From a bacterium (GTDB lineage Bacteria; Joyebacterota; Joyebacteria; Joyebacterales; Joyebacteraceae): a stretch of DNA of 64,000 nt. The DNA lies in assembly GCA_025774245.1 (NCBI GenBank), contig JALGWI010000002.1, positions 98,648 to 162,647 of the forward strand, given 5' to 3'. The position numbers were made by a program, and so were the translations under genes. Each line of letters opens with the position of its first letter. Position 1 is the first letter of the stretch. Below, in pieces: positions 1-64,000 of the stretch. Under the pieces are notes generated by a model, which saw only the letters and a program-made list of their open reading frames with translations, had not been told where the DNA came from and did no database searches.

Positions 1-144
1 GCCGTTCCTTCTCGAGTCCCAGCCCACGACGATGTCGCCCCGTGCCATGAGCGCGAACGCGAGTCCGTAACGCCTGGCCACATCGGGCGTGATGTCCTCG
101 CCGACGATTCCTCGGACGCCGGAGACGCTCCTGATGAGACTCAT
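1..144 (-). CDS. Partial phosphohexomutase (phosphoglucomutase/phosphomannomutase family), N-terminus only, runs off the left edge
   Basis: Minus-strand reading from ATG at 144: MSLIRSVSGVRGIVGEDITPDVARRYGLAFALMARGDIVVGWDSRRNG, the typical N-terminus of alpha-D-phosphohexomutases. Confidence 0.8.
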   Translation of the reverse strand, partial: MSLIRSVSGVRGIVGEDITPDVARRYGLAFALMARGDIVVGWDSRRNG

Positions 145-171
145 GCTCGCTCGACTCCTCCCGTGGTTCGG

Positions 172-2349
172 TCAGGGTGATTGGGCCGGGGCCTCGTCCT
201 GCCCGGGCTCGACGCCCGGCGCGTTGTTCTGGTCGGCGCTGTCGGGCGGCGCCTGCGCGGCGTCTGCCTCGGTGGCGTCCGTCTCCACGGTGGGCGTCTC
301 CGCGGCGTCCACCTCAGCGGAGGCTGGCTCCGACTGCTCGTTCGTCGGGGGCGGCTCGTCCGGAGGCTCCTCCTGCGTCGCCTGCTCGACCGGCGGCTCC
401 AGGCTCTCGGGAGCCGCGTCGGCGTCAGCGCCGTCGATCCCGCCTTCAACGCCACCCTCGATCCCACCTTCAACGCCACCCTCGACGCCACCTTCGACGG
501 CGTCCTCGGTCCCGCCCTCCGCGTCCACTTCGACGGGCGGCCCGGCGGAAGGAGGCCCTTCCGTCGCGGCTGCCTCCACCGCGGCCGCCTTCGTCGCGGC
601 GCTCTCCACTCCGAGGCCGGTCATCGGCGGCCCGACCAGCGGGATCGGCTCGATGCCGAGCCGCTCGCGCGCGGCGTTGGCCTGCTCGGTGCGCGGGAAC
701 CTGCCGATCACACCCCGGTACCAGTTGAGCGCGGCGGCGGTATCGCCGACGGCGGTCTCGAGCGCCCAGGCGACGGCGAGCCCCGCCCTCGGTGCGGCCT
801 CGCTCGTCGGGTAGTCCTCCACGACCTTCTTGTACTGAACGAGCGCCTTGTCGACGTTCTCGATCCGGAAGAGGTAGATCTCGCCCAGATGGAAGTACGC
901 GTCGGCGATCTCCTCATCCGGGGGGCCGGTCGCGCGGGGCTCTGCCCTCGCATCCGGCGGGCGTTCCGTCTGCGCGGGATCGGGTCGGCCGGGCTCGCCA
1001 CCCTGCTGACCTTCGGGACCGGCCATTCCGGGCAAAGGGTCGACACCGGCCGCGGCGAGGGAATCGGGCGGCCCGGTCTCAACGCCCTCCCCGGTCGGGG
1101 GCGAGAGCGCCGTCACGTGCGCCGTGTCGACGATCGAAGTGGCAGCTCCGGAGGAGTCCGCCGCCGCTCCCGGTCCCTCGCCCGTCCCTTCGGTCACGCC
1201 TGGCTCGGCGGTCTCCTCTGCCTCCGAGGCGGCCTCGCCCGCAGCCGCCGTGGCCGCGACCGACGTTCCTCGCTCTATGGTCGCTATGAAGCGTTTCATC
1301 GCCTCGACGTCACGGGCGGCCTGGGTCGCGATCTCGCCGGCCTCGCTCCGCGGGGCCTCCTCCCGCGCCTTCTCGAACGACGCCAGGGCCTCGTCGAGCG
1401 ACTCCAGCCAGTCGCGATGGATCAGGCCGATCCTGTAGTGGGCCGCGGCCGAGGCGTCCGATCTCGGGTGGCCGAGATAGACCCCCTCGTACGTCGAGAT
1501 CGCCTTCTCGAGATCGCCGAGCTCCTCGTACCCTCGCGCCTTGAGAAGGAGGATTCGATCCAGGTTATCCTGATCGATGGTCCGACGCTCGAGATCTTCG
1601 AGGATGACGAGCCCCTCCTCGATGTCGCCCGGGGTGAGTTTGACCTCCGAGAGCTTGAGCCTCGCCTCGAAGAGAAGCTGGCCCACCGCGTCCTCGTCGG
1701 CGACGGCCGCGTAGTGGCGAGCCGAGTCGAGGTACCGCTCGAGCGCCAGGTAGCACTCCGCGGCGCTGAAGTGGATCTCGGCGGCCCGGTCGCTGTCGGG
1801 GAAGCGCTCGAGCGCCTCCGTGTAGACCGCGGCCGCTTCCTCGTAGAGTTCCCTCTCCTTGAGACCCTCGCCGATCAGAAAGAGCGCGTCGTCGGAGAGA
1901 TCGTGAGGCGGATCGGCGTTGGCCAGATCCTCGAGGAGGCTCTCGGCCGAGATGGTGCTGCCCTTGGCCACCATGACGGCGGCGAGCATGTACTCGGCCT
2001 CGGGTCTGAGCTCGCTGTTCGGGTGGACGGCGAGGAACTCCGTGAGCTTGGACTCCGCGCTCTCGTACTTGCCCTGGTAGTAGAGCGAGCTTCCTATGAG
2101 CAGGTACGCGTCGTCGGCCCAGCTCGTGTCGGCGTGCTTGCGGAGCACGACCCCGCTCTTCTCGATCGCGCGCTCGTAGAGCTCAATCTCCTGGGCGCCC
2201 GGCTCGGAGTCGGGAGGGCGTTCCTCCCGGAGGGTCGCGGCCTCCTCGGCGGCGAGCTCGGCGTTGTGGAAGGTGTTGTAGTACACGCAGCTCTGTGAGG
2301 AGATGAGCGCGAGGGAGATGAGAAGGAGAACGGGGGATCTCTTCAACAC
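172..2349 (-). CDS. TPR-repeat lipoprotein (BamD/YbgF-like outer-membrane assembly/tol-pal type)
   Basis: N-terminal signal with lipobox-like 'SSQSC'; multiple TPR-like units (YLLIGSSLYYQGKYESAESKLTEFL, YFHLGEIYLFRIENVDKALVQYKKVV); low-complexity acidic C-terminus. Confidence 0.75.
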   Translation of the reverse strand: MLKRSPVLLLISLALISSQSCVYYNTFHNAELAAEEAATLREERPPDSEPGAQEIELYERAIEKSGVVLRKHADTSWADDAYLLIGSSLYYQGKYESAESKLTEFLAVHPNSELRPEAEYMLAAVMVAKGSTISAESLLEDLANADPPHDLSDDALFLIGEGLKERELYEEAAAVYTEALERFPDSDRAAEIHFSAAECYLALERYLDSARHYAAVADEDAVGQLLFEARLKLSEVKLTPGDIEEGLVILEDLERRTIDQDNLDRILLLKARGYEELGDLEKAISTYEGVYLGHPRSDASAAAHYRIGLIHRDWLESLDEALASFEKAREEAPRSEAGEIATQAARDVEAMKRFIATIERGTSVAATAAAGEAASEAEETAEPGVTEGTGEGPGAAADSSGAATSIVDTAHVTALSPPTGEGVETGPPDSLAAAGVDPLPGMAGPEGQQGGEPGRPDPAQTERPPDARAEPRATGPPDEEIADAYFHLGEIYLFRIENVDKALVQYKKVVEDYPTSEAAPRAGLAVAWALETAVGDTAAALNWYRGVIGRFPRTEQANAARERLGIEPIPLVGPPMTGLGVESAATKAAAVEAAATEGPPSAGPPVEVDAEGGTEDAVEGGVEGGVEGGIEGGVEGGIDGADADAAPESLEPPVEQATQEEPPDEPPPTNEQSEPASAEVDAAETPTVETDATEADAAQAPPDSADQNNAPGVEPGQDEAPAQSP
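433..500 (-). repeat. Short in-frame tandem repeat coding (V/I)EGG units
   Basis: Protein segment VEGGVEGGVEGGIEGGVEGGIDG; DNA is a degenerate ~12-nt unit (ccttcaacgcca / cctcgatcccac). Confidence 0.8.
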
Positions 2350-2419
2350 GGGTTCGTCTGACTCCTTCGGAGGTCTGAGCGAGACAGCAGCAGCGGGATC
2401 GGGAGATCCGTTCCAGCTC

Positions 2420-3919
<1,500 letters not shown>

Positions 3920-3923
<4 letters not shown>

Positions 3924-4756
3924 GCGGCACCTCCCCGGCTCCCCGCGAGCACGCCCTCGACGACTTCGCCGACGGTCACGGCCGCCTCCGGGATCGGGTA
4001 TCCGGCCTCGCGGAGCCGCGCCGCGATCTCCATGGCCGAAGGGCGCGCGAGCCCCCATTCCGCCAGACGGTCTGATCGGCGGAAGAGCTCGCCCGGCGAC
4101 CCGTCGAACACCACGCGTCCGCCCGCGAGAACGATCGCCCTCGACGAGAGCGTGATCTCGTCCGGGAACTGCGTGACGTGGATGACCGTCCGCGCCGTGT
4201 CGCGCCCAAGCTCCCGGAGGATCTCCCACACCTCTCGCCGCCCGACGCCGTCGAGGAGCGAGGTCGGCTCGTCGAGAGCGAGGCAGTCGGGGCGCATCGC
4301 GAGCACGGCCGCGATCGCGACGCGCTGCTTCTCGCCACCCGAGAGCCGGTGCGGCGCCCGGTCGCGGAGACGGACGAGGTCGAGTCGCTCGAGCGCCTCC
4401 TCGATCCTCGCCGCGATCTCGCCGGACGGCAGACCCAGGTTCTCCATCCCGAAAGCGAGCTCCCGTTCGACGGTCGTGCTCACGAGCTGGTTGTCCGGGT
4501 TCTGGAAGATGAGGCCGACGCGACGGCGGACCTCCCAGACGTTAGCGGGGTCGCTCGTGTCGAGCCCGTCGACGATGACGCGTCCGCTCGTCGGAAGAAG
4601 GAGGGCGTTCAGGAGCCTGACGAGGCTCGTCTTGCCGGAGCCGCTCGGCCCCACGATCGCGACGGCCTCGCCCTCGCCGATCGTGAGGCTCACGTCGGTG
4701 AGAGCAGCCCGCGCGGCGCCGTCGTAGGTCAGGTTGACGTTCGAGAGTTCGATCAA
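3920..4756 (-). CDS. ECF-type ABC transporter ATP-binding protein (first of pair)
   Basis: Walker A GPSGSGKTS, FQNPDNQLVSTTVERELAFGMENLGLP (EcfA-type Q-loop), LSGGEKQRVAIA. Confidence 0.9.
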
Positions 4757-4786
4757 GCGTCGTCCCCGCTCTCGCTCGTGCCGGTG

Positions 4787-5605
4787 CTATCGGTCCTCTG
4801 CACCCGCGCCCCTCGCCAGCTCCTCGAGCCTCGCGCGCGCCCTGCCCGCCCAGACGCCGTCGGGGAAACGCCTCAGATAGGAATCGAGATGGACGATCGC
4901 CTCTCCCCGCCGCCCGAGCTGGAGCTCCGCGATCGCTCTGGAGTAGTGCGCGTCCTCGAGGTCGGGGTCGATGTCGAGAACCCGCTCGAAGGCCGAGAGG
5001 GCCTGTTCGGTCCGGCCCTCATCGAAGTAGGCCTTCCCGAGCGCGAAGAGGGCGTCGGGATCGTCGGGCCTCAAGGCGGTCGCCCGCTCGAGCGCCGCGG
5101 CCGCGCGCGCCGTGTCGCCCCCCATCAGGAGCACGACGCCCAGGTTGTACCCGGCGTCGAAGAACTGGGGATCGGCCGTGAGTGCCGCGCGAAACTCCTC
5201 CTCGGCTTTCTGGAGGTCGCCGCGCTCGGCGAACGTGGTCCCGCGGTTGTAGAGGATCTTCGCCTCGGTCCTCCGCTTGTAGCGCGACACGTCCTCCTCG
5301 CCGACCGGCACGCGCACGAGGGCGCCCGGGTCCAGCTCGGTGTCCTCGGACACGTCGTTGACCTCGGCGAGGTAGTCGGCGGCTGCCCGGTCGCCGTAGA
5401 AGTCGTCGGCGATCGACGACAGCGTCTCGCCCCCGGAGGCCGGATACGAGATGATCTCGACGGTATCGACGCCGCTTCCGCTCGTGCCCGGATGACCCGC
5501 GCAGCCCGCGAGGAGCACGAGCACGAGGAACGCCGCCAGCGTACGCCAACGCGCCGGCGTGAGAACCGCGTCGCACCGTGTGCCCGGCCGCGTCCTAGCT
5601 TCCAT
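4787..5605 (-). CDS. LysM-like/TPR lipoprotein
   Basis: Lipobox LLAGCAG; GETLSSIADDFYGD...LDPGALVRVPV (LysM-like), followed by TPR units. Confidence 0.8.
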   Translation of the reverse strand: MEARTRPGTRCDAVLTPARWRTLAAFLVLVLLAGCAGHPGTSGSGVDTVEIISYPASGGETLSSIADDFYGDRAAADYLAEVNDVSEDTELDPGALVRVPVGEEDVSRYKRRTEAKILYNRGTTFAERGDLQKAEEEFRAALTADPQFFDAGYNLGVVLLMGGDTARAAAALERATALRPDDPDALFALGKAYFDEGRTEQALSAFERVLDIDPDLEDAHYSRAIAELQLGRRGEAIVHLDSYLRRFPDGVWAGRARARLEELARGAGAEDR

Positions 5606-6629
5606 CGACGTTCTCCTCTCCTCCCGCTCGTCCCGCCACCGCCAGCGCTCCAGCGAGCCGTGCCCGGACGCGCTCGTGCTCGTCGATCCGCACGAGTTCC
5701 GCCCGGAGCCGCGACGCTCCAGGGAAGCCGCGGAAGTACGCGACGAGGTGCTTCCTCATCTCGAAGACGCCACGCTTCTCACCCTTCTCCTCGATCATGA
5801 GATCGGCGTGCCGCATGGCGAGTTCGATCCGGTCCGCGAGAGACGGCGGCGTGGAAGCGTTGCCGGTCGCCTCGAGATCGCGCGACTGCCCGAAGATCCA
5901 CGGGTTCCCGACCGCCGCGCGGCCGATCATCACGGCGTCGCACGACGTCTCGCTCATCATTCTGAGGGCATCCTCGGGCGAGCGGACGTCGCCGCTTCCG
6001 ATCACCGGAATGCCGAGCTCCGCCTTGACGGCGCGGACGATCGACCAGTCGGCAGACCCCGTGAACCCCTGGGCCCTCGTCCTCGGGTGGACGGCAACGG
6101 CCGCGACGCCCCGGGCCTCGACCGTCCGGGCCGCCTCGACGGCGTTCGGGGAGTCGACGTCCCACCCGCTCCTGATCTTCACCGTCACGGGGAGATCGCT
6201 GGCCTCGACCACGGCCGACGCGATCTCGGCCAGGAGCCCCAGGTCGCGCATGAGGGCCGATCCGGCGCCCGACTTCACGACCTTCTTCGCGGGACACCCG
6301 GCGTTCAGGTCGATGACGTCGGGCCCCATGGCCGCGGCGGCGGCGGCGGCCCGGGCCATGCTCTCGGGCCGCGCCCCGAAGATCTGGAAGGCGATCGGGC
6401 GTTCCTCCTCGCGGAACCGCAGGAGGGCGAGCGTCTTCTCGCCGCCCCGCACGATCCCCTCGGCGCTCACCATCTCCGTCCAGACCATCGACGCGCCGGC
6501 GCGCCGGCACAGGAGCCTCATCGGGCTGTCCGTGATGCCGGCCAGGGGCGCCAGGAGGAACCTGCCGTCGAGCGCCACTCCCCCGATTGTCATGGCCGCA
6601 GTATAGGGGCCTGTGCTTCGGGCCGTCAA
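5595..6629 (-). CDS. dusB: tRNA-dihydrouridine synthase
   Basis: LAPLAGITDSPMRLLCRRAGA, DLNAGCPAKKVVKSGAGSALMRD, VTVKIRSGWD, GSGDVRSPEDA, IGRAAVGNPWIF. Confidence 0.93.
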   Translation of the reverse strand: MTARSTGPYTAAMTIGGVALDGRFLLAPLAGITDSPMRLLCRRAGASMVWTEMVSAEGIVRGGEKTLALLRFREEERPIAFQIFGARPESMARAAAAAAAMGPDVIDLNAGCPAKKVVKSGAGSALMRDLGLLAEIASAVVEASDLPVTVKIRSGWDVDSPNAVEAARTVEARGVAAVAVHPRTRAQGFTGSADWSIVRAVKAELGIPVIGSGDVRSPEDALRMMSETSCDAVMIGRAAVGNPWIFGQSRDLEATGNASTPPSLADRIELAMRHADLMIEEKGEKRGVFEMRKHLVAYFRGFPGASRLRAELVRIDEHERVRARLAGALAVAGRAGGEENVDGS

Positions 6630-6683
6630 GGAACCCCCTCTGGCCCTGCCCGCGCCCTCCGTCGCGCGTCCGAGCGGGCGGGG

Positions 6684-6719
6684 GAAAAAGCAGGGGCGGC
6701 GCAGCCTGTGCGCCGCCCC
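6684..6719 (-). terminator. Rho-independent terminator downstream of the S41 protease gene
   Basis: Minus strand GGGGCGGCGCA-CAGGC-TGCGCCGCCCC (11-bp perfect stem) followed by TGCTTTTTCCC. Confidence 0.85.
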
Positions 6720-6750
6720 GATACGATGTGGCGTTTCGCCGGAAGGGCCG

Positions 6751-8343
6751 CTAGTCGACGGCGACCGGCTCGTAGGATTCCGCGAGCGAGAAGAGATCGT
6801 CGAGCGTCGTCGCCTCGCGCGCCAGCTCGGCGGTGCGGGTCACCTGTCCGTCGCCCTCCGCCGCGATCCTGTACGCGATCTCGCGGCTCTCGTACTTCCT
6901 GGCCAGGTCGCGCCGGATCGAGAGCTCGGCGTCGGATCGCACCTCCTCGAGGTCGCTCCGCTCGTACTCGAACTCGTCCTCGACGAGGAAGTCAAGGAAC
7001 GCGTTCCACAGACGATCGTCGACGGCGAAATCGGCCGGAGGCTCAGGATGGTCGGCCGCGTAGGAGATCGCGAACTCGAAGAACTCCTCACGACGCTCGA
7101 GGTCGACGACGAGATCGGGCCTCCGGATGGCCTCGATCTCGATGTCGGGCGTGACGCCACCGCCGCCGTAGACGATCCGCCCCGCCGCGGTGTGATACTC
7201 CGGCTTCTCGACCTCGACCTCCTCGCCCTCCTCACCCTCCGCCAGCTCCTCCTCGTCCGTGTCCCACCGCTCCGGCTTCTCGATGAGCCGACCGCTCGCG
7301 ATGTACCACTTGGCGGTCGTGAGCTTCATCGCGCATTCCTTCGTGAGCGGCCTCAGGCGCATGAGCGTCTGCACCGACCCCTTGCCGAAGCTCGTGGTCC
7401 CGACGACGATGCCGCGGTCCCAGTCCTGGATCGCGCCGGCGAGAATCTCCGACGCGCTCGCGCTCCCGCCGTTGATGAGCACGAGGATCGGGAAGTCCCT
7501 CTCGTACCGCGCGGCGGTCCGCGCGTGGTAGTCGACGTTCTGCCCCTTGAGCCGACCCTTCGTGCTCACGACGAGTTCGCCACGATCGAGGAAGATGTCG
7601 CTCACGTCGACCGCCTGCGACAGGAGACCGCCGGGGTTGCTCCGAAGGTCGAGGACGAGGCTCTTCATTCCCTGGTCCTCGAGCGCCGACAGCGCCTCCC
7701 TGATCTCGTCGGCCGTCGTCCGCGAGAAACGGGAGACGCGAACGTACCCGACGCCGTCGTCGACCATGAACGAGTACGGAACGCTGTCGATCTTGATGAT
7801 GTCGCGCGTGACGGTGTAGTCGAGGAGGTCCTCGACGCCCTCCCGCAGGATCGTGATCGTGACCTCCGTGCCGGGCTCGCCGCGGAGGAGCTTGATCGCT
7901 CCGTCGACCGTGATCCCGCGGGTCGTCTCGCCTTCGATCCTGACGATCCTGTCGCCGGACTGGATTCCCAGATCGTAGGCGGGCGTTCCCTCGATGGGAC
8001 TCACGACCGTGAGGACGCCGTCGCGGACGGTGATCTGGATCCCGAGCCCCCCGAACTCACCCTCGGTCACCACCTGGAAATCGCTGAAGTCCTTCTCGTC
8101 GAGGAAGACCGAGTACGGATCGAGCGAGGAGAGCATCCCCCGGATCGCGCCGTACATGAGGTCCTTGGCGTCCACCTCCTCGACGTAGGCCCCCTCGATC
8201 TTGGCGAGCGAGTCGTTGAAGAGGTCGAGATACGTGTAGAGGTCCTTCCCCGCGCTCACCCTCTCGACGGCCCAGCCGCCGAGGACGATCCCGATGATGA
8301 GCGCCGTGAGGACAGGTGCGAATCGCCTGAATCTCCGTGTCAT
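6751..8343 (-). CDS. Carboxyl-terminal processing protease (S41, PDZ domain)
   Basis: GGLGIQITVRDGVLTVVSPIEGTPAYDLGIQSGDRIVRIEG (PDZ), LVLDLRSNPGGLL, INGGSASASEILAGAIQD, TTSFGKGSVQ (Ser-Lys dyad). Confidence 0.95.
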   Translation of the reverse strand: MTRRFRRFAPVLTALIIGIVLGGWAVERVSAGKDLYTYLDLFNDSLAKIEGAYVEEVDAKDLMYGAIRGMLSSLDPYSVFLDEKDFSDFQVVTEGEFGGLGIQITVRDGVLTVVSPIEGTPAYDLGIQSGDRIVRIEGETTRGITVDGAIKLLRGEPGTEVTITILREGVEDLLDYTVTRDIIKIDSVPYSFMVDDGVGYVRVSRFSRTTADEIREALSALEDQGMKSLVLDLRSNPGGLLSQAVDVSDIFLDRGELVVSTKGRLKGQNVDYHARTAARYERDFPILVLINGGSASASEILAGAIQDWDRGIVVGTTSFGKGSVQTLMRLRPLTKECAMKLTTAKWYIASGRLIEKPERWDTDEEELAEGEEGEEVEVEKPEYHTAAGRIVYGGGGVTPDIEIEAIRRPDLVVDLERREEFFEFAISYAADHPEPPADFAVDDRLWNAFLDFLVEDEFEYERSDLEEVRSDAELSIRRDLARKYESREIAYRIAAEGDGQVTRTAELAREATTLDDLFSLAESYEPVAVD

Positions 8344-9020
8344 GTCTGCCTTCCTCGTTGTTCGCTCTCGGGAGCGAGGAACTCGTCGATCCTGCTGACG
8401 ATGATTGCGGTGATCTCGTCCTTCGCGAGGCGCGCATCGATCGTGACGTACCTGAAAGGGTCTCGGTCGGCCGCCTGGAGATAGGCCTCCCGGACCCTCT
8501 CGTGAAACTCGAGCGCCTCGCTCTCGATCCTGTCTCGTCCGTCGGGCCGGCCGCCAGAGCGCTCGACCAGCCTCTCGAGTCCCTCCTCGGGATCGAGGTC
8601 GAGGAGGAAGGTCACATCTGGTTTGACGCCGTGTGTGGCCACATGGTTCAACGATTCGACAAGTTCGACGCCGAGCTTCCGTCCCCCTCCCTGGTAGGCC
8701 ACGCTGGCGTCCCCGTAGCGGTCGGATATCACGACCACCCCCCGCTCGAGGCCGGGCGCGACCACCCGGGCGACGTGCTCGGCACGGGACGCAAGATAGA
8801 GGAAGAGCTCGGTCTCGGGCAGCATCCCGGCCTGCCCGTGGTCGAGGAGGATGGCGCGGAGGTCCTCGCCGAGCGGGGTCCCGCCAGGTTCGCGGCTGAC
8901 GATCACGGGAACGCCCCGCGCTTCGAGGTGCAAGGCCAGGGCCGCGACCTGCGTCGATTTCCCGCAGCCCTCCACTCCCTCGAAGGTAACGAAGAGGCCC
9001 ATGAGATCGCTCGTCGGCAT
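8340..9020 (-). CDS. tmk: Thymidylate kinase
   Basis: FVTFEGVEGCGKSTQ, VSREPGGTPLGE, SDRYGDASVAYQGGGRKLG. Confidence 0.95.
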   Translation of the reverse strand: MPTSDLMGLFVTFEGVEGCGKSTQVAALALHLEARGVPVIVSREPGGTPLGEDLRAILLDHGQAGMLPETELFLYLASRAEHVARVVAPGLERGVVVISDRYGDASVAYQGGGRKLGVELVESLNHVATHGVKPDVTFLLDLDPEEGLERLVERSGGRPDGRDRIESEALEFHERVREAYLQAADRDPFRYVTIDARLAKDEITAIIVSRIDEFLAPESEQRGRQT

Positions 9021-9046
9021 CGCGTGCTCCGCTCGGGTCCGATGCG

Positions 9047-9075
9047 CCTCAGGCCGGGCACGGCCCGGCCTGAGG
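9047..9075. other. Intergenic 13-bp perfect hairpin with triloop and no T-tract
   Basis: cctcaggccgggc-acg-gcccggcctgagg between ino1 and tmk. Confidence 0.8.
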
Positions 9076-9129
9076 GATCACAGGTCTTGACGGCGCGTGT
9101 CCTGGCCGTCCGTGAGGCGAAGGAGAACG

Positions 9130-10275
9130 CTACGAGCCGGACAGCTCCTCGACGAGTTTCTCGTCGGCGACTCCCTCCGCGACCGCTCGCGGCTTCGAGT
9201 GCTCCTCGATGAACTCCTCCGTCATCCGCCTTGCGTCGTCGTCCCGGTACTGCGTCGGCGGCGACTTGAAGAAGTAGGAGGACGGGGCATCGATCGCGCC
9301 CGAGAGCCCGCTGTCGAGGGCGAGCTTCATGCAGCGCACGGCGTCGATCATGACGCCGGCGGAGTTCGGCGAGTCCCAGACCTCGAGTTTCATCTCGGCG
9401 TTCAGGGGGACGTCCCCGAACGTCGTCCCCTCCATCCGGATGTAGGCCCACTTCCTGTCGGTGAGCCACGGGACGTAGTCGGACGGGCCGATGTGCACGT
9501 TGTCCTTGCCGATGTCGTAGTCGAGCTGAGACGTCACGGCGTTCGTCTTCGAGATCTTCTTCGACTCGAGTCGCGAGCGCTCGAGCATGTTCAGGAAGTC
9601 GGTGTTGCCGCCGACGTTCAGCTGGCTCGTCCGCTCCAGTTTGACGCCGCGATCGAGGAAGAGCCTCGTCATGACGCGGTGGACGATCGTCGCGCCGACC
9701 TGCGACTTGACGTCGTCGCCCATCACCGGAAGCCCCTTCTTCTCGAAGCGCTGCTGCCAGTAGCGCTCCCGGGCGATGAAGACGGGGATGCCGTTCACGA
9801 AGCCGCACCCCGCCTCGAGGATCTGCTCGACGTACCACTTCGTCGCTTCCTCGCTCCCCACGGGGAGGAAACTGACGACGACGTCGGTCTTCGTGTCCTT
9901 CAGGAGCTCGATGATGTCCTCGGTCGGGCCGGGCGCCTTCTCGATAATCTCCGACAGGTACTTCCCCAGGCCGTCGTGCGTCATGCCCCTCGCCACACGC
10001 ACACCCAGCCTCGGCACGTCGCTGAACTTGTAGGTGTTGTTCGGCTCGGTGAAGATCGCCTCGGACACGTCCTTGCCGACCTTGTTCTTGTCGATGTCGA
10101 TCGCCGCCGAGAACTCGACGTCACCGATGTGGTAGCCGCCGAGATTCACGTGCATGAGTCCCGGCACGAAGTCGTCGCAGGCGGCGTTCTTGTAGTACTC
10201 GACGCCCTGGACGAGCGACGAGGCGCAGTTGCCGACCCCGATGATCGCGACCCTCACCTTCTTGTCTCTGGCCAT
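9130..10275 (-). CDS. ino1: Myo-inositol-1-phosphate synthase
   Basis: [70 protein letters not shown], typical of bacterial/archaeal Ino1; ATG at 10275. Confidence 0.93.
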
Positions 10276-10312
10276 GGATGTAACCCCCGGAAGGACCTTG
10301 ACGCCGGCGGCC

Positions 10313-10909
10313 TCAGGCTCTCCGCTTGCCGAGGACGTACCGGATTCGCTGGAATGCTGTGACGTGCGACAGGATCGCGAGAACCCAGAGCGCCACCCGG
10401 AAGACAACGGGCCCGAGAAACGCCCCCACGATCAGAATGATCAACCGCTCCGGCCGCTCGGCGATGCCGACCTGGCAGTCCTCGCCGACGGCCTCAGCCC
10501 TGGCCCGCGTGTAGCTCACCATGAGCGACCCGGCCAGCGCAATGAGCACGACCGCCGCCGTCGCCGTCTCGGGTCCGCGCGGGGAGCGATGGAGGTAGTA
10601 GAAGAGCGCTCCCAGGAAGACGACGATCTCCGAATAACGGTCGATCGTGGAATCGAGGAAGGCGCCCGCCGGCGTCACCGTGTTCCCGGCGCGTGCGGCC
10701 GCCCCGTCGATCATGTCGCAGATCCCGGCGAGGATCAGCAAGAGACCCGCGCCGATGAAGTGCCCCCTCGCCAGACTCCAGCCCGCCAGTGCGGACAGGA
10801 CGAACCCCGCGTACGTGATCGCCGCGGGCGGAACGCCGAGGTCGGCGAGAAAACGCCCCAGAGGACTGACGAATCTTCGGATGCTGCTCTTCAACCCGCT
10901 CGCCGCCAT
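10313..10909 (-). CDS. CDP-alcohol phosphatidyltransferase (candidate phosphatidylinositol-phosphate/archaetidylinositol-phosphate synthase type)
   Basis: CDP-OH-P motif [27 protein letters not shown]; multiple TM helices; next to ino1. Confidence 0.88.
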
Positions 10910-11015
10910 CGTCGGAACGCCCGTTCCTGTCGGAGGCTACGATCGACCTATACCCAGAATACTACATCCTATCACTCCACCGAGCCGCTCGTCAAGCCCC
11001 GCCGGTGGCCACCGT

Positions 11016-11786
11016 TCAGCCCGGCGGAAAGCCCGGTTCCGGATCACCGGGAATCCCGGGCGGCCCCGGCCTTCCCGGCCCCCCCTCGCCTCGGCGGCCC
11101 CCGTCCCGCCCGGCCACGAGGACGACGATCTCGCCCCGAAGGGGATCCTCCTCCGCGCGCGTCGCGAGCTCCTCGAGACCCCCGCGCAGGACCTCCTCGT
11201 GCACCTTCGTCAGCTCGCGCGCAACGACCGCCTCGCGATCGCCGAGCACCTCCCCCATGTCCCGGAGCGTGGCGGCGATCCTGTGCGGAGCCTCGTAGAA
11301 GATGATCGTGCACGCGAGGTCGGCCATCTCATCGAGCTTCCGCCTCCGTGCCGCGGACCTTCTCGGGAGAAAGCCCGCGAAGAAGAACGGCTGCGGCGGC
11401 AGCCCGGAGATCGAGAGCGCGGCGACGGCCGCCGATGGGCCCGGCACGGCGACTACCTCGATCCCCTCGCGCGCGCAGAGGTTCACGAGGCGGTACCCGG
11501 GATCGGCCACGAGCGGCGTGCCCGCGTCGCTCACGAGCGCCACGTCCGCGCCCGACACGATCCGGTCGGCGATCCTCCGCGCGGCCCTCTCCTCGTTGTG
11601 TTCGTGATAGGCGATGAGTGGAGTCGCGATCTCGAAGCGCGAGAGGAGCTTCCTCGTCCGGCGCGTGTCCTCGGCGGCGATCCCGTCGACGGAACGGAGA
11701 ACCTCGACGGCGCGAAAAGACGTGTCGTCGAGGTTGCCGAGCGGAGTGGCCACAACGTAGAGGCGTCCGCGATCACTCACGCCCAT
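11016..11786 (-). CDS. rsmI: 16S rRNA (cytidine-1402-2'-O)-methyltransferase with collagen-like C-terminal tail
   Basis: LYVVATPLGNLDD, AAEDTRRTRKLLSRF, SDAGTPLVADPGYRLV, PGPSAAVAALSISGLP, FFAGFLPR; tail GGPGRPGPPGIPGDPEPGFPPG. Confidence 0.92.
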   Translation of the reverse strand: MGVSDRGRLYVVATPLGNLDDTSFRAVEVLRSVDGIAAEDTRRTRKLLSRFEIATPLIAYHEHNEERAARRIADRIVSGADVALVSDAGTPLVADPGYRLVNLCAREGIEVVAVPGPSAAVAALSISGLPPQPFFFAGFLPRRSAARRRKLDEMADLACTIIFYEAPHRIAATLRDMGEVLGDREAVVARELTKVHEEVLRGGLEELATRAEEDPLRGEIVVLVAGRDGGRRGEGGPGRPGPPGIPGDPEPGFPPG

Positions 11787-13476
11787 CGGTCGCCGTCCCT
11801 CCCGCGCGACCGGACCCCCCGGTCGCGATGGCGTCGAGGACGCTCGCGAACGCGCGCGCGCCCTCGTAGCGCAACCGGTAGACGAGATCGACCGGCGTCC
11901 GCCCGAGCCGGACCGGCGTGGAGAACCGGAGTCCGGCCGCGAGGGCGGCTTCGTACTGCTCCGCGCCGGTGCCCCGCGCGACGAGCACCGGGCGCGGGTT
12001 GCCCTGTCCGAACGGGGCGAGCGAGTCGAACTCCCGCCCGACCTCCGACGTGGCGCCGACGAGGGGAAGCTCCGCGTCGATCGCCCTCGGTCGGGGCTCC
12101 GGCGGGTGCTCCGCCGCGTACTCGATCATCCGCTCGCGGAAGGCGGGGACGTTCTCGTTTCTGATCGTGAAGCCCGCTGCGCGCGGGTGGCCACCGTAGC
12201 CGAGGAAAAGCTCCGCCATCGAGTTGAACGCGTCGACGAGGTTGAACCCCCCGGGACCGCGCGCCTCCCCCATCCGGTCTCCGTTCAGATTGGAGAGCAC
12301 GATCACGGGCTTCCTGAGCTCCTCCGAGAGCCGCGACGTCACGTAACCCAGGACCTCTATCCGGACGCTCGACTCGACGATCTCGACGGGGGCGTGGGAG
12401 GCCTTCGGGCGGCCCGCCCGCACCTGGCGCCACGCGGCCTGCGCCATCGAGCGCCACGCGCCCCTCCCGTCGACGAGTTCGCGCGCCGTCCCGCGCGCCG
12501 TTTCGATGTCGAGGGAGAGCAACAGGGCGAGCGCCGTGTTGCCGCCCTTTCCGTCCGAGACGCGGCCGAACGCCGGGCCGATCGAGTCGCGGACGTCGTT
12601 CTCGTCGACCTCCCGACCCCACAGCCGCGTCTCCTCGAGGAGCGCGCGGAGGCCGGGCCGTTCCGTCCGCGGCATCGCCGCGAGGCCGGCCGTCACGATC
12701 ACCCTGTTGTCGAACGTCATCGGTACCTTGTCGGCGATCGAGCCGATCGCCGCGAGGGCGAGCGCCTCGTCGCGCCAGCGCGCGCCGTACCACGGCCGGG
12801 ACGACGTCGCCGCACCGTGGGCCCCCGCGAGCTCCGCGAGGAGCAGCTCGGACACCCGGTACGACACGCCCACGCCCGCGAGGTAGCGGTACGGATAGTC
12901 GGTCTCCGGGAGCTTCGCGTTCACGATCGCCGCGGCGGGAGGAAGCTCGGGAGGGATTTCGTGGTGGTCGGTAACGATCGTGTCGATGCCGAGACCGTTC
13001 CCGTAACGGATGGCGTCGCGATCGCTGACGCAGCTGTCGACGGTCACGACCAGCGTGACGCCGCGCGCGGCGAGCCCGTCGAGCTCGGCGCGGTTGAGGC
13101 CGTGGCCCTCCGTCCTCCTGTCGGGGACGTAAGAGCTGACCGAGGCGCCGAGCTGTGTCAGGGCCTCGATCATGATGGTCGCTGCGGTCACGCCGTCCGC
13201 GTCATCGTGGCCGTGAACTGTGATGGCCTCGCCGTGCTCGAGCGCTCGTCCGACCCTCTCGACGACGCGGTCCGCGTCCGGCAGCAGGTGGACGTCGGGG
13301 AGCGTTTCGAGGTCGGCCCGGACGTGCGCCGCGGCTCCCTCCGCCGACGTCACGCCGCGCGACACCAGCACGCTCGCCATCACGGTCGAGAGACCCGTGG
13401 CCTCACGGATCTTCTCGGCGAGCGCGCGGTCGGGCGGATCGAACCTCCAGGTGTACTTGGCGCCCCTCTGAATCAT
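11773..13476 (-). CDS. recJ: Single-stranded-DNA-specific exonuclease
   Basis: DHH-type motifs VHGHDDADGVTA, VTVDSCVSD, VTDHHEIP, YRYLAGVGVSY, GGHPRAAGFTI. Confidence 0.93.
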   Translation of the reverse strand: MIQRGAKYTWRFDPPDRALAEKIREATGLSTVMASVLVSRGVTSAEGAAAHVRADLETLPDVHLLPDADRVVERVGRALEHGEAITVHGHDDADGVTAATIMIEALTQLGASVSSYVPDRRTEGHGLNRAELDGLAARGVTLVVTVDSCVSDRDAIRYGNGLGIDTIVTDHHEIPPELPPAAAIVNAKLPETDYPYRYLAGVGVSYRVSELLLAELAGAHGAATSSRPWYGARWRDEALALAAIGSIADKVPMTFDNRVIVTAGLAAMPRTERPGLRALLEETRLWGREVDENDVRDSIGPAFGRVSDGKGGNTALALLLSLDIETARGTARELVDGRGAWRSMAQAAWRQVRAGRPKASHAPVEIVESSVRIEVLGYVTSRLSEELRKPVIVLSNLNGDRMGEARGPGGFNLVDAFNSMAELFLGYGGHPRAAGFTIRNENVPAFRERMIEYAAEHPPEPRPRAIDAELPLVGATSEVGREFDSLAPFGQGNPRPVLVARGTGAEQYEAALAAGLRFSTPVRLGRTPVDLVYRLRYEGARAFASVLDAIATGGSGRAGGTATDGRE

Positions 13477-13532
13477 GGATCCCCGCGGATGAGGGAAGCC
13501 GGCGTTCGACCCGCGCGGCCTCCGGGCGGCCG

Positions 13533-14294
13533 CTACTCGCTCTTCCCGCGCTTCAACGTCATGAAATGCTCGATGATGTCGATCGGCACGGGGAAGACGA
13601 TCGTCGAGTTCTTCTCCACCGCGATCTCGCTCAGGGTCTGCAGGAACCGAAGCTGGATCGAGGTCGGCTCAGAGGCCAGCACCTTCGCAGCGCTCGCGAG
13701 GGTCTCCGACGCCTGGGACTCGCCCTGGGCGTGGATGATCTTCGCGCGCCGCTCACGCTCGGCCTCCGCCTGCTTCGCGATCGCACGCTGCATCTGTTCC
13801 GGAAGATCGACGTGCTTGACCTCGACGGCCGAGACTTTGATGCCCCAGCCGTCGGTCGCGCGGTCGAGGATCCCCTGCAGCTCCTGGTTGATCTTCTCGC
13901 GCTCCGACAGCAGCTCGTCGAGGTCGCCGGAGCCGATCACGCTCCGAAGCGTAGTCTGCGCCAGCTGCGACGTCGCGTAGGCGTAGTCCTGCACCTCGAC
14001 GATCGCCTTGTCCGGCTCGAAGACGCGGTAGTAGACGACGGCGTTCACCTTGACCGAGACGTTGTCCTTCGTGATGACGTCCTGCGGCGGCACGTCCATG
14101 GCGATGATGCGGAGGCCGACGCGGACCAGCCGGTCGATGAACGGGATGATCAGCACGAGGCCGGGTCCCCTGACGCCGGCGAGGCGGCCGAGGCGGAACA
14201 GCACGCCGCGCTCGTACTCCCGCAGCACGTAGATCGCCTTTGAGAGCAGGACGAGGAACACCAATACGAGGATCACGATTCCAGTCATGCTCAC
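13533..14294 (-). CDS. SPFH/stomatin-like (slipin) protein
   Basis: [28 protein letters not shown]..., [31 protein letters not shown]. Confidence 0.93.
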
Positions 14295-14297
14295 CTC

Positions 14298-14636
14298 CTA
14301 TGGGATCCGTTGCACCGTGAGGACCATCCTGTCGACGGAGACCACGGTCACACGCGTTCCCTTTGGGATCTCTTCGCCGGCCACGGCGTTCCAGTACTCG
14401 CCGCGGACGAAGACGCGCCCTTCGGGCGAGAGGTCGTTCACCGCCTCACCGATCTCACCGACCATCCCTTCGCGGCCCGTGCTGACGCGCCGCCCCTGGG
14501 CCAGCAGGCCGATGGGGACGGCCAGCAGGAAGAACACGATCATGAGGGCCACGGCCGGCATGATCGCGCTCTGATCCAGGCCGAAGAGCCGGAACAGCGC
14601 GGTCAGGAGATCGAGCAATCCGGTGAACTCGCCCAC
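14298..14636 (-). CDS. NfeD-family C-terminal OB-fold protein
   Basis: GREGMVGEIGEAVNDLSPEGRVFVRGEYWNAVAGEEIPKGTRVTVVSVDRMVLTVQ; partner of the SPFH gene. Confidence 0.88.
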   Translation of the reverse strand: MGEFTGLLDLLTALFRLFGLDQSAIMPAVALMIVFFLLAVPIGLLAQGRRVSTGREGMVGEIGEAVNDLSPEGRVFVRGEYWNAVAGEEIPKGTRVTVVSVDRMVLTVQRIP

Positions 14637-14685
14637 TCGAACCTCCGCTCGGGAGCACGTCGGGCGCGCCGGTCGAGGCGCTTCA

Positions 14686-15924
14686 CTACGCCCGGTCGGG
14701 CTGCGCGAACTCCGCCCTGGTGTAGACCCGGATGCCGAGCCGATCCCGCCCCTCGGTCACGAGGCCGTCGCCGACGAACGACTCCAGGATCGCGTCGAGC
14801 TGCGCCGGCGAGAGCGGACTCGAACGGAAGAGGATCGGATACGGCGTCTCCACCTCGATGCTCGACAGGAGATCGGGCTCGTAATCGCCCGCCTCGACGA
14901 CCGGGAGGACCTTCGCCCGCTTCAGGTACTTCTCGAACGCGGCCGGGTCCCTCTGGATGTTCGCCATCGTCCGCGTGTAGCGGTGCGCGTCGCTTCCCTC
15001 CTTCGCGTAGATCGCGAGCTGGAAGTCGGCCTGCGTCTGCCGCTTGCGGATCATGGTTCGGATGATGCCGAGGTCGTCCGGTGTGGCATCGAGAAGCACC
15101 ATCCCATCCTGCGCCATGTCTACCATCCGTGTCAACAGGGTTTGGACGGGAAGCTCCTCGCCGTTCCACCTGAGGACGGCCTGGAGACCGTGCTTCGTCG
15201 CGCGCCACCGGTTGATCATGATGGTGCGGTACTCGTCCTCGGAGATCTCCCGGTCTGACTCGTGCTCGGCGACCTGGTGCATGAGACCGGCGACGAGCGT
15301 CACGAGCTCGCACATGAGCCGGGTCGAGCTCACGCAGTCGCCTACCCGGAGCTCGACGGTCGACCCCCACGCCAGCTTGGAGCAGACGTCGCCGCCCCAG
15401 TCGGGCTGCGACAGAGCCGGAGAGACCAGCGACTGGGGAACCGAACACCACTCCGCGAACGATGCAACGCGATAGCTCTTGTAGTCTCCCGTCCTCCTTC
15501 TGTAGATGGGGCTGTTGGCCATGAGCGCGGCGAACGGCGCCACGTAGCGCGCCATCGCGTTCTGCACGCGGATCGCCGCCGTCCAGTCGCGGACCGTGCC
15601 GACGTGGATGTGCGCGCCGACGGGCTCCCTCTCGAAGGGACGTGTCCCGGCCCGCAGCAGGAACCACTTCTTCTTCGCGAGCGCCTTCCTGAGCTCGCTG
15701 TCGAACCTCTCGCTCTTCTCGAGGATCTCCCGGAAGCTCCTCACCGAGCCGATCCGGCTCTCCAGCAGCTCCAGATCGGTCCCCGGCTCGGCCCACGGGA
15801 GCATCTGCCTGAGTTCGTCGGCGAGGAGCTCGACGTCCTTCTCGTCGACATTCTCCCCCGACTCCCTGAGTATCGCCATCTCCCAGTCGTAACCGACCGT
15901 GAGCGGCTCGAAGTAGGTGGCCAT
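14686..15924 (-). CDS. Glutamate-cysteine ligase family 2 (GCS2/YbdK-type carboxylate-amine ligase)
   Basis: GYDWEMAIL, PVGAHIHVGTVRDW, STVELRVGD, YRTIMINRWRATKHGLQA. Confidence 0.83.
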   Translation of the reverse strand: MATYFEPLTVGYDWEMAILRESGENVDEKDVELLADELRQMLPWAEPGTDLELLESRIGSVRSFREILEKSERFDSELRKALAKKKWFLLRAGTRPFEREPVGAHIHVGTVRDWTAAIRVQNAMARYVAPFAALMANSPIYRRRTGDYKSYRVASFAEWCSVPQSLVSPALSQPDWGGDVCSKLAWGSTVELRVGDCVSSTRLMCELVTLVAGLMHQVAEHESDREISEDEYRTIMINRWRATKHGLQAVLRWNGEELPVQTLLTRMVDMAQDGMVLLDATPDDLGIIRTMIRKRQTQADFQLAIYAKEGSDAHRYTRTMANIQRDPAAFEKYLKRAKVLPVVEAGDYEPDLLSSIEVETPYPILFRSSPLSPAQLDAILESFVGDGLVTEGRDRLGIRVYTRAEFAQPDRA

Positions 15925-17361
15925 CTATGCCTCCACTCGCACCGAGAGCCGCTCTCCTCCGACCGTCGTCGTGCACTCGATCGGGAAGGAACCCCTCGGG
16001 ATGTTGATGGTCTTGGTATGGACGCGCCCCGCTCCCGCGAGATCGCGGGCGGAGAGCGTGACGGACCTCCGGCCTTGAGCGGTCCGGATCGAGACGCGGA
16101 AGGGATCGCCCTTCCTGCTCGTCCGCACCGTGAGTGCGACGGGAATCCCGCCTCGGCCGGCCCGGCCCTTCGATGCCAGGAACATCGTCGTGTCGTTCGC
16201 GGCCACGTCGGACCCGACGAGGAACGCGACGCCGTAGCGCGCGCGCCCGCCCTTCGGGATCTTCCTGGGCGCGTGACGGAGCTGCAACTCGGGTCCCTGG
16301 TAGTCGCTCCTGATGCTCAGGTGGCAGCCCCTCCTCGTGCCGAACAGGATCGCGAGGACGCGGCCCTCGCGCTCGTGACGCGAGATCACGAAGCCGGGCT
16401 TGAGACCGAAGTGCTCGTCCCTCCAGTCGCGCCAGCGCCAGCGCCTCCCGTAGCCGGGACGGTGGTAGCGGACCTTCGTGAGGCCCCGCCCGCCGGGAAC
16501 GTCGAAGACGCTGAGCGAGGCGGGATGGCCGTCGGCCCTGGTCGACATCCTGACGACGAAGGTAACGTCGGTCTCGTCCTTCTCCTTCTTGTCGCCCGCC
16601 TTGCCGGCCGACCCGTCGCCGGACGCCTCGTCGCCGTCCTTCTTCGCGTCCTTCCGCTCCGTCTCTCCGGCGTAGGAGATCACGTAGCGACCGACGACGC
16701 CCGGGAGGTCGCTCTCGAGCTCGACCTCCTTCGAGATCGTCACTCCCTCGGGCGACTTGAGGCTCCGACTGAACCGAAGCTCCGCCGAGCCGGTCGCAGG
16801 CTCAGGCTCGGTCCGCTCGAACTCCGACTTCCAGATCTCTCCCGGAGAGCCTCCCTCGACGATGAGCTCCTCCGCGCCTCCGAGCAGGATGTACTTCCCC
16901 GCCATGATGTAATCGAGAGGCTGTGCGAAGCGGTCCTCCCCCGCGCACCCGCGGAGCGACAGGAGCCTCGCGCCGCGGTGGGGCTGGTACACCGCCGACA
17001 CGAAGCAGTTGGCCAGGATGTCCTCGGCGTACCCGTCGCTGTCGACGTCGCCGGAGCGCTTCTCGACGACACCGGCCCGCGTGCACTCGAGGTCGACGCG
17101 GGGTCCCCTCTTCCTGAGGATCTTTGCGCTCTCCTTCGGATCGAGGACCAGGAGGTCGCCCTTCTTGACTTTCCACGGAAACATGAAGTCACGCGTGAGC
17201 GACGCTTCCTTGCCGATGAAAGTCTTCGGAACGCTCAGCGCGCCCGCGGCTGCCCCCTTCACCTTGACGACGAGCTTGAAGCGCCCGAACTCCAGGCCGT
17301 TGTCGTCCCGGTAGCGCTTCTCGAGTGTCTTCTTCCGTACTTCCGCTAGCAGTCGTTGCAT
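15925..17361 (-). CDS. Conserved hypothetical protein, coupled to the GCS2 ligase
   Basis: Long minus-strand ORF from ATG 17361 (MQRLLAEVRKKTLEKRYRDDNGLEFGRFKLVVKV); stop abuts ligase start. No family recognised with confidence. Confidence 0.75.
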   Translation of the reverse strand: MQRLLAEVRKKTLEKRYRDDNGLEFGRFKLVVKVKGAAAGALSVPKTFIGKEASLTRDFMFPWKVKKGDLLVLDPKESAKILRKRGPRVDLECTRAGVVEKRSGDVDSDGYAEDILANCFVSAVYQPHRGARLLSLRGCAGEDRFAQPLDYIMAGKYILLGGAEELIVEGGSPGEIWKSEFERTEPEPATGSAELRFSRSLKSPEGVTISKEVELESDLPGVVGRYVISYAGETERKDAKKDGDEASGDGSAGKAGDKKEKDETDVTFVVRMSTRADGHPASLSVFDVPGGRGLTKVRYHRPGYGRRWRWRDWRDEHFGLKPGFVISRHEREGRVLAILFGTRRGCHLSIRSDYQGPELQLRHAPRKIPKGGRARYGVAFLVGSDVAANDTTMFLASKGRAGRGGIPVALTVRTSRKGDPFRVSIRTAQGRRSVTLSARDLAGAGRVHTKTINIPRGSFPIECTTTVGGERLSVRVEA

Positions 17362-17491
17362 GATCGTCTCCGTCCTTCCCTGGCTGGGTGCTGTTCGGCA
17401 TTCCTGGAGAAGGCTCAAGGAGAGGGAGACTCCGGTCCCACCTGCAGGGCCCGGGTGCCCCGCGCAACGGATGACGCGGCCGCGCGGGCAC

Positions 17492-17530
17492 AATAAAAAG
17501 GGAGCAGAGAGTCAGCGACCCTCTGCTCCC
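17492..17530 (-). terminator. Rho-independent terminator downstream of HU
   Basis: Minus strand GGGAGCAGAG-GGTCGCTGACT-CTCTGCTCCC-TTTTTATT, 10-bp perfect stem plus U-tract. Confidence 0.92.
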
Positions 17531-17564
17531 TTCGCAGAGTTCAGTACTCCCTAAGACCTTCTCG

Positions 17565-17849
17565 CTATTTGACCGTGTCCTTCAAGGACTTGCCGGCCTT
17601 GAACTTCGGGTAGTAGTGGCTCCCGACGTGCTTCGTCTTGTCGCTGCCGGGGATCCTCCAGTCGCGGGCAGGGCGATGCTCGGCACTGAACGTGCCGAAC
17701 CCGGTAATCTGTACCTTGCCTCTGTCCTTGAGCTCCGTCGAGATGATCCCAGTATCGGTGGAGAAAAGGATGTCGATGGTCTCCTTGGCGGATCTGTTCG
17801 ACTGTCCGGTCTTCTCTGCCAGCTTCTCAACAAGCTCAGCCTTGTTCAT
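17565..17849 (-). CDS. HU-family DNA-binding protein (divergent arm)
   Basis: MNKAELVEKLAEKTGQSNRSAKETIDILF...KVQITGFGTFSAEHRPAR; HU fold with unusual DNA-binding arm. Confidence 0.92.
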   Translation of the reverse strand: MNKAELVEKLAEKTGQSNRSAKETIDILFSTDTGIISTELKDRGKVQITGFGTFSAEHRPARDWRIPGSDKTKHVGSHYYPKFKAGKSLKDTVK

Positions 17850-18101
17850 CTGCTGCTCCCTCCTGATCTCTGACCACTGCCCCTTGGTTTGCGAAACGTC
17901 CCGAACTTTGGGACAAGCTACGACACACCTCAGATGTTGTCAATAGGAAACGTCCAAAAAGTGGGGGCAATCGGGACACAGGGGCCGCAGGTACGGGGTG
18001 ATGCACATACAGGAGTATTCCTACTATAGTGGCGGCCCCTTGGAGGCTTTCTACCGCTCCCGGGCCCAGCGGCAGGCGTGTTTCGGCGGTGGCCACGAGG
18101 A

Positions 18102-21100
18102 TCAGCGGACGCTCCGCCGGAGGAACCTCTCCCCCCTCTCGAACTGGATCTCCGGAAGCTCCTTGACGTTGATCTGGAAGTACATCTGCCACTCGCCCTC
18201 GTAGTAGCGGCTCGTGAACTGGGCCTCCCAGCAGTGCATGTCCCGGTAGATCGTGTACTCCTGGCTCGAGACCTCCTGTTCGGCGAGATCGTAGTGGATG
18301 CCGTAGTTCAGTCGCCAGTTGTCGGTCAGCGAGAAGGCGAACGAGCCCTCGGTCCAGTAGCTGGCCGTCTCCGAGTTGGCGCCGCGGGAGTACCGGAACG
18401 TGACCGAGGCGTCCCAGGGACGGGCCGCGAGCCGGGACGACGCGTCCCTCATCGCGAACTCGCGCCTGATCTCGTCCGCCGGCGAACGCCCGTACTCCAC
18501 GGGCGGCTCCGTCCCGATCTCGCCGAGCATCAGCGGCGGCCTCCCTCGCAGATTGAAGGTGGACGTCAGGCTCGAGCTCTGGAGGTCCCATCCGTACGGG
18601 TCGTGGCGCGTGGCCCACCGGAACGAGAACGGGAGGCCGGGCCTGAACTCCAGGCCGCTCACGAGGTCCGACCAGGGCTCCTCCTCTTCGATGAAGTTGT
18701 ACGAGCTCGCGAAGGAGAGCCTGAGCAGGTTGTCGATCTTGCTGATCTTCCCTTCCCTGAGCAGCTTGGCCTGGAGCTTGTTGACCAGGGACAGGTTCAG
18801 GGCCTCCCTCTCCCTCGGGGTGCCGCCGAACCCGCCGAACACGGGGAAGCGGTCGCTGCCGTCCTCGTCGAAGTACTGATCGAAGTCCGGCGTCCACGCG
18901 AACGACGCGGTCGGCTCGATGATGTGGCGGAGGCCCTCGAGCGCCCCCACGCGCGGGAAGAAGGTGCCGTAGATCGACGTCCCCCCGGAGACGGCAGCGC
19001 TGTAGGTGAACCGACTCTGGAACTCGTTGCCCAGCTTGTCGCGGTCGTACAGGTTCTGGAGGAGATCGACGCGTGGCGTGACGTTGAGCCAGCCGAGCAC
19101 GCGGCTCGTGTTCCGTATGCTCGCGCCGATGCCGATGCCCTGGTGGATCTCGGTCTCGTCCTCGACGGTGTCGCGGTCGTTGACCGCCTGCGCCCGCCAG
19201 CTGTACGTCGTCTTCGACAACCAGCCCGCGATGCCCGTGAGGTCCGGCGCCGCGGCGACGATCGGCCGCTGCGACGCCGACACGTTGATCCTCGGAAGCT
19301 CCGAGCGGATGACGTTCGCGTCGAGCTCCTCCCGCCGGTCGAGCGTGACGCCGATCGAGAGGCTGCTCCAGCGCCCGCGCGTCCAGAACTGGGAGTGGAG
19401 GCTCCGGTTGCTGGCGTCCTGGATCGACTGGTTGGAGTCGCTGGCGTAGGTCGCGTCGCTCCGGAAGTCGCCCGACGCGCCGACCGACCAGTTCCTGCCG
19501 ATCTCCTGCTTGTGCCGGATCTTGAGATCCCATCGGCGCCGGTTGTCGATCAGCTCGTCCGCGAACGACGTCTCGACCGAACCCGTGAGACGATAGCGGA
19601 GTTTGTACCGCGCCTCGGCATGGACGATCCACCGCGTCTGGTCGTAGTAGTCCGCCCACGCCGAGAGGTCCCAGTAGTCGCTCGGCGCCCAGAAGTACCC
19701 GAAGTTCTTGATGAAGCGCCCCCGCGTCTCCGAGAACCCGATGTCGAGCCTCGGGATGAGGAAGCCGGAGTGGCGCGTCGTCCTGATCGGGAAGACGAAG
19801 AACGGCAGGGCGAAGACCGGGATCTCACCGACGTAGAGGATGATCGGCTTGGCCACGGCCTTGTCGTCCAGGTAGATCTTCATCTGGTGTGACTTGATCC
19901 GGTAGTGCGGCTCGGCCTCCGAGCAGGTCGTGTAGACGCCTTGCTCCACGAGCAGCGTGCCGTCGGCCTGCCGGATGACGCGGTCGCCGTAGTAGATGCC
20001 CTGCTCGAAGGTCGTCGTGCCTCCGAGCACCGCGCCGGTCTGCTCCTCGAGGTCGTAGCCCAGGCTCTCGCCGACCAGGCGCTGCGAGCCCTCCTGGAGG
20101 TCCGGCGAGCCCCGGGCCGAGAGAACCTGGTCGTCGGGATCGAAGACGATCTCGTCGGCCGTGAGGACGGACTCGTGATACTCGGCCGTTGCGAGGCCGG
20201 TCAGGAGGATCCGGTTCCGTCCGACGTAGTAGTCGATCTGATCGGAGGTGTAGACGACGGAGTCGAGGGCCACGGAGTCCGCGATCGCCGGCTCTCCCAG
20301 GGGCGTCTCCGCGAGCGCGGGGCCTGCGATCGGCGGCCCGGGTCCGAGCGGCTCGGGCGCGGGCGATTCCTCGGCCGGCGCGCCCTCGGTCGGCTCCTCC
20401 GACGGCGTGTCTTCGGGCGGTGGCTCCCCGGTGAACGGGTCCGCCGGGGGTGATTCCGCCGGTGCCGACTCGACCGGCGGCTCGGGTGCTCCCGGCTCCT
20501 CCGACGGCGGCCCCGCCGGCGCCGGTTGCCCCTCTTCGGGGGCCTCGGAGGCGAACACGTAGTAGCCGCTCGCGGCCCCGCGGAAGATCGCTCGATCGAT
20601 CGCGCCGTCTTCGAAGAGGACGTCGATCTGGCGCGCCGAGACCCTGTTCATCTCGCCCGCCGTTCCCACGAAGTGCTCGCTCGTGGCTCTTCCCCGGACG
20701 ACCACGAGGACGGGCTCGCCCTCCTGGAAGTACATCGTCAGCGTGTCCCCGCTGACGGTCCCGCGGTGTGGCTCTTCCTCCGGTTCCTTGGCCTCGACGT
20801 GATAGCTCGTGCCGGCGTTGCCGGTCGCGATGACGCGGGAGACCCGCCCTTCCGACGCGAACACGAGGATGCGCTCGCCGGTCAGGCGGTCGGAGTTCTG
20901 CTCCACGACGGGAGCGCCCTCGAGCGCCATGCGGTCGTCGCCGAAGATCGTGGCCACCCTCGACCGCGTGGACAGCTCGTCCCGCCTGATCTCGGCGTCT
21001 CCGAACGCGATCATCGAGTCGCGGCCCTGGGCGAGCTCGATGACGTCGGCGACGAGCGTGGCGTCCGGCTCGCCCTCCTCCCCGAACGTCGTGATGACCG

Positions 21101-21623
21101 GCCCGTCGTAGGCCCTCGCCTCCTGGCGATCGAAGTCGTAGACGAGGCGCCCCGAGGTGAGACGGAACGAGCCCTCGTGGTCGACGGCCACGACGTCTCC
21201 GGTGCAGATCGCGACGTTCTCGCGCCGCAGGAGCTCGATCCTGCGCGCCTCGGTCACTCCCGACGTGTCAGCGTAGGAAGCGTTGCCGGTGAGGACGACG
21301 ATGTCGGTGTCGCGGTAGTACGTCAGGGTGTCGCAGACGATCGTCCGCGGCCCGTCGACCCCGTGGACGTCGCCGAAGATCACGGCGTAGCCTTGGGCCT
21401 CCCGGTAGACGCCGCGCTCTCCCATGAGCCGGGCCGCGCCCCGCTCGATCGTCACGTTGCCGTCGAGGAAGACGACCCTGCCTTCCGGGAGTTCGCTGCC
21501 TTCGACCTGGTCTGCGGAGATGACGAACCCGGAGGGATCGTCGAGCGGTTCGACCTGCCCGCGCGCCGTGGCCGCGGGAAGGGCAATGCAGAGGAGGATG
21601 AGCAGTGTGCCGACCGATTTCAC
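18102..21623 (-). CDS. lptD: LPS-assembly protein LptD (OstA N-domain plus large beta-barrel)
   Basis: OstA-like N-terminal repeats, then LPFFVFPIRTTRHSGFLIPRLDIGFSETRGRFIKNFGYFWAPSDYWDLSAWADYYDQ, typical LptD core; Pro/Glu-rich insert between domains. Confidence 0.9.
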   Translation of the reverse strand: MKSVGTLLILLCIALPAATARGQVEPLDDPSGFVISADQVEGSELPEGRVVFLDGNVTIERGAARLMGERGVYREAQGYAVIFGDVHGVDGPRTIVCDTLTYYRDTDIVVLTGNASYADTSGVTEARRIELLRRENVAICTGDVVAVDHEGSFRLTSGRLVYDFDRQEARAYDGPVITTFGEEGEPDATLVADVIELAQGRDSMIAFGDAEIRRDELSTRSRVATIFGDDRMALEGAPVVEQNSDRLTGERILVFASEGRVSRVIATGNAGTSYHVEAKEPEEEPHRGTVSGDTLTMYFQEGEPVLVVVRGRATSEHFVGTAGEMNRVSARQIDVLFEDGAIDRAIFRGAASGYYVFASEAPEEGQPAPAGPPSEEPGAPEPPVESAPAESPPADPFTGEPPPEDTPSEEPTEGAPAEESPAPEPLGPGPPIAGPALAETPLGEPAIADSVALDSVVYTSDQIDYYVGRNRILLTGLATAEYHESVLTADEIVFDPDDQVLSARGSPDLQEGSQRLVGESLGYDLEEQTGAVLGGTTTFEQGIYYGDRVIRQADGTLLVEQGVYTTCSEAEPHYRIKSHQMKIYLDDKAVAKPIILYVGEIPVFALPFFVFPIRTTRHSGFLIPRLDIGFSETRGRFIKNFGYFWAPSDYWDLSAWADYYDQTRWIVHAEARYKLRYRLTGSVETSFADELIDNRRRWDLKIRHKQEIGRNWSVGASGDFRSDATYASDSNQSIQDASNRSLHSQFWTRGRWSSLSIGVTLDRREELDANVIRSELPRINVSASQRPIVAAAPDLTGIAGWLSKTTYSWRAQAVNDRDTVEDETEIHQGIGIGASIRNTSRVLGWLNVTPRVDLLQNLYDRDKLGNEFQSRFTYSAAVSGGTSIYGTFFPRVGALEGLRHIIEPTASFAWTPDFDQYFDEDGSDRFPVFGGFGGTPREREALNLSLVNKLQAKLLREGKISKIDNLLRLSFASSYNFIEEEEPWSDLVSGLEFRPGLPFSFRWATRHDPYGWDLQSSSLTSTFNLRGRPPLMLGEIGTEPPVEYGRSPADEIRREFAMRDASSRLAARPWDASVTFRYSRGANSETASYWTEGSFAFSLTDNWRLNYGIHYDLAEQEVSSQEYTIYRDMHCWEAQFTSRYYEGEWQMYFQINVKELPEIQFERGERFLRRSVR

Positions 21624-21678
21624 GGACTCAGGCCTCGCGTGATGAACGGGAGTTCGTCGAGAGAGGGAAACCCGCCCG

Positions 21679-22632
21679 TCAGGCCGCGTCGAGTTCGTCC
21701 CGGGCGAGCAGGGCGGCTCCGACCATCCCGGCCAGCTCGCCCAGCTCGGCGAACGTCACGCGGGGCAGGTTCGGGCCCCTTCCGCACGCCCGCGCCGCCA
21801 TCTCCTCCCGGGCGGGCGCGAGGAGCGGCTCGCCGACGGCGGCCACACCGCCGCCGACCACGATGACGTCCGGGTCGAGGACCTGGATCAGATTCGCCAG
21901 GCCCGCGCCGAGGACGCGTCCCGTCTCGGCCACGACCTTCCCGGCGACCGCGTCGCCGCGGCCGGCCGCGTCGCCGACGTCCTTCGCCGTCAGCGTCCGC
22001 TCGCGCGCGACGTCGGCGAGCGAGGTCCGGGCGCCTTCCTCGATCGCCTCGTTCGCCCTCGCCACGAGAGACCGCGCGTTGACAAGTCCCTCGAGGCACC
22101 CGCTCCCCCCGCACGCGCACGCCGCCCCGTCGATGTCGATCACCGCGTGTCCGATCTCCCCGGCGAAACCGTGCGCACCGCGGTAGACGCGCCCGTCGAT
22201 CACGATCCCTCCCCCGACACCGGTTCCCAACGTGATCACTACGGCGCTCCTCGCGCCTCGCGCGGCGCCGAGCACGTACTCCGCGTAGGCGGCGGCGTTC
22301 GCGTCGTTGTCGACGAGCGTCCGGAGGCCGAGCGCGGCCGAGAGCATGGCCTTGAGTTCGACGTCGTGCCAGGTGGGAAGATTCGGCGAGCGCAGGACCG
22401 TTCCGCGGTGTCCGTCGACGAGACCGGCGCAACCGGTGCCGCAGCGTGTGGGAGCGGCCTCGGGGTGGGCGCCCGTGAGTTCCCCGGCGAGACGCGCCGC
22501 CAGCGACACCGCCTCGTCGGGCTCGCCGCCCGACCAGCCGCGCATCGACGACGCGACGACCGTGCCGTCCCCGGAGACGAGGCCGGCCTTGACGTTGGTC
22601 CCGCCTATGTCGACACCGAGGAGGAGTTCCAA
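21679..22632 (-). CDS. ROK-family sugar kinase (glucokinase-like)
   Basis: LLLGVDIGGTNVKAGLV, TLGTGVGGGIVIDGRVYRGAHGFAGEIGH, CACGGSGCLE (zinc motif). Confidence 0.93.
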   Translation of the reverse strand: MELLLGVDIGGTNVKAGLVSGDGTVVASSMRGWSGGEPDEAVSLAARLAGELTGAHPEAAPTRCGTGCAGLVDGHRGTVLRSPNLPTWHDVELKAMLSAALGLRTLVDNDANAAAYAEYVLGAARGARSAVVITLGTGVGGGIVIDGRVYRGAHGFAGEIGHAVIDIDGAACACGGSGCLEGLVNARSLVARANEAIEEGARTSLADVARERTLTAKDVGDAAGRGDAVAGKVVAETGRVLGAGLANLIQVLDPDVIVVGGGVAAVGEPLLAPAREEMAARACGRGPNLPRVTFAELGELAGMVGAALLARDELDAA

Positions 22633-22638
22633 AGCGGC

Positions 22639-23757
<1,119 letters not shown>

Positions 23758-23774
23758 CTGAACCTCCCGATCAC

Positions 23775-25091
23775 CTAGGGTCGCAGAAGCTGCCCGACGC
23801 CGAGGCTCGTCATGACGTCCCCGACAGTGTAGTGGGAACCCGTGACCAAGACAAGATCTGCTTCGCCCGCCTCGGACAGCGCGCTCTCGATCGCGGCTCC
23901 GGCGCTCGGGACGACGCGATTCGCGAGTCCGAGGTCGGCCGCGATCGCCGAGAGCTCCTCGGGATCGGCCGCGCGGTCGCTCGCCGGGCGCGTCATGATG
24001 GCGACGTCGGTGTGCTCTGCGAACTCGGCGATGAAGCCGCGCGCGTCCTTGTCCCCCATGATACCGAGGACGACGATCAGCCGTTCGTAGTCGAAGACCT
24101 CGTCGATCGCGGCGACGAGGGCCCTCGCGCCGTCCGGGTTGTGCGCCACGTCGGCGACGACCGTCGGCCTTCGATCGATGATCTGCATGCGTCCGATGCA
24201 GCAGGCCTCCGAGAGCCCGCGTCGGATCGCCGCGTCGTCGATCTCGATCAGCGCGAGGCGCTCGAGTTCGTGCATGCTCACGAGCGCGGTCACCGCGTTC
24301 TCGGCCTGGTGCCGCCCGAGCATCGAGATCGAGAGACGCTCGTAGGCGTCCATGCGATACGCCAGATCGAACGTGCTCCCCGTCGACGTGATGGAGAGGT
24401 TCGACACCTTGGCGTCGGCCGTCACGGGGACGAACCGCGCCTTCTTCGCCGCCGCCGCCCCGCGGATCACCTCGAGCGCGACCCCGTCCGAACCGCACAC
24501 GACGACGCCGTCCTCGCGGATGATGCCGGCCTTCTCGGCCGCGATCTCCGCCACGTCGCTGCCCAGGACCTCCGCGTGGTCGACCGCGACCCTGGTGATG
24601 ACGGAGAGGACCGAGTCGAGCGCGTTCGTCGCGTCGAGCCTGCCGCCGAGGCCGACCTCGGCCACGACGAGCGAGACGCCTTCCTCGGCGAAGTGGAGCG
24701 CGGCAGCCGCGGTCGCGATCTCGAAGAAGGTCGCGTCGATCTCGTCGGCGCCGGGCTTGATCCTCTCGACGAGCTCGACGACGCGGTCGGGCCCGATCGC
24801 TTTCCCGTTCACCGTGACCCGCTCGGTGAAATCGAGAACGTGAGGCGACGTGTAGAGGCCGGTCGCGATGCCGTGCTCGCTGAGCATCGACGCGATCATG
24901 CAGGACGTCGAGCCCTTGCCGTTGGTGCCGCCGACGTGGACGATCCTGAACTTCTGCTGGGGTTCGCCGACGCAGCCCAGGAGCCAGTCGACCCGGTCGA
25001 GCCCCGGCTTCATGACGAACCTGTGCCGGGCGAAGAGCCAGTCGAGACACGACTGGTACGAATCAAAGACCCTGTCTCCGTGCTTGGCCAA
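23775..25091 (-). CDS. folC: Bifunctional folylpolyglutamate/dihydrofolate synthase
   Basis: HVGGTNGKGSTSCMIASML, GLYTSPHVLDFTERV, AEVGLGGRLDATN, DVAHNPDGARALV. Confidence 0.93.
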   Translation of the reverse strand: MAKHGDRVFDSYQSCLDWLFARHRFVMKPGLDRVDWLLGCVGEPQQKFRIVHVGGTNGKGSTSCMIASMLSEHGIATGLYTSPHVLDFTERVTVNGKAIGPDRVVELVERIKPGADEIDATFFEIATAAAALHFAEEGVSLVVAEVGLGGRLDATNALDSVLSVITRVAVDHAEVLGSDVAEIAAEKAGIIREDGVVVCGSDGVALEVIRGAAAAKKARFVPVTADAKVSNLSITSTGSTFDLAYRMDAYERLSISMLGRHQAENAVTALVSMHELERLALIEIDDAAIRRGLSEACCIGRMQIIDRRPTVVADVAHNPDGARALVAAIDEVFDYERLIVVLGIMGDKDARGFIAEFAEHTDVAIMTRPASDRAADPEELSAIAADLGLANRVVPSAGAAIESALSEAGEADLVLVTGSHYTVGDVMTSLGVGQLLRP

Positions 25092-25962
25092 GCGTGTCCT
25101 CCGAGCGGTCGCGGTCGTCGCTGAAGAAATCGAGCACCTTGACGACGGCGCTCTTCAGTTCCTTGCGGTGCACCACCATGTCGATCATCCCGTGCTCCAT
25201 CAGAAACTCCGCGCGCTGGAAGCCCTCGGGAAGTTCCTCCCTGATCGTCTGCTGGATGACCCTCGGACCGGCGAAGCCGATGAGCGCGCCGGGCTCGGCG
25301 ATGATGACGTCGCCCAGGGACGCGAAGCTCGCGGTGACGCCGCCGGTGGTCGGGTGGGCCTGGATGGCGATGTGCAGGAGGCCCGCGTCGTGCAGCCTCG
25401 CCAGCATGGCGCTCGTCTTCGCCATCTGCATGAGGGAGAGGATCCCCTCCTGCATGCGGGCGCCGCCCGTGCTCGACAGCGTGATGAGCGGGACGTGCTC
25501 CTCGATCGCCATCCGGGTCAGCCGGGCGATCTTCTCGCCCATCACGGATCCCATGCTGCCGCCGAGGAAGTTGAAGTCGAGGATCGCCATCATCGCCAGG
25601 CGGCCGCCCAGCCTCGCGCTCCCCGTGAGGACAGCGGAGTTCCTTCCCGTCTTCTTCCTGGCCGCCTCGAGGCGATCCGTGTACTTCTTCGAGTCGACGA
25701 AGCCGAGGGGGTCGATCGACTCGAGGCCGGTGAGCAGTTCGACGAAGCTGCCCTCGTCGGTGAGGATGTCACGGTACTTGTCGGCCGTGATCCTGAAGTG
25801 GGACCCGCACTTGCTGCAGGTCCAGAGGTTCCTCTCGAGCTCCTTGTGGTAAACGATCTCCCCGCAGCCCTCGCACTTCCTCCAGAGGCCGTCGGGCATG
25901 TCGCGCTTCTTCGCGTCCTTGATGCCCGGCTTCCGTCTCTTGAGCCACGATACCTGGTCCAT
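25063..25962 (-). CDS. accD: Acetyl-CoA carboxylase carboxyltransferase beta subunit
   Basis: Zinc ribbon CEGCGEIVYHKELERNLWTCSKCGSHFR; GARMQEGILSLMQMAKTSA, GGVTASFASLGDVIIAEPGALIGFAGPRVI. Confidence 0.95.
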   Translation of the reverse strand: MDQVSWLKRRKPGIKDAKKRDMPDGLWRKCEGCGEIVYHKELERNLWTCSKCGSHFRITADKYRDILTDEGSFVELLTGLESIDPLGFVDSKKYTDRLEAARKKTGRNSAVLTGSARLGGRLAMMAILDFNFLGGSMGSVMGEKIARLTRMAIEEHVPLITLSSTGGARMQEGILSLMQMAKTSAMLARLHDAGLLHIAIQAHPTTGGVTASFASLGDVIIAEPGALIGFAGPRVIQQTIREELPEGFQRAEFLMEHGMIDMVVHRKELKSAVVKVLDFFSDDRDRSEDTLGQARRQGL

Positions 25963-26063
25963 GTGCGATCCCCCCGTGAGAGGGTGTCCGGTGCCTGTGT
26001 CGGGTGTCCGATGTGCCGTTGTCCGTGCGCGGCGCGTCGCGAGCGACTCCGCCGCGTCCCGCA

Positions 26064-26888
26064 TTATAACGCCTGAGCGACCCCGGAGACGAGAGAAAGG
26101 AGCGTCGTTCCGCCCTCGCGCCCGGCCTCGAGGACCTCCTTGTGGGTGGTCACCTCGAAGCGCCCGGGGAGCGGCACGTTGGTGATGAGCGCGACGCCGA
26201 GGACCTCGAGGCCCGCCCGGACGGCCTCCTGGACCTCGGAGACGGTCGACATCCCGACGGCCGAGGCGCCGATCGACCGGGCCAGGACGATCTCGGCCGG
26301 CGTCTCGTAGGTCGGGCCGATCTGGCCCAGGTAGACGCCCTCCCGAAGCGGGATGCGGAGCTCGGCTGCCTTCTCCCGCGCGAGCCCGACCAGCCCGTCC
26401 GAGTAGGCCGCCCCCATGCGGACGGTTCCGCCCGGGAGTCGCCGAGGGCCCGAAACCAGCGAGATCTGGTCGCGTATCAGCATGAGGTCGCCGACGTCGA
26501 ACCCGGGGTCGATTCCCCCCGACGCGTTCGTGACGACGAGCTCCCGGACGCCGAGGAGGGCGGCGAGCCGGACGGCGAACGTGACGTCGGGCGGCGGACG
26601 GCCCTCGTAGTGGTGCACGCGGCCCGAGAAGACGACGGCGCGCTTCCCGCCGACGTCGCCGACCATGACGGCTCCCCGGTGCCCGCTGACGCCCGTGTCC
26701 GTCATGCCGGGGATCTCGGAGTACGGCACGACGAGCGGATCCCCGACGCCGTCCGCAAACGTCGAGAGCCCGGAACCGAGGACGACGGCGATGCGCGGCT
26801 CTCCGACGCCCGCACTGCGGAGCGCCTCAGCGGCCGCGTCGATCTCGTCGGTCCTCCTCTTCCTCGCTCCCGGCCGTCGCGCCTTCAT
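26064..26888 (-). CDS. Purine nucleoside phosphorylase (PNP-I)
   Basis: IAVVLGSGLSTFAD, GRVHHYEG, VVTNASGGIDPGFDVGDLMLIRDQISL, YLGQIGPTYETPAEI, AVGMSTVSE. Confidence 0.93.
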   Translation of the reverse strand: MKARRPGARKRRTDEIDAAAEALRSAGVGEPRIAVVLGSGLSTFADGVGDPLVVPYSEIPGMTDTGVSGHRGAVMVGDVGGKRAVVFSGRVHHYEGRPPPDVTFAVRLAALLGVRELVVTNASGGIDPGFDVGDLMLIRDQISLVSGPRRLPGGTVRMGAAYSDGLVGLAREKAAELRIPLREGVYLGQIGPTYETPAEIVLARSIGASAVGMSTVSEVQEAVRAGLEVLGVALITNVPLPGRFEVTTHKEVLEAGREGGTTLLSLVSGVAQAL

Positions 26889-27355
26889 CCCTGATCCTCC
26901 GCCGACAGCTCCCTCATCATCACGAGCGCGTCCTCGCCCGTGTCGGGATAGTAGCGCTTCTGCATCGCCACTCCACGGAAGGAGAACTTCTCGTAGAGCG
27001 CGATCGCGTTCTCGTTCGAGACCCGCACCTCGAGCGTGGCGTAATCGAGATCCCGCTCCGTCGCGCCGTCGAGCGCGGAGCGCAGGAGCTCCGTCGCCAC
27101 GCCCGTCGACCGTTCGCTCGGAATCACGGCGAGGTTTCCGATGTGCAGCTCGTCGCTCACGATCCACGCGATCAGGTACGCGACGAGCAGATCGCCCTTC
27201 TCAGCGACCCATGCCAGGCAGTCCGGGTTCTTCCCGACCTCCTCGTCGAACGTGGCCCGAGGCCACGGCATCGGGAAGACGACATCCTCGATCTCGCAGA
27301 CGCGGTCGAGGTCGCCCGAGGTCATGTCTCGGATGAGGAGTGTCGGGCTCACCAT
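26885..27355 (-). CDS. rimI: Ribosomal-protein-alanine N-acetyltransferase
   Basis: GNAT: RDMTSGDLDRVCEIEDVVFPMPW, LHIGNLAVIPSERSTGVATELL, LEVRVSNENAIALYEKFSF. Confidence 0.92.
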   Translation of the reverse strand: MVSPTLLIRDMTSGDLDRVCEIEDVVFPMPWPRATFDEEVGKNPDCLAWVAEKGDLLVAYLIAWIVSDELHIGNLAVIPSERSTGVATELLRSALDGATERDLDYATLEVRVSNENAIALYEKFSFRGVAMQKRYYPDTGEDALVMMRELSAEDQG

Positions 27356-27373
27356 CTTCGCTGCCCCCGTGGG

Positions 27374-28042
27374 CTAGAGACCCCTGAGATAGACGGGCTC
27401 GAGCGCATCGAGCGCGCTCCCTTTGAGGCCGGGCGCGGCCTCCGCGATCGCCGCCACCGCGAGGGGGACCGGAGCCGGCACGCCGCCGGGCGGGAAGATC
27501 GCCTTCGCGCCGAGCGCACCCTCGATCACGCGAGCGTACTCCGTCGCTCCGGTGCCGACGAAGAGAATCGGGTCGCCGGCCGCGCTCGTTCCGACCCGAT
27601 CCACCAGCACCTCGGGGGGCAGCGCGGCTTCCGCCAGGAGCTGCCCGTATCCCCCGCTCCCGTGGAAGAGCGCGCCGTAGACCTCGCCCCTGCGGGCGTC
27701 GAGCATCGCACAGACGAGCCCGTCGAACGGCCCTCCGCTCCTGGCGAGAGCCGCGAGCGTCGGAACGGGACAGACCGGGAGCCCCGACGTCAGGGCGAGC
27801 CCCTTCGCCGTCGCGAGGCCGACCCTGAGACCGGTGAACCGCCCGGGTCCGATCGAGACAGCGATCGAGCCGAGCCCCGTAAGCGGCGTGTCGGACCGCT
27901 CGAGCACCGACGAGATCGCCGCCAGGAGCTCGTCCGCGCGGCCGCGTCCCGCCTCGCGGCGCTCCTCGGCGAGGACGCTCCCGTCGCCGACGACGGCAAC
28001 CGTCTCGCTGGGCGTCGAGGTCTCAATCGTGAGGACGCGCAT
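27374..28042 (-). CDS. tsaB: tRNA threonylcarbamoyladenosine biosynthesis protein TsaB
   Basis: MRVLTIETSTPSETVAVV, IAVSIGPGRFTGLRVGLATAKGLA, AMLDARRGEVYGALF. Confidence 0.93.
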   Translation of the reverse strand: MRVLTIETSTPSETVAVVGDGSVLAEERREAGRGRADELLAAISSVLERSDTPLTGLGSIAVSIGPGRFTGLRVGLATAKGLALTSGLPVCPVPTLAALARSGGPFDGLVCAMLDARRGEVYGALFHGSGGYGQLLAEAALPPEVLVDRVGTSAAGDPILFVGTGATEYARVIEGALGAKAIFPPGGVPAPVPLAVAAIAEAAPGLKGSALDALEPVYLRGL

Positions 28043-28553
28043 GCGGATCCCGTTCCTTCCACAGGGCCGCGAGCCGCTCGAGGAGCGAGGTCATGTCCTC
28101 CCCCAGCGCCGTCACGGCCAGCTCGCGCCCGTTCCTTCCTTCGATCGCGATCCGGATCTCGAGCCGCTCAGGCGGCAGGAGCTCCGAGGCGCGGTCGGCC
28201 CACTCGACGAGCGCGACGCCGTCCCCGAAGAAGATCTCGCGATAACCGATCTCGTGAAGCGCGTCGGCGGCGGAGACCCTGTAGAGGTCGACGTGGTAGA
28301 TCGGCGCCCCGGCCCCCTCGTACTCGTTCACGATCACGAACGAGGGGCTCGAGACGTAGCCTTCGTAGCCGAGGCCGGCCGAGACGCCCTGGATCGCGAC
28401 GGTCTTGCCGCTCCCGAGCTCCCCGACGAAGGCGACGAGGCTCCCGGGTCCGAGCAGCGCCCCGAGCGCTCGCCCGAATTCCCTCGTCTCGTCCGCCGAG
28501 GACGTGTGGAAGATCGCGGAGGACGTGTGGAAGCTCTCGGAGCCGGTCTCCAT
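28023..28553 (-). CDS. tsaE: tRNA threonylcarbamoyladenosine biosynthesis ATPase TsaE
   Basis: GSLVAFVGELGSGKTVAIQGVSAGLGYEGYVSSPSFVIVNEYEG...HVDLYRV. Confidence 0.94.
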   Translation of the reverse strand: METGSESFHTSSAIFHTSSADETREFGRALGALLGPGSLVAFVGELGSGKTVAIQGVSAGLGYEGYVSSPSFVIVNEYEGAGAPIYHVDLYRVSAADALHEIGYREIFFGDGVALVEWADRASELLPPERLEIRIAIEGRNGRELAVTALGEDMTSLLERLAALWKERDPHARPHD

Positions 28554-28561
28554 GGTTCTCG

Positions 28562-30127
28562 CTATGTCTTCGGAAGCATGACTGCGCAGGGCAGGATCAT
28601 CTCCTCGAGCGAGATGCCCCCGTGCTGGAAGCTGCCCCGGTACTGGCGCTCGTATCGGTGGAACTCCGTCGGGTAGACGAAGTAGTAGTCCTCCTTGGCG
28701 ATCGCGTACTGCTTGCTCGCACCGTCGCTCGGCAGCCTGTAGTCCGACGGCACCTTGATCAGGAACGTCTCCTTCTCGTTGCAGCCGAGGTTGCTCCCGA
28801 ACTTGTATCGGAGGTTCGTCGAGGTGTCGCGGTTCCCCCGCACGAGGGCGGCCCGCCGGCCGAGCATCGCGCCGTGGTCGGTCGTCAGGACGACGGTCGC
28901 CTTCTGCCGCGCCATCTCGACGATGATGTGGTAGAGCGCCGAGTGGTTGAACCAGGATCGCACGAGCGAGCGGAAGGCCGGCTCGTCCGGCGCGAGCTCC
29001 TGGAGGATCTCCGACTCGGACCTCGAGTGCGAGAGGATGTCGACGAAATTGTACACGAGCGAGACGAACGGATGATTGTGCATCGACGACATTTGCCGGC
29101 GCACGTTGTCCGCCTCGTCCTTCTCGTAGATCTTGACGTACTTGTGCTCGGGCGACAGACGGATGCCGTGCCGCTGGAGCTGCAGATCCATGAGCTTCCG
29201 TTCGTACCGGTTCTTGCTGAACTCGCCCTTGGCCGGGGTCCTCCAGAGATCCGGAACGTGGTCCGTGAGCTCGATAGGATAGAGCCCGCTGAAGAGCGCG
29301 TTCCTCGAGTAGGGCGTCGCCGTCGGGAGGATCGAGTAGTAGTAGTGGTTCGTGATGTTGAAGAACGGCTCGAGGCTCGGCACGAGGCTCATCCAGTGGT
29401 CGAGCCGCATGCAGTCGAGCACGACGAAGTAGACCTTCTCCTTGGCCTTCAGGCGGGGCGCGACGAACTCCTTGAAGATGTCGACCGAGAGCAGCGGGCG
29501 CTCACCGCGGTCGTTCACCCAGTCCCCGTAGACGTCGACGATGTAGCGCCCAAACTCGACGTTCGCCGACTGGCTCAGATCGGAGTGCGTCTGTCTGAGC
29601 CCGGGGTCGCGGAAGCGGTCCAGCTCGAGATCCCAGTTGACCATGCGAGAGTAGACGTGGATCCAGTCCTCCCACCCCATCGGCCCCATGATCCGCGAGC
29701 GGAGCTCGTTGAACTCCTCAGCGTACGACTGCGCCTGCTGGTCGCGGAGGAGCCTCCTGCCGTCGAGGATGCGCTTGATGGCCATGAACACCTGCGTCGG
29801 TTTGACGGGCTTGATGAGGAAGTCGTCGATGCGCCGGCCGAGCGCATCGTTCATGAGCTCCTCCTCCTCGCTCTTCGTCACCATCACGACCGGGAGCCCG
29901 GGATCGAGCTGCTTGATCTCGCCGAGCGTGGTCAGGCCGTCCATCCCGAGCATCATCTCGTCGAGGAGCACGAGATCGTAGCTCTCCTCCCTCAGCCGCT
30001 CGACGGCCTCCTCGCCGCCCGCGGCCGTCCCCACCTCGTACCCCTTCTGCTCGAGGAAGATGATGTGCGGCTTGAGCATGTCGATCTCGTCGTCCACCCA
30101 GAGGATCTTCCGCGTCGTCGCATTCAT
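28562..30127 (-). CDS. porX: PorX-like response regulator with C-terminal PglZ/alkaline-phosphatase-fold domain
   Basis: Receiver domain ILWVDDEIDMLKPH...LLDEMMLGMDG...MVTKSEEE...DFLIKPVKP; PglZ-like VYFVVLDCMRLDHWMSL...VVLTTDHGAMLGR. Confidence 0.88.
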   Translation of the reverse strand: MNATTRKILWVDDEIDMLKPHIIFLEQKGYEVGTAAGGEEAVERLREESYDLVLLDEMMLGMDGLTTLGEIKQLDPGLPVVMVTKSEEEELMNDALGRRIDDFLIKPVKPTQVFMAIKRILDGRRLLRDQQAQSYAEEFNELRSRIMGPMGWEDWIHVYSRMVNWDLELDRFRDPGLRQTHSDLSQSANVEFGRYIVDVYGDWVNDRGERPLLSVDIFKEFVAPRLKAKEKVYFVVLDCMRLDHWMSLVPSLEPFFNITNHYYYSILPTATPYSRNALFSGLYPIELTDHVPDLWRTPAKGEFSKNRYERKLMDLQLQRHGIRLSPEHKYVKIYEKDEADNVRRQMSSMHNHPFVSLVYNFVDILSHSRSESEILQELAPDEPAFRSLVRSWFNHSALYHIIVEMARQKATVVLTTDHGAMLGRRAALVRGNRDTSTNLRYKFGSNLGCNEKETFLIKVPSDYRLPSDGASKQYAIAKEDYYFVYPTEFHRYERQYRGSFQHGGISLEEMILPCAVMLPKT

Positions 30128-30208
30128 CCGAGTCCGCCTCTCTCTGTCGCTTCCATCCTCGCTCGGTCCGGGAGACCCCGGGCCGCACGCTCGCGTCGCC
30201 GATCCGTC

Positions 30209-31486
30209 CTAGCAGGTCGGGAGGGAGACGACGAACGTCGTCCCCTTGCCGGCTTCCGACCATCCGATGTAGAGCCGGCCCTTGTGATACTCCTCGATGA
30301 TCCTCCGCGACAGGGGGAGGCCCAGGCCCCAGCCCTTGCGCTTCGTCGAGTACCCGGGGAGGAAGATCCGCCGCCGTTCGGCCGGCGTCAGCCCCTTGCC
30401 GTTGTCGGTGAAGAGGATCTTCACGGCCGCGTCCTTCCTGGAGTACTCCGTCGCGATCTCGATCACGCCGCCTTCGCCGCCGAGCGCCTCGGCGGAGTTC
30501 TTCACGAGGTTCTCGATGACCCACTCCATGAGCTCGCGGTTGATCTCGACGGGCGGGATCTCGCCGTACGACTCCTTGACGTCGACGTCCTTGCCGAGCG
30601 CGGCGAGCCGACGCCTCAGGTAGTCGACGGCGTCGCGCAGCACGACGACCACGTCCTGGCGCTTCGTCTTCGGGACCGAACCGATCTGGTTGAACCGGAG
30701 CGAGATCTTCTCGAGCCGTGCGAGATCGCGCTGCATCTCGTCGGACATGCGCGCCATCTCCGCGACGTCGCATCCCGTCGCGGCGGACTCCTTGATCAGC
30801 TCGGCCCAGCCCATGAGGGACGAGATCGGCGTGCCCAGCTGGTGGGCCGTCTCCTTCGCCATGCCGACCCAGATCGACCGGAGCTCCGCCAGCTTGGCGT
30901 TCCGGAAGCCGAGGAAGCCGAGCGACACGAGCACCCCGAACGCCAGGAGCTCGAGGACCGGCATGTACCGCATCTCGCGGATCATGCTCGACTCGCCGTA
31001 GTGGATGTAGCCCACGACCGCGTCGCCCCCCGGGTGGGTCATGGGGATCGGCGCGTGCTGCCGATCGAGCTCCCGCGTGAACCGGATCACCTCGTCGAGA
31101 GACGAGCCGGTGGCCCCGAACGGGTCGGCGTCCATGTACTCCTGGTGCGTGACGTCGTAGGGATCGAGCTCGATGGGAAGCCCTTTCCACGTGATCGGGA
31201 TGCCCCGCACGTCGGTGATGACGATCGGGAAGTTGATCCGCTCGATGAGCTCGGTGAAGACCTCACGGAGCTCCACGTTCTCCCTGGCCGCGTACGTGGC
31301 GGTGGCGCAGAGGCCGGCGATCGACCGGGAGAGCGTCGCCGCCTGGACCTCGAGCCTGTGAATCAGGCTGTTGGTATACAAGAGGATGGCGATCGCGAGG
31401 ACGCAGATCGCCACGAAGACGTAGGCCCTCGACCTCACGACCCCGAGCTGCTCACCGCTGGCCAGTCCTCTTCCTCGAGACCGCAT
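30209..31486 (-). CDS. Membrane sensor histidine kinase adjacent to PorX (PorY-like)
   Basis: TM helix AYVFVAICVLAIAILLY; H-box AKETAHQLGTPISSLMGWAE; N-box ENLVKNSAEAL; G-boxes FTDNGKGLT, GWGLGLPLSRRIIEEYHKGRLYIGWSEAGKGTTF. Confidence 0.9.
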   Translation of the reverse strand: MRSRGRGLASGEQLGVVRSRAYVFVAICVLAIAILLYTNSLIHRLEVQAATLSRSIAGLCATATYAARENVELREVFTELIERINFPIVITDVRGIPITWKGLPIELDPYDVTHQEYMDADPFGATGSSLDEVIRFTRELDRQHAPIPMTHPGGDAVVGYIHYGESSMIREMRYMPVLELLAFGVLVSLGFLGFRNAKLAELRSIWVGMAKETAHQLGTPISSLMGWAELIKESAATGCDVAEMARMSDEMQRDLARLEKISLRFNQIGSVPKTKRQDVVVVLRDAVDYLRRRLAALGKDVDVKESYGEIPPVEINRELMEWVIENLVKNSAEALGGEGGVIEIATEYSRKDAAVKILFTDNGKGLTPAERRRIFLPGYSTKRKGWGLGLPLSRRIIEEYHKGRLYIGWSEAGKGTTFVVSLPTC

Positions 31487-31596
31487 GGGCGATTCCCCCG
31501 TAAGACACGATACAGCCGTTCATTGGACAGTCTAGCGACCCTTGCGGGCCAAGTCAAGGTCACCCGCGGAGCGACAGCGGTCCGAACGAGAAGAGG

Positions 31597-31618
31597 CCGG
31601 ACGTCCCGGCCTCTCAGG
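31597..31618 (-). terminator. Probable hairpin terminator after serS
   Basis: Minus strand GAGGCCGGGACGTCCGGCCTC followed by TTCTCGTT; U-tract imperfect. Confidence 0.5.
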
Positions 31619-31680
31619 TGCTCTCCCCTTCTGGAGGCGGCGTCGCCCTCCCTGACGGCGGCTCCCGACCCGTCCACCGG

Positions 31681-32952
31681 CTAGGTGATCTCCTCGAGGC
31701 CGTTCATGTACGGTCGCAGCGCCTCCGGCACGACGATCGTGCCTCGGTCGGTCTGGTAGTTCTCGAGGATCGCGACGACGGTCCTCGCCATGGCGACGCC
31801 CGAGCCGTTCAGCGTGTGGACGTACCGCGCCTTCCCGCCACCGGCGGGATGGTACCGGAGACCGGCGCGCCTGGCCTGGAAGTCCTCGAAGTTGCTGCAC
31901 GAGGAGACCTCGAGCCACTGCTTCACGCCCGCCGACCAGATGTCGATGTCGTAGCACTTCGCGGCCGAGAACGAGAGGTCGCCGGTGCAGAGGACCTTCA
32001 CGCGGTACGGAAGGTCGAGCGCCTCGAGGACGGCTTCGGCGTTCGAGGTCAGCGCCTCGAGTTCGTCGTACGACGTCTCGGGCTCGACGAGCTTCACCAT
32101 CTCGACCTTGTCGAACTGGTGGACGCGCAGGAGCCCACGCGTGTCCTTCCCGTACGATCCGGCCTCGCGGCGGAAGCACGGGGTGTAGGCGACGTACTTC
32201 ACGGGCAGACGCTCGCCCTGGAGGATCTCGTCCCGGTGCAGGTTCGTCAGCGGGACCTCGCCCGTCGGGATGAGGAAGAGGTCGTCCTCGGAGCAGTGGT
32301 ACATGTCGAACTCGAGCTTCGGCAGTTGGCCCGTTCCCTCCATCGCGGCCCTGTTGGCGACGAACGGCGGCGAGACCTCGGTGTACCCGTGGCCGTTCAC
32401 GTGGAGATCGATCATGAACGCGATGAGGGCGCGCTCGAGCCGTGCTCCCGTTCCGGTGAACGCGACGAAGCCCGACCCCGCGATGCGGCTCGCGCCCTTG
32501 ATGTCCAGGATCCCGAGCGTCTCGCCGATCTCCCAGTGCGGGACCGGATCGGCCACGAGCGACCGCGGCTCTCCCCACGAGCGGACGGCGACGTTCTCGT
32601 CCTCGTCGGCGCCGACCGGCACCGACTCGTGCGGCACGTTCGGGATCGTGAGCGCTGCCGCCGTCAGGTCGACCCGGAGCGCAGCGAGTTTCTCGTCGTA
32701 CTCCTTGATCCGCCCGGAGACGTCTCGCATGCGGGCGATCTCGGCGGAGGCGTCGGCGCCCTCCTTCCTGAGCACCGCGATCTTCTCGCTCTCGACGTTC
32801 CTCTCGCGCTTGAGCGCCTCGGACTCGACGAGAAGCGCCCTCACCTCCTCGTCGATCGAAAGGAGACCACCGAGGTCGGCCTTCTCGCCCTTGTCGCGAA
32901 TCGCCTTCGCGACGAGCTCGGGGTTCGCCCGTATGAATCTCAGATCGAGCAT
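31681..32952 (-). CDS. serS: Seryl-tRNA synthetase
   Basis: MLDLRFIRANPELV; class II motifs TPCFRREAGSYGKDTRGLLRVHQFDKVEMV and LNGSGVAMARTVVAILENYQ. Confidence 0.97.
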   Translation of the reverse strand: MLDLRFIRANPELVAKAIRDKGEKADLGGLLSIDEEVRALLVESEALKRERNVESEKIAVLRKEGADASAEIARMRDVSGRIKEYDEKLAALRVDLTAAALTIPNVPHESVPVGADEDENVAVRSWGEPRSLVADPVPHWEIGETLGILDIKGASRIAGSGFVAFTGTGARLERALIAFMIDLHVNGHGYTEVSPPFVANRAAMEGTGQLPKLEFDMYHCSEDDLFLIPTGEVPLTNLHRDEILQGERLPVKYVAYTPCFRREAGSYGKDTRGLLRVHQFDKVEMVKLVEPETSYDELEALTSNAEAVLEALDLPYRVKVLCTGDLSFSAAKCYDIDIWSAGVKQWLEVSSCSNFEDFQARRAGLRYHPAGGGKARYVHTLNGSGVAMARTVVAILENYQTDRGTIVVPEALRPYMNGLEEIT

Positions 32953-32993
32953 AGACGCATCCGCCCGTCAGCGCGCCCCATCGGCTCGCACGC

Positions 32994-34160
32994 TCAGTGT
33001 GATTTGACTCTCTCCCGGGATGGTTCTCGTGCGGGTTCCCTCTCGCTCGCGCGGTCCGGGGGCGCGGGGCGGCGTCCGGCGAGGAGACGGACTTCATCCT
33101 CCGTCGGTTCGCGCAGCAGCGTCGCCGTCTCCAGAACCTGTGCGGCCTCCTCCGGCACCGGAACGCGGAAGAGCCTGAGCCCGAGGAGCGCCATGCCCCC
33201 CGCGGCCGCGAGCACCGCGAGACCGACGAGGTACGGGCGACCCATCTGGTAGAGGGCCAGGTAGACCGCGGCGCCGGTGAGCGACGCCGATATCAGGTAG
33301 ATCGTCGTTGCCGTCTGTCTCGGGGTCATACCGAGGCGCGCGAGGCGGTGCGAGCTGTGGTCCCGCCCGCCCTGCGCGACGTCGCGGCCGTCCCTGAGGC
33401 GCGAGACCGTCACGAGGAACGCGTCGAAGATCGGGTAGCCGAGCATCAGGACGGGAATCAGCAGCGACGCCGAGCCCGCCTCGGCGTAGGCCACCGCGCG
33501 GAGCGAGAGCCCGCCCACGACGTAGCCGAGGAAGAGGCTCCCGGCGTCGCCGAGGAAGATCGACGCCGGCGAGAAGTTGTATCGCAGGAAACCGAGGGTG
33601 CCGCCGGCCACCGAGATGGCCGCGATCGCCGTGTAGGTGTTCCCCTGGCCGAGCGCGAGCGTAAAGATGCCGAACGTCGCGATCGCCGCGAGTCCGGACG
33701 TGATCCCGTCCATGTTGTCGAGGAAGTTGAAGGCGTTCATGAGGCCCACCATCCAGAAGAGGGCCAGGAAGAACGCCAGGGGAGCCGGGAGCGGCAGGCC
33801 CTGCACGCCGCCGGAGAGGAGCATCACCGCCGCGGCGGCCGTCTGCCCGGTCAGCTTGACCGCCGGCCTCATGCCGTTCGCGTCGTCCGCGAGGCCGAGC
33901 ACCAGGATGATGAGACCGCCGGACATGAACCCGACGATCCTCGCGCTGTAGGGGCACTCGATCAGCGCGAGCGCCGCGGCCGCGGCCGACAGACTCGCCA
34001 GCGCAACGGCAATCCCGCCCATGAGCGGCGTGGGCCGGATGTGCACCTTGCTCTGACTGGGAAAATCGAGAAAACGCAGGCGCGTGGCCAGGCTGCGGAC
34101 CGCGGGGGTGAGGGCCAGGACCGCCAGCAAGGACAGTCCGAAAGCGCAAAGAAAGACCAT
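32994..34160 (-). CDS. MraY/WecA-family undecaprenyl-phosphate sugar-1-phosphate transferase
   Basis: KVHIRPTPLMGGIA, LGLADDANGMRPAVKL, NFLDNMDGITSG, SIFLGDAGSLFLGYVVGGLSL, GRDHSSHRLARLG. Confidence 0.92.
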   Translation of the reverse strand: MVFLCAFGLSLLAVLALTPAVRSLATRLRFLDFPSQSKVHIRPTPLMGGIAVALASLSAAAAALALIECPYSARIVGFMSGGLIILVLGLADDANGMRPAVKLTGQTAAAAVMLLSGGVQGLPLPAPLAFFLALFWMVGLMNAFNFLDNMDGITSGLAAIATFGIFTLALGQGNTYTAIAAISVAGGTLGFLRYNFSPASIFLGDAGSLFLGYVVGGLSLRAVAYAEAGSASLLIPVLMLGYPIFDAFLVTVSRLRDGRDVAQGGRDHSSHRLARLGMTPRQTATTIYLISASLTGAAVYLALYQMGRPYLVGLAVLAAAGGMALLGLRLFRVPVPEEAAQVLETATLLREPTEDEVRLLAGRRPAPPDRASEREPAREPSRERVKSH

Positions 34161-34303
34161 GACAGTTCCCTGTCCTACTCGTCCCGTGACGCGGGAATCA
34201 CTCCGAACAGTAACACAGCTGTCAAGCTCTTTCCCTGGCGTTCACCTCCCCCCGAGACGTGCGGCCTCTCGCCGGGGATCGGGGCGGCCCCGGCGCAGCG
34301 CTC

Positions 34304-35263
34304 CTACTTCTTGAAGTCCGCGACGACGCGCTCCAGGAGCTCCTGGAGGCTCACCTGCGGCTCGTAGCCGATGGTCTGTTTGATCTTCGTGAGGTCCGGT
34401 ACCCTCCGCCTCATGTCCTCGAACCCTTGCTCGTAGGCCTTCTCGTACGGTATGTAATCGATCGGTGACCCGCTCGCCGTGAGCTCCTTGACCCTGTTGG
34501 CGAGATCCTCGATCGAAGCCTCCTCGTCGCTGCCGAGGTTGAAGACCTCACCGTTCGCCGACGGCTCTTCGACGAGGCCCAGCACGCCGCGGACGACGTC
34601 GGAGACGTCGCAGAAACAGCGGGTCTGCTTCCCGTCGCCGTAGATCGTGATCGGGTGATCCAGGAGGGCCTGCTTGACGAACCTCGGGATCACCATGCCG
34701 TACTGGCCCGTCTGCCGGGTGCCGCACGTGTTGAAGCACCGGACGATGATGACCGGAAGCTTCTTCTCGCGGTGGTACGCGAGGGAGAGGAACTCGTCGA
34801 TCGCCTTCGAGGCCGAGTAGCCCCAGCGCGAGATCGTCGTCGCGCCCAGGATCCGGTCGTCGGTCTCCTTGCAGGGCTGGGAGTTGGCCTTCCCGTAGAT
34901 CTCCGACGTGGAGAAGACGACGACCATCTTCTTCCCCTCGTTGGCCTGCTGGAGGACGAGCTCGGTGCCCTTGATGTTGGTCTCGAGGGACTTCAAGGGA
35001 TTGTCGATGATGTAGGCGACGCCCACGGCCGCGGCAAGGTGGAAGACCACGTCGACCTTGGCCGTCGTCTCGGCCACGACGCGCTCGTCCAGAATCGTGT
35101 CGATCGTGTAGTGGAACTTCGGGTGGCTCTCGAGATGAGCGATGTTCTCGAACCGGCCGGTGGAGAGATCGTCGATGACCCAGACCTCGTCGCCTCGCGA
35201 CAGCAGGGCCTCCACCAGATGCGATCCTATGAACCCGGCCCCGCCAGTGACGAGTGTCTTCAT
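34304..35263 (-). CDS. NAD-dependent nucleotide-sugar epimerase/dehydratase
   Basis: MKTLVTGGAGFIGSHLVEALLSRGDEV; YSASKAID variant of YxxxK; RCFNTCGTRQTGQYGMVIPRFVKQAL. Confidence 0.92.
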   Translation of the reverse strand: MKTLVTGGAGFIGSHLVEALLSRGDEVWVIDDLSTGRFENIAHLESHPKFHYTIDTILDERVVAETTAKVDVVFHLAAAVGVAYIIDNPLKSLETNIKGTELVLQQANEGKKMVVVFSTSEIYGKANSQPCKETDDRILGATTISRWGYSASKAIDEFLSLAYHREKKLPVIIVRCFNTCGTRQTGQYGMVIPRFVKQALLDHPITIYGDGKQTRCFCDVSDVVRGVLGLVEEPSANGEVFNLGSDEEASIEDLANRVKELTASGSPIDYIPYEKAYEQGFEDMRRRVPDLTKIKQTIGYEPQVSLQELLERVVADFKK

Positions 35264-35592
35264 CCGACCTATGCCTTTCCGACCGCGCACGGCTCACAGA
35301 AGAACAGACGCAAGCTCGGGCTGTTCGATTCAACCGTAGACACACAGTATAGGGACCGGTTCGACCGTTGGCAACATGAAAGAGCCCGGCCGCCGCTCGA
35401 CCAGGGCGGGCGCGTCCCCACCCGTGCAAGCGCCATGCCGCGCTCGGTGTGACGGGCAAAAACCCTTCTGCCGTGGGAAGTTACGAGGTACCGCAAAGGG
35501 CTTTTCGGTTGACCGCCGCCCGTGGGGTGGCATACCATCGGGCCGTCGGGATCCCGGTCTTCCCCGACGCCTCCGGAAGGGGCTCGCGCGAC

Positions 35593-36810
35593 ATGAAGAT
35601 CCTCTACATCACGCAGGGATTCCCCGAGCGGCGGATGATCGGCGGTCAGATTTCGAGCTTCTACCGGATCGTGCAGCTCACGAGGGCCGGCCACGAGGTC
35701 ACCGCACTCTGCCTGGTCCCCCGCGGCGACACCGAGACCGACCCGGCCGAGCTTTCGGAGATCGCCCGGATCGTCGCCGTGCGCGATGTCCCCGACGCGT
35801 CGGTCCCGAGGTACCTGGCGAACCTCTTCGACCCGCTCCCCTGGCCGATCCGTAGATACGCGTCGCGTGCCGCCGACCGGGCGGTGCGGGAGCTCCTCGA
35901 CGCAGAGACCTTCGACCTCGTCATCGCGAACAGCATACACGCCGCGACGAGGCTCGCGACCGTCCGGGCGCACACGTCAGCGCCGTGCGTCCTGTTCGCC
36001 CCGAACGTCCAGTCGACCATCATGGAGCTCTACTGGCGCCACCTGCCGGGCCCGGCGGCCCGGCTCTACGGCCGCATCCAGTGGCGGAAGATGGTCGCGT
36101 TCGAGCGCGGCCTCGCTCCTCGCTTCGACCGCGTGTTCGTCTACACCGAGACCGATCGATCGGGGCTCCTCGACCTCGCGCCAGATGCGAAGGTCGAGAT
36201 CGTCCCGATCGCCCTCGACGTCGCCGCCCTCGCGGAGGGCGACGAGGCCGAGGAGTTCGACATGCTCTTCATCGGCTACCTCGGCTGGGCCCCGAACCTC
36301 GACAGCCTCGCGTGGTTCATGGACGACATCGCGCCCAGGATCCGGCGCCTGCGACCCGGGACCGACCTGGCCGTGGTCGGGGCCGGCGCCCCGCCCTGGG
36401 TCGGCGCGCTCGACGACGAGAGCCCATACACGCGCGTCCACGGCAGGGTCGAAGACGCGACGCCCTTCTTCAAGCGCGCTCGCGTACTCGTCGTCCCGCT
36501 CCGCATCGGGAGCGGCGTTCGGGTGAAGATCGTGCAGGCGATGGCCGTCGGGTGCGCGGTGGTGACGACGTCGAAGGGCTGCGAGGGTCTCGAGGTCGAG
36601 AACGGCACGCACCTGCTCGTCGCCGACAGGCCGGACGAGTTCGCGGAGGCCGTCGTGCGGGTCCTCGGGTCCGGCGCCGAGCGGCGCGCGCTCGGCGAGA
36701 AGGCGCGGGAGCTCGCGGCCGCGAAGCACGACGCGCTCGCCGACAGGCCTCCCCTCGTCGAGGCCTGTGAACGGATCGTGCGCGAACGGGAGGCGAGAAC
36801 GCCCGCATGA
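35593..36810 (+). CDS. Glycosyltransferase (GT4-like)
   Basis: MKILYITQGFPERRMIGGQ...; C-terminal VVPLRIGSGVRVKIVQAMAVGCAVVTTSKGCEGLEV. Confidence 0.9.
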   Translation: MKILYITQGFPERRMIGGQISSFYRIVQLTRAGHEVTALCLVPRGDTETDPAELSEIARIVAVRDVPDASVPRYLANLFDPLPWPIRRYASRAADRAVRELLDAETFDLVIANSIHAATRLATVRAHTSAPCVLFAPNVQSTIMELYWRHLPGPAARLYGRIQWRKMVAFERGLAPRFDRVFVYTETDRSGLLDLAPDAKVEIVPIALDVAALAEGDEAEEFDMLFIGYLGWAPNLDSLAWFMDDIAPRIRRLRPGTDLAVVGAGAPPWVGALDDESPYTRVHGRVEDATPFFKRARVLVVPLRIGSGVRVKIVQAMAVGCAVVTTSKGCEGLEVENGTHLLVADRPDEFAEAVVRVLGSGAERRALGEKARELAAAKHDALADRPPLVEACERIVREREARTPA

Positions 36811-38351
36811 GCGCTGAAGAGTCACGCCCCGACCGGAGCCCGCACCCGCCGTCGAAGCGGTACTTCGAGAGCTACGTGTGGAACACCATCGCCAGGGTCG
36901 GCGACTTCGGGCTGGCCTACCTCTTCTCGGTGCTCCTGGCCCGCATGCTCGACACCGAGGGGTACGGGAGCTACGCGTCGGTGCTCAGCATCGCCACGCT
37001 CGTGCTCGTCCTCTCGTCCGTCGGGATCGACAAAACCCTCAACAGATACCTCGGCGCCGCGTCGGCCTCGCCGGACGGGGGGCTCGAGATTCCGCCGCTC
37101 CTGCGCTCCCTTCTCCTCGCCAGGACGATCCTCGTCAGTGTCCTCACCGTCGCGGTCTTTCTCGGGAGAGGATGGATCTCCCAGTGGTTCGGGAACGAAG
37201 CGCTCGCGCCGATCCTCGCCGTGACGGTGCTCTATCTCGTGACGCAGAGCCTCGTCACGTTCGCCTCGAGCGTTCTGACGAGTTTCCTCAGGACCAGGAT
37301 CGTCGGGATCTACACGTTCGTCTTCCGCGCGGCGAACCTCCTCCTCGCGTACGTCCTCCTCAGGAGGGACGCCGGGGTTCGCGAGATCATGCTCCTGATC
37401 GGCGTGACGAGCGCGGTTCTCCTCATCGCGTACATCACCCGCACCGCGCACTACTTCCGCGGCCCGTCGAGCGTCGTTTCGATCCGCCCCGTGCTCGCGT
37501 TCGCCGCGCACGCCTCGATCCTCGGAGCGGTGAGCTTCGGGCTCGGGCGATCGTCGGACGTGATCCTCCTGAACGCGATCCGCCACAGCCAGACGGAGGT
37601 CGCGCTCTACGACGTCGCGTATTCGCTCGCGCGAACCGTCGCGGCCGCGTTCACGATCGGCCTCTTCGGCATTGCGCTCACGCTCTTCGCGAAGCGACAC
37701 CGGTCGCGTCCGGAGACGGTCGGGACCCTCTGGCGGTCGGTCGTCGTCCTCACAAGCGTCGCCGTCGTACCGACGGTGCTCTTTCTCATCGTCAACGCGA
37801 AGGCGTGCGTGCTCGCCATCTACGGACCGCGCTACGCCGACGCGGCGCTCCTCCTGCAGGCCTTCGCCGTGCCCATGACCGTCGGCTGGCTCTTCGGAGG
37901 CGAGACGAGCGCGACGGCGCTTCAGTCGACCGACCACATCGCCAGGCTGGTCCGGATCCGCGTCGTGGCGGGGATCGCGAACGTCGTCCTCAACATGTTC
38001 CTCATCCGCGCGTGGGGACCGCTCGGGGCGCTCCTCGGAACGGGCATCGTCGGCGGGACCGCGTTCGTCCTGGAGGCCGCGACCGCGAGACGCTCGCTCG
38101 GGGTTCCGTTCCCGCTCCGGCACATCGCCGGAACGCTCGCGGCCCTCGCCGTGGCGCTCGTTCCGTCGATCCTCGCGAGGCCGTCGGGCTGGGGCGAGCT
38201 CGCCCTGCACGCGGCCGCCTTCGGCGCGATCTACCTGGGGGTCCTGGCGGTACTGAGGCCGCTCCCCCCGCTCGACGACGGGCTCGTGGCGGCGCTCCCC
38301 GCGCCGGCGGGCCGCTTCCTGTCGCGCCTGGGGGCGAGGGCTGCTTCCTGA
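36807..38351 (+). CDS. Polysaccharide flippase (Wzx/MATE-like)
   Basis: SYVWNTIARVGDFGLAYLFSVLLARMLDTEGYGSYASVLS plus many TM helices; ATGA overlap with upstream GT. Confidence 0.88.
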   Translation: MSAEESRPDRSPHPPSKRYFESYVWNTIARVGDFGLAYLFSVLLARMLDTEGYGSYASVLSIATLVLVLSSVGIDKTLNRYLGAASASPDGGLEIPPLLRSLLLARTILVSVLTVAVFLGRGWISQWFGNEALAPILAVTVLYLVTQSLVTFASSVLTSFLRTRIVGIYTFVFRAANLLLAYVLLRRDAGVREIMLLIGVTSAVLLIAYITRTAHYFRGPSSVVSIRPVLAFAAHASILGAVSFGLGRSSDVILLNAIRHSQTEVALYDVAYSLARTVAAAFTIGLFGIALTLFAKRHRSRPETVGTLWRSVVVLTSVAVVPTVLFLIVNAKACVLAIYGPRYADAALLLQAFAVPMTVGWLFGGETSATALQSTDHIARLVRIRVVAGIANVVLNMFLIRAWGPLGALLGTGIVGGTAFVLEAATARRSLGVPFPLRHIAGTLAALAVALVPSILARPSGWGELALHAAAFGAIYLGVLAVLRPLPPLDDGLVAALPAPAGRFLSRLGARAAS

Positions 38352-38498
38352 CGCCGGTGAGGCTCGGGTCGGCGGGTGCACTTCGGATCACGGGAATCCA
38401 GCTGGAAACGAAGACGACGCGGGCGCTCCGTAGGGAGCGCCTGCTTCCGTTCACGGCGGGCCGATCGTCCGCCGCTGCGTCTCGTGCTACGTCCGGTG

Positions 38499-40043
38499 CT
38501 ACGTGGGGGCGTCGCCGCCGCCGTCCGGCGCGGACGGGGCGGAGGCGCGGTCCGGCGCCGCTTCGCGGCGCGGCGCGGCGTCGCGAAGCAGGAAGGCCTG
38601 CGCAACACCGACGATGAGGACGATGACGAGCATCGAGGCCCGTTCGTAGTACTGCGGATACGTGACCGAGAGCGGGATGAACGCGAGGAGGAGGCTCAGG
38701 CCGCCGGCCATGGCCGCGCGCTCGTACGGGCCGCGCGCCCGGCGCATCGCGCGCCAAGTCACTCCGACGCCCGTGAGATACCAGGCGAAGAAGAAGATCG
38801 TGCCGGCGATCCCGAGCTTGAACAGGAGGAAGAGATACGCGTTGTGCGCGAACGTGCGCGTCACCACGTACCCGTGGATGGGCGACATGTAGGAGGCGTG
38901 CGCCCCGAGGCCGTGGCCGATGATGGGGCTTCCCGGAACGCGCTCGAGCCACGCGGACGACTCCGCACCCCGCTCGAGCATCGAGAGGGCCCGGAGCGGT
39001 GCCCCGATCGTCGATGCCCGCTCCGAGAGCGACGAGACGACCTCGATCATCTTGCTCCCGAAGGCCGCGAAGCCGATGCCGGCGAAGAGCAGGACGAGAA
39101 GCGCGACGAACGCCAGCGCCCTGCCGGGACGTCGCTCAGAGAACACGAAGACGAGGAGGAGGGCGAGAACGGCCGCGACCCAGTAGCTGCGGCTCAGGGA
39201 GACGGCGAGCGTGAGCGCGCCGACGAGGCCGACGAGCATCGAGAGCGCGAGCGCGCGCTTCGACCTCGCGTGCAGGAAGAAGGCGAACGCCACGACGAAC
39301 GTCGACGTCGCGAAGATCTCGTGGAACGGCACCCTCATGTACCTGACCTGCTGGAGCGTCGCGGCCGCGACGGCCTCCTGGTACCAGAAGATAGCGACGA
39401 ACGCGTGGAACCCGATCACGAGGAGGAAGCAGGTCAGGAGCGTGACCGCGTCGCGCTTCGTCCTGACGACGCCGGCGACCGGGAAGAAGAGAAGGAGGTA
39501 CGAGAACCGGATGAAGTCGCGGAACCACCACTCCGCCTCACCCTTGAACAGGAGCGTCTGCACGATCGAGACGAGGCAGAACGCCAGGAAGAGGAGTATC
39601 GTGCGTCCGAGGCGGGAGCGCAGGACGTGCCCTCCGTCGACCGAGGAGCCGCGCCGCAGGAACCAGCCCGCCACCGTCGCGAAGAAGAGCCCCGCGTAGG
39701 CGATCTCCTCGAGGATGATGCCCTCCGTGCCCTGGAGGACGCGCACCTGGACGAGGATGACGAGAGCGAGACCGGACATCGTGTTCCGGAAGGAGACCAC
39801 GAAGGCGACGACGTAGAGGATGGCCGCGAGGAGCCCCAGCGGCTCACGGGATCCGACGACGGAGATCCACACCTGCGCGGCCACGAGGGCCGCGGCCGCC
39901 GCGATGACGCCGGCCACCGGCCAGGAGCGCCACGGCCGCTCGCCGTCGATCCGCCACCGGCCTCCGGCCGCGGCGTCGGGGAATGCTGTTGGGGATCGCA
40001 TGGGTGACTGCTCGTGTGCTCCCCGGGCTCGACGGCCCGTCAC
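38499..40043 (-). CDS. O-antigen ligase/polymerase-like membrane protein
   Basis: Poly-TM with GSPIIGHGLGAHASYMSPIHGYVVTRTFAHNAYLFLLFKLGIAG, characteristic of the O-antigen ligase fold; start could be 40001. Confidence 0.8.
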   Translation of the reverse strand: MTGRRARGAHEQSPMRSPTAFPDAAAGGRWRIDGERPWRSWPVAGVIAAAAALVAAQVWISVVGSREPLGLLAAILYVVAFVVSFRNTMSGLALVILVQVRVLQGTEGIILEEIAYAGLFFATVAGWFLRRGSSVDGGHVLRSRLGRTILLFLAFCLVSIVQTLLFKGEAEWWFRDFIRFSYLLLFFPVAGVVRTKRDAVTLLTCFLLVIGFHAFVAIFWYQEAVAAATLQQVRYMRVPFHEIFATSTFVVAFAFFLHARSKRALALSMLVGLVGALTLAVSLSRSYWVAAVLALLLVFVFSERRPGRALAFVALLVLLFAGIGFAAFGSKMIEVVSSLSERASTIGAPLRALSMLERGAESSAWLERVPGSPIIGHGLGAHASYMSPIHGYVVTRTFAHNAYLFLLFKLGIAGTIFFFAWYLTGVGVTWRAMRRARGPYERAAMAGGLSLLLAFIPLSVTYPQYYERASMLVIVLIVGVAQAFLLRDAAPRREAAPDRASAPSAPDGGGDAPT

Positions 40044-41263
40044 GCGTCGTGCGACGGAGGACCGGAGCCGCGGCCACGCATTCGGGCAACGTCGCCGCGA
40101 AACGCCGCGATGGCGGCGTCGAGAGTCCGCCGCGTCGGATTCGACTGGTCGGAGGTCGACAGGAACTCGAGGAAGAAGGCCATCGCCGAACCGACGATGA
40201 GGCCGATCAGGGCGGCGACGATCACCATGACGGTCCGCCGTGGCCTGCTCTTGCGTTCTGGCGGAGCTGGCTCGTCGAGGATCTGGACGGTCGGAGTGTC
40301 CCTCGCCTCCTGGAGCTTCGCGGCCTCCAGCTCCTGAACCAGGAAGAGGTAGACGTTGCTCAGGACCTCTACGTCCCGGTAGAGCCTCGCGTACTCCAGC
40401 GCGAGGTCCGGCAGCGAGACGAGCGGCGCGAAGGTGCTACGCCCGTCCGCCTCCTCGCCCCCCACACCGGTCCGCATGGCCTCGATCGCCTCACGGTACT
40501 CGCGGAGCTCGGTCTTCAGCCTCGTCACCTCGGGATGGCCCTCCGTCGCGTAGCTCCTGACGATCCCGAGCTTGATCTCCGTCTGCGCGGCGCGCGCCTC
40601 GAGCTCGGCGAGAGCAGCGATACTCGCCGTCGCCTGTTCGTCCATCCTGATGCTGCCGTGGTCCTCCTGGAAGTTCGCAAGGAGCACCTCGGCGTTCGAG
40701 AGGTTCTCCATCGTCTTCTCGATACGGCCCTCCACGAACTCCCGCGCCCTCTTCCCTGCCGTCGACCGGGCCTGCAGGTTGTAGCGCTCGAGCGCGTTGA
40801 TGTAGGACCACACCATGTTCGCCGCGCGGCCGGGATCGCGGGCCTCCACCTCGATCGTCAGGACGCTGTTCTCGTCCATGGTGACGTCGGTGTGCTTGCT
40901 CAGCGCCTCGATCGTCTCGTCGATCGTCTCGGTCCGGTAGACCTCCTCGAGGTCGTTGTCGACAATCACGTCCTCGGCGATCGTGCGGCTCAAGAGGATG
41001 CCGAGCACGACCTCGGAGGAACCCGACATGCCCGGGATCCGAAGCAGCGGGAGCGCCGTCTCGACGAGCGACATGATCCCCAGATCGGCGGCGCCTGCCT
41101 GGGACGGCAGGATCGACCCCGTCGAGGTGTACCACTTCGGAACGATGAGCGAGACGACCGCCGTCACGACGGCGATCACGATCACGTTCAGCGCGACGAC
41201 ACGCCGCCACCTGATGAGAACGGAGACGTAGTCGGCGATGGGCTTCGTGTCTCGTTCGGGCAT
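40040..41263 (-). CDS. Wzz/GumC-like polysaccharide chain-length determinant
   Basis: Two TM helices flanking coiled-coil; KPIADYVSVLIRWRRVVALNVIVIAVVTAVVSLIVPKWYTSTGSILP and P-rich C-terminal TM DEPAPPERKSRPRRTVMVIVAALIGLIVG. Confidence 0.9.
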   Translation of the reverse strand: MPERDTKPIADYVSVLIRWRRVVALNVIVIAVVTAVVSLIVPKWYTSTGSILPSQAGAADLGIMSLVETALPLLRIPGMSGSSEVVLGILLSRTIAEDVIVDNDLEEVYRTETIDETIEALSKHTDVTMDENSVLTIEVEARDPGRAANMVWSYINALERYNLQARSTAGKRAREFVEGRIEKTMENLSNAEVLLANFQEDHGSIRMDEQATASIAALAELEARAAQTEIKLGIVRSYATEGHPEVTRLKTELREYREAIEAMRTGVGGEEADGRSTFAPLVSLPDLALEYARLYRDVEVLSNVYLFLVQELEAAKLQEARDTPTVQILDEPAPPERKSRPRRTVMVIVAALIGLIVGSAMAFFLEFLSTSDQSNPTRRTLDAAIAAFRGDVARMRGRGSGPPSHDA

Positions 41264-41287
41264 CCCGGTCCTTCCCGAGTGATGCGG

Positions 41288-42898
41288 TTACCTGTTGACG
41301 CTGTCGATCACGAGGTAGATCGTCGCGACCTGCGCGAGAGCGATGAGGACCTCCTTGGTGATCTCCCACCAGTCGCGATCCGGGGTCCTCGGCACCCACA
41401 CGGTGTCGCCGGGCTCGATCGCGACGTCCTTCGACGGTCGCACGCGGCTGCCCGACTGGGACTTCACGATCCGTACGCGGCTCTTGTACGCGTCGCTCGT
41501 GTACCCGCCGGCGAGCGCGAGGTAGTGCTCCACGTCGGCGCCCTGCTCGTGCTTCACGAACCCCGGGTCGCGCACGGCGCCGCTCACGCGCACCACGTGG
41601 AGCGCGCGCGGGATCGTCAGGAGGTCGCCGTTCAGGAGACGCACGTCCTCCGCAGCGTCCCCTTCCTCGAGGAGCGCCACGAAGTCGACGGAGACCTGGT
41701 CGGCCAGCTCGATCTTCTGGGACGAGAGGAACGAGTACTCCTCCTCGGACAGCTGGGCTCGCCCGAAACCCTCGATGAGGGTGACGGCCCGATCGATGGC
41801 CGTCTCCTCCAGGGAGGCCGCCCGTCGCCTCAGGACCGCCCCCGAGAGATCGGCCGCCTGGGTCAGCCCGCCGGCCCTCTCGACGAGATCGGTCAGCGTG
41901 TCCTCGCCCTCGACGAGCGAGTACGTGCCCGGGTACGCGACCTCCCCCTCGATCTCGACGCGGCTGTCGTCGTGCCAGTGCTCGATCTCGCGCACGAAGA
42001 CCCTGTCGCCGCCCGCGAGTCCCACGTCCCGGCTCTTGTCGGGATCGGTACCGCTGAGATCGATCGAGGTCGTGAAGTAGGCCGTCGGATCGTCCTCTCG
42101 GAACCTCACGAGCTCGATGTCCCCGAGGTTCGCCTCGGGGCGGACGCCGCCGGCGAGCTCGAGCATGCTCTGAAGGCCGTCCCCCTCGACCAGTTCGTAG
42201 GTTCCCGGACGGTGCACCGCCCCCACGACGGTCACCGCGCGGCGCTGGAACGGAACGTGGACGCGGCTCCCCTCCATAATGAGCGGGTTGGCCGAAAGGT
42301 CTCCCAGGTGACGGTAGCGCACCAGATCGGCGGTGCGCTCGCGCCCGTCGAACCCGGAGATCGCGATGGTGCGTTGCGACCCCTCCTCCACGATGCCCCC
42401 GGCCAGGTCGATCACGGCCGAGACGCGCATCGCCGCCGTCGCCTCGTACTGCCCCGGGCGCTCCACGGCGCCGGTCACGTGGACGGCGACCGCCCTCGGC
42501 GACACGAGGGTGAGGGTCATGTGGATCTCGCGGTAGTATTCGCCGAGCCTCGTCCTGAGCAGCTCAGTCGCCTCGTCGATCGTGAGCCCGGCCACCGTCA
42601 GGGGACCGCCGACCGGCGGGAGGAAGTTGCCCTCCGGCGTCACCTCGAGCGAAACCGTCAGGCTGACCTCGCCCCAGAGCTTCAGCGCGAACACGTCGCT
42701 GGGACCGATCAGATACCCGGCACGGTCGATCGGCGCGTCGAGCGCGACCGTCGGCGCGCGTGGCGGCGCGGGTGGCGGAGCCTCCATCATTTGCTGTTCG
42801 ATGAGAAGGGGTTCTTGTTCGACCGCCTCTTCCTCGGCGCCGCCGATGGGCGCCGCGACCGCAAGAAGCAGGAAGATGAGGGATGTGCAGAGGCTCAA
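41288..42898 (-). CDS. SLBB-domain polysaccharide export protein (Wza-like)
   Basis: YLIGPSDVFALKLWGEVSLTVSLEVTPEGNFLPPVGGPLTVAGLT; four SLBB-like units (VTGAVERPGQY, VVGAVHRPGTY, IEGEVAYPGTY, VSGAVRDPGFV). Confidence 0.92.
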   Translation of the reverse strand: MSLCTSLIFLLLAVAAPIGGAEEEAVEQEPLLIEQQMMEAPPPAPPRAPTVALDAPIDRAGYLIGPSDVFALKLWGEVSLTVSLEVTPEGNFLPPVGGPLTVAGLTIDEATELLRTRLGEYYREIHMTLTLVSPRAVAVHVTGAVERPGQYEATAAMRVSAVIDLAGGIVEEGSQRTIAISGFDGRERTADLVRYRHLGDLSANPLIMEGSRVHVPFQRRAVTVVGAVHRPGTYELVEGDGLQSMLELAGGVRPEANLGDIELVRFREDDPTAYFTTSIDLSGTDPDKSRDVGLAGGDRVFVREIEHWHDDSRVEIEGEVAYPGTYSLVEGEDTLTDLVERAGGLTQAADLSGAVLRRRAASLEETAIDRAVTLIEGFGRAQLSEEEYSFLSSQKIELADQVSVDFVALLEEGDAAEDVRLLNGDLLTIPRALHVVRVSGAVRDPGFVKHEQGADVEHYLALAGGYTSDAYKSRVRIVKSQSGSRVRPSKDVAIEPGDTVWVPRTPDRDWWEITKEVLIALAQVATIYLVIDSVNR

Positions 42899-43038
42899 GC
42901 TCGTCTCCTAGAGTGCGCGCGCCGGGGGAACGCGACCCCCATCAGCCGGACGCCCGGGTGACGGGATCGCGTCTCCGAAGCTCGTCCGATGATAACCCGG
43001 TCGGCGAGAGCGAGTCAACGGTTCCGGTGGCGGCGGGT

Positions 43039-43566
43039 TTAGCCGTCCTTGAGGTCCCAGTCGTACGGGACGTCGCCTCCGTGAGGATCGACCCGGTACT
43101 CGTCCGGGTCGTCGTAGCGGTAGGGTTCCGTGGGGCAGTTGACGAGAAACCCGGGCTCGGCTCCGATCGCTTTCATGCCGTGCAGCACACCCGGGGGAAT
43201 CGTGACGAGCAGCGGGCAGAGCTCGCCCATGAAGAACTCGTTGATCTCCCCGTGGGTCGGCGAGTCCGGCCTCCCGTCGTAGAGCACGACCTTCATCATG
43301 CCCTTGACGATCGTGAAGAAGTCAGTCTGGACCTTGTGATAGTGCCAGCCCTTGACCACGCCCGGGTAGGCGACCGAGAGGTAGACCTGGCCGAACTTCT
43401 GGAAGATGTCGTCGTCGGACCGCAGCATCTCCATCAGGTAGCCGCGTTCGTCGGGCAGGAGCCGAAGCTCTTTGATCCTGACGCCGTCGATGAGCCGCCG
43501 GGCCCTGACGCCCGTGGGCAGGCTCCCTCCCCCGGCGCCGCCGGCTGCCTCGTTGCCGGTCACCAT
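43039..43566 (-). CDS. dTDP-4-dehydrorhamnose 3,5-epimerase-like cupin
   Basis: LRLLPDERGYLMEMLRSDD, VYLSVAYPGVVKGWHYHKVQTDFFTIVKGMMKVVLYD, IPPGVLHGMKAIG. Confidence 0.88.
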   Translation of the reverse strand: MVTGNEAAGGAGGGSLPTGVRARRLIDGVRIKELRLLPDERGYLMEMLRSDDDIFQKFGQVYLSVAYPGVVKGWHYHKVQTDFFTIVKGMMKVVLYDGRPDSPTHGEINEFFMGELCPLLVTIPPGVLHGMKAIGAEPGFLVNCPTEPYRYDDPDEYRVDPHGGDVPYDWDLKDG

Positions 43567-43591
43567 CGTCTCCTCCTCGCGGAGCCGGCCG

Positions 43592-44905
43592 CTACCTGTT
43601 CGGGCGGCCGACACCGACGTAACGGAAGCCGTGATCCACGACCTCATCCGGATCGTAGATATTCCTGAGGTCGACGACGACCGGCTCGGCCATGATCTCC
43701 TTCAGGCGGTCGAAGTCGAGCTGCCGGAACTCGTTCCACTCGGTGACGAGGACGAGCACGTGGGCGCCCTCGGCGGTCTCGTAGCGCTCGGTGACGTACT
43801 CGATGTCGGGCATGATGGCGCTCGCATTCTTGACGGCCGCGGGGTCGAACGCCTTCACCCTGGCGCCGCGCGCGAGGAGCCCCTCGACGAGCACGATCGA
43901 GGCGGCGCAGCGCATGTCGTCGGTGTTGGGCTTGAACGACAGGCCGAGAAGCCCCACGGTCTTCCCCGAGACGTCGCCGCCGGCGGCCTCGACGACCTTG
44001 TCGACCATCCTCTCCTTCTGGTTCCGGTTGACGGTGACCGCGGCGTCCACGATCCGCGCCTCCGCCCCGGCGGCCTCGGCAATCCGGACGAGCGCCTTCG
44101 TGTCCTTCGGGAAGCACGATCCGCCGTAGCCGGCCCCGGCGTGGAGGAACTTCGGCCCGATTCGGCCGTCGAGCCCCATCGCGTAGGCGACGACCTGGAC
44201 GTCGGCGCCGACCTTCTCGCAGAGGTTCGCGATCTCGTTGATGAACGAGATCTTCGTCGCCAGGAACGCGTTCGAGGAGTACTTGATGAGCTCGGCCGAC
44301 TCGGGCGTCGTCTCGACGATCGGCGTGCGAATGAGGTAGAGCGGAGCGTAGATGCTCCGCATGACCTCCTTGGCCCTCTCGGTGTCCGCTCCCACGACGA
44401 CCCTGTCGGGACGCATGAAGTCCTCGACCGCCGATCCCTCGCGGAGAAACTCGGGGTTCGAGACGACGTCGAACTCGTGCTTCGCCCCCTGGGTCTCCCC
44501 GATGATCTTCCTGAGCCGCCGGGCGGTCCCGACCGGGACGGTGCTCTTCTGCACGATGACCCGGTACCCGTCCATCTGCTCGCCGATGTCCCGCGCCACC
44601 GCGTCGACCTGCGAGAGGTCGACGGCCCCACCCTCGCCCTCCGGCGTCCCGACGGCGATGAAGATCACGTCGTTCTCGCGAACCGCCGACGCGAAGTCGG
44701 TCGTGAACGAGAGCCTCCCCTCCTTCACGTTCCTCGTGACGACCTCGGAGAGGCCCGGCTCGTAGAACGGGATCTCACCCGCCGTGAGCCGCGCGATCTT
44801 CTCCTCGATCTGGTCGACGCAGGTCACCTCGTTGCCGAAATCGGCGAGGCCTGCCCCGCCGACGAGTCCGACGTAGCCCGTACCCACCACTGCTATCTTG
44901 TGCAT
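43592..44905 (-). CDS. ugd: UDP-glucose 6-dehydrogenase
   Basis: IAVVGTGYVGLVGGAGLADFGNEVTCVD, GAGYGGSCFPKDTKAL, GLSFKPNTDDMR. Confidence 0.95.
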   Translation of the reverse strand: MHKIAVVGTGYVGLVGGAGLADFGNEVTCVDQIEEKIARLTAGEIPFYEPGLSEVVTRNVKEGRLSFTTDFASAVRENDVIFIAVGTPEGEGGAVDLSQVDAVARDIGEQMDGYRVIVQKSTVPVGTARRLRKIIGETQGAKHEFDVVSNPEFLREGSAVEDFMRPDRVVVGADTERAKEVMRSIYAPLYLIRTPIVETTPESAELIKYSSNAFLATKISFINEIANLCEKVGADVQVVAYAMGLDGRIGPKFLHAGAGYGGSCFPKDTKALVRIAEAAGAEARIVDAAVTVNRNQKERMVDKVVEAAGGDVSGKTVGLLGLSFKPNTDDMRCAASIVLVEGLLARGARVKAFDPAAVKNASAIMPDIEYVTERYETAEGAHVLVLVTEWNEFRQLDFDRLKEIMAEPVVVDLRNIYDPDEVVDHGFRYVGVGRPNR

Positions 44906-44956
44906 GATGCCCCCGTGCTCCCTCCCGATGCGTGTCTTCCCAGGACGGTCGTCGGA

Positions 44957-45730
44957 TCAGATCTCTACCGTACCGAGGCAGTCGTGCTGCGGCGCAAGGT
45001 AGATCTCGACGTCCGCTCGGCCGACGGTGTCCAGAACCCCGCGGGCGCTCTCCATCGCGAGCCCCGGCGTGTTGTTCTCCTTCGACAGGTGGGCGAGGAT
45101 GAGCACCGACATGGGCCCGTCCGCCAGACGCTCGAGCTCCTGCGCCGCCGTCCCGTTGGACAGGTGGCCGACGTTGCTCATGATGCGCCGCTTCAGCGGC
45201 CAGGGGTACGTCCCGTCGATGAGCATCTGCTCGTCGTGATTGAACTCCAGCACCACGCAGTCCGCCATCGCGATGTGACGGCGGACGCTCTTCCCGACGA
45301 CACCGAGGTCGGTCGCGATCGCGACACGCGTCGTGCCGTCGGTCACGGAGAATCCGACCGGCTCGGCGCAGTCGTGGCTCACCGCGAACGGCGAGATCGC
45401 GAGATCGCCGATCTCGAACTCGTTGCCCGGCTCGACGACGACGCGCTCCGGACACCGCCCGGCCCTGCCGTCGACCGCCGCGTGGGTACCGGCCGTCGTG
45501 TAGATGGGAAGCTCGAAGTGCCTCGCAACGGGGCCGAGGCCGCTCACGTGGTCGGAGTGCTCGTGCGTGACCAGGATGCCCGCGAGCGTTCCCGCGTCGA
45601 TGCCGGACGTCGCGAGCGCCTCCGAGGTGCGCCTCCGCGACAAGCCGGCGTCCACGAGGAGGCTCGTCCCGCCCGAAGAGACGGCGATGGCGTTTCCCGA
45701 ACTGCCGCTCGCCAGCACGGCGATCCTCAT
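44957..45730 (-). CDS. MBL-fold metallohydrolase (YycJ/WalJ-like)
   Basis: MRIAVLASGSSGNAIAVSSGGTSLLVDAG, VTHEHSDHVSGLG, AHLSKENNTPGLAMESAR. Confidence 0.9.
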   Translation of the reverse strand: MRIAVLASGSSGNAIAVSSGGTSLLVDAGLSRRRTSEALATSGIDAGTLAGILVTHEHSDHVSGLGPVARHFELPIYTTAGTHAAVDGRAGRCPERVVVEPGNEFEIGDLAISPFAVSHDCAEPVGFSVTDGTTRVAIATDLGVVGKSVRRHIAMADCVVLEFNHDEQMLIDGTYPWPLKRRIMSNVGHLSNGTAAQELERLADGPMSVLILAHLSKENNTPGLAMESARGVLDTVGRADVEIYLAPQHDCLGTVEI

Positions 45731-45958
45731 CTCGGTTCTTCTCCGTTCGGTCGCTCCCCGCGCGCGGGGATCGGGCGTCGTGCGGACGCGCCTCTGCGTG
45801 CGACGGGCGCGGCTGCGAGCATCGTGGATCGATCTCGCACGGTATCACAGGCCCCCGAGGCGGTCAAAAGGTTTCGGGCCGTGGGGCCGTCCCGACGGTC
45901 GCGGGACGAGGCGGCGGGCCGTCTGTCGGTCGCGGCCTTCGTTCCCCAAGACAGAAGA

Positions 45959-45988
45959 GCCACCCGGAGCTTCCGCTCTTCGGGTGGC
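45959..45988 (-). terminator. Probable hairpin terminator downstream of small ORF 46013-46294
   Basis: GCCACCCG-AA-GAGC-GGAA-GCTC-CGGGTGGC followed by TCTTCTGTCTT. Confidence 0.65.
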
Positions 45989-46012
45989 CCGTTTCCAGAT
46001 GCGGCGGAGAGC

Positions 46013-46294
46013 CTACGCGCTCTCGCTCTTCCGGGCACGCTCATCGATGTACTGCGCAATCAGTCTCTCGAAGCGACTCGCGTAGATCAGATCGAACTTG
46101 TCCATGAGATCGGGGATGATCTCCTGAGCCTGGCGCCTGACGCGCTGGGCCAGGACGGTGGCCTCCTGCCGGTCGAGCCTGCCTCCCTCGATCTCCGCGC
46201 AGGCGCTGTCGACAAGCTCCCTCAGCATCTCGAGCTTGTGCTCCTCCGCCCCCAGGAGTTCCTGCATCTCCGCATCGTCGATACGTTCGGTCAT
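46013..46294 (-). CDS. Small hypothetical helical protein
   Basis: MTERIDDAEMQELLGAEEHKLEMLRELVDSACAEIEGGRL...; followed by terminator-like hairpin. Confidence 0.6.
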   Translation of the reverse strand: MTERIDDAEMQELLGAEEHKLEMLRELVDSACAEIEGGRLDRQEATVLAQRVRRQAQEIIPDLMDKFDLIYASRFERLIAQYIDERARKSESA

Positions 46295-46448
46295 GGCGTG
46301 GGCAACTCCCCGGTCCTTCTCGTGTGAACGCACGTCTTTCGCCGCATTCTAAGACTCTCCCATCACGAGGTCAAGTATGAAGCGCGCCCTTCCGAGGCCC
46401 TCCGAGCAACCGGCTTGACATCGCCGAGCCCGCAAGCGTAGGCTCTAG

Positions 46449-46679
46449 GTGACGTTGCGTGATATGTGGCCCGTGGCAGGTGGAAAGGAAGGATCCGTGA
46501 AGCTCCTCTCGTTCGTGCTGGCCGTGCTTGCCGCAGTGGTCTTCCTGATCGGAGGCGCTCTCAAGCTCACCACCAACGGGCTCCTCTGGAGCATCGCTCC
46601 GGTGACGTTCTGGCGGTTCTCGATCGCGTGTCTCGGGTTCGCGATCTACCTGCACCTGTACGCCAAGGACAGAGAATAA
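46449..46679 (+). CDS. Small two-TM hypothetical membrane protein (may start at GTG 46497)
   Basis: VKLLSFVLAVLAAVVFLIGGALKLTTNGLLWSIAPVTFWRFSIACLGFAIYLHLYAKDRE. Confidence 0.65.
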   Translation: MTLRDMWPVAGGKEGSVKLLSFVLAVLAAVVFLIGGALKLTTNGLLWSIAPVTFWRFSIACLGFAIYLHLYAKDRE

Positions 46680-46760
46680 CATCCCGTTCGACCGGAGCCC
46701 GGTCCCTGGGACCGGGCCGGAGGGGTGCTGCGAGCGGCGGGTCGTGCGGCCGCTTCCGGG

Positions 46761-49262
46761 ATGAAGAGCCCCGAGAAGGAGAGGAAGAGCTTGGACGACG
46801 CAATCCGAAGAAGCCCGACCGACAGGGTGCGCGCGCTCGTCGACCGGGTCGAGCTCACACCGTTGAGCCTCGGCAGGTGGCTCCTGATCCTGGGAGCCAT
46901 CATCGTGATCAGACACTTCCTGGAGCAGGTCGCCGGACAGCAGAAGACGCTCTACTTCCTGTCGTACTTCATCCACTACCCCCTCGCGTACATCGCGCCG
47001 CTCCTCACGCTCTCGGTCGTCCTCGCGGGGCTCTCGGGCGAGAGGATCGAGCGGGTCACGAAGCTCATGCTCTTCGCGTGGCTCCTGACGCTCCTCCCCC
47101 CGCTGATCGACATCCTGTTCGCGCGGACGAGGGAGGCGCCGGAGCTCATCGGGTACCTGATCCCGAAGGACGGCGGGCTCGCGCCCGCGTTCCTCAACCT
47201 CCTCAATCCCACGTACCGGGAGTTCCAGGGAACGACGGCGGGAATCAGGATCGAGGCGGCTCTCGGCTGCCTCCTCGGCGCGTACTACGTGTTCCTCAAG
47301 ACGCGGAACGTCGCACGGTCGATCCTGTCGTTCTTCGTCATCTACACGACCATGTTCTTCTTCTTCGCCCTGCCGCCGATCACCGTGGCGGTGACGAAGC
47401 TCTTCGGCGGCGACGTGACCAACGTCTACCAGTTCTTCTTCGCGAAGGCGAGCGTCCACCGGGCGTTCGCCAACGCGACGCCGTTCGCGATGTCCGACCT
47501 CTCGAACTCGCTGATCGACCTCATCGTGATCGCCCCGATCCTCGCGGTCTGGGTTCGGATGTACGACAGGGAGCGGTTCGCGCTCCTCAGGGCCACGTTC
47601 GACCCCATCCAGGTGCCGTACCACGTGCTCGCGACGTTTGCCGGGCTGGTGCTCGCTGCGCGGCTCCTCCTGAACTCGAGAGGTCTCCTCTCCTTCGGCC
47701 ATCCGTTCGACGTGATCGCCGTCGGCGGCATCCTGGCTTCGGCGCTCTTCACGGGCGTGGCCGCCGTCGCCCTGCGGAAGCTGCACGAGCACGGACCGGA
47801 GGCGGCCCCCGGACCGCCCCGAGAGCACCTCTTCGAGATCGGAATCTCCGCGTTCGTGTTCGCGACGCTCTTCGCGCTCTCGGTGAGCTACGTGGCGCTG
47901 ACGCACGTCCTCGGCGTCCTCGCGATCTACTACCTCTACTACACGCCGCCGATCAGGCTCTCGAGGTTCCCGGTGCTCGGATCGTTCCTCATCGGCGGGG
48001 CGACGGTCTTCTCGGTGCTCCTGGGATTCTCGGCGTACGCCGGCGGCGCGGCCGCGCTCTGGCTGCCCGGCGCCGTCGTCATCCTCTGCCTCTTCGTGCC
48101 GACGCTCGCCCTCACGACGCGCGACCTCTGGACCGCGGCGGCCGACCGCGACGAGCGGTGGAGCATCGTCAACCTCCTCGGGGAGAAGAGGGCGACGGTC
48201 GTTGGCGCGATCGCCGTCGTCGTGGCGTCCCTTCTGCCGGCGCTCGTCCTGAGGGCGCCGATCCTGCTGGCTCCCGGGGTCATCGTGGGCGCGCTCGGCT
48301 TCGTCCTCGTCACCACCCGTCCGGCGGTCACCGTGCCGGCCATCCTCTCCATCCTGGCGTTCGCCCTCGTAGGCGCCGGGTTCAGCATGCAGGGCGCGTT
48401 CGCGCCGACGCTCCTTGGCCAGCTCGCCCGGACGAGCTTCGCCGAGGTCTCCCGGAAGGTCGGGACCTTCGAGCTCGTCGATCCTGGGCAGTCGTCGGAG
48501 GTGGCCGTGCTCCTCCAGGAAGGACTGCAGCACTACCGGCGGGGAGACCTCGAGGACGCCGGCGAGTCGTACAGGATGGCGACCGAGGTCGATCCGGAGA
48601 GCGTCCAGGCGTACGTGAGCCTCGGCAGCGTCCACCTGAGGCTCGAGCGCCTGAACGAGGCGGCGAGGGCCTTCCGCAGAGCCATCGCGCTCGACCCGGA
48701 CGACAGCATGGCACACCTCGGACTCGGACAGACGCACAAGCTCCTCGCCGACCCCGACAGCGCGATCGAGGAGCTGACGACCGCGCTCGAGCTGGACCCG
48801 GAGAACGCGGAGGCCGCCTACACGCTGGCCCTCATCCACAGGGACATGGGCGACGTCGACGAGGAGATCGCGGCGCTCACGCGCACGGTCTCGCTCGACC
48901 CGAGACACAGCCCCTCCCACTCGCGGCTGGCCGACTACTACCTCGCGAACGAGATGTACGTCGAGGCCGTCGCGTCGCTCAAGGCCGTGCTCTCGGGACG
49001 GGTGCCGGTCGAACACGTACACACCCGCATGGCCGAGGCCTACTACGAGCTCGGCGACCTGGACGCCGCCGAGAACGAGCTTCGCAAGGAGATCACCTTC
49101 AGGCCGAAGCTGGCGTCGCCCCACGCGAACCTGGCGCGCCTTCTGGCCGAGAAGGGAGAGACGGCCGAAGCCAGGAGAGAGATAGAAACGGCGATGGAAC
49201 TCACCGAGGACCCGAGGCTCCTCGCCCGCTTCGAGCAGGAGCTCGAGGCGCTCGGCCGGTAG
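46761..49262 (+). CDS. Large multi-TM protein (partly UbiA-like C-terminal membrane segment) fused to C-terminal TPR repeats
   Basis: About 12+ hydrophobic segments; 'GVLAIYYLYYTPPIRLSRFPVLGSFLIGG' resembles UbiA; TPR units EGLQHYRRGDLEDAGESYRMATEVDPESVQAYVSLGSVHLRLERLNEAARAFRRAIALDPDD. Confidence 0.75.
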   Translation: MKSPEKERKSLDDAIRRSPTDRVRALVDRVELTPLSLGRWLLILGAIIVIRHFLEQVAGQQKTLYFLSYFIHYPLAYIAPLLTLSVVLAGLSGERIERVTKLMLFAWLLTLLPPLIDILFARTREAPELIGYLIPKDGGLAPAFLNLLNPTYREFQGTTAGIRIEAALGCLLGAYYVFLKTRNVARSILSFFVIYTTMFFFFALPPITVAVTKLFGGDVTNVYQFFFAKASVHRAFANATPFAMSDLSNSLIDLIVIAPILAVWVRMYDRERFALLRATFDPIQVPYHVLATFAGLVLAARLLLNSRGLLSFGHPFDVIAVGGILASALFTGVAAVALRKLHEHGPEAAPGPPREHLFEIGISAFVFATLFALSVSYVALTHVLGVLAIYYLYYTPPIRLSRFPVLGSFLIGGATVFSVLLGFSAYAGGAAALWLPGAVVILCLFVPTLALTTRDLWTAAADRDERWSIVNLLGEKRATVVGAIAVVVASLLPALVLRAPILLAPGVIVGALGFVLVTTRPAVTVPAILSILAFALVGAGFSMQGAFAPTLLGQLARTSFAEVSRKVGTFELVDPGQSSEVAVLLQEGLQHYRRGDLEDAGESYRMATEVDPESVQAYVSLGSVHLRLERLNEAARAFRRAIALDPDDSMAHLGLGQTHKLLADPDSAIEELTTALELDPENAEAAYTLALIHRDMGDVDEEIAALTRTVSLDPRHSPSHSRLADYYLANEMYVEAVASLKAVLSGRVPVEHVHTRMAEAYYELGDLDAAENELRKEITFRPKLASPHANLARLLAEKGETAEARREIETAMELTEDPRLLARFEQELEALGR

Positions 49263-49352
49263 GACGGACGCCGGGCGGCGTCCGGAACGACGATCGCGGA
49301 GTGGTCGTCCGGGAGGCGGGTCGTCCCGAGTGACGGGTCGTCCCGCGGCGGC

Positions 49353-49832
49353 CTAGGCGTCCGAGCCGCCCCGCTCGTGAACGAGCACCCGGCACGGCGC
49401 GGAGCTCTGGAGGCTCGTCACCGGCGAGCCGGTCACGAGCCTCGAGATCGCCGGCCTCGCCCGCCTCGTCACGAAGATCGCGTCGGCCGACTCCTGCCTG
49501 GCAGCCTCGAGCGATCTGGTCAGGAACTCCCCTTCCACGAACTCAGTCCTCACTACGATCCCGCGGTCTTCCGCGATCCGGCGGACGCGCGCGAGCTCGT
49601 CCCTCCCCTGCCGCTCCTGCTCGCTCCGCATCACGGCCAGAAGCTGTCCGCTCGGCGTCTCGCCGAGGAACCCGAGGTTCTGGAGACGGTCCTGCACGTC
49701 CTCCGATATCGACGTATCGAGGATGAAGAACGCGACGAGCTCGCCCTTCTCCTCTCCGGCTGCCGTGAGCGCGGCGTCGACGCAGCCGGAAGACAGCCGC
49801 ATGGGTGAGAGTATGAGAAGTATACGCTTCAA
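49353..49832 (-). CDS. Universal-stress-protein-like
   Basis: MKRILLILSPMRLSSGCVDAALTAA...GRDELARVRRIAEDRGIVVRTEFVEGEFLTRSLEAARQESADAIFVTRRARPAISRLVTGSPVTSLQSSAPCRVLV. Confidence 0.75.
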   Translation of the reverse strand: MKRILLILSPMRLSSGCVDAALTAAGEEKGELVAFFILDTSISEDVQDRLQNLGFLGETPSGQLLAVMRSEQERQGRDELARVRRIAEDRGIVVRTEFVEGEFLTRSLEAARQESADAIFVTRRARPAISRLVTGSPVTSLQSSAPCRVLVHERGGSDA

Positions 49833-49847
49833 GGGCCTCCCTCCGTC

Positions 49848-51251
49848 CTACGACATGATCCCAAGGTGCGGCCAGTAGAACTTCATGACGATAATCAGAA
49901 TGGCGAGCGCCACGAGCTTGAGGAGCGCTCCGGCGAGAACGGACTCCCGCAATCGGTAGTAGCCCGCCGAGTAGGCGATCGCGTTCGGCGGCGTCCCCAT
50001 CGGCAGGGCGAACGCGAGCCCCGCCGGAACGGCGACGGCGTAGACCACGACGACGGGGTCGATGCCCGCGCGGTCGGCGACACCGAAGCAGATCGGCAGG
50101 AGAAGCGCCAACGCCGCGACGTTGCTGATCGCCTCCGTGAGGAAGGCCGCGAAGATCGCGAAGACGACGATGATCCAGAAGCTCGGGAGGTCCTCCATGC
50201 GCGCCATGGCGACGTCGGCGAGCCACTTCGCCCCGCCCGTCTCGTGGAGCGCGGCGGCGATCGCCATCGCTCCACCGTACATCAGGATGACGCCCCAGTT
50301 GACGTACTCCTCGACGCTCTTCCAGTCGATCAGATTGAAGATGAAGAGGGCGACCGCGGCGAGGAGCGCGATCGACGCCAGGCCGAGCGCCTGGCCGCCC
50401 AGGATCCACCCGGCGATCGTGATGACCGTGATCAGAGCGACGCCCTTCTCCCGCCGCGAGAGCGGGCCGAGGGAGCGGGCCTTCTCGTCGAGCGCCCGCT
50501 TGGCCCGCTCGACGTCCTCGACGTCCATCGCGAAGAGCCTCGTCAGGAGGAGGTGAGCAACGACGAGAAGGACGATGGCGAACGGGGCGACGGCGACCAT
50601 CCAGTCGAGGAAACCGATCGTGCGTCCGTAGTGCTCGGAGAGGATACCGAGCGCGAGAGGGGCCCTCGCGCCGCCGAGGAACGTCGCGACGCCGCCGATG
50701 ACGGCGCCCCACGCGAGCGCGAGGAAGAGCGCCGCTCCGAAGCTGCTCTTCTTCGGAACGATCTCGAGCGCGCGCGCGATCTCGAGCACGATCGGGAAGA
50801 GCATCGCCGCGACGGCGTGCTCCGGCATCCAGAAGGCGAGGAACCCTCCGGAGAAGATGACGCCGGCGATGAGCGATCTCGGGGTGCGGCCGAACCGGCG
50901 CATGAACCCGACCGCGAGCCGCGTGGAGAGGCCCGAGCCCATGAGCGCCGCCGCCAGGATGAACGCTCCCAGAATGAAGAAGACGACCGGGCTCCCGAAG
51001 AGGGAGAACGATCTCTCGGGCGAGACGACGCGGAGGACGGGAAGGAGAACGATGGCGAGGAGGCTCGTGACGGCGAGCGGGAGCGCGTTCGAGACCCACA
51101 GGACGAAGCAGAGCGCGAAGATCGCGATCGCGCCCTGTGCCTCCCGGCTGAGGCCCGCGGGGCTGGGAGCGACGATGATCCCGGCACAGAGAACGAACGC
51201 GATGATGATGAAAAGAATCTTCGCTCGCCTCACGGGGCCCCTCCCGCTCAT
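49848..51251 (-). CDS. SLC13/DASS-family anion:Na+ symporter
   Basis: SNALPLAVTSLLAIVLLPVL, FILGAFILAAALMGSGLSTRLA, TEAISNVAALALLLPI, FALPMGTPPNAIAYSAGY. Confidence 0.92.
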   Translation of the reverse strand: MSGRGPVRRAKILFIIIAFVLCAGIIVAPSPAGLSREAQGAIAIFALCFVLWVSNALPLAVTSLLAIVLLPVLRVVSPERSFSLFGSPVVFFILGAFILAAALMGSGLSTRLAVGFMRRFGRTPRSLIAGVIFSGGFLAFWMPEHAVAAMLFPIVLEIARALEIVPKKSSFGAALFLALAWGAVIGGVATFLGGARAPLALGILSEHYGRTIGFLDWMVAVAPFAIVLLVVAHLLLTRLFAMDVEDVERAKRALDEKARSLGPLSRREKGVALITVITIAGWILGGQALGLASIALLAAVALFIFNLIDWKSVEEYVNWGVILMYGGAMAIAAALHETGGAKWLADVAMARMEDLPSFWIIVVFAIFAAFLTEAISNVAALALLLPICFGVADRAGIDPVVVVYAVAVPAGLAFALPMGTPPNAIAYSAGYYRLRESVLAGALLKLVALAILIIVMKFYWPHLGIMS

Positions 51252-51457
51252 GGCCGCGACCGGTCACGGGCGCGCAGGACTCGAAACGCGCCTCGGTGGC
51301 GGTAGTCTTCCACCGGCGATTTCCGGTGTCAAGGGCTTTCGGAAAACGGAGGCGGCGGCGCGGGGAGGACGGCGCCCGGACGCGCCGCGAAGAGCGGGGC
51401 GGCCCGCGATGGGACCGCCCCGCATTCGTTCGTTCGAGCGCTCGCTCGAGCGGGCGC

Positions 51458-53788
51458 CTACTTCAGCAACACCATCTTGCCCGACGCGTCGCGGCCGTCG
51501 GCGGTGAGCCGCACGAAGTAGATGCCGGCCGCCACGGGGGCGCCGCTCTCGTCGGTGCCGTCCCAGCCGATCTCGTGGGCGCCGGCGTCGCGCTCCTCGT
51601 CAGCCACGAGCGCGCGGACCAGACGGCCCGCCGGATCGTAGATGCGAAGGTCGACGCGGCCCGCGGCGGGAAGCTCGAAGCGGACGCTCGTCCTGGGATT
51701 GAACGGGTTCGGGTAGTTCGAAACGGCGAGCCTTCGCACGGCGATTTCACCCTCGTCGATCCCCGAGGAGGAGCTCCCAACGAAGAGGCCGACGTCGTCG
51801 ACGTACCACCCGTCGGCGGTCGCCCAGCCGTCGGAATCGAGGACGAAGCGGACCTTGAAGGCCGCGGTCCCGATGTAGTCCGAGAGCTCGATGACCTCCT
51901 CGGTCCACGCCTGCTGTTCGCCGTCGAACGAGGCGACCTGTGTCCAGCTCGATCCGCCGTTCGTGCTCACCTCGACGTAGCAGAAGTCGTAGCCGGTCTC
52001 GGTGTCGTAGCTGTGCCAGAACGAGAGGTCGGCGTCTTCGGCGTCCGTCAGATCGATCGGGCCGGCGAGCGTCATCACGGTGTACGCGTTGTTTCCGTAG
52101 TCGCCGGACGGGCTGTCGGTCATCGACGTGACGGGACTCATGAAGGTGCTCGTCGTCACGCCCCAGCCTCCGTTCCAGTTCCCGAGCCCGGACTCGATGT
52201 CGTCGTAGAGGGTGGACGTCGCGAGCGCGAAGTCCTCGGAGGAGATCGTGTTGTCCTCGACCATGACGTCCTGGTGTTCCTGGCTGAGGTAGCCCAGGAG
52301 GGTCGCCTTCACCGTGTGCATGCCGGCAGGGACGAACGGGATCTCATAGTAGCCGGTCCCCGCGTCGGCCGTCGCCGTGTAGCCGGAGAGATCGGTGATC
52401 TCGACGGCGGCGGCGATCGGGTTCGCGTCGTCGTCCGTGACGTATCCCGCGACGGTCCCGCGCGGCGGCGGTTCCATCGCGAAGTCGACGACGACGAACG
52501 TGTCGAGGCTGGCGCTCACGTTGTAGACCGTCTCTGTCGGGTAGTCCGCGACGGTCGCCACGACCGTGTAGGTCCCGGTCTCGACCATCCGGTGGTAGTC
52601 GCCGACGGCCGGGTCGGTGTAGACGTCCTTCCCGATCTCGGGGATGCTGATCGTCGCGTAGAGCGGCTCCAGCGTCTCGGCGTCGTAGACGCGGCCGCGG
52701 ATCCCTCGACCGGACATCCGGGCCTGGTAGAGCATGGCGGGGATGTTGTCGGCGACGATACCGTCGATCTGATACGCGGGCGGGTCCTTGACGACCGAGA
52801 GCTCGATCGTCGTGTCGATCTCGCCGCGCGTGTCGTAGCACCAGTCCTGGCAGCTCCCCGTGATGACGTACCAGTCGGCCCCGTTCGTGACGGGGAGGCC
52901 GGAGAGGGAGCCGTACTCGTCCGAGATCGTGATGATCATCGGCTCGTCGGGCGTCGCGGCGTAGGAGTAGTCCCAGAGGTAGTTCACGTAGACCGCGCCC
53001 GAGTGGAACGTGAGAGACGTCACGGGGTTCATGCCGATGTTGTGGTCCCGGAGCGCCCGCGTCTCAGGAGCGCTGAACGCGGTTCCCGCGCTGCACCCGT
53101 CGGGACAGAGGTAGTTCCGGTTGAGGTCGGTGCCCTGCGCGTTGTAGCGGGAGCCGCTCGTGTGGCCGTCCGGGTTCAGCATCGGGATGATCCAGATCTC
53201 GCGGTTGTCGACAAGCCAGGTCACCTGGGGATCTGTCCCGTAGTTCTCGAGGAGGTACTTCGCCATGTAGTACGGCACCTCGATGCCGATCGTCTCGTTC
53301 CCGTGGTGGCCGCCGATCCACTGGATCTCGGGCTCGGCCTCTTCGATGTCGGGATTGTCGGTGATCTTGAGGGCCCAGAGTTGCCGGTGCTGGACGCTCT
53401 CGCCGATCGAGACGAGCTCGGTGATCGAGGGATACGCCGCGGCCCACGCCGCGAAGTCGTTCGTGATCTCGGTGTAGCTGTGGTACTCGCCCCTGTCGGG
53501 AAGGCCCAGCGACTGCACCTCGTCGCTCATGCGCTCGAAGATGACCGTCGGGCGGAAGCCGTTGGCCCAGAGCGCGTCGATCTCCGAGGGGATCGCCGCG
53601 ATCTCCGCCACCCCTCCCCTCACCGTCACGATGTCCATGCCGAGCTCGTTCAGGCGGTGGATGTCGGCACGGGAGAGGATCTCCACCTCCACCACGGCCG
53701 CGTCGTCACGCGGGTACGCGTACCCGGAAGACGCCGCAAGCACGGTCGCCAGCAGCGCGGCCGCCACGACCCAGAGCGAGACCCTCAT
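51458..53788 (-). CDS. Secreted M14 zinc carboxypeptidase with C-terminal sorting (T9SS/FlgD-like) domain
   Basis: IQWIGGHHGNETIGIEVPYY (HxxE), NREIWIIPMLNPDGH; carboxypeptidase-regulatory-like repeats; C-terminus VSNYPNPFNPRTSVRFELP...AAGIYFVRLTADGRDASGKMVLLK. Confidence 0.92.
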   Translation of the reverse strand: MRVSLWVVAAALLATVLAASSGYAYPRDDAAVVEVEILSRADIHRLNELGMDIVTVRGGVAEIAAIPSEIDALWANGFRPTVIFERMSDEVQSLGLPDRGEYHSYTEITNDFAAWAAAYPSITELVSIGESVQHRQLWALKITDNPDIEEAEPEIQWIGGHHGNETIGIEVPYYMAKYLLENYGTDPQVTWLVDNREIWIIPMLNPDGHTSGSRYNAQGTDLNRNYLCPDGCSAGTAFSAPETRALRDHNIGMNPVTSLTFHSGAVYVNYLWDYSYAATPDEPMIITISDEYGSLSGLPVTNGADWYVITGSCQDWCYDTRGEIDTTIELSVVKDPPAYQIDGIVADNIPAMLYQARMSGRGIRGRVYDAETLEPLYATISIPEIGKDVYTDPAVGDYHRMVETGTYTVVATVADYPTETVYNVSASLDTFVVVDFAMEPPPRGTVAGYVTDDDANPIAAAVEITDLSGYTATADAGTGYYEIPFVPAGMHTVKATLLGYLSQEHQDVMVEDNTISSEDFALATSTLYDDIESGLGNWNGGWGVTTSTFMSPVTSMTDSPSGDYGNNAYTVMTLAGPIDLTDAEDADLSFWHSYDTETGYDFCYVEVSTNGGSSWTQVASFDGEQQAWTEEVIELSDYIGTAAFKVRFVLDSDGWATADGWYVDDVGLFVGSSSSGIDEGEIAVRRLAVSNYPNPFNPRTSVRFELPAAGRVDLRIYDPAGRLVRALVADEERDAGAHEIGWDGTDESGAPVAAGIYFVRLTADGRDASGKMVLLK

Positions 53789-53823
53789 CGAGAAGCTCCT
53801 TGAAAGTGGACCGTCCGTCAAGC

Positions 53824-53857
53824 GCGTGCCCGGCCCCGTCGCGGGCGCCGGGCACGC
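53824..53857. other. Intergenic hairpin (11-bp outer stem plus 4-bp inner stem)
   Basis: gcgtgcccggc-cccg-tcg-cggg-c-gccgggcacgc. Confidence 0.8.
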
Positions 53858-53905
53858 AGCGAATATCGGAAAGAGAAGTCCTGCGAGCGCCGCCGGTGAC
53901 GGGCG

Positions 53906-55378
53906 CTACTTCAGGAGCGTCATCTTCATGAACGCGGTGTCGTCGGCCGCCGTGAGGCGCGAGAAGTAGATGCCGGACGACACGCTCTTGCCGGCGTCGT
54001 CGGTCCCGTCCCACGCCACGGTGTGGCTGCCGGGCGAGACCCTGCCATCGACGAGCGTCCGGACGACCTGCCCGTTCACGTTGTGCACCGTCAGGCTGAC
54101 GCGACCCGCGTCGGCCGGCACAGCGTACTCGATCGTCGTGACCGGGTTGAACGGATTCGGGAAGTTCTGGCCGAGCGAGACCCGCGCGACCTCGACCTCC
54201 CCGTCCTCGACGCCCGTCGCGATCGCGTCGGACCACGTGATGATGCGACCGATGAGCGTCTTCTGGTTGTTCGGATCAGGAGCGGCAGTGCTGATGTTCT
54301 CGAATGCGAACGACAGGAACGACAGGATGTGGCCGTCCTCGCCGCCGCCGATGCCCTTCGCGCCCTCGGCCGAGTCGAACAGCGTGAAGAACGAGTCGTC
54401 CGGGAAGTCCGGATTCCCCATCCCGTCGTCCGAGCTCGCGACGGCCGTCGTGAGGGGCAGCGTCATGTCGTCGGTGACGCCGTTCCCGGGAACGCCGGTG
54501 ACGAGCGCGCCGCCGACGTCGTCGTTCCACGTCGTCAGGTGCAGGTAGTCGGTCGTGAACGTCGTCGCACCCGGCCGGCTTGAGAGATACGCGCTGCTCG
54601 CGAGGAACAGGCTTCCGCCGCCGTTCAGGTAGTCCATCCAGCTGTCCTCGACCGTGCTCGTGATGCCGGACGCGTCGCCGCTTCCGGTCGTCCAGAGGAC
54701 GACCCGGTGCGAGTCCAGCATGTCGAGCGTCGGGTACCCGTCGAGTTCCGTCTCGGGGTCGTACCTGCGGCCCGAGAAGCCCGCGTCCGCGACGGCGGTC
54801 TCGATGTAGGTCTCGTCGCCTGCGCCGCCATCGTCGTCGACGATAAGGACCGATGGGACCTCGATGAAGGTGCCGTACGACTCGGTGATCGCGACGAGGG
54901 TGTCGCCGTTGCTCGTCGCGTGGAGCGTCGTCAGGGCCATGCCCTCGGCGGTCCCGAGGTTGTCGATAACGTGGACGTCGAACGTCTCGGCCTGGCCCGG
55001 GGCGAGGGTGTAGTCCCACGGGCCGAAGTGGCATGTACCGTTGGTGTCGCAGTAGTTGGCGAACCAGTCGAACGACGCGACGCCGTCAGGGAGCTCGTCC
55101 TGGGTGATGTCGACCGTGATGACGTCTGTCTCGGTGCCGGTGTTCGTGAGCACCGTGTAGAAGGTCGACTCGCCGCCGTAGTCCATCTCGTAGGCGTAGA
55201 TCTCAGTCGTAAACTCGACGCCGTACGCGCGCTCGCTCCGGCCATTTCCCGAAATGTCGTCCGGGAAGCCCCCCCCCTCGACCAGGGTCGCTTCGCCCGC
55301 GGGGCCTGCCACAGCGATCGACGCCGAGAGCAGGATCCCGAGGACGGCAACGGCCAGGGCCGGCAGCCGATTCCTCAT
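53906..55378 (-). CDS. Secreted protein with C-terminal T9SS/FlgD-like sorting domain; partial paralog of the upstream selenoprotein candidate without the Trx-like domain
   Basis: Signal peptide MRNRLPALAVAVLGILLSASIAVAGP; VLIVDDDGGAGDETYIETAVADAGF...YLHLTTWNDDVGG shared with 55460-57466; C-terminus LGQNFPNPFNPVTTIEYAV...SGIYFSRL. Confidence 0.9.
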   Translation of the reverse strand: MRNRLPALAVAVLGILLSASIAVAGPAGEATLVEGGGFPDDISGNGRSERAYGVEFTTEIYAYEMDYGGESTFYTVLTNTGTETDVITVDITQDELPDGVASFDWFANYCDTNGTCHFGPWDYTLAPGQAETFDVHVIDNLGTAEGMALTTLHATSNGDTLVAITESYGTFIEVPSVLIVDDDGGAGDETYIETAVADAGFSGRRYDPETELDGYPTLDMLDSHRVVLWTTGSGDASGITSTVEDSWMDYLNGGGSLFLASSAYLSSRPGATTFTTDYLHLTTWNDDVGGALVTGVPGNGVTDDMTLPLTTAVASSDDGMGNPDFPDDSFFTLFDSAEGAKGIGGGEDGHILSFLSFAFENISTAAPDPNNQKTLIGRIITWSDAIATGVEDGEVEVARVSLGQNFPNPFNPVTTIEYAVPADAGRVSLTVHNVNGQVVRTLVDGRVSPGSHTVAWDGTDDAGKSVSSGIYFSRLTAADDTAFMKMTLLK

Positions 55379-55417
55379 CGCGCAACTCCTTCCTGGGTGT
55401 CTGGTCGTGATCCTGCC

Positions 55418-55446
55418 GTGCCCGGCGGCCGGCGGCCGCCGGGCAC
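55418..55446. other. Intergenic 13-bp perfect hairpin
   Basis: gtgcccggcggcc-ggc-ggccgccgggcac. Confidence 0.85.
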
Positions 55447-55459
55447 AATACCAACATCG

Positions 55460-57466
55460 CTACTTCAGAAGCGCCATCTTCCTCAAGGCCTTGTCGCCGC
55501 CCGCCTCGATCCTCGAGAAGTAGATGCCCGAGGCGAGGCTCTTGCCGGCGTCGTCCTTGCCGTCCCACACGACCGAGTGCGGACCCGGCGCGACGCTGCC
55601 GTCGACGAGCGTGCGCACGACCTGCCCGTTCACGTTGTGGATGACGAGGTTCACGTGCGCAGCACCAGTCGGCACGGTGAACGCGATCGTCGTCGTGGGG
55701 TTGAACGGGTTCGGGAAGTTCTGTCCGAGCGCGACACGCCGGTACTGACTGTCGCCCTCACCGTCGATGCCCGTGGTGGGCTCGAACCAGTCGAGCACCC
55801 TGGCAACGAGGGTCTTCTGGTTGTCCGGGTCCGCAGCGCTTGTCTTGACGTCCTCGAAGGGGAACCCGGTGAACACGATCTTGTGTCCGGCTTCCTCGAC
55901 GCGGATGCCCCTCGGACCGCCTGTCGCAGTAAAGGTGGCGACCGCCGGCGCTTCCGGCTCCATCGCGTCGACCCCGGCAGCCGGGATCGGACCGCCGAGC
56001 AGCATGAGCGACATGCCGTCGGAGATCGGGTCGGCGGGCACGCCGGTCATCACGAAGCCGCCGACGTCATCGGTCCACGTCGTGAGATGGAGGTAGTCGT
56101 CGGTGAACGCGTTGGCCATCGGGCGCGAGCTCAGGTAGTTCATGCTCGCGAGGAAGAGGTTCCCGCCACCGTCGAGGTAGTCCATCAGGTTCGCTTCGTC
56201 GTCGGGCCTGATGTCGAGGCCGTGCGCGTCCGCCGTCGTCCAGAGGACCGCCCAGTACGACGAGAGCTCGGCCAGGCTCGGCCTGCCCTCGACGTCCGTG
56301 TCCCAATCCCGGTAGAAGTAACCGGTGTCGGTCACGGCCGTCTGCAGGTGCGTCTGGAAGTCGGCACCACCATCGTCGTCGACGATGATGATCGAAGGTG
56401 TCTCGACGAACGTCGCGAACGACGCGGTCGACACGACGTCAACGTCACCCTGGCTCGTCCCCATCAGGGTCGTGAGCCCCATGCCCTGGGTGTCGCCGAC
56501 GAGGTCTTCGAACCTGACCTCGAAGCCCAGCTCCTCGCCGGGATCCATGGCGTGATCGGACGGATCGGTCTCCCACACCACCCCGCCGACCAGACGGTAG
56601 CTCGCCGTCCAATCGGACGGACTCACGCCGTCCGGGAGCACGTCCTGGCTCACGCTGACCGTGACAACGTCCGCGACCGTCCCGGTGTACCTGAGTGTCA
56701 CGTCGTAGGTCGAGGACTCCGAGTAGTCGATCTCGTCGGCGAAGAGCGGCGCCGCGAGCTGGAACTGGTACGGATCGGGCATGATCTGCGCGTTGTAGAC
56801 CTCGTGGGGCGAGAGGTCCTCGATCCAGACCACGACCCTGACCTCGCCCACGGTCGTCCAGGTCTTCGGGATGTCCCGGTAGACCACGAGCGACTCGCCG
56901 GGCGATGAGAGCATGACGGTCTCCGGTGTGAGCACGGCCCGCACCGACCACGGGTACTCCTCGTTCATGTCCTGGATCACGGCGAACTGGGCCGTGAACG
57001 GCCCGGCGCTCGTCGGTTCGGCCACCTTGAAGACGGCCTCGACCCAACCGCCGGTGTCCTCGTCGATGAGCCCATAGGACCGGATCGTCAGCTCCGTGTC
57101 GTTCGCGAGCCTGGCATCGATGATGGGCCGGTAGACGGCGGCGGAGCCGCCCCCCGCGCCGATGACCTCTTCGACGGCGTCGAAGTCGACCTCGGGGATG
57201 CCACTGACGGCGTACATGTTGGCGCGCAGATTCGCGGCGGAGAACGTGTACTCATCCGACAGGTGCCAGTAGACGTTGACCAGCTCGTCCTCGCCGTAGA
57301 CGTCTTCCTGCAGTAGCTCGAGCGCCGCACGGGCGTAAGGGCAGGTACCTCACCACGTCGCTCCGAAGAGCTCGGCAAACACGGCTCGCTGAGCCGCAAT
57401 GGCCGGTACCACTGTCGTCAGCAGGACCAGGGTAATGAGCCCCAGAAGCGCCAATCGCTTCAGCAT
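55460..57466 (-). CDS. Candidate secreted selenoprotein: signal peptide, thioredoxin-like UxxC domain, large extracellular region, C-terminal T9SS/FlgD-like sorting domain (668 aa with Sec at TGA 57352-57350)
   Basis: Reading from ATG 57466: MLKRLALLGLITLVLLTTVVPAIAAQRAVFAELFGATW[TGA]GTCPYARAALELLQEDVYGEDELVNVYWHLSDEYTFSAANLRANMYAVSGIPEVDF... An AAAGGAG Shine-Dalgarno precedes ATG 57466. The ORF-track start at 57217 has no SD and is mid-domain. Confidence 0.85.
57307..57345 (-). promoter_or_regulatory. Candidate bacterial SECIS element for the selenoprotein at 55460-57466
   Basis: After UGA: GGUA-CCUGC-CCUUA-CGCC-CGUGC-GGCG-...-CU-GCAGG; outer stem CCUGC/GCAGG, inner stem CGCC/GGCG, apical loop begins 19 nt after the UGA with G at loop position 2. 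Confidence 0.65.
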
Positions 57467-57563
57467 CTTCCACTCCTTTCGCGGCGGCGCCGCTCTTGTT
57501 GTCAGGATCCTGCCGCCTGCTGGCTGTGGAAGCAGTATTCCTGCTCGTTCTCCACTCTCATGA

Positions 57564-58649
57564 CTATTCGTTCAACAGCCTTCCGGACTGGATGATCTCG
57601 AGTGTCGTGTCGTCCTGGACGAAGGCGATCACGCCCAGGTTGTTCACGTTCCAGGACGGGTCGACCACGATGTCGCGCTCGACCACGACGGAATCACCGA
57701 CTGCCGAAATCGTGAGTGGCGCGTCGTCGAGCATGTTCCTCACGACGAACTCGTACGGCGGAACGTGCTCCGGGACGTCGTCCTCGAAGACGGCGATCCG
57801 GACCACGTTCGACGCGCCGGAGAGCGTCGAGTGGACCTTGACCTTCACGGCCACGCTCCCCCGGCCGGCCTCTATCGATCCGGTGAGGTCGACGGTGATC
57901 GGCGACCCGACGTCTCTCCTGAGATCGATCTCGAACGCGTAGTCCTCCTCGGCGGACGCCACCGTCGGCGCGCCCAGCACGGTTCTCAGGCCGTCGAACA
58001 CCGCGACCGGGAAGGCGGTCGGCGGAATCCCGTGCGCGCTGAAATAGACGTCGCAGCGCGCGATCGTCTCGGTGGTCGCGACGGCATCCGGCGGCGGGGA
58101 GTAGTGGTACGCGATGACCGTCAACTCGTCGGGACCGTACTGGTCGATGAGGTTCTGGAGCGCCTCCTCGCCGTTCGGGCAGTTCGGGCAGAACTGGTTC
58201 GTCAGGTACTCGACGAGCACCACCCGGGGCACGAGCTCGCCTCCGCCCGAGACGGCGGTGAATTCACACGTCGCCGGGTTCGGGTCGACGGCGTCCTCGT
58301 CGTCGACGGCGGCAACCTCGAAGAGGTGGTCGCCCTCGGCGACGCCCTCGATCGTGATCGACTCCTCGTCGGTCACGCCGGACGTGTCCGCGCCCGCGTC
58401 GCTCCCGTAGCTCCATTCGTAGTGGTCGACGTCACCGTCGGGATCGTCCCCGGTCCATTCGATCGTGACGTCGTCACCCGCCTGGACATTCCGAGCCGAT
58501 GGGCAATCCGTCAACTCGGTCCAGGGCGGCAGGTTCGCCGCGACCGGGTCGTCGAACCAGTCGCAGCCGCCGACGAGGGCGGCCGCGGCCAGTGCCGCGA
58601 CGGTCGTCGCCAGTGTTCCCGCGGTCCATCTGCGAAGCGCTCCGGACAA
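57564..58649 (-). CDS. Lipoprotein with Ig-like region and thioredoxin-like domain (Cys paralog of the Sec protein's Trx domain)
   Basis: Lipobox-like ALVGGCDW; VVLVEYLTNQFCPNCPNGEEALQNLIDQYGPDELTVIAYHYSPP aligns with the UGTC domain of 55460-57466. Confidence 0.85.
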   Translation of the reverse strand: MSGALRRWTAGTLATTVAALAAAALVGGCDWFDDPVAANLPPWTELTDCPSARNVQAGDDVTIEWTGDDPDGDVDHYEWSYGSDAGADTSGVTDEESITIEGVAEGDHLFEVAAVDDEDAVDPNPATCEFTAVSGGGELVPRVVLVEYLTNQFCPNCPNGEEALQNLIDQYGPDELTVIAYHYSPPPDAVATTETIARCDVYFSAHGIPPTAFPVAVFDGLRTVLGAPTVASAEEDYAFEIDLRRDVGSPITVDLTGSIEAGRGSVAVKVKVHSTLSGASNVVRIAVFEDDVPEHVPPYEFVVRNMLDDAPLTISAVGDSVVVERDIVVDPSWNVNNLGVIAFVQDDTTLEIIQSGRLLNE

Positions 58650-58658
58650 CCGGCCCTC

Positions 58659-60158
58659 CTAGAAGTACTTCGTGAAGCGCAGGCGCGCTCCGGCGAACTC
58701 GGGCTCGAAGAGGCAGACGCCCCCCGTGCACACCTTCCCGCCGCGCTGCGTGCCGCCCGCGAGCGAGACCTCGAGGTCGTAGTCGAGGATCATCCGTCGC
58801 ACCTCGAGGAGGAGCCACGAGTCGCGCGGTGCGCCCACCAGGTCCCGCGTCGTCGTCTCGAAGGTCCCGATGACGGTCGTCTCGAGCGTCGGATACCAGG
58901 CCGCCGCAGCGATGTAGTCGTTGTACGTCTCGAGCGACGGTTCCTCGACCCTCTGTCCTTCGAGCGTGATCTCGATCGTCTGCGTCCCGCCGACGATGAA
59001 CTCGAGCTCACCGACGCCGATCAAGTGCTCCGTGTATTTGCTCGTCCAGTCGTCGCCCTGGAAGAGGTACTCGCGCTGCCACGAGCCGGCGATCGCGAAC
59101 CGCGCGTTCTCGCTCAGATCGTGGACGTAGTACCCGTACATCTCCCAATGGCGGAGCCGGTTGTCGTGCCTCCGCGCCTCGGAGCTCCCGAACATGAGAG
59201 AGCCCTTGCCGCCGACGGGAGCGTTCGCCTCGGCGAGCCACCCCACCTCGTCGTTGAGGTTCACCTGGTAGGTCGCCCGGTTCATGAGCGTCCACAGGTG
59301 CTCCGACACGGCGGTCGGCGGGTTCACCACGTAGTGCTCGTAGGCCTCGTAGTCCTTGAACTCGCCGAAGAGCGTGAGCCAGTCGATCTGCGCCGTGGCG
59401 GTCACGTACGTCGCGTGCCCGTCGAGCGCCTCCTCGCCCGCGGGGTACTCCCCGTTCCTGGTCGCGTACTCGGCGCCCAGTGTCACGGGGCCGAGCCACG
59501 CGTCGAGCTCGCCGCCCAGAACGGTGTCCTCGAATCGGGCGGTCGCCTCGGGAAGGTCGATGTCGTCGTCAACGTCGAGGCTGATCCGCTCGACGGCGCT
59601 CGCCGCCAGACTGAGCCAGTCGGTCGCGCGCACGCCCGCCCGCGCAGCCCGGATCGTGTACTCCGTGCGCTGCGTCGGCGTGTGATCGTCGCCCGTGACG
59701 CCGGCCAGGAGAGCCCACTCGGTCGGACCCAGCCTGTACTCGGTCAAGAGACCATCGAGCGACGTGTCGTGCTCGACCGCGACCTCCTCGTAGCTCCTGA
59801 GGGTGATACCTCGCCCGAACGTCTCGAAGAAGCTCCCCGCCCTGAGGAGGAGATCCCCCTGCTCGTACGCCGCGTAGCGCTGCTTGATCCCGGCCGGAGG
59901 CACGTAGATCGCCGCCGGGTTGTACGAGGGATCCGAGAGCTGATACGCGCGGAAGACCCCGCCCACCGTCACCGGCCCCACGCCGAGGTCGAGCTCGAAC
60001 CTGCCGTCCGCCACCGACGCTTCCTCGTCGGTGTTGTAGAGGTACTCCCCCGTCACAACACCGCCGACGTAGACGTCGCTCTGACCCCGCGCTTCCGGAG
60101 GAAGGCACGAGATCAGGAGCACGAGAACGAGGGCGGACGCGATCCGTCCCCTACTCAC
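58659..60158 (-). CDS. Outer-membrane beta-barrel-like protein of unknown function
   Basis: Signal peptide LLISCLPPEARGQSD; alternating amphipathic strands (VYVGGVVTGEYLYN...), C-terminal ARLRFTKYF ending in Phe. Confidence 0.75.
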   Translation of the reverse strand: MSRGRIASALVLVLLISCLPPEARGQSDVYVGGVVTGEYLYNTDEEASVADGRFELDLGVGPVTVGGVFRAYQLSDPSYNPAAIYVPPAGIKQRYAAYEQGDLLLRAGSFFETFGRGITLRSYEEVAVEHDTSLDGLLTEYRLGPTEWALLAGVTGDDHTPTQRTEYTIRAARAGVRATDWLSLAASAVERISLDVDDDIDLPEATARFEDTVLGGELDAWLGPVTLGAEYATRNGEYPAGEEALDGHATYVTATAQIDWLTLFGEFKDYEAYEHYVVNPPTAVSEHLWTLMNRATYQVNLNDEVGWLAEANAPVGGKGSLMFGSSEARRHDNRLRHWEMYGYYVHDLSENARFAIAGSWQREYLFQGDDWTSKYTEHLIGVGELEFIVGGTQTIEITLEGQRVEEPSLETYNDYIAAAAWYPTLETTVIGTFETTTRDLVGAPRDSWLLLEVRRMILDYDLEVSLAGGTQRGGKVCTGGVCLFEPEFAGARLRFTKYF

Positions 60159-60741
60159 CGCTTCCCTCCGCGGCCGCAGGCGTCTCGGCCGCCTCGGACT
60201 CGTCCGGCGTCGCCGGCTCCTCGGGGCACTCCTCCGGGAAGAGCTCCTTCATCGTCTCCGCCAGCTCTTCGTGGTGACCCGGACGATACCCGGTCACCGA
60301 GTAGAGGATCGCTCCGTCGGTTCCGACGAGAACCGTCCGCGGCACGGAAGACACGTGGTACTTCTTCGCCACCTTCTGCGACGAGTCGAGCAGAACCTCG
60401 AACGTGTACCCCTTCGACTTGATGAAGGAGCCGACCCTCGAGCTCGATCTCGGCCCATCGATGGAGACGGCGACGACCTTCATGCCGCAGTTTCTGTAGT
60501 TGTCAAAGAGCTCCTGAAGCTGAGGGAATCCCTTGATACACGGCTTGCACCAGGTGGCCCAGAAATCAATGACCACCGGACCGTCCTTCAGGAGTTCCGT
60601 AAGCTTCACGTCCTTACCAGACAGATTCTTGAGCGTGAAATCGGGCGCCTTCTCACTGGCCGCCCACGACACAGCCGTACCCGCCAACACGAGAAGCGTT
60701 GCGCCGAGGATGACCAGGACGCTGGTTCTCCTGCTCTTCAT
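60151..60741 (-). CDS. TlpA-like secreted thioredoxin
   Basis: Signal peptide; VVIDFWATWCKPCIKGFPQLQELFDNYRNCGMKVVAVSIDGPRSS, SSVPRTVLVGTDG. Confidence 0.92.
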   Translation of the reverse strand: MKSRRTSVLVILGATLLVLAGTAVSWAASEKAPDFTLKNLSGKDVKLTELLKDGPVVIDFWATWCKPCIKGFPQLQELFDNYRNCGMKVVAVSIDGPRSSSRVGSFIKSKGYTFEVLLDSSQKVAKKYHVSSVPRTVLVGTDGAILYSVTGYRPGHHEELAETMKELFPEECPEEPATPDESEAAETPAAAEGSGE

Positions 60742-60973
60742 ATTCCCTCCATGGCTTACCGACACCATTATACCACCACAATGGCCAAAGGTCAAGAAGC
60801 CCGCCGGCGAGCAGCGGGACTCCGCATCATCCTATCCTCTATAGACGCAGCCCCCGGACGGGGATTCACCCCACCGCGGGAGCCGTTCGTGCCCGCAGAC
60901 TGCGCCATGAAGCACCTGGGGGCGCGGTCCTGGGAGTCCTGCAGCGGCCTTCGCCGGTTCGGTCCGGTCCGGG

Positions 60974-61648
60974 TCAGAGGCTGGCGAGCTCGACGCCGAC
61001 CCCGATCACCGACTCCTCGCTCCGGTCCTCCCCGATGAGCCGGACGATGCGCCCGAGGACCTCCCGGATCGCCTCCTCGTCCGACACCAGATCCATTCTC
61101 TCCGTCTCGATCGTGAGGACGCGCGTCGCCCGTGAGGCGCGGCTGCACCAGTCCTCGTACTCGCAGTTCAGAGCGTCGAGGTACGCCGCCGAGATGTCCC
61201 GCTCGCAGTCTCTGCCCCGGCACCTGATGCGGTCGACCAGCGTGTCGACCGAGGCGCGAAGGTAGACGACGAGATCCGGCGTTCGAAGGAAGCTCGTCAT
61301 CGCATCGAACAGGGCGACGTAGTTCTCGTAGTCGCGGTCCGACATGAAACCCTGCGTGTGAAGCGTCGCCGCGAAGATCTCTTTGTCTTCGTAGATCGTG
61401 CGGTCCTGAATGCAGGGCTCGTCCAGGCTCACCATCTGTCGGTGTATCTCGAATCGCTTCGAGAGGAAGAAGACCTGGAGATGGAACGACCACCTCTCCA
61501 TGTCTTCGTAGAAGTCGTCGAGGTAGGGATTGTCGATCACGGGCTCGTAGTACGCTCTCCATCCGAGGTGGTTGGCGAGAAGCGTCGTCAGATTCGTCTT
61601 GCCGACGCCGATATTTCCGGCCACGGCCACAAACTGTCCGGGTCGCAT
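60974..61648 (-). CDS. Deoxynucleoside kinase (dAdo/dGuo kinase type)
   Basis: VAVAGNIGVGKTNLTTLLANHLG, EPVIDNPYLDDFYEDMERWSFHLQVFFLSKRF, DRTIYEDKEIFA, VYLRASVDTLVDRI. Confidence 0.93.
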   Translation of the reverse strand: MRPGQFVAVAGNIGVGKTNLTTLLANHLGWRAYYEPVIDNPYLDDFYEDMERWSFHLQVFFLSKRFEIHRQMVSLDEPCIQDRTIYEDKEIFAATLHTQGFMSDRDYENYVALFDAMTSFLRTPDLVVYLRASVDTLVDRIRCRGRDCERDISAAYLDALNCEYEDWCSRASRATRVLTIETERMDLVSDEEAIREVLGRIVRLIGEDRSEESVIGVGVELASL

Positions 61649-61819
61649 TGAAACGCTCCGCTATCTGAGGAGGTGATTGCCGGCGGAAACGAGCCAGCTC
61701 GAGGCGGCCCGAATGTACTCCCGGGCCCGGAGGGGTGTCAACGGAATTCGAAAGCGAAGCGCAAGTCGCATCGACGCACGGCGTGCGAGTGGCGGACGGC
61801 GATCTCAGTGCGCGCGCCG

Positions 61820-62212
61820 TCACGGCAGGACGCGGACGCCGGTCCCGACGTCCACCCGTTCGGCCAGCCTCCGAAGGTCGCCGTTTCGGAGACGGATGCA
61901 CCCTCGCGTCGAGTGCGACCCGATCAGGTCGGGTTCGTTCGTGCCGTGAATGCCGATCCCCTCCCACGGCGGACAGCAGAGGCGAAGGAAGAACGGGCCG
62001 TACGCTCTCACGCCCTCGTGCTCCCACTCGCTCGAGTCCTCGATCGATTCGATCTCGAACTCGCCCTCGGGGGTTCGGCAGTCGCCCTCGGCGAGCTTGT
62101 CGCCGCCGTCGGGGTTCGAACCGATCGCGACGGAGAACAGCTCCACGCCGTCCTCCGTCGCAAGTTCCAGCTCGAAGCGCGATTTCCAGATCGTCACGCG
62201 CGGCAGATTCAT
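61820..62212 (-). CDS. L,D-transpeptidase (YkuD) domain protein
   Basis: DCRTPEGEFEIESIED, GIGIHGTNEPDLIGSHSTRGCIRLRNGDL (HxGT...S-GCIRL catalytic motif). Confidence 0.88.
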   Translation of the reverse strand: MNLPRVTIWKSRFELELATEDGVELFSVAIGSNPDGGDKLAEGDCRTPEGEFEIESIEDSSEWEHEGVRAYGPFFLRLCCPPWEGIGIHGTNEPDLIGSHSTRGCIRLRNGDLRRLAERVDVGTGVRVLP

Positions 62213-62376
62213 CGATCGTCGACCTCGGTCGTGGCGCCTGCGTCATCGGCCCGCTCCGCGGGCCGGCAGCCCGTGCGCAGTCACGTCGACACACCGAGCC
62301 TGGGCAGCACCACCAGCTGCAGCAGAAGCCACACGCCGATGAAAACGATGGGCAGGGCCAGTTCTCCCCAGTTCAT
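62209..62376 (-). CDS. Candidate membrane-anchored mini-selenoprotein (55 aa, Sec at TGA 62283-62281)
   Basis: MNWGELALPIVFIGVWLLLQLVVLPRLGVST[TGA]LRTGCRPAERADDAGATTEVDDR*. GGAGG Shine-Dalgarno before ATG; terminal stop overlaps the YkuD ATG (ATGA); strong hairpin just after the in-frame TGA. Confidence 0.8.
62238..62280 (-). promoter_or_regulatory. Candidate bacterial SECIS element for the mini-selenoprotein
   Basis: Directly after UGA: CUGCG...GGCCCGC-GGA-GCGGGCC...CGCAG. Outer 5-bp stem, inner perfect 7-bp stem (or 6 bp with CGGAG loop), apical loop starting 23-24 nt after the UGA and containing GG. Confidence 0.8.
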
Positions 62377-62413
62377 CACTCGCCTCCCGCCGGCCTTCCT
62401 GCCGGTCTCCACG

Positions 62414-63097
62414 CTAGGCGCCCTCGCCCCCGACTCCGAGAAGCTCAACGACCTCGCTCCTGAGGCCGTCGATCATCGAGGGGTGGAATCCCACGTGCTT
62501 CGAGACGATCCGACCGTCCCGTCCAATAATGAACGTGGTGGGGATGCTCAGCACCTTGAACTGCGACTGCACGCTCTGGTTCCCCACGAGCACCGGGTAG
62601 CTCATCCGGTTGGTTTCGGCGAAGGGTCTCAACACGCGCGCGCCGCCCTTGTCGAGCCCGACGCCGACGACGACGAGCCCCTGGTCCCGGTACTCCTCAT
62701 AGAGGGACACGAGAAAGGGAATCTCCGCCCGGCACGGTCCGCACCAGGTCGCCCACATGTCGAGCATGACGACCTTCCCCTCGAACTCCGCGAGGGTGAC
62801 GTCGTTGCCGTCGAGATCCGGAAGGGTGAACGGCGGCGGGTACAGCCCGACCTCGACACCGATCCGGCGATCCGCGGCCGCCGATGTGGCGGCGCCCGGA
62901 TCCGTCTCTGCCTCGCTCGCGCCCTCGTCCGACGGCTGCGTCTCTTCGATCGCAGTCCCAGACGGCGGCGGCGCCTGCTCCTCTGCGTGACGCTCCTCGG
63001 GAACGGTCTCACCCGTTCCACCCCCGCAACCGGCCGCACCGACAACGAGGGCCGCTGCGAGAAGGAGGCACGGCACCAGCTTCGATCTTCCGATCAT
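62414..63097 (-). CDS. TlpA-like thioredoxin lipoprotein
   Basis: Lipobox-like VVGAAGCGGG; VVMLDMWATWCGPCRAEIPFLVSLYEEYRDQGLVVVGVGLD; SIPTTFIIGRDGRIVSKHVGF. Confidence 0.92.
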   Translation of the reverse strand: MIGRSKLVPCLLLAAALVVGAAGCGGGTGETVPEERHAEEQAPPPSGTAIEETQPSDEGASEAETDPGAATSAAADRRIGVEVGLYPPPFTLPDLDGNDVTLAEFEGKVVMLDMWATWCGPCRAEIPFLVSLYEEYRDQGLVVVGVGLDKGGARVLRPFAETNRMSYPVLVGNQSVQSQFKVLSIPTTFIIGRDGRIVSKHVGFHPSMIDGLRSEVVELLGVGGEGA

Positions 63098-63126
63098 CTC
63101 GGTTTCCTCCGTTCAGGCAACGGCGT

Positions 63127-63456
63127 CTAGAGCAGCGCCGTGATCTTGTCCTGGATGTGCTGCTTCTGCGCAGCGCCGATCAGCGAGTCGACCTGCGAGC
63201 CGCCCTTGAAGAACACCATCGTCGGGATGCTCCGGATGCTGAAGCGCTCGGACAGACCGGGGTTCTCATCGACGTTGACCTTCGCCACCTTGACCTTGCC
63301 TTCGTTCTCCGCCGCGACCTCCTCGAGGACGGGCCCGACGATCAGGCACGGCCCGCACCACGGCGCCCAGAAATCCACGAGCACGAGCGTGTCGGATCCG
63401 AGGACCTCAGTGTCGAACGTCTGGTCGGTAACCGCCACGGTGTTCGTCGTCTCCAT
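63127..63456 (-). CDS. trxA: Thioredoxin
   Basis: [62 protein letters not shown]. Confidence 0.95.
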
Positions 63457-63617
63457 TCCTGCTGCTCCTTTCGGTTCTCTCGGGAACGGTCTCGCCTGCG
63501 GCGCCCGCCCCCGTCGGGTCGTCTTCGACCCTGGTTCGTCCTTCCCGTTCGTCGCCTTCGCCTTTGTCTCTCTCCCTGCGAACTCCCCACAGTGCGCCGG
63601 GCGGCTCGCCGGGGTCA

Positions 63618-63992
63618 CTAGGGTGTTTCGTCATCCTCAGGGCGGCCGTCCCCCGCTTCCTCGAGCAGGATGTCGAGGATCCGGGGCGCCGTCCCGTGCC
63701 TGATCCGGTAGCAGACCAGGTGCCCCTTCCTCTCCGACTCGATGAGGCCGGCGTACTTCAGCCGGGCCAGGTGCTGCGAGACCGACGGCTGCGAGAGCCC
63801 GAGGACCTCTTCCAACCCCTTCACGCACACCTCCCCGCCCGCCAGGATTTGGATGATCTTGAGCCGGGCGGGATGCGAGAGCGCCCGCAGAATCGCGGCT
63901 CCCCGCTCCAGCGGGGCGTCAGGTGCCGAGCCGGCAGCCTTTCCGGCCTCCCGGCTCTGGTTCCAGCGCTCCTGTGAGGACGGATGTTCCAT
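63618..63992 (-). CDS. ArsR-family winged-helix transcriptional regulator
   Basis: [62 protein letters not shown]. Confidence 0.92.
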
Positions 63993-64000
63993 GCTCTCCA

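Follow-up and report, generated by a model that had tools for sequence, protein, structure and literature searches.

Bacterial SECIS elements of the type known from the E. coli formate dehydrogenase are modelled as hairpins with an apical loop of 3-9 nt, an upper stem of 4-16 bp and a G in loop position 1 or 2. The distance from the UGA to the apical loop is 16-37 nt and the minimum free energy is -7.5 kcal/mol or lower (PMC13188914). For the families of Tso, the three-selenoprotein operon, the same review cites Haft and Tolstoy 2025 (PMC13188914). With these systems we compared a hairpin on the minus strand of a bacterial DNA stretch of 64,000 nucleotides, here called the window. The UGA at 62283-62281 very probably encodes selenocysteine (Sec) and the hairpin at 62265-62247 would be its SECIS element, a reading to which we assign a probability of about 0.94. 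The original prediction had proposed a bacterial SECIS that directs Sec to the preceding UGA, and this proposal is strongly backed by a conserved UGA and hairpin at a near-constant distance and by a complete Sec machinery.

Read on the minus strand, the locus consists of the motif GGGAGG, six bases, an ATG (62376), 31 codons, the UGA (62283-62281) and the stretch CUGCGCACGGGCUGCCGGCCCGCGGAGCGGGCCGAUGACGCAG (62280-62238), behind which the frame stays open to a second UGA at 62211-62209. The predicted product of 55 codons, MNWGELALPIVFIGVWLLLQLVVLPRLGVSTULRTGCRPAERADDAGATTEVDDR, is a one-helix membrane protein with the Sec just past the helix and a Cys five residues further on (...LPRLGVST-U-LRTGC...). 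Ordinary gene calling would halt at the UGA and return a 31-residue fragment or nothing, which makes the family easy to overlook. The features of the locus are collected in Table 1.

Table 1 Features of the selenoprotein locus, in window coordinates
Feature	Position	Strand	Basis or remark
Small membrane selenoprotein gene (predicted)	62209..62376	(-)	ATG 62376-62374, stop UGA 62211-62209; orthologs with the same in-frame TGA
In-frame UGA, probably read as selenocysteine, residue 32	62281..62283	(-)	TGA here in 63/63 loci of named genomes
Putative apical SECIS hairpin, 8-bp stem, GGA loop 62257-62255	62247..62265	(-)	Inner-stem pairing and compensatory changes
Stretch of the original prediction, with outer CUGCG/CGCAG arms 62280-62276 and 62242-62238	62238..62280	(-)	Arms not conserved
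Likely ribosome-binding site GGGAGG, 6 nt before the ATG	62383..62388	(-)	By inspection
TlpA/ResA-like thiol-disulfide lipoprotein, upstream	62414..63097	(-)	
Thioredoxin (WCGPC)	63127..63456	(-)	Above the TIGR01068 cut-off
ArsR/SmtB-family repressor	63618..63992	(-)	Sub-cut-off similarity to BigR and TsoR
YkuD L,D-transpeptidase-like gene	61820..62212	(-)	ATG overlaps the selenoprotein stop (ATGA)

Of the 19 other genomes sampled from the phylum, 18 contained the gene, always with a single in-frame TGA at an unchanged residue, and this TGA is present in all 19 phylum genomes that have the gene. One near-complete genome of the same family (G013) contains SelB and tRNA-Sec, but the small selenoprotein gave no match there; the gene may have been lost. 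One genome per species (85,462 species) was scanned with the pattern W[LIF][LIV][LI]Q[LA]V[VI]LP, from which the Sec position is excluded. This yielded 63 loci in named genomes, which belong to Candidatus Eisenbacteria, Acidobacteriota, Planctomycetota, Desulfobacterales, Myxococcales, Chloroflexia, Nitrospirota, Armatimonadota and other groups, and the codon at the Sec residue was TGA in all of them (63/63). The family consensus is a single helix followed by LPRLGVxTU[LM]xxxC. Of 71 non-redundant sequences, 62 have the Cys at U+5, written as TGC in 46 and as TGT in 16; since both codons occur, the frame behind the UGA is protein-coding. One further family match, in G431, is weak and doubtful.

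A Cys homolog was found at the locus L120, where the codon is TGT (LPAMGIGTCMSGAC), in a genome that gave no tRNA-Sec match at the threshold used. A hairpin was looked for behind this Cys codon and none was found; the preceding gene encodes a pyridine-nucleotide-disulfide oxidoreductase fused to a rhodanese. The Cys homolog that marks a selenoprotein family is represented here by this one sequence, Cys forms being rare, and because they are nearly absent the test for Sec/Cys pairing rests on a single case. Apart from L120, the family was essentially Sec-only in the genomes sampled, and the Cys form used as a tblastn query against plasmids gave no match. At another locus (L156 in G504) an Arg codon stands at the Sec position together with an early TAA; that genome has a tRNA-Sec, and the locus looks like a case of decay or a sequencing difference.

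In 57 of 58 members the helix is followed by a flank more positive than the one that precedes it, and by the positive-inside rule the Sec and the Cys should lie on the cytoplasmic side. The gene order in the window is ArsR, thioredoxin, TlpA-like lipoprotein, selenoprotein and YkuD, and the contig ends at the window end, upstream of ArsR. In most orthologs the YkuD start overlaps or abuts the selenoprotein stop, an arrangement one would expect with ribosomes that read past the first UGA. A second thioredoxin-fold protein (WATWCKPC; 60151-60795, minus strand) is encoded downstream in the same neighbourhood. The same-strand neighbours at 88 loci included persulfide-dioxygenase-like proteins (29), rhodaneses (29), thioredoxins (24), FmdB-type zinc ribbons (17) and TauE (13), counts that overlap through shared domains (rhodanese domains in dioxygenase fusions, cross-hits between thioredoxin folds) and come from loci that are not independent. 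For representative neighbours Pfam bore out rhodanese, the metallo-beta-lactamase fold with rhodanese, TauE, ArsR, the YgaP-like transmembrane protein and the zinc ribbon. A compact cluster of thioredoxin and FmdB-type zinc ribbon recurs after the selenoprotein gene at Acidobacteriota loci (L106, L107, L110, L112 and similar ones), and at L112 the thioredoxin/zinc-ribbon/selenoprotein cluster is preceded by a YgaP-like transmembrane protein.

From this neighbourhood, it is possible, at somewhat less than even odds, that the protein takes part in the redox chemistry of persulfide or other reactive sulfur. Most simply, it would be a selenol anchored in the membrane and paired with a resolving Cys; thioredoxin would reduce it, and it would act on persulfides or related species. 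The Sec and the Cys may form a selenenylsulfide, for which the neighbouring thioredoxin would be the reductant. A fuller proposal is slightly more tentative still: in a cross-phylum, nearly Sec-only family of single-pass selenoproteins, the anchored selenol would take sulfur from the persulfides of rhodaneses and persulfide dioxygenases, or reduce them, at the expense of thioredoxin.

Two other functions were considered for the selenoprotein. It could be a ligand for metals or metalloids (Hg, As) or the partner of a sensor and not a thiol/persulfide redox protein, which would suit the ArsR/SmtB-family regulator in the operon and the several transport proteins with Sec that have been linked to metal resistance (PMC13188914). 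However, ArsR-family sulfide sensors are also known, namely BigR and YgaV (PMC5823870, PMC9774250), and the neighbours are thioredoxin, TlpA, rhodanese, persulfide dioxygenase, TauE and YgaP-like proteins, and we consider a metal ligand unlikely. The protein could also conduct electrons across the membrane from the cytoplasmic thioredoxin to periplasmic TlpA-like proteins, in the manner of CcdA/DsbD. The gene follows a thioredoxin and a TlpA-like lipoprotein in Eisenbacteria and lies beside a thioredoxin in other lineages, but a single helix whose redox residues all lie on one side offers no obvious path across the membrane, and TlpA is absent nearby at most persulfide-dioxygenase loci of Acidobacteriota; a conduit is accordingly doubtful. 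If the anchored selenol does act on persulfides, the bacterial handling of sulfide and persulfide would have a selenium-dependent branch. With this family, Sec use gains a simple marker gene, and selenium a testable link to persulfide or thioredoxin metabolism.

The apical hairpin reads CGGCCCGC-GGA-GCGGGCCG (62265-62247), has an energy of -16.1 kcal/mol and places its loop 23 nt after the UGA. The original prediction had its sequence, coordinates and spacing right and gave the inner stem 7 bp, where we found 8 bp. The hairpin lies within the published bacterial SECIS limits on 4 of 4 counts. The GGA loop and the 8-bp stem are inside the 3-9 nt and 4-16 bp allowed, a G occupies the first loop position, the spacing of 23 nt is inside the 16-37 nt allowed, and both the hairpin (-16.1 kcal/mol) and the 43-mer (-21.8 kcal/mol) are below -7.5 kcal/mol. 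The two strands of the window together contain 1397 UGA triplets; under the SECIS rules, an equal or better hairpin was found at 9 of them, and at 0 of the 118 UGAs that terminate open frames of at least 150 codons. The final UGA of the gene had been said to have no comparable hairpin; indeed none was found there under the SECIS rules, and the fold was no better than shuffles (z = +0.93).

Local folds of 48-52 nt that include the hairpin scored z -0.7 to -1.5 against dinucleotide shuffles, an unremarkable energy at such a GC content. These values and the 9 UGA triplets with as good a hairpin would suit an ordinary stop after a 31-residue membrane peptide, with the hairpin a GC-rich chance product or an intercistronic RNA element. 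Because its energy is near that of the shuffles, the hairpin taken in isolation is suggestive and not decisive, and the relatives decide. An Rfam scan of the region with a relaxed threshold gave no match at the hairpin. At 60254-60308 of the window, on the plus strand, a guanidine-III riboswitch match of 18.1 bits (gathering 36; E 1.4) was sub-threshold and is probably due to chance.

The hairpin had also been described as nested within the outer CUGCG/CGCAG arms. The outer stem forms when exactly 43 nt are folded, with pair probabilities of 0.87-0.97, and is absent from the minimum-energy fold after a few flanking bases are added. Among 14 ungapped orthologs, the inner seven pairs were formed in 95.9% of the cells, with compensatory changes at two pairs, as against 48.6% for the outer five pairs. 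Conservation among orthologs is thus seen for the inner hairpin and not for the outer stem. We rejected the nested-stem model on these figures, and since the outer stem is not conserved the description should shrink to the apical hairpin.

The best SECIS-rule hairpins of 82 members had a mean energy of -9.2 kcal/mol, compared to -3.0 kcal/mol when the same peptides were recoded synonymously; some loci enter this set twice, and the base composition of the recodings was approximated for each locus. The threshold of -7.5 kcal/mol was passed by 55 of the 82 members. The distance from the UGA to the loop was mostly 16-25 nt, and the more divergent members showed the same hairpin behaviour. By the simple contiguous-stem rule, the hairpin was weak or absent in a few members, L038, L044 and L084 among them, and weak in L020, L021 and L024, which have a 3-nt insertion.

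The genome that contains the window encodes a tRNA-Sec with the anticodon UCA, a full-length SelB over its cut-off, SelA, and a SelD with its own in-frame TGA and, behind it, a hairpin that likewise has a GGA loop. The contig also carries, about 3-4 kb to the left of the window, one tRNA-Sec and one selD. Two loci with selD and tRNA-Sec are present in G000, C30:94415-95571 (outside the window) and C97:2223-3388, with a DNA identity of 76-80%, which points to a paralogous copy or a contamination by a relative (the listed contamination of the assembly is 3.2%). G008 has two tRNA-Sec matches as well.

In raw counts that ignore phylogeny and assembly incompleteness, tRNA-Sec was detected in 45 of the 50 genomes with loci outside Eisenbacteria, in 40 of 47 family-positive Acidobacteriota compared to 86 of 152 others (p = 2e-4), and, among 366 genomes outside the home phylum, in 35 of 38 with the family compared to 120 of 328 without it (p = 1.7e-11). 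This co-occurrence, together with the hairpin-less Cys homolog in a genome without a tRNA-Sec match, further supports the Sec reading of the original prediction.

Set against the family as a whole, an ordinary stop is very improbable. The triplet at this one residue is UGA and never UAA or UAG in the 63 loci, an in-frame Cys is kept behind it with synonymous codon variation, and the hairpin is far stronger than in synonymous recodings across phyla; the family co-occurs with tRNA-Sec, the Cys homolog has TGT at the Sec position, and the downstream gene overlaps the distal stop. Readthrough of the UGA as another amino acid, by a near-cognate tRNA or as a reassigned codon, would agree with the open and conserved frame behind it and is scarcely credible beside the complete Sec machinery (tRNA-Sec(UCA), SelA, SelB and a SelD with its own UGA), a hairpin of the SECIS type and the UGAs that terminate ordinary genes in the window, the selenoprotein gene included. 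Taken together, our results strongly favour selenocysteine at this UGA. SelB carrying Sec-tRNA(UCA) would bind the apical hairpin, with its G-containing loop 23 nt after the UGA, and deliver Sec. Translation would then proceed through 23 more codons and end at 62211-62209, where the stop and the start of the following gene overlap.

No match above chance in NCBIfam release 20 or Pfam was obtained for the protein or for nine relatives, among them the Cys form and divergent members. NCBIfam holds recent selenoprotein models, for example TsoB and HUIPC, which were weakly touched by other proteins of the window. The table of the 119-family selenoprotein catalogue (PMC13188914) contains no single-helix UxxxxC membrane family, and literal motif searches of the literature did not find the family motif. 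Judged by the NCBIfam models, Pfam and this table, the protein family appears to be uncatalogued.

As a SECIS, the element is an ordinary bacterial one. The hairpin resembles the E. coli formate dehydrogenase type (model of PMC13188914) in that it directly follows the UGA with a G first in the loop, 23 nt away, and has an 8-bp stem and an energy well below -7.5 kcal/mol; it differs by the GGA triloop and has no conserved outer stem. SelD of the same genome shares the in-frame TGA followed by a GGA-loop hairpin, but it is another protein, its loop lies 17 nt after the UGA and its hairpin is weaker (-7.1 kcal/mol).

Tso resembles the locus in the ArsR-type regulator, whose similarity to TsoR stays below the cut-off (48 bits vs 115). 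The selenoprotein matched none of the Tso models, and TsoA, TsoB and TsoC were not found among the window proteins scanned, the contig ending at the window end. Neither PF11127 (YgaP-like transmembrane) nor the rhodanese profiles matched the selenoprotein sequence. YgaP and YgaP-like transmembrane rhodaneses and the BigR-type sulfide-oxidation operon are comparable to the family in that, in many Acidobacteriota, the small membrane protein stands beside rhodanese, persulfide-dioxygenase-like and TauE genes, and at L041 an ArsR and a YgaP-like rhodanese lie beside the selenoprotein. In contrast to the YgaP-like proteins, the selenoprotein has one helix with a Sec, and in Eisenbacteria its partners are thioredoxin and TlpA instead.
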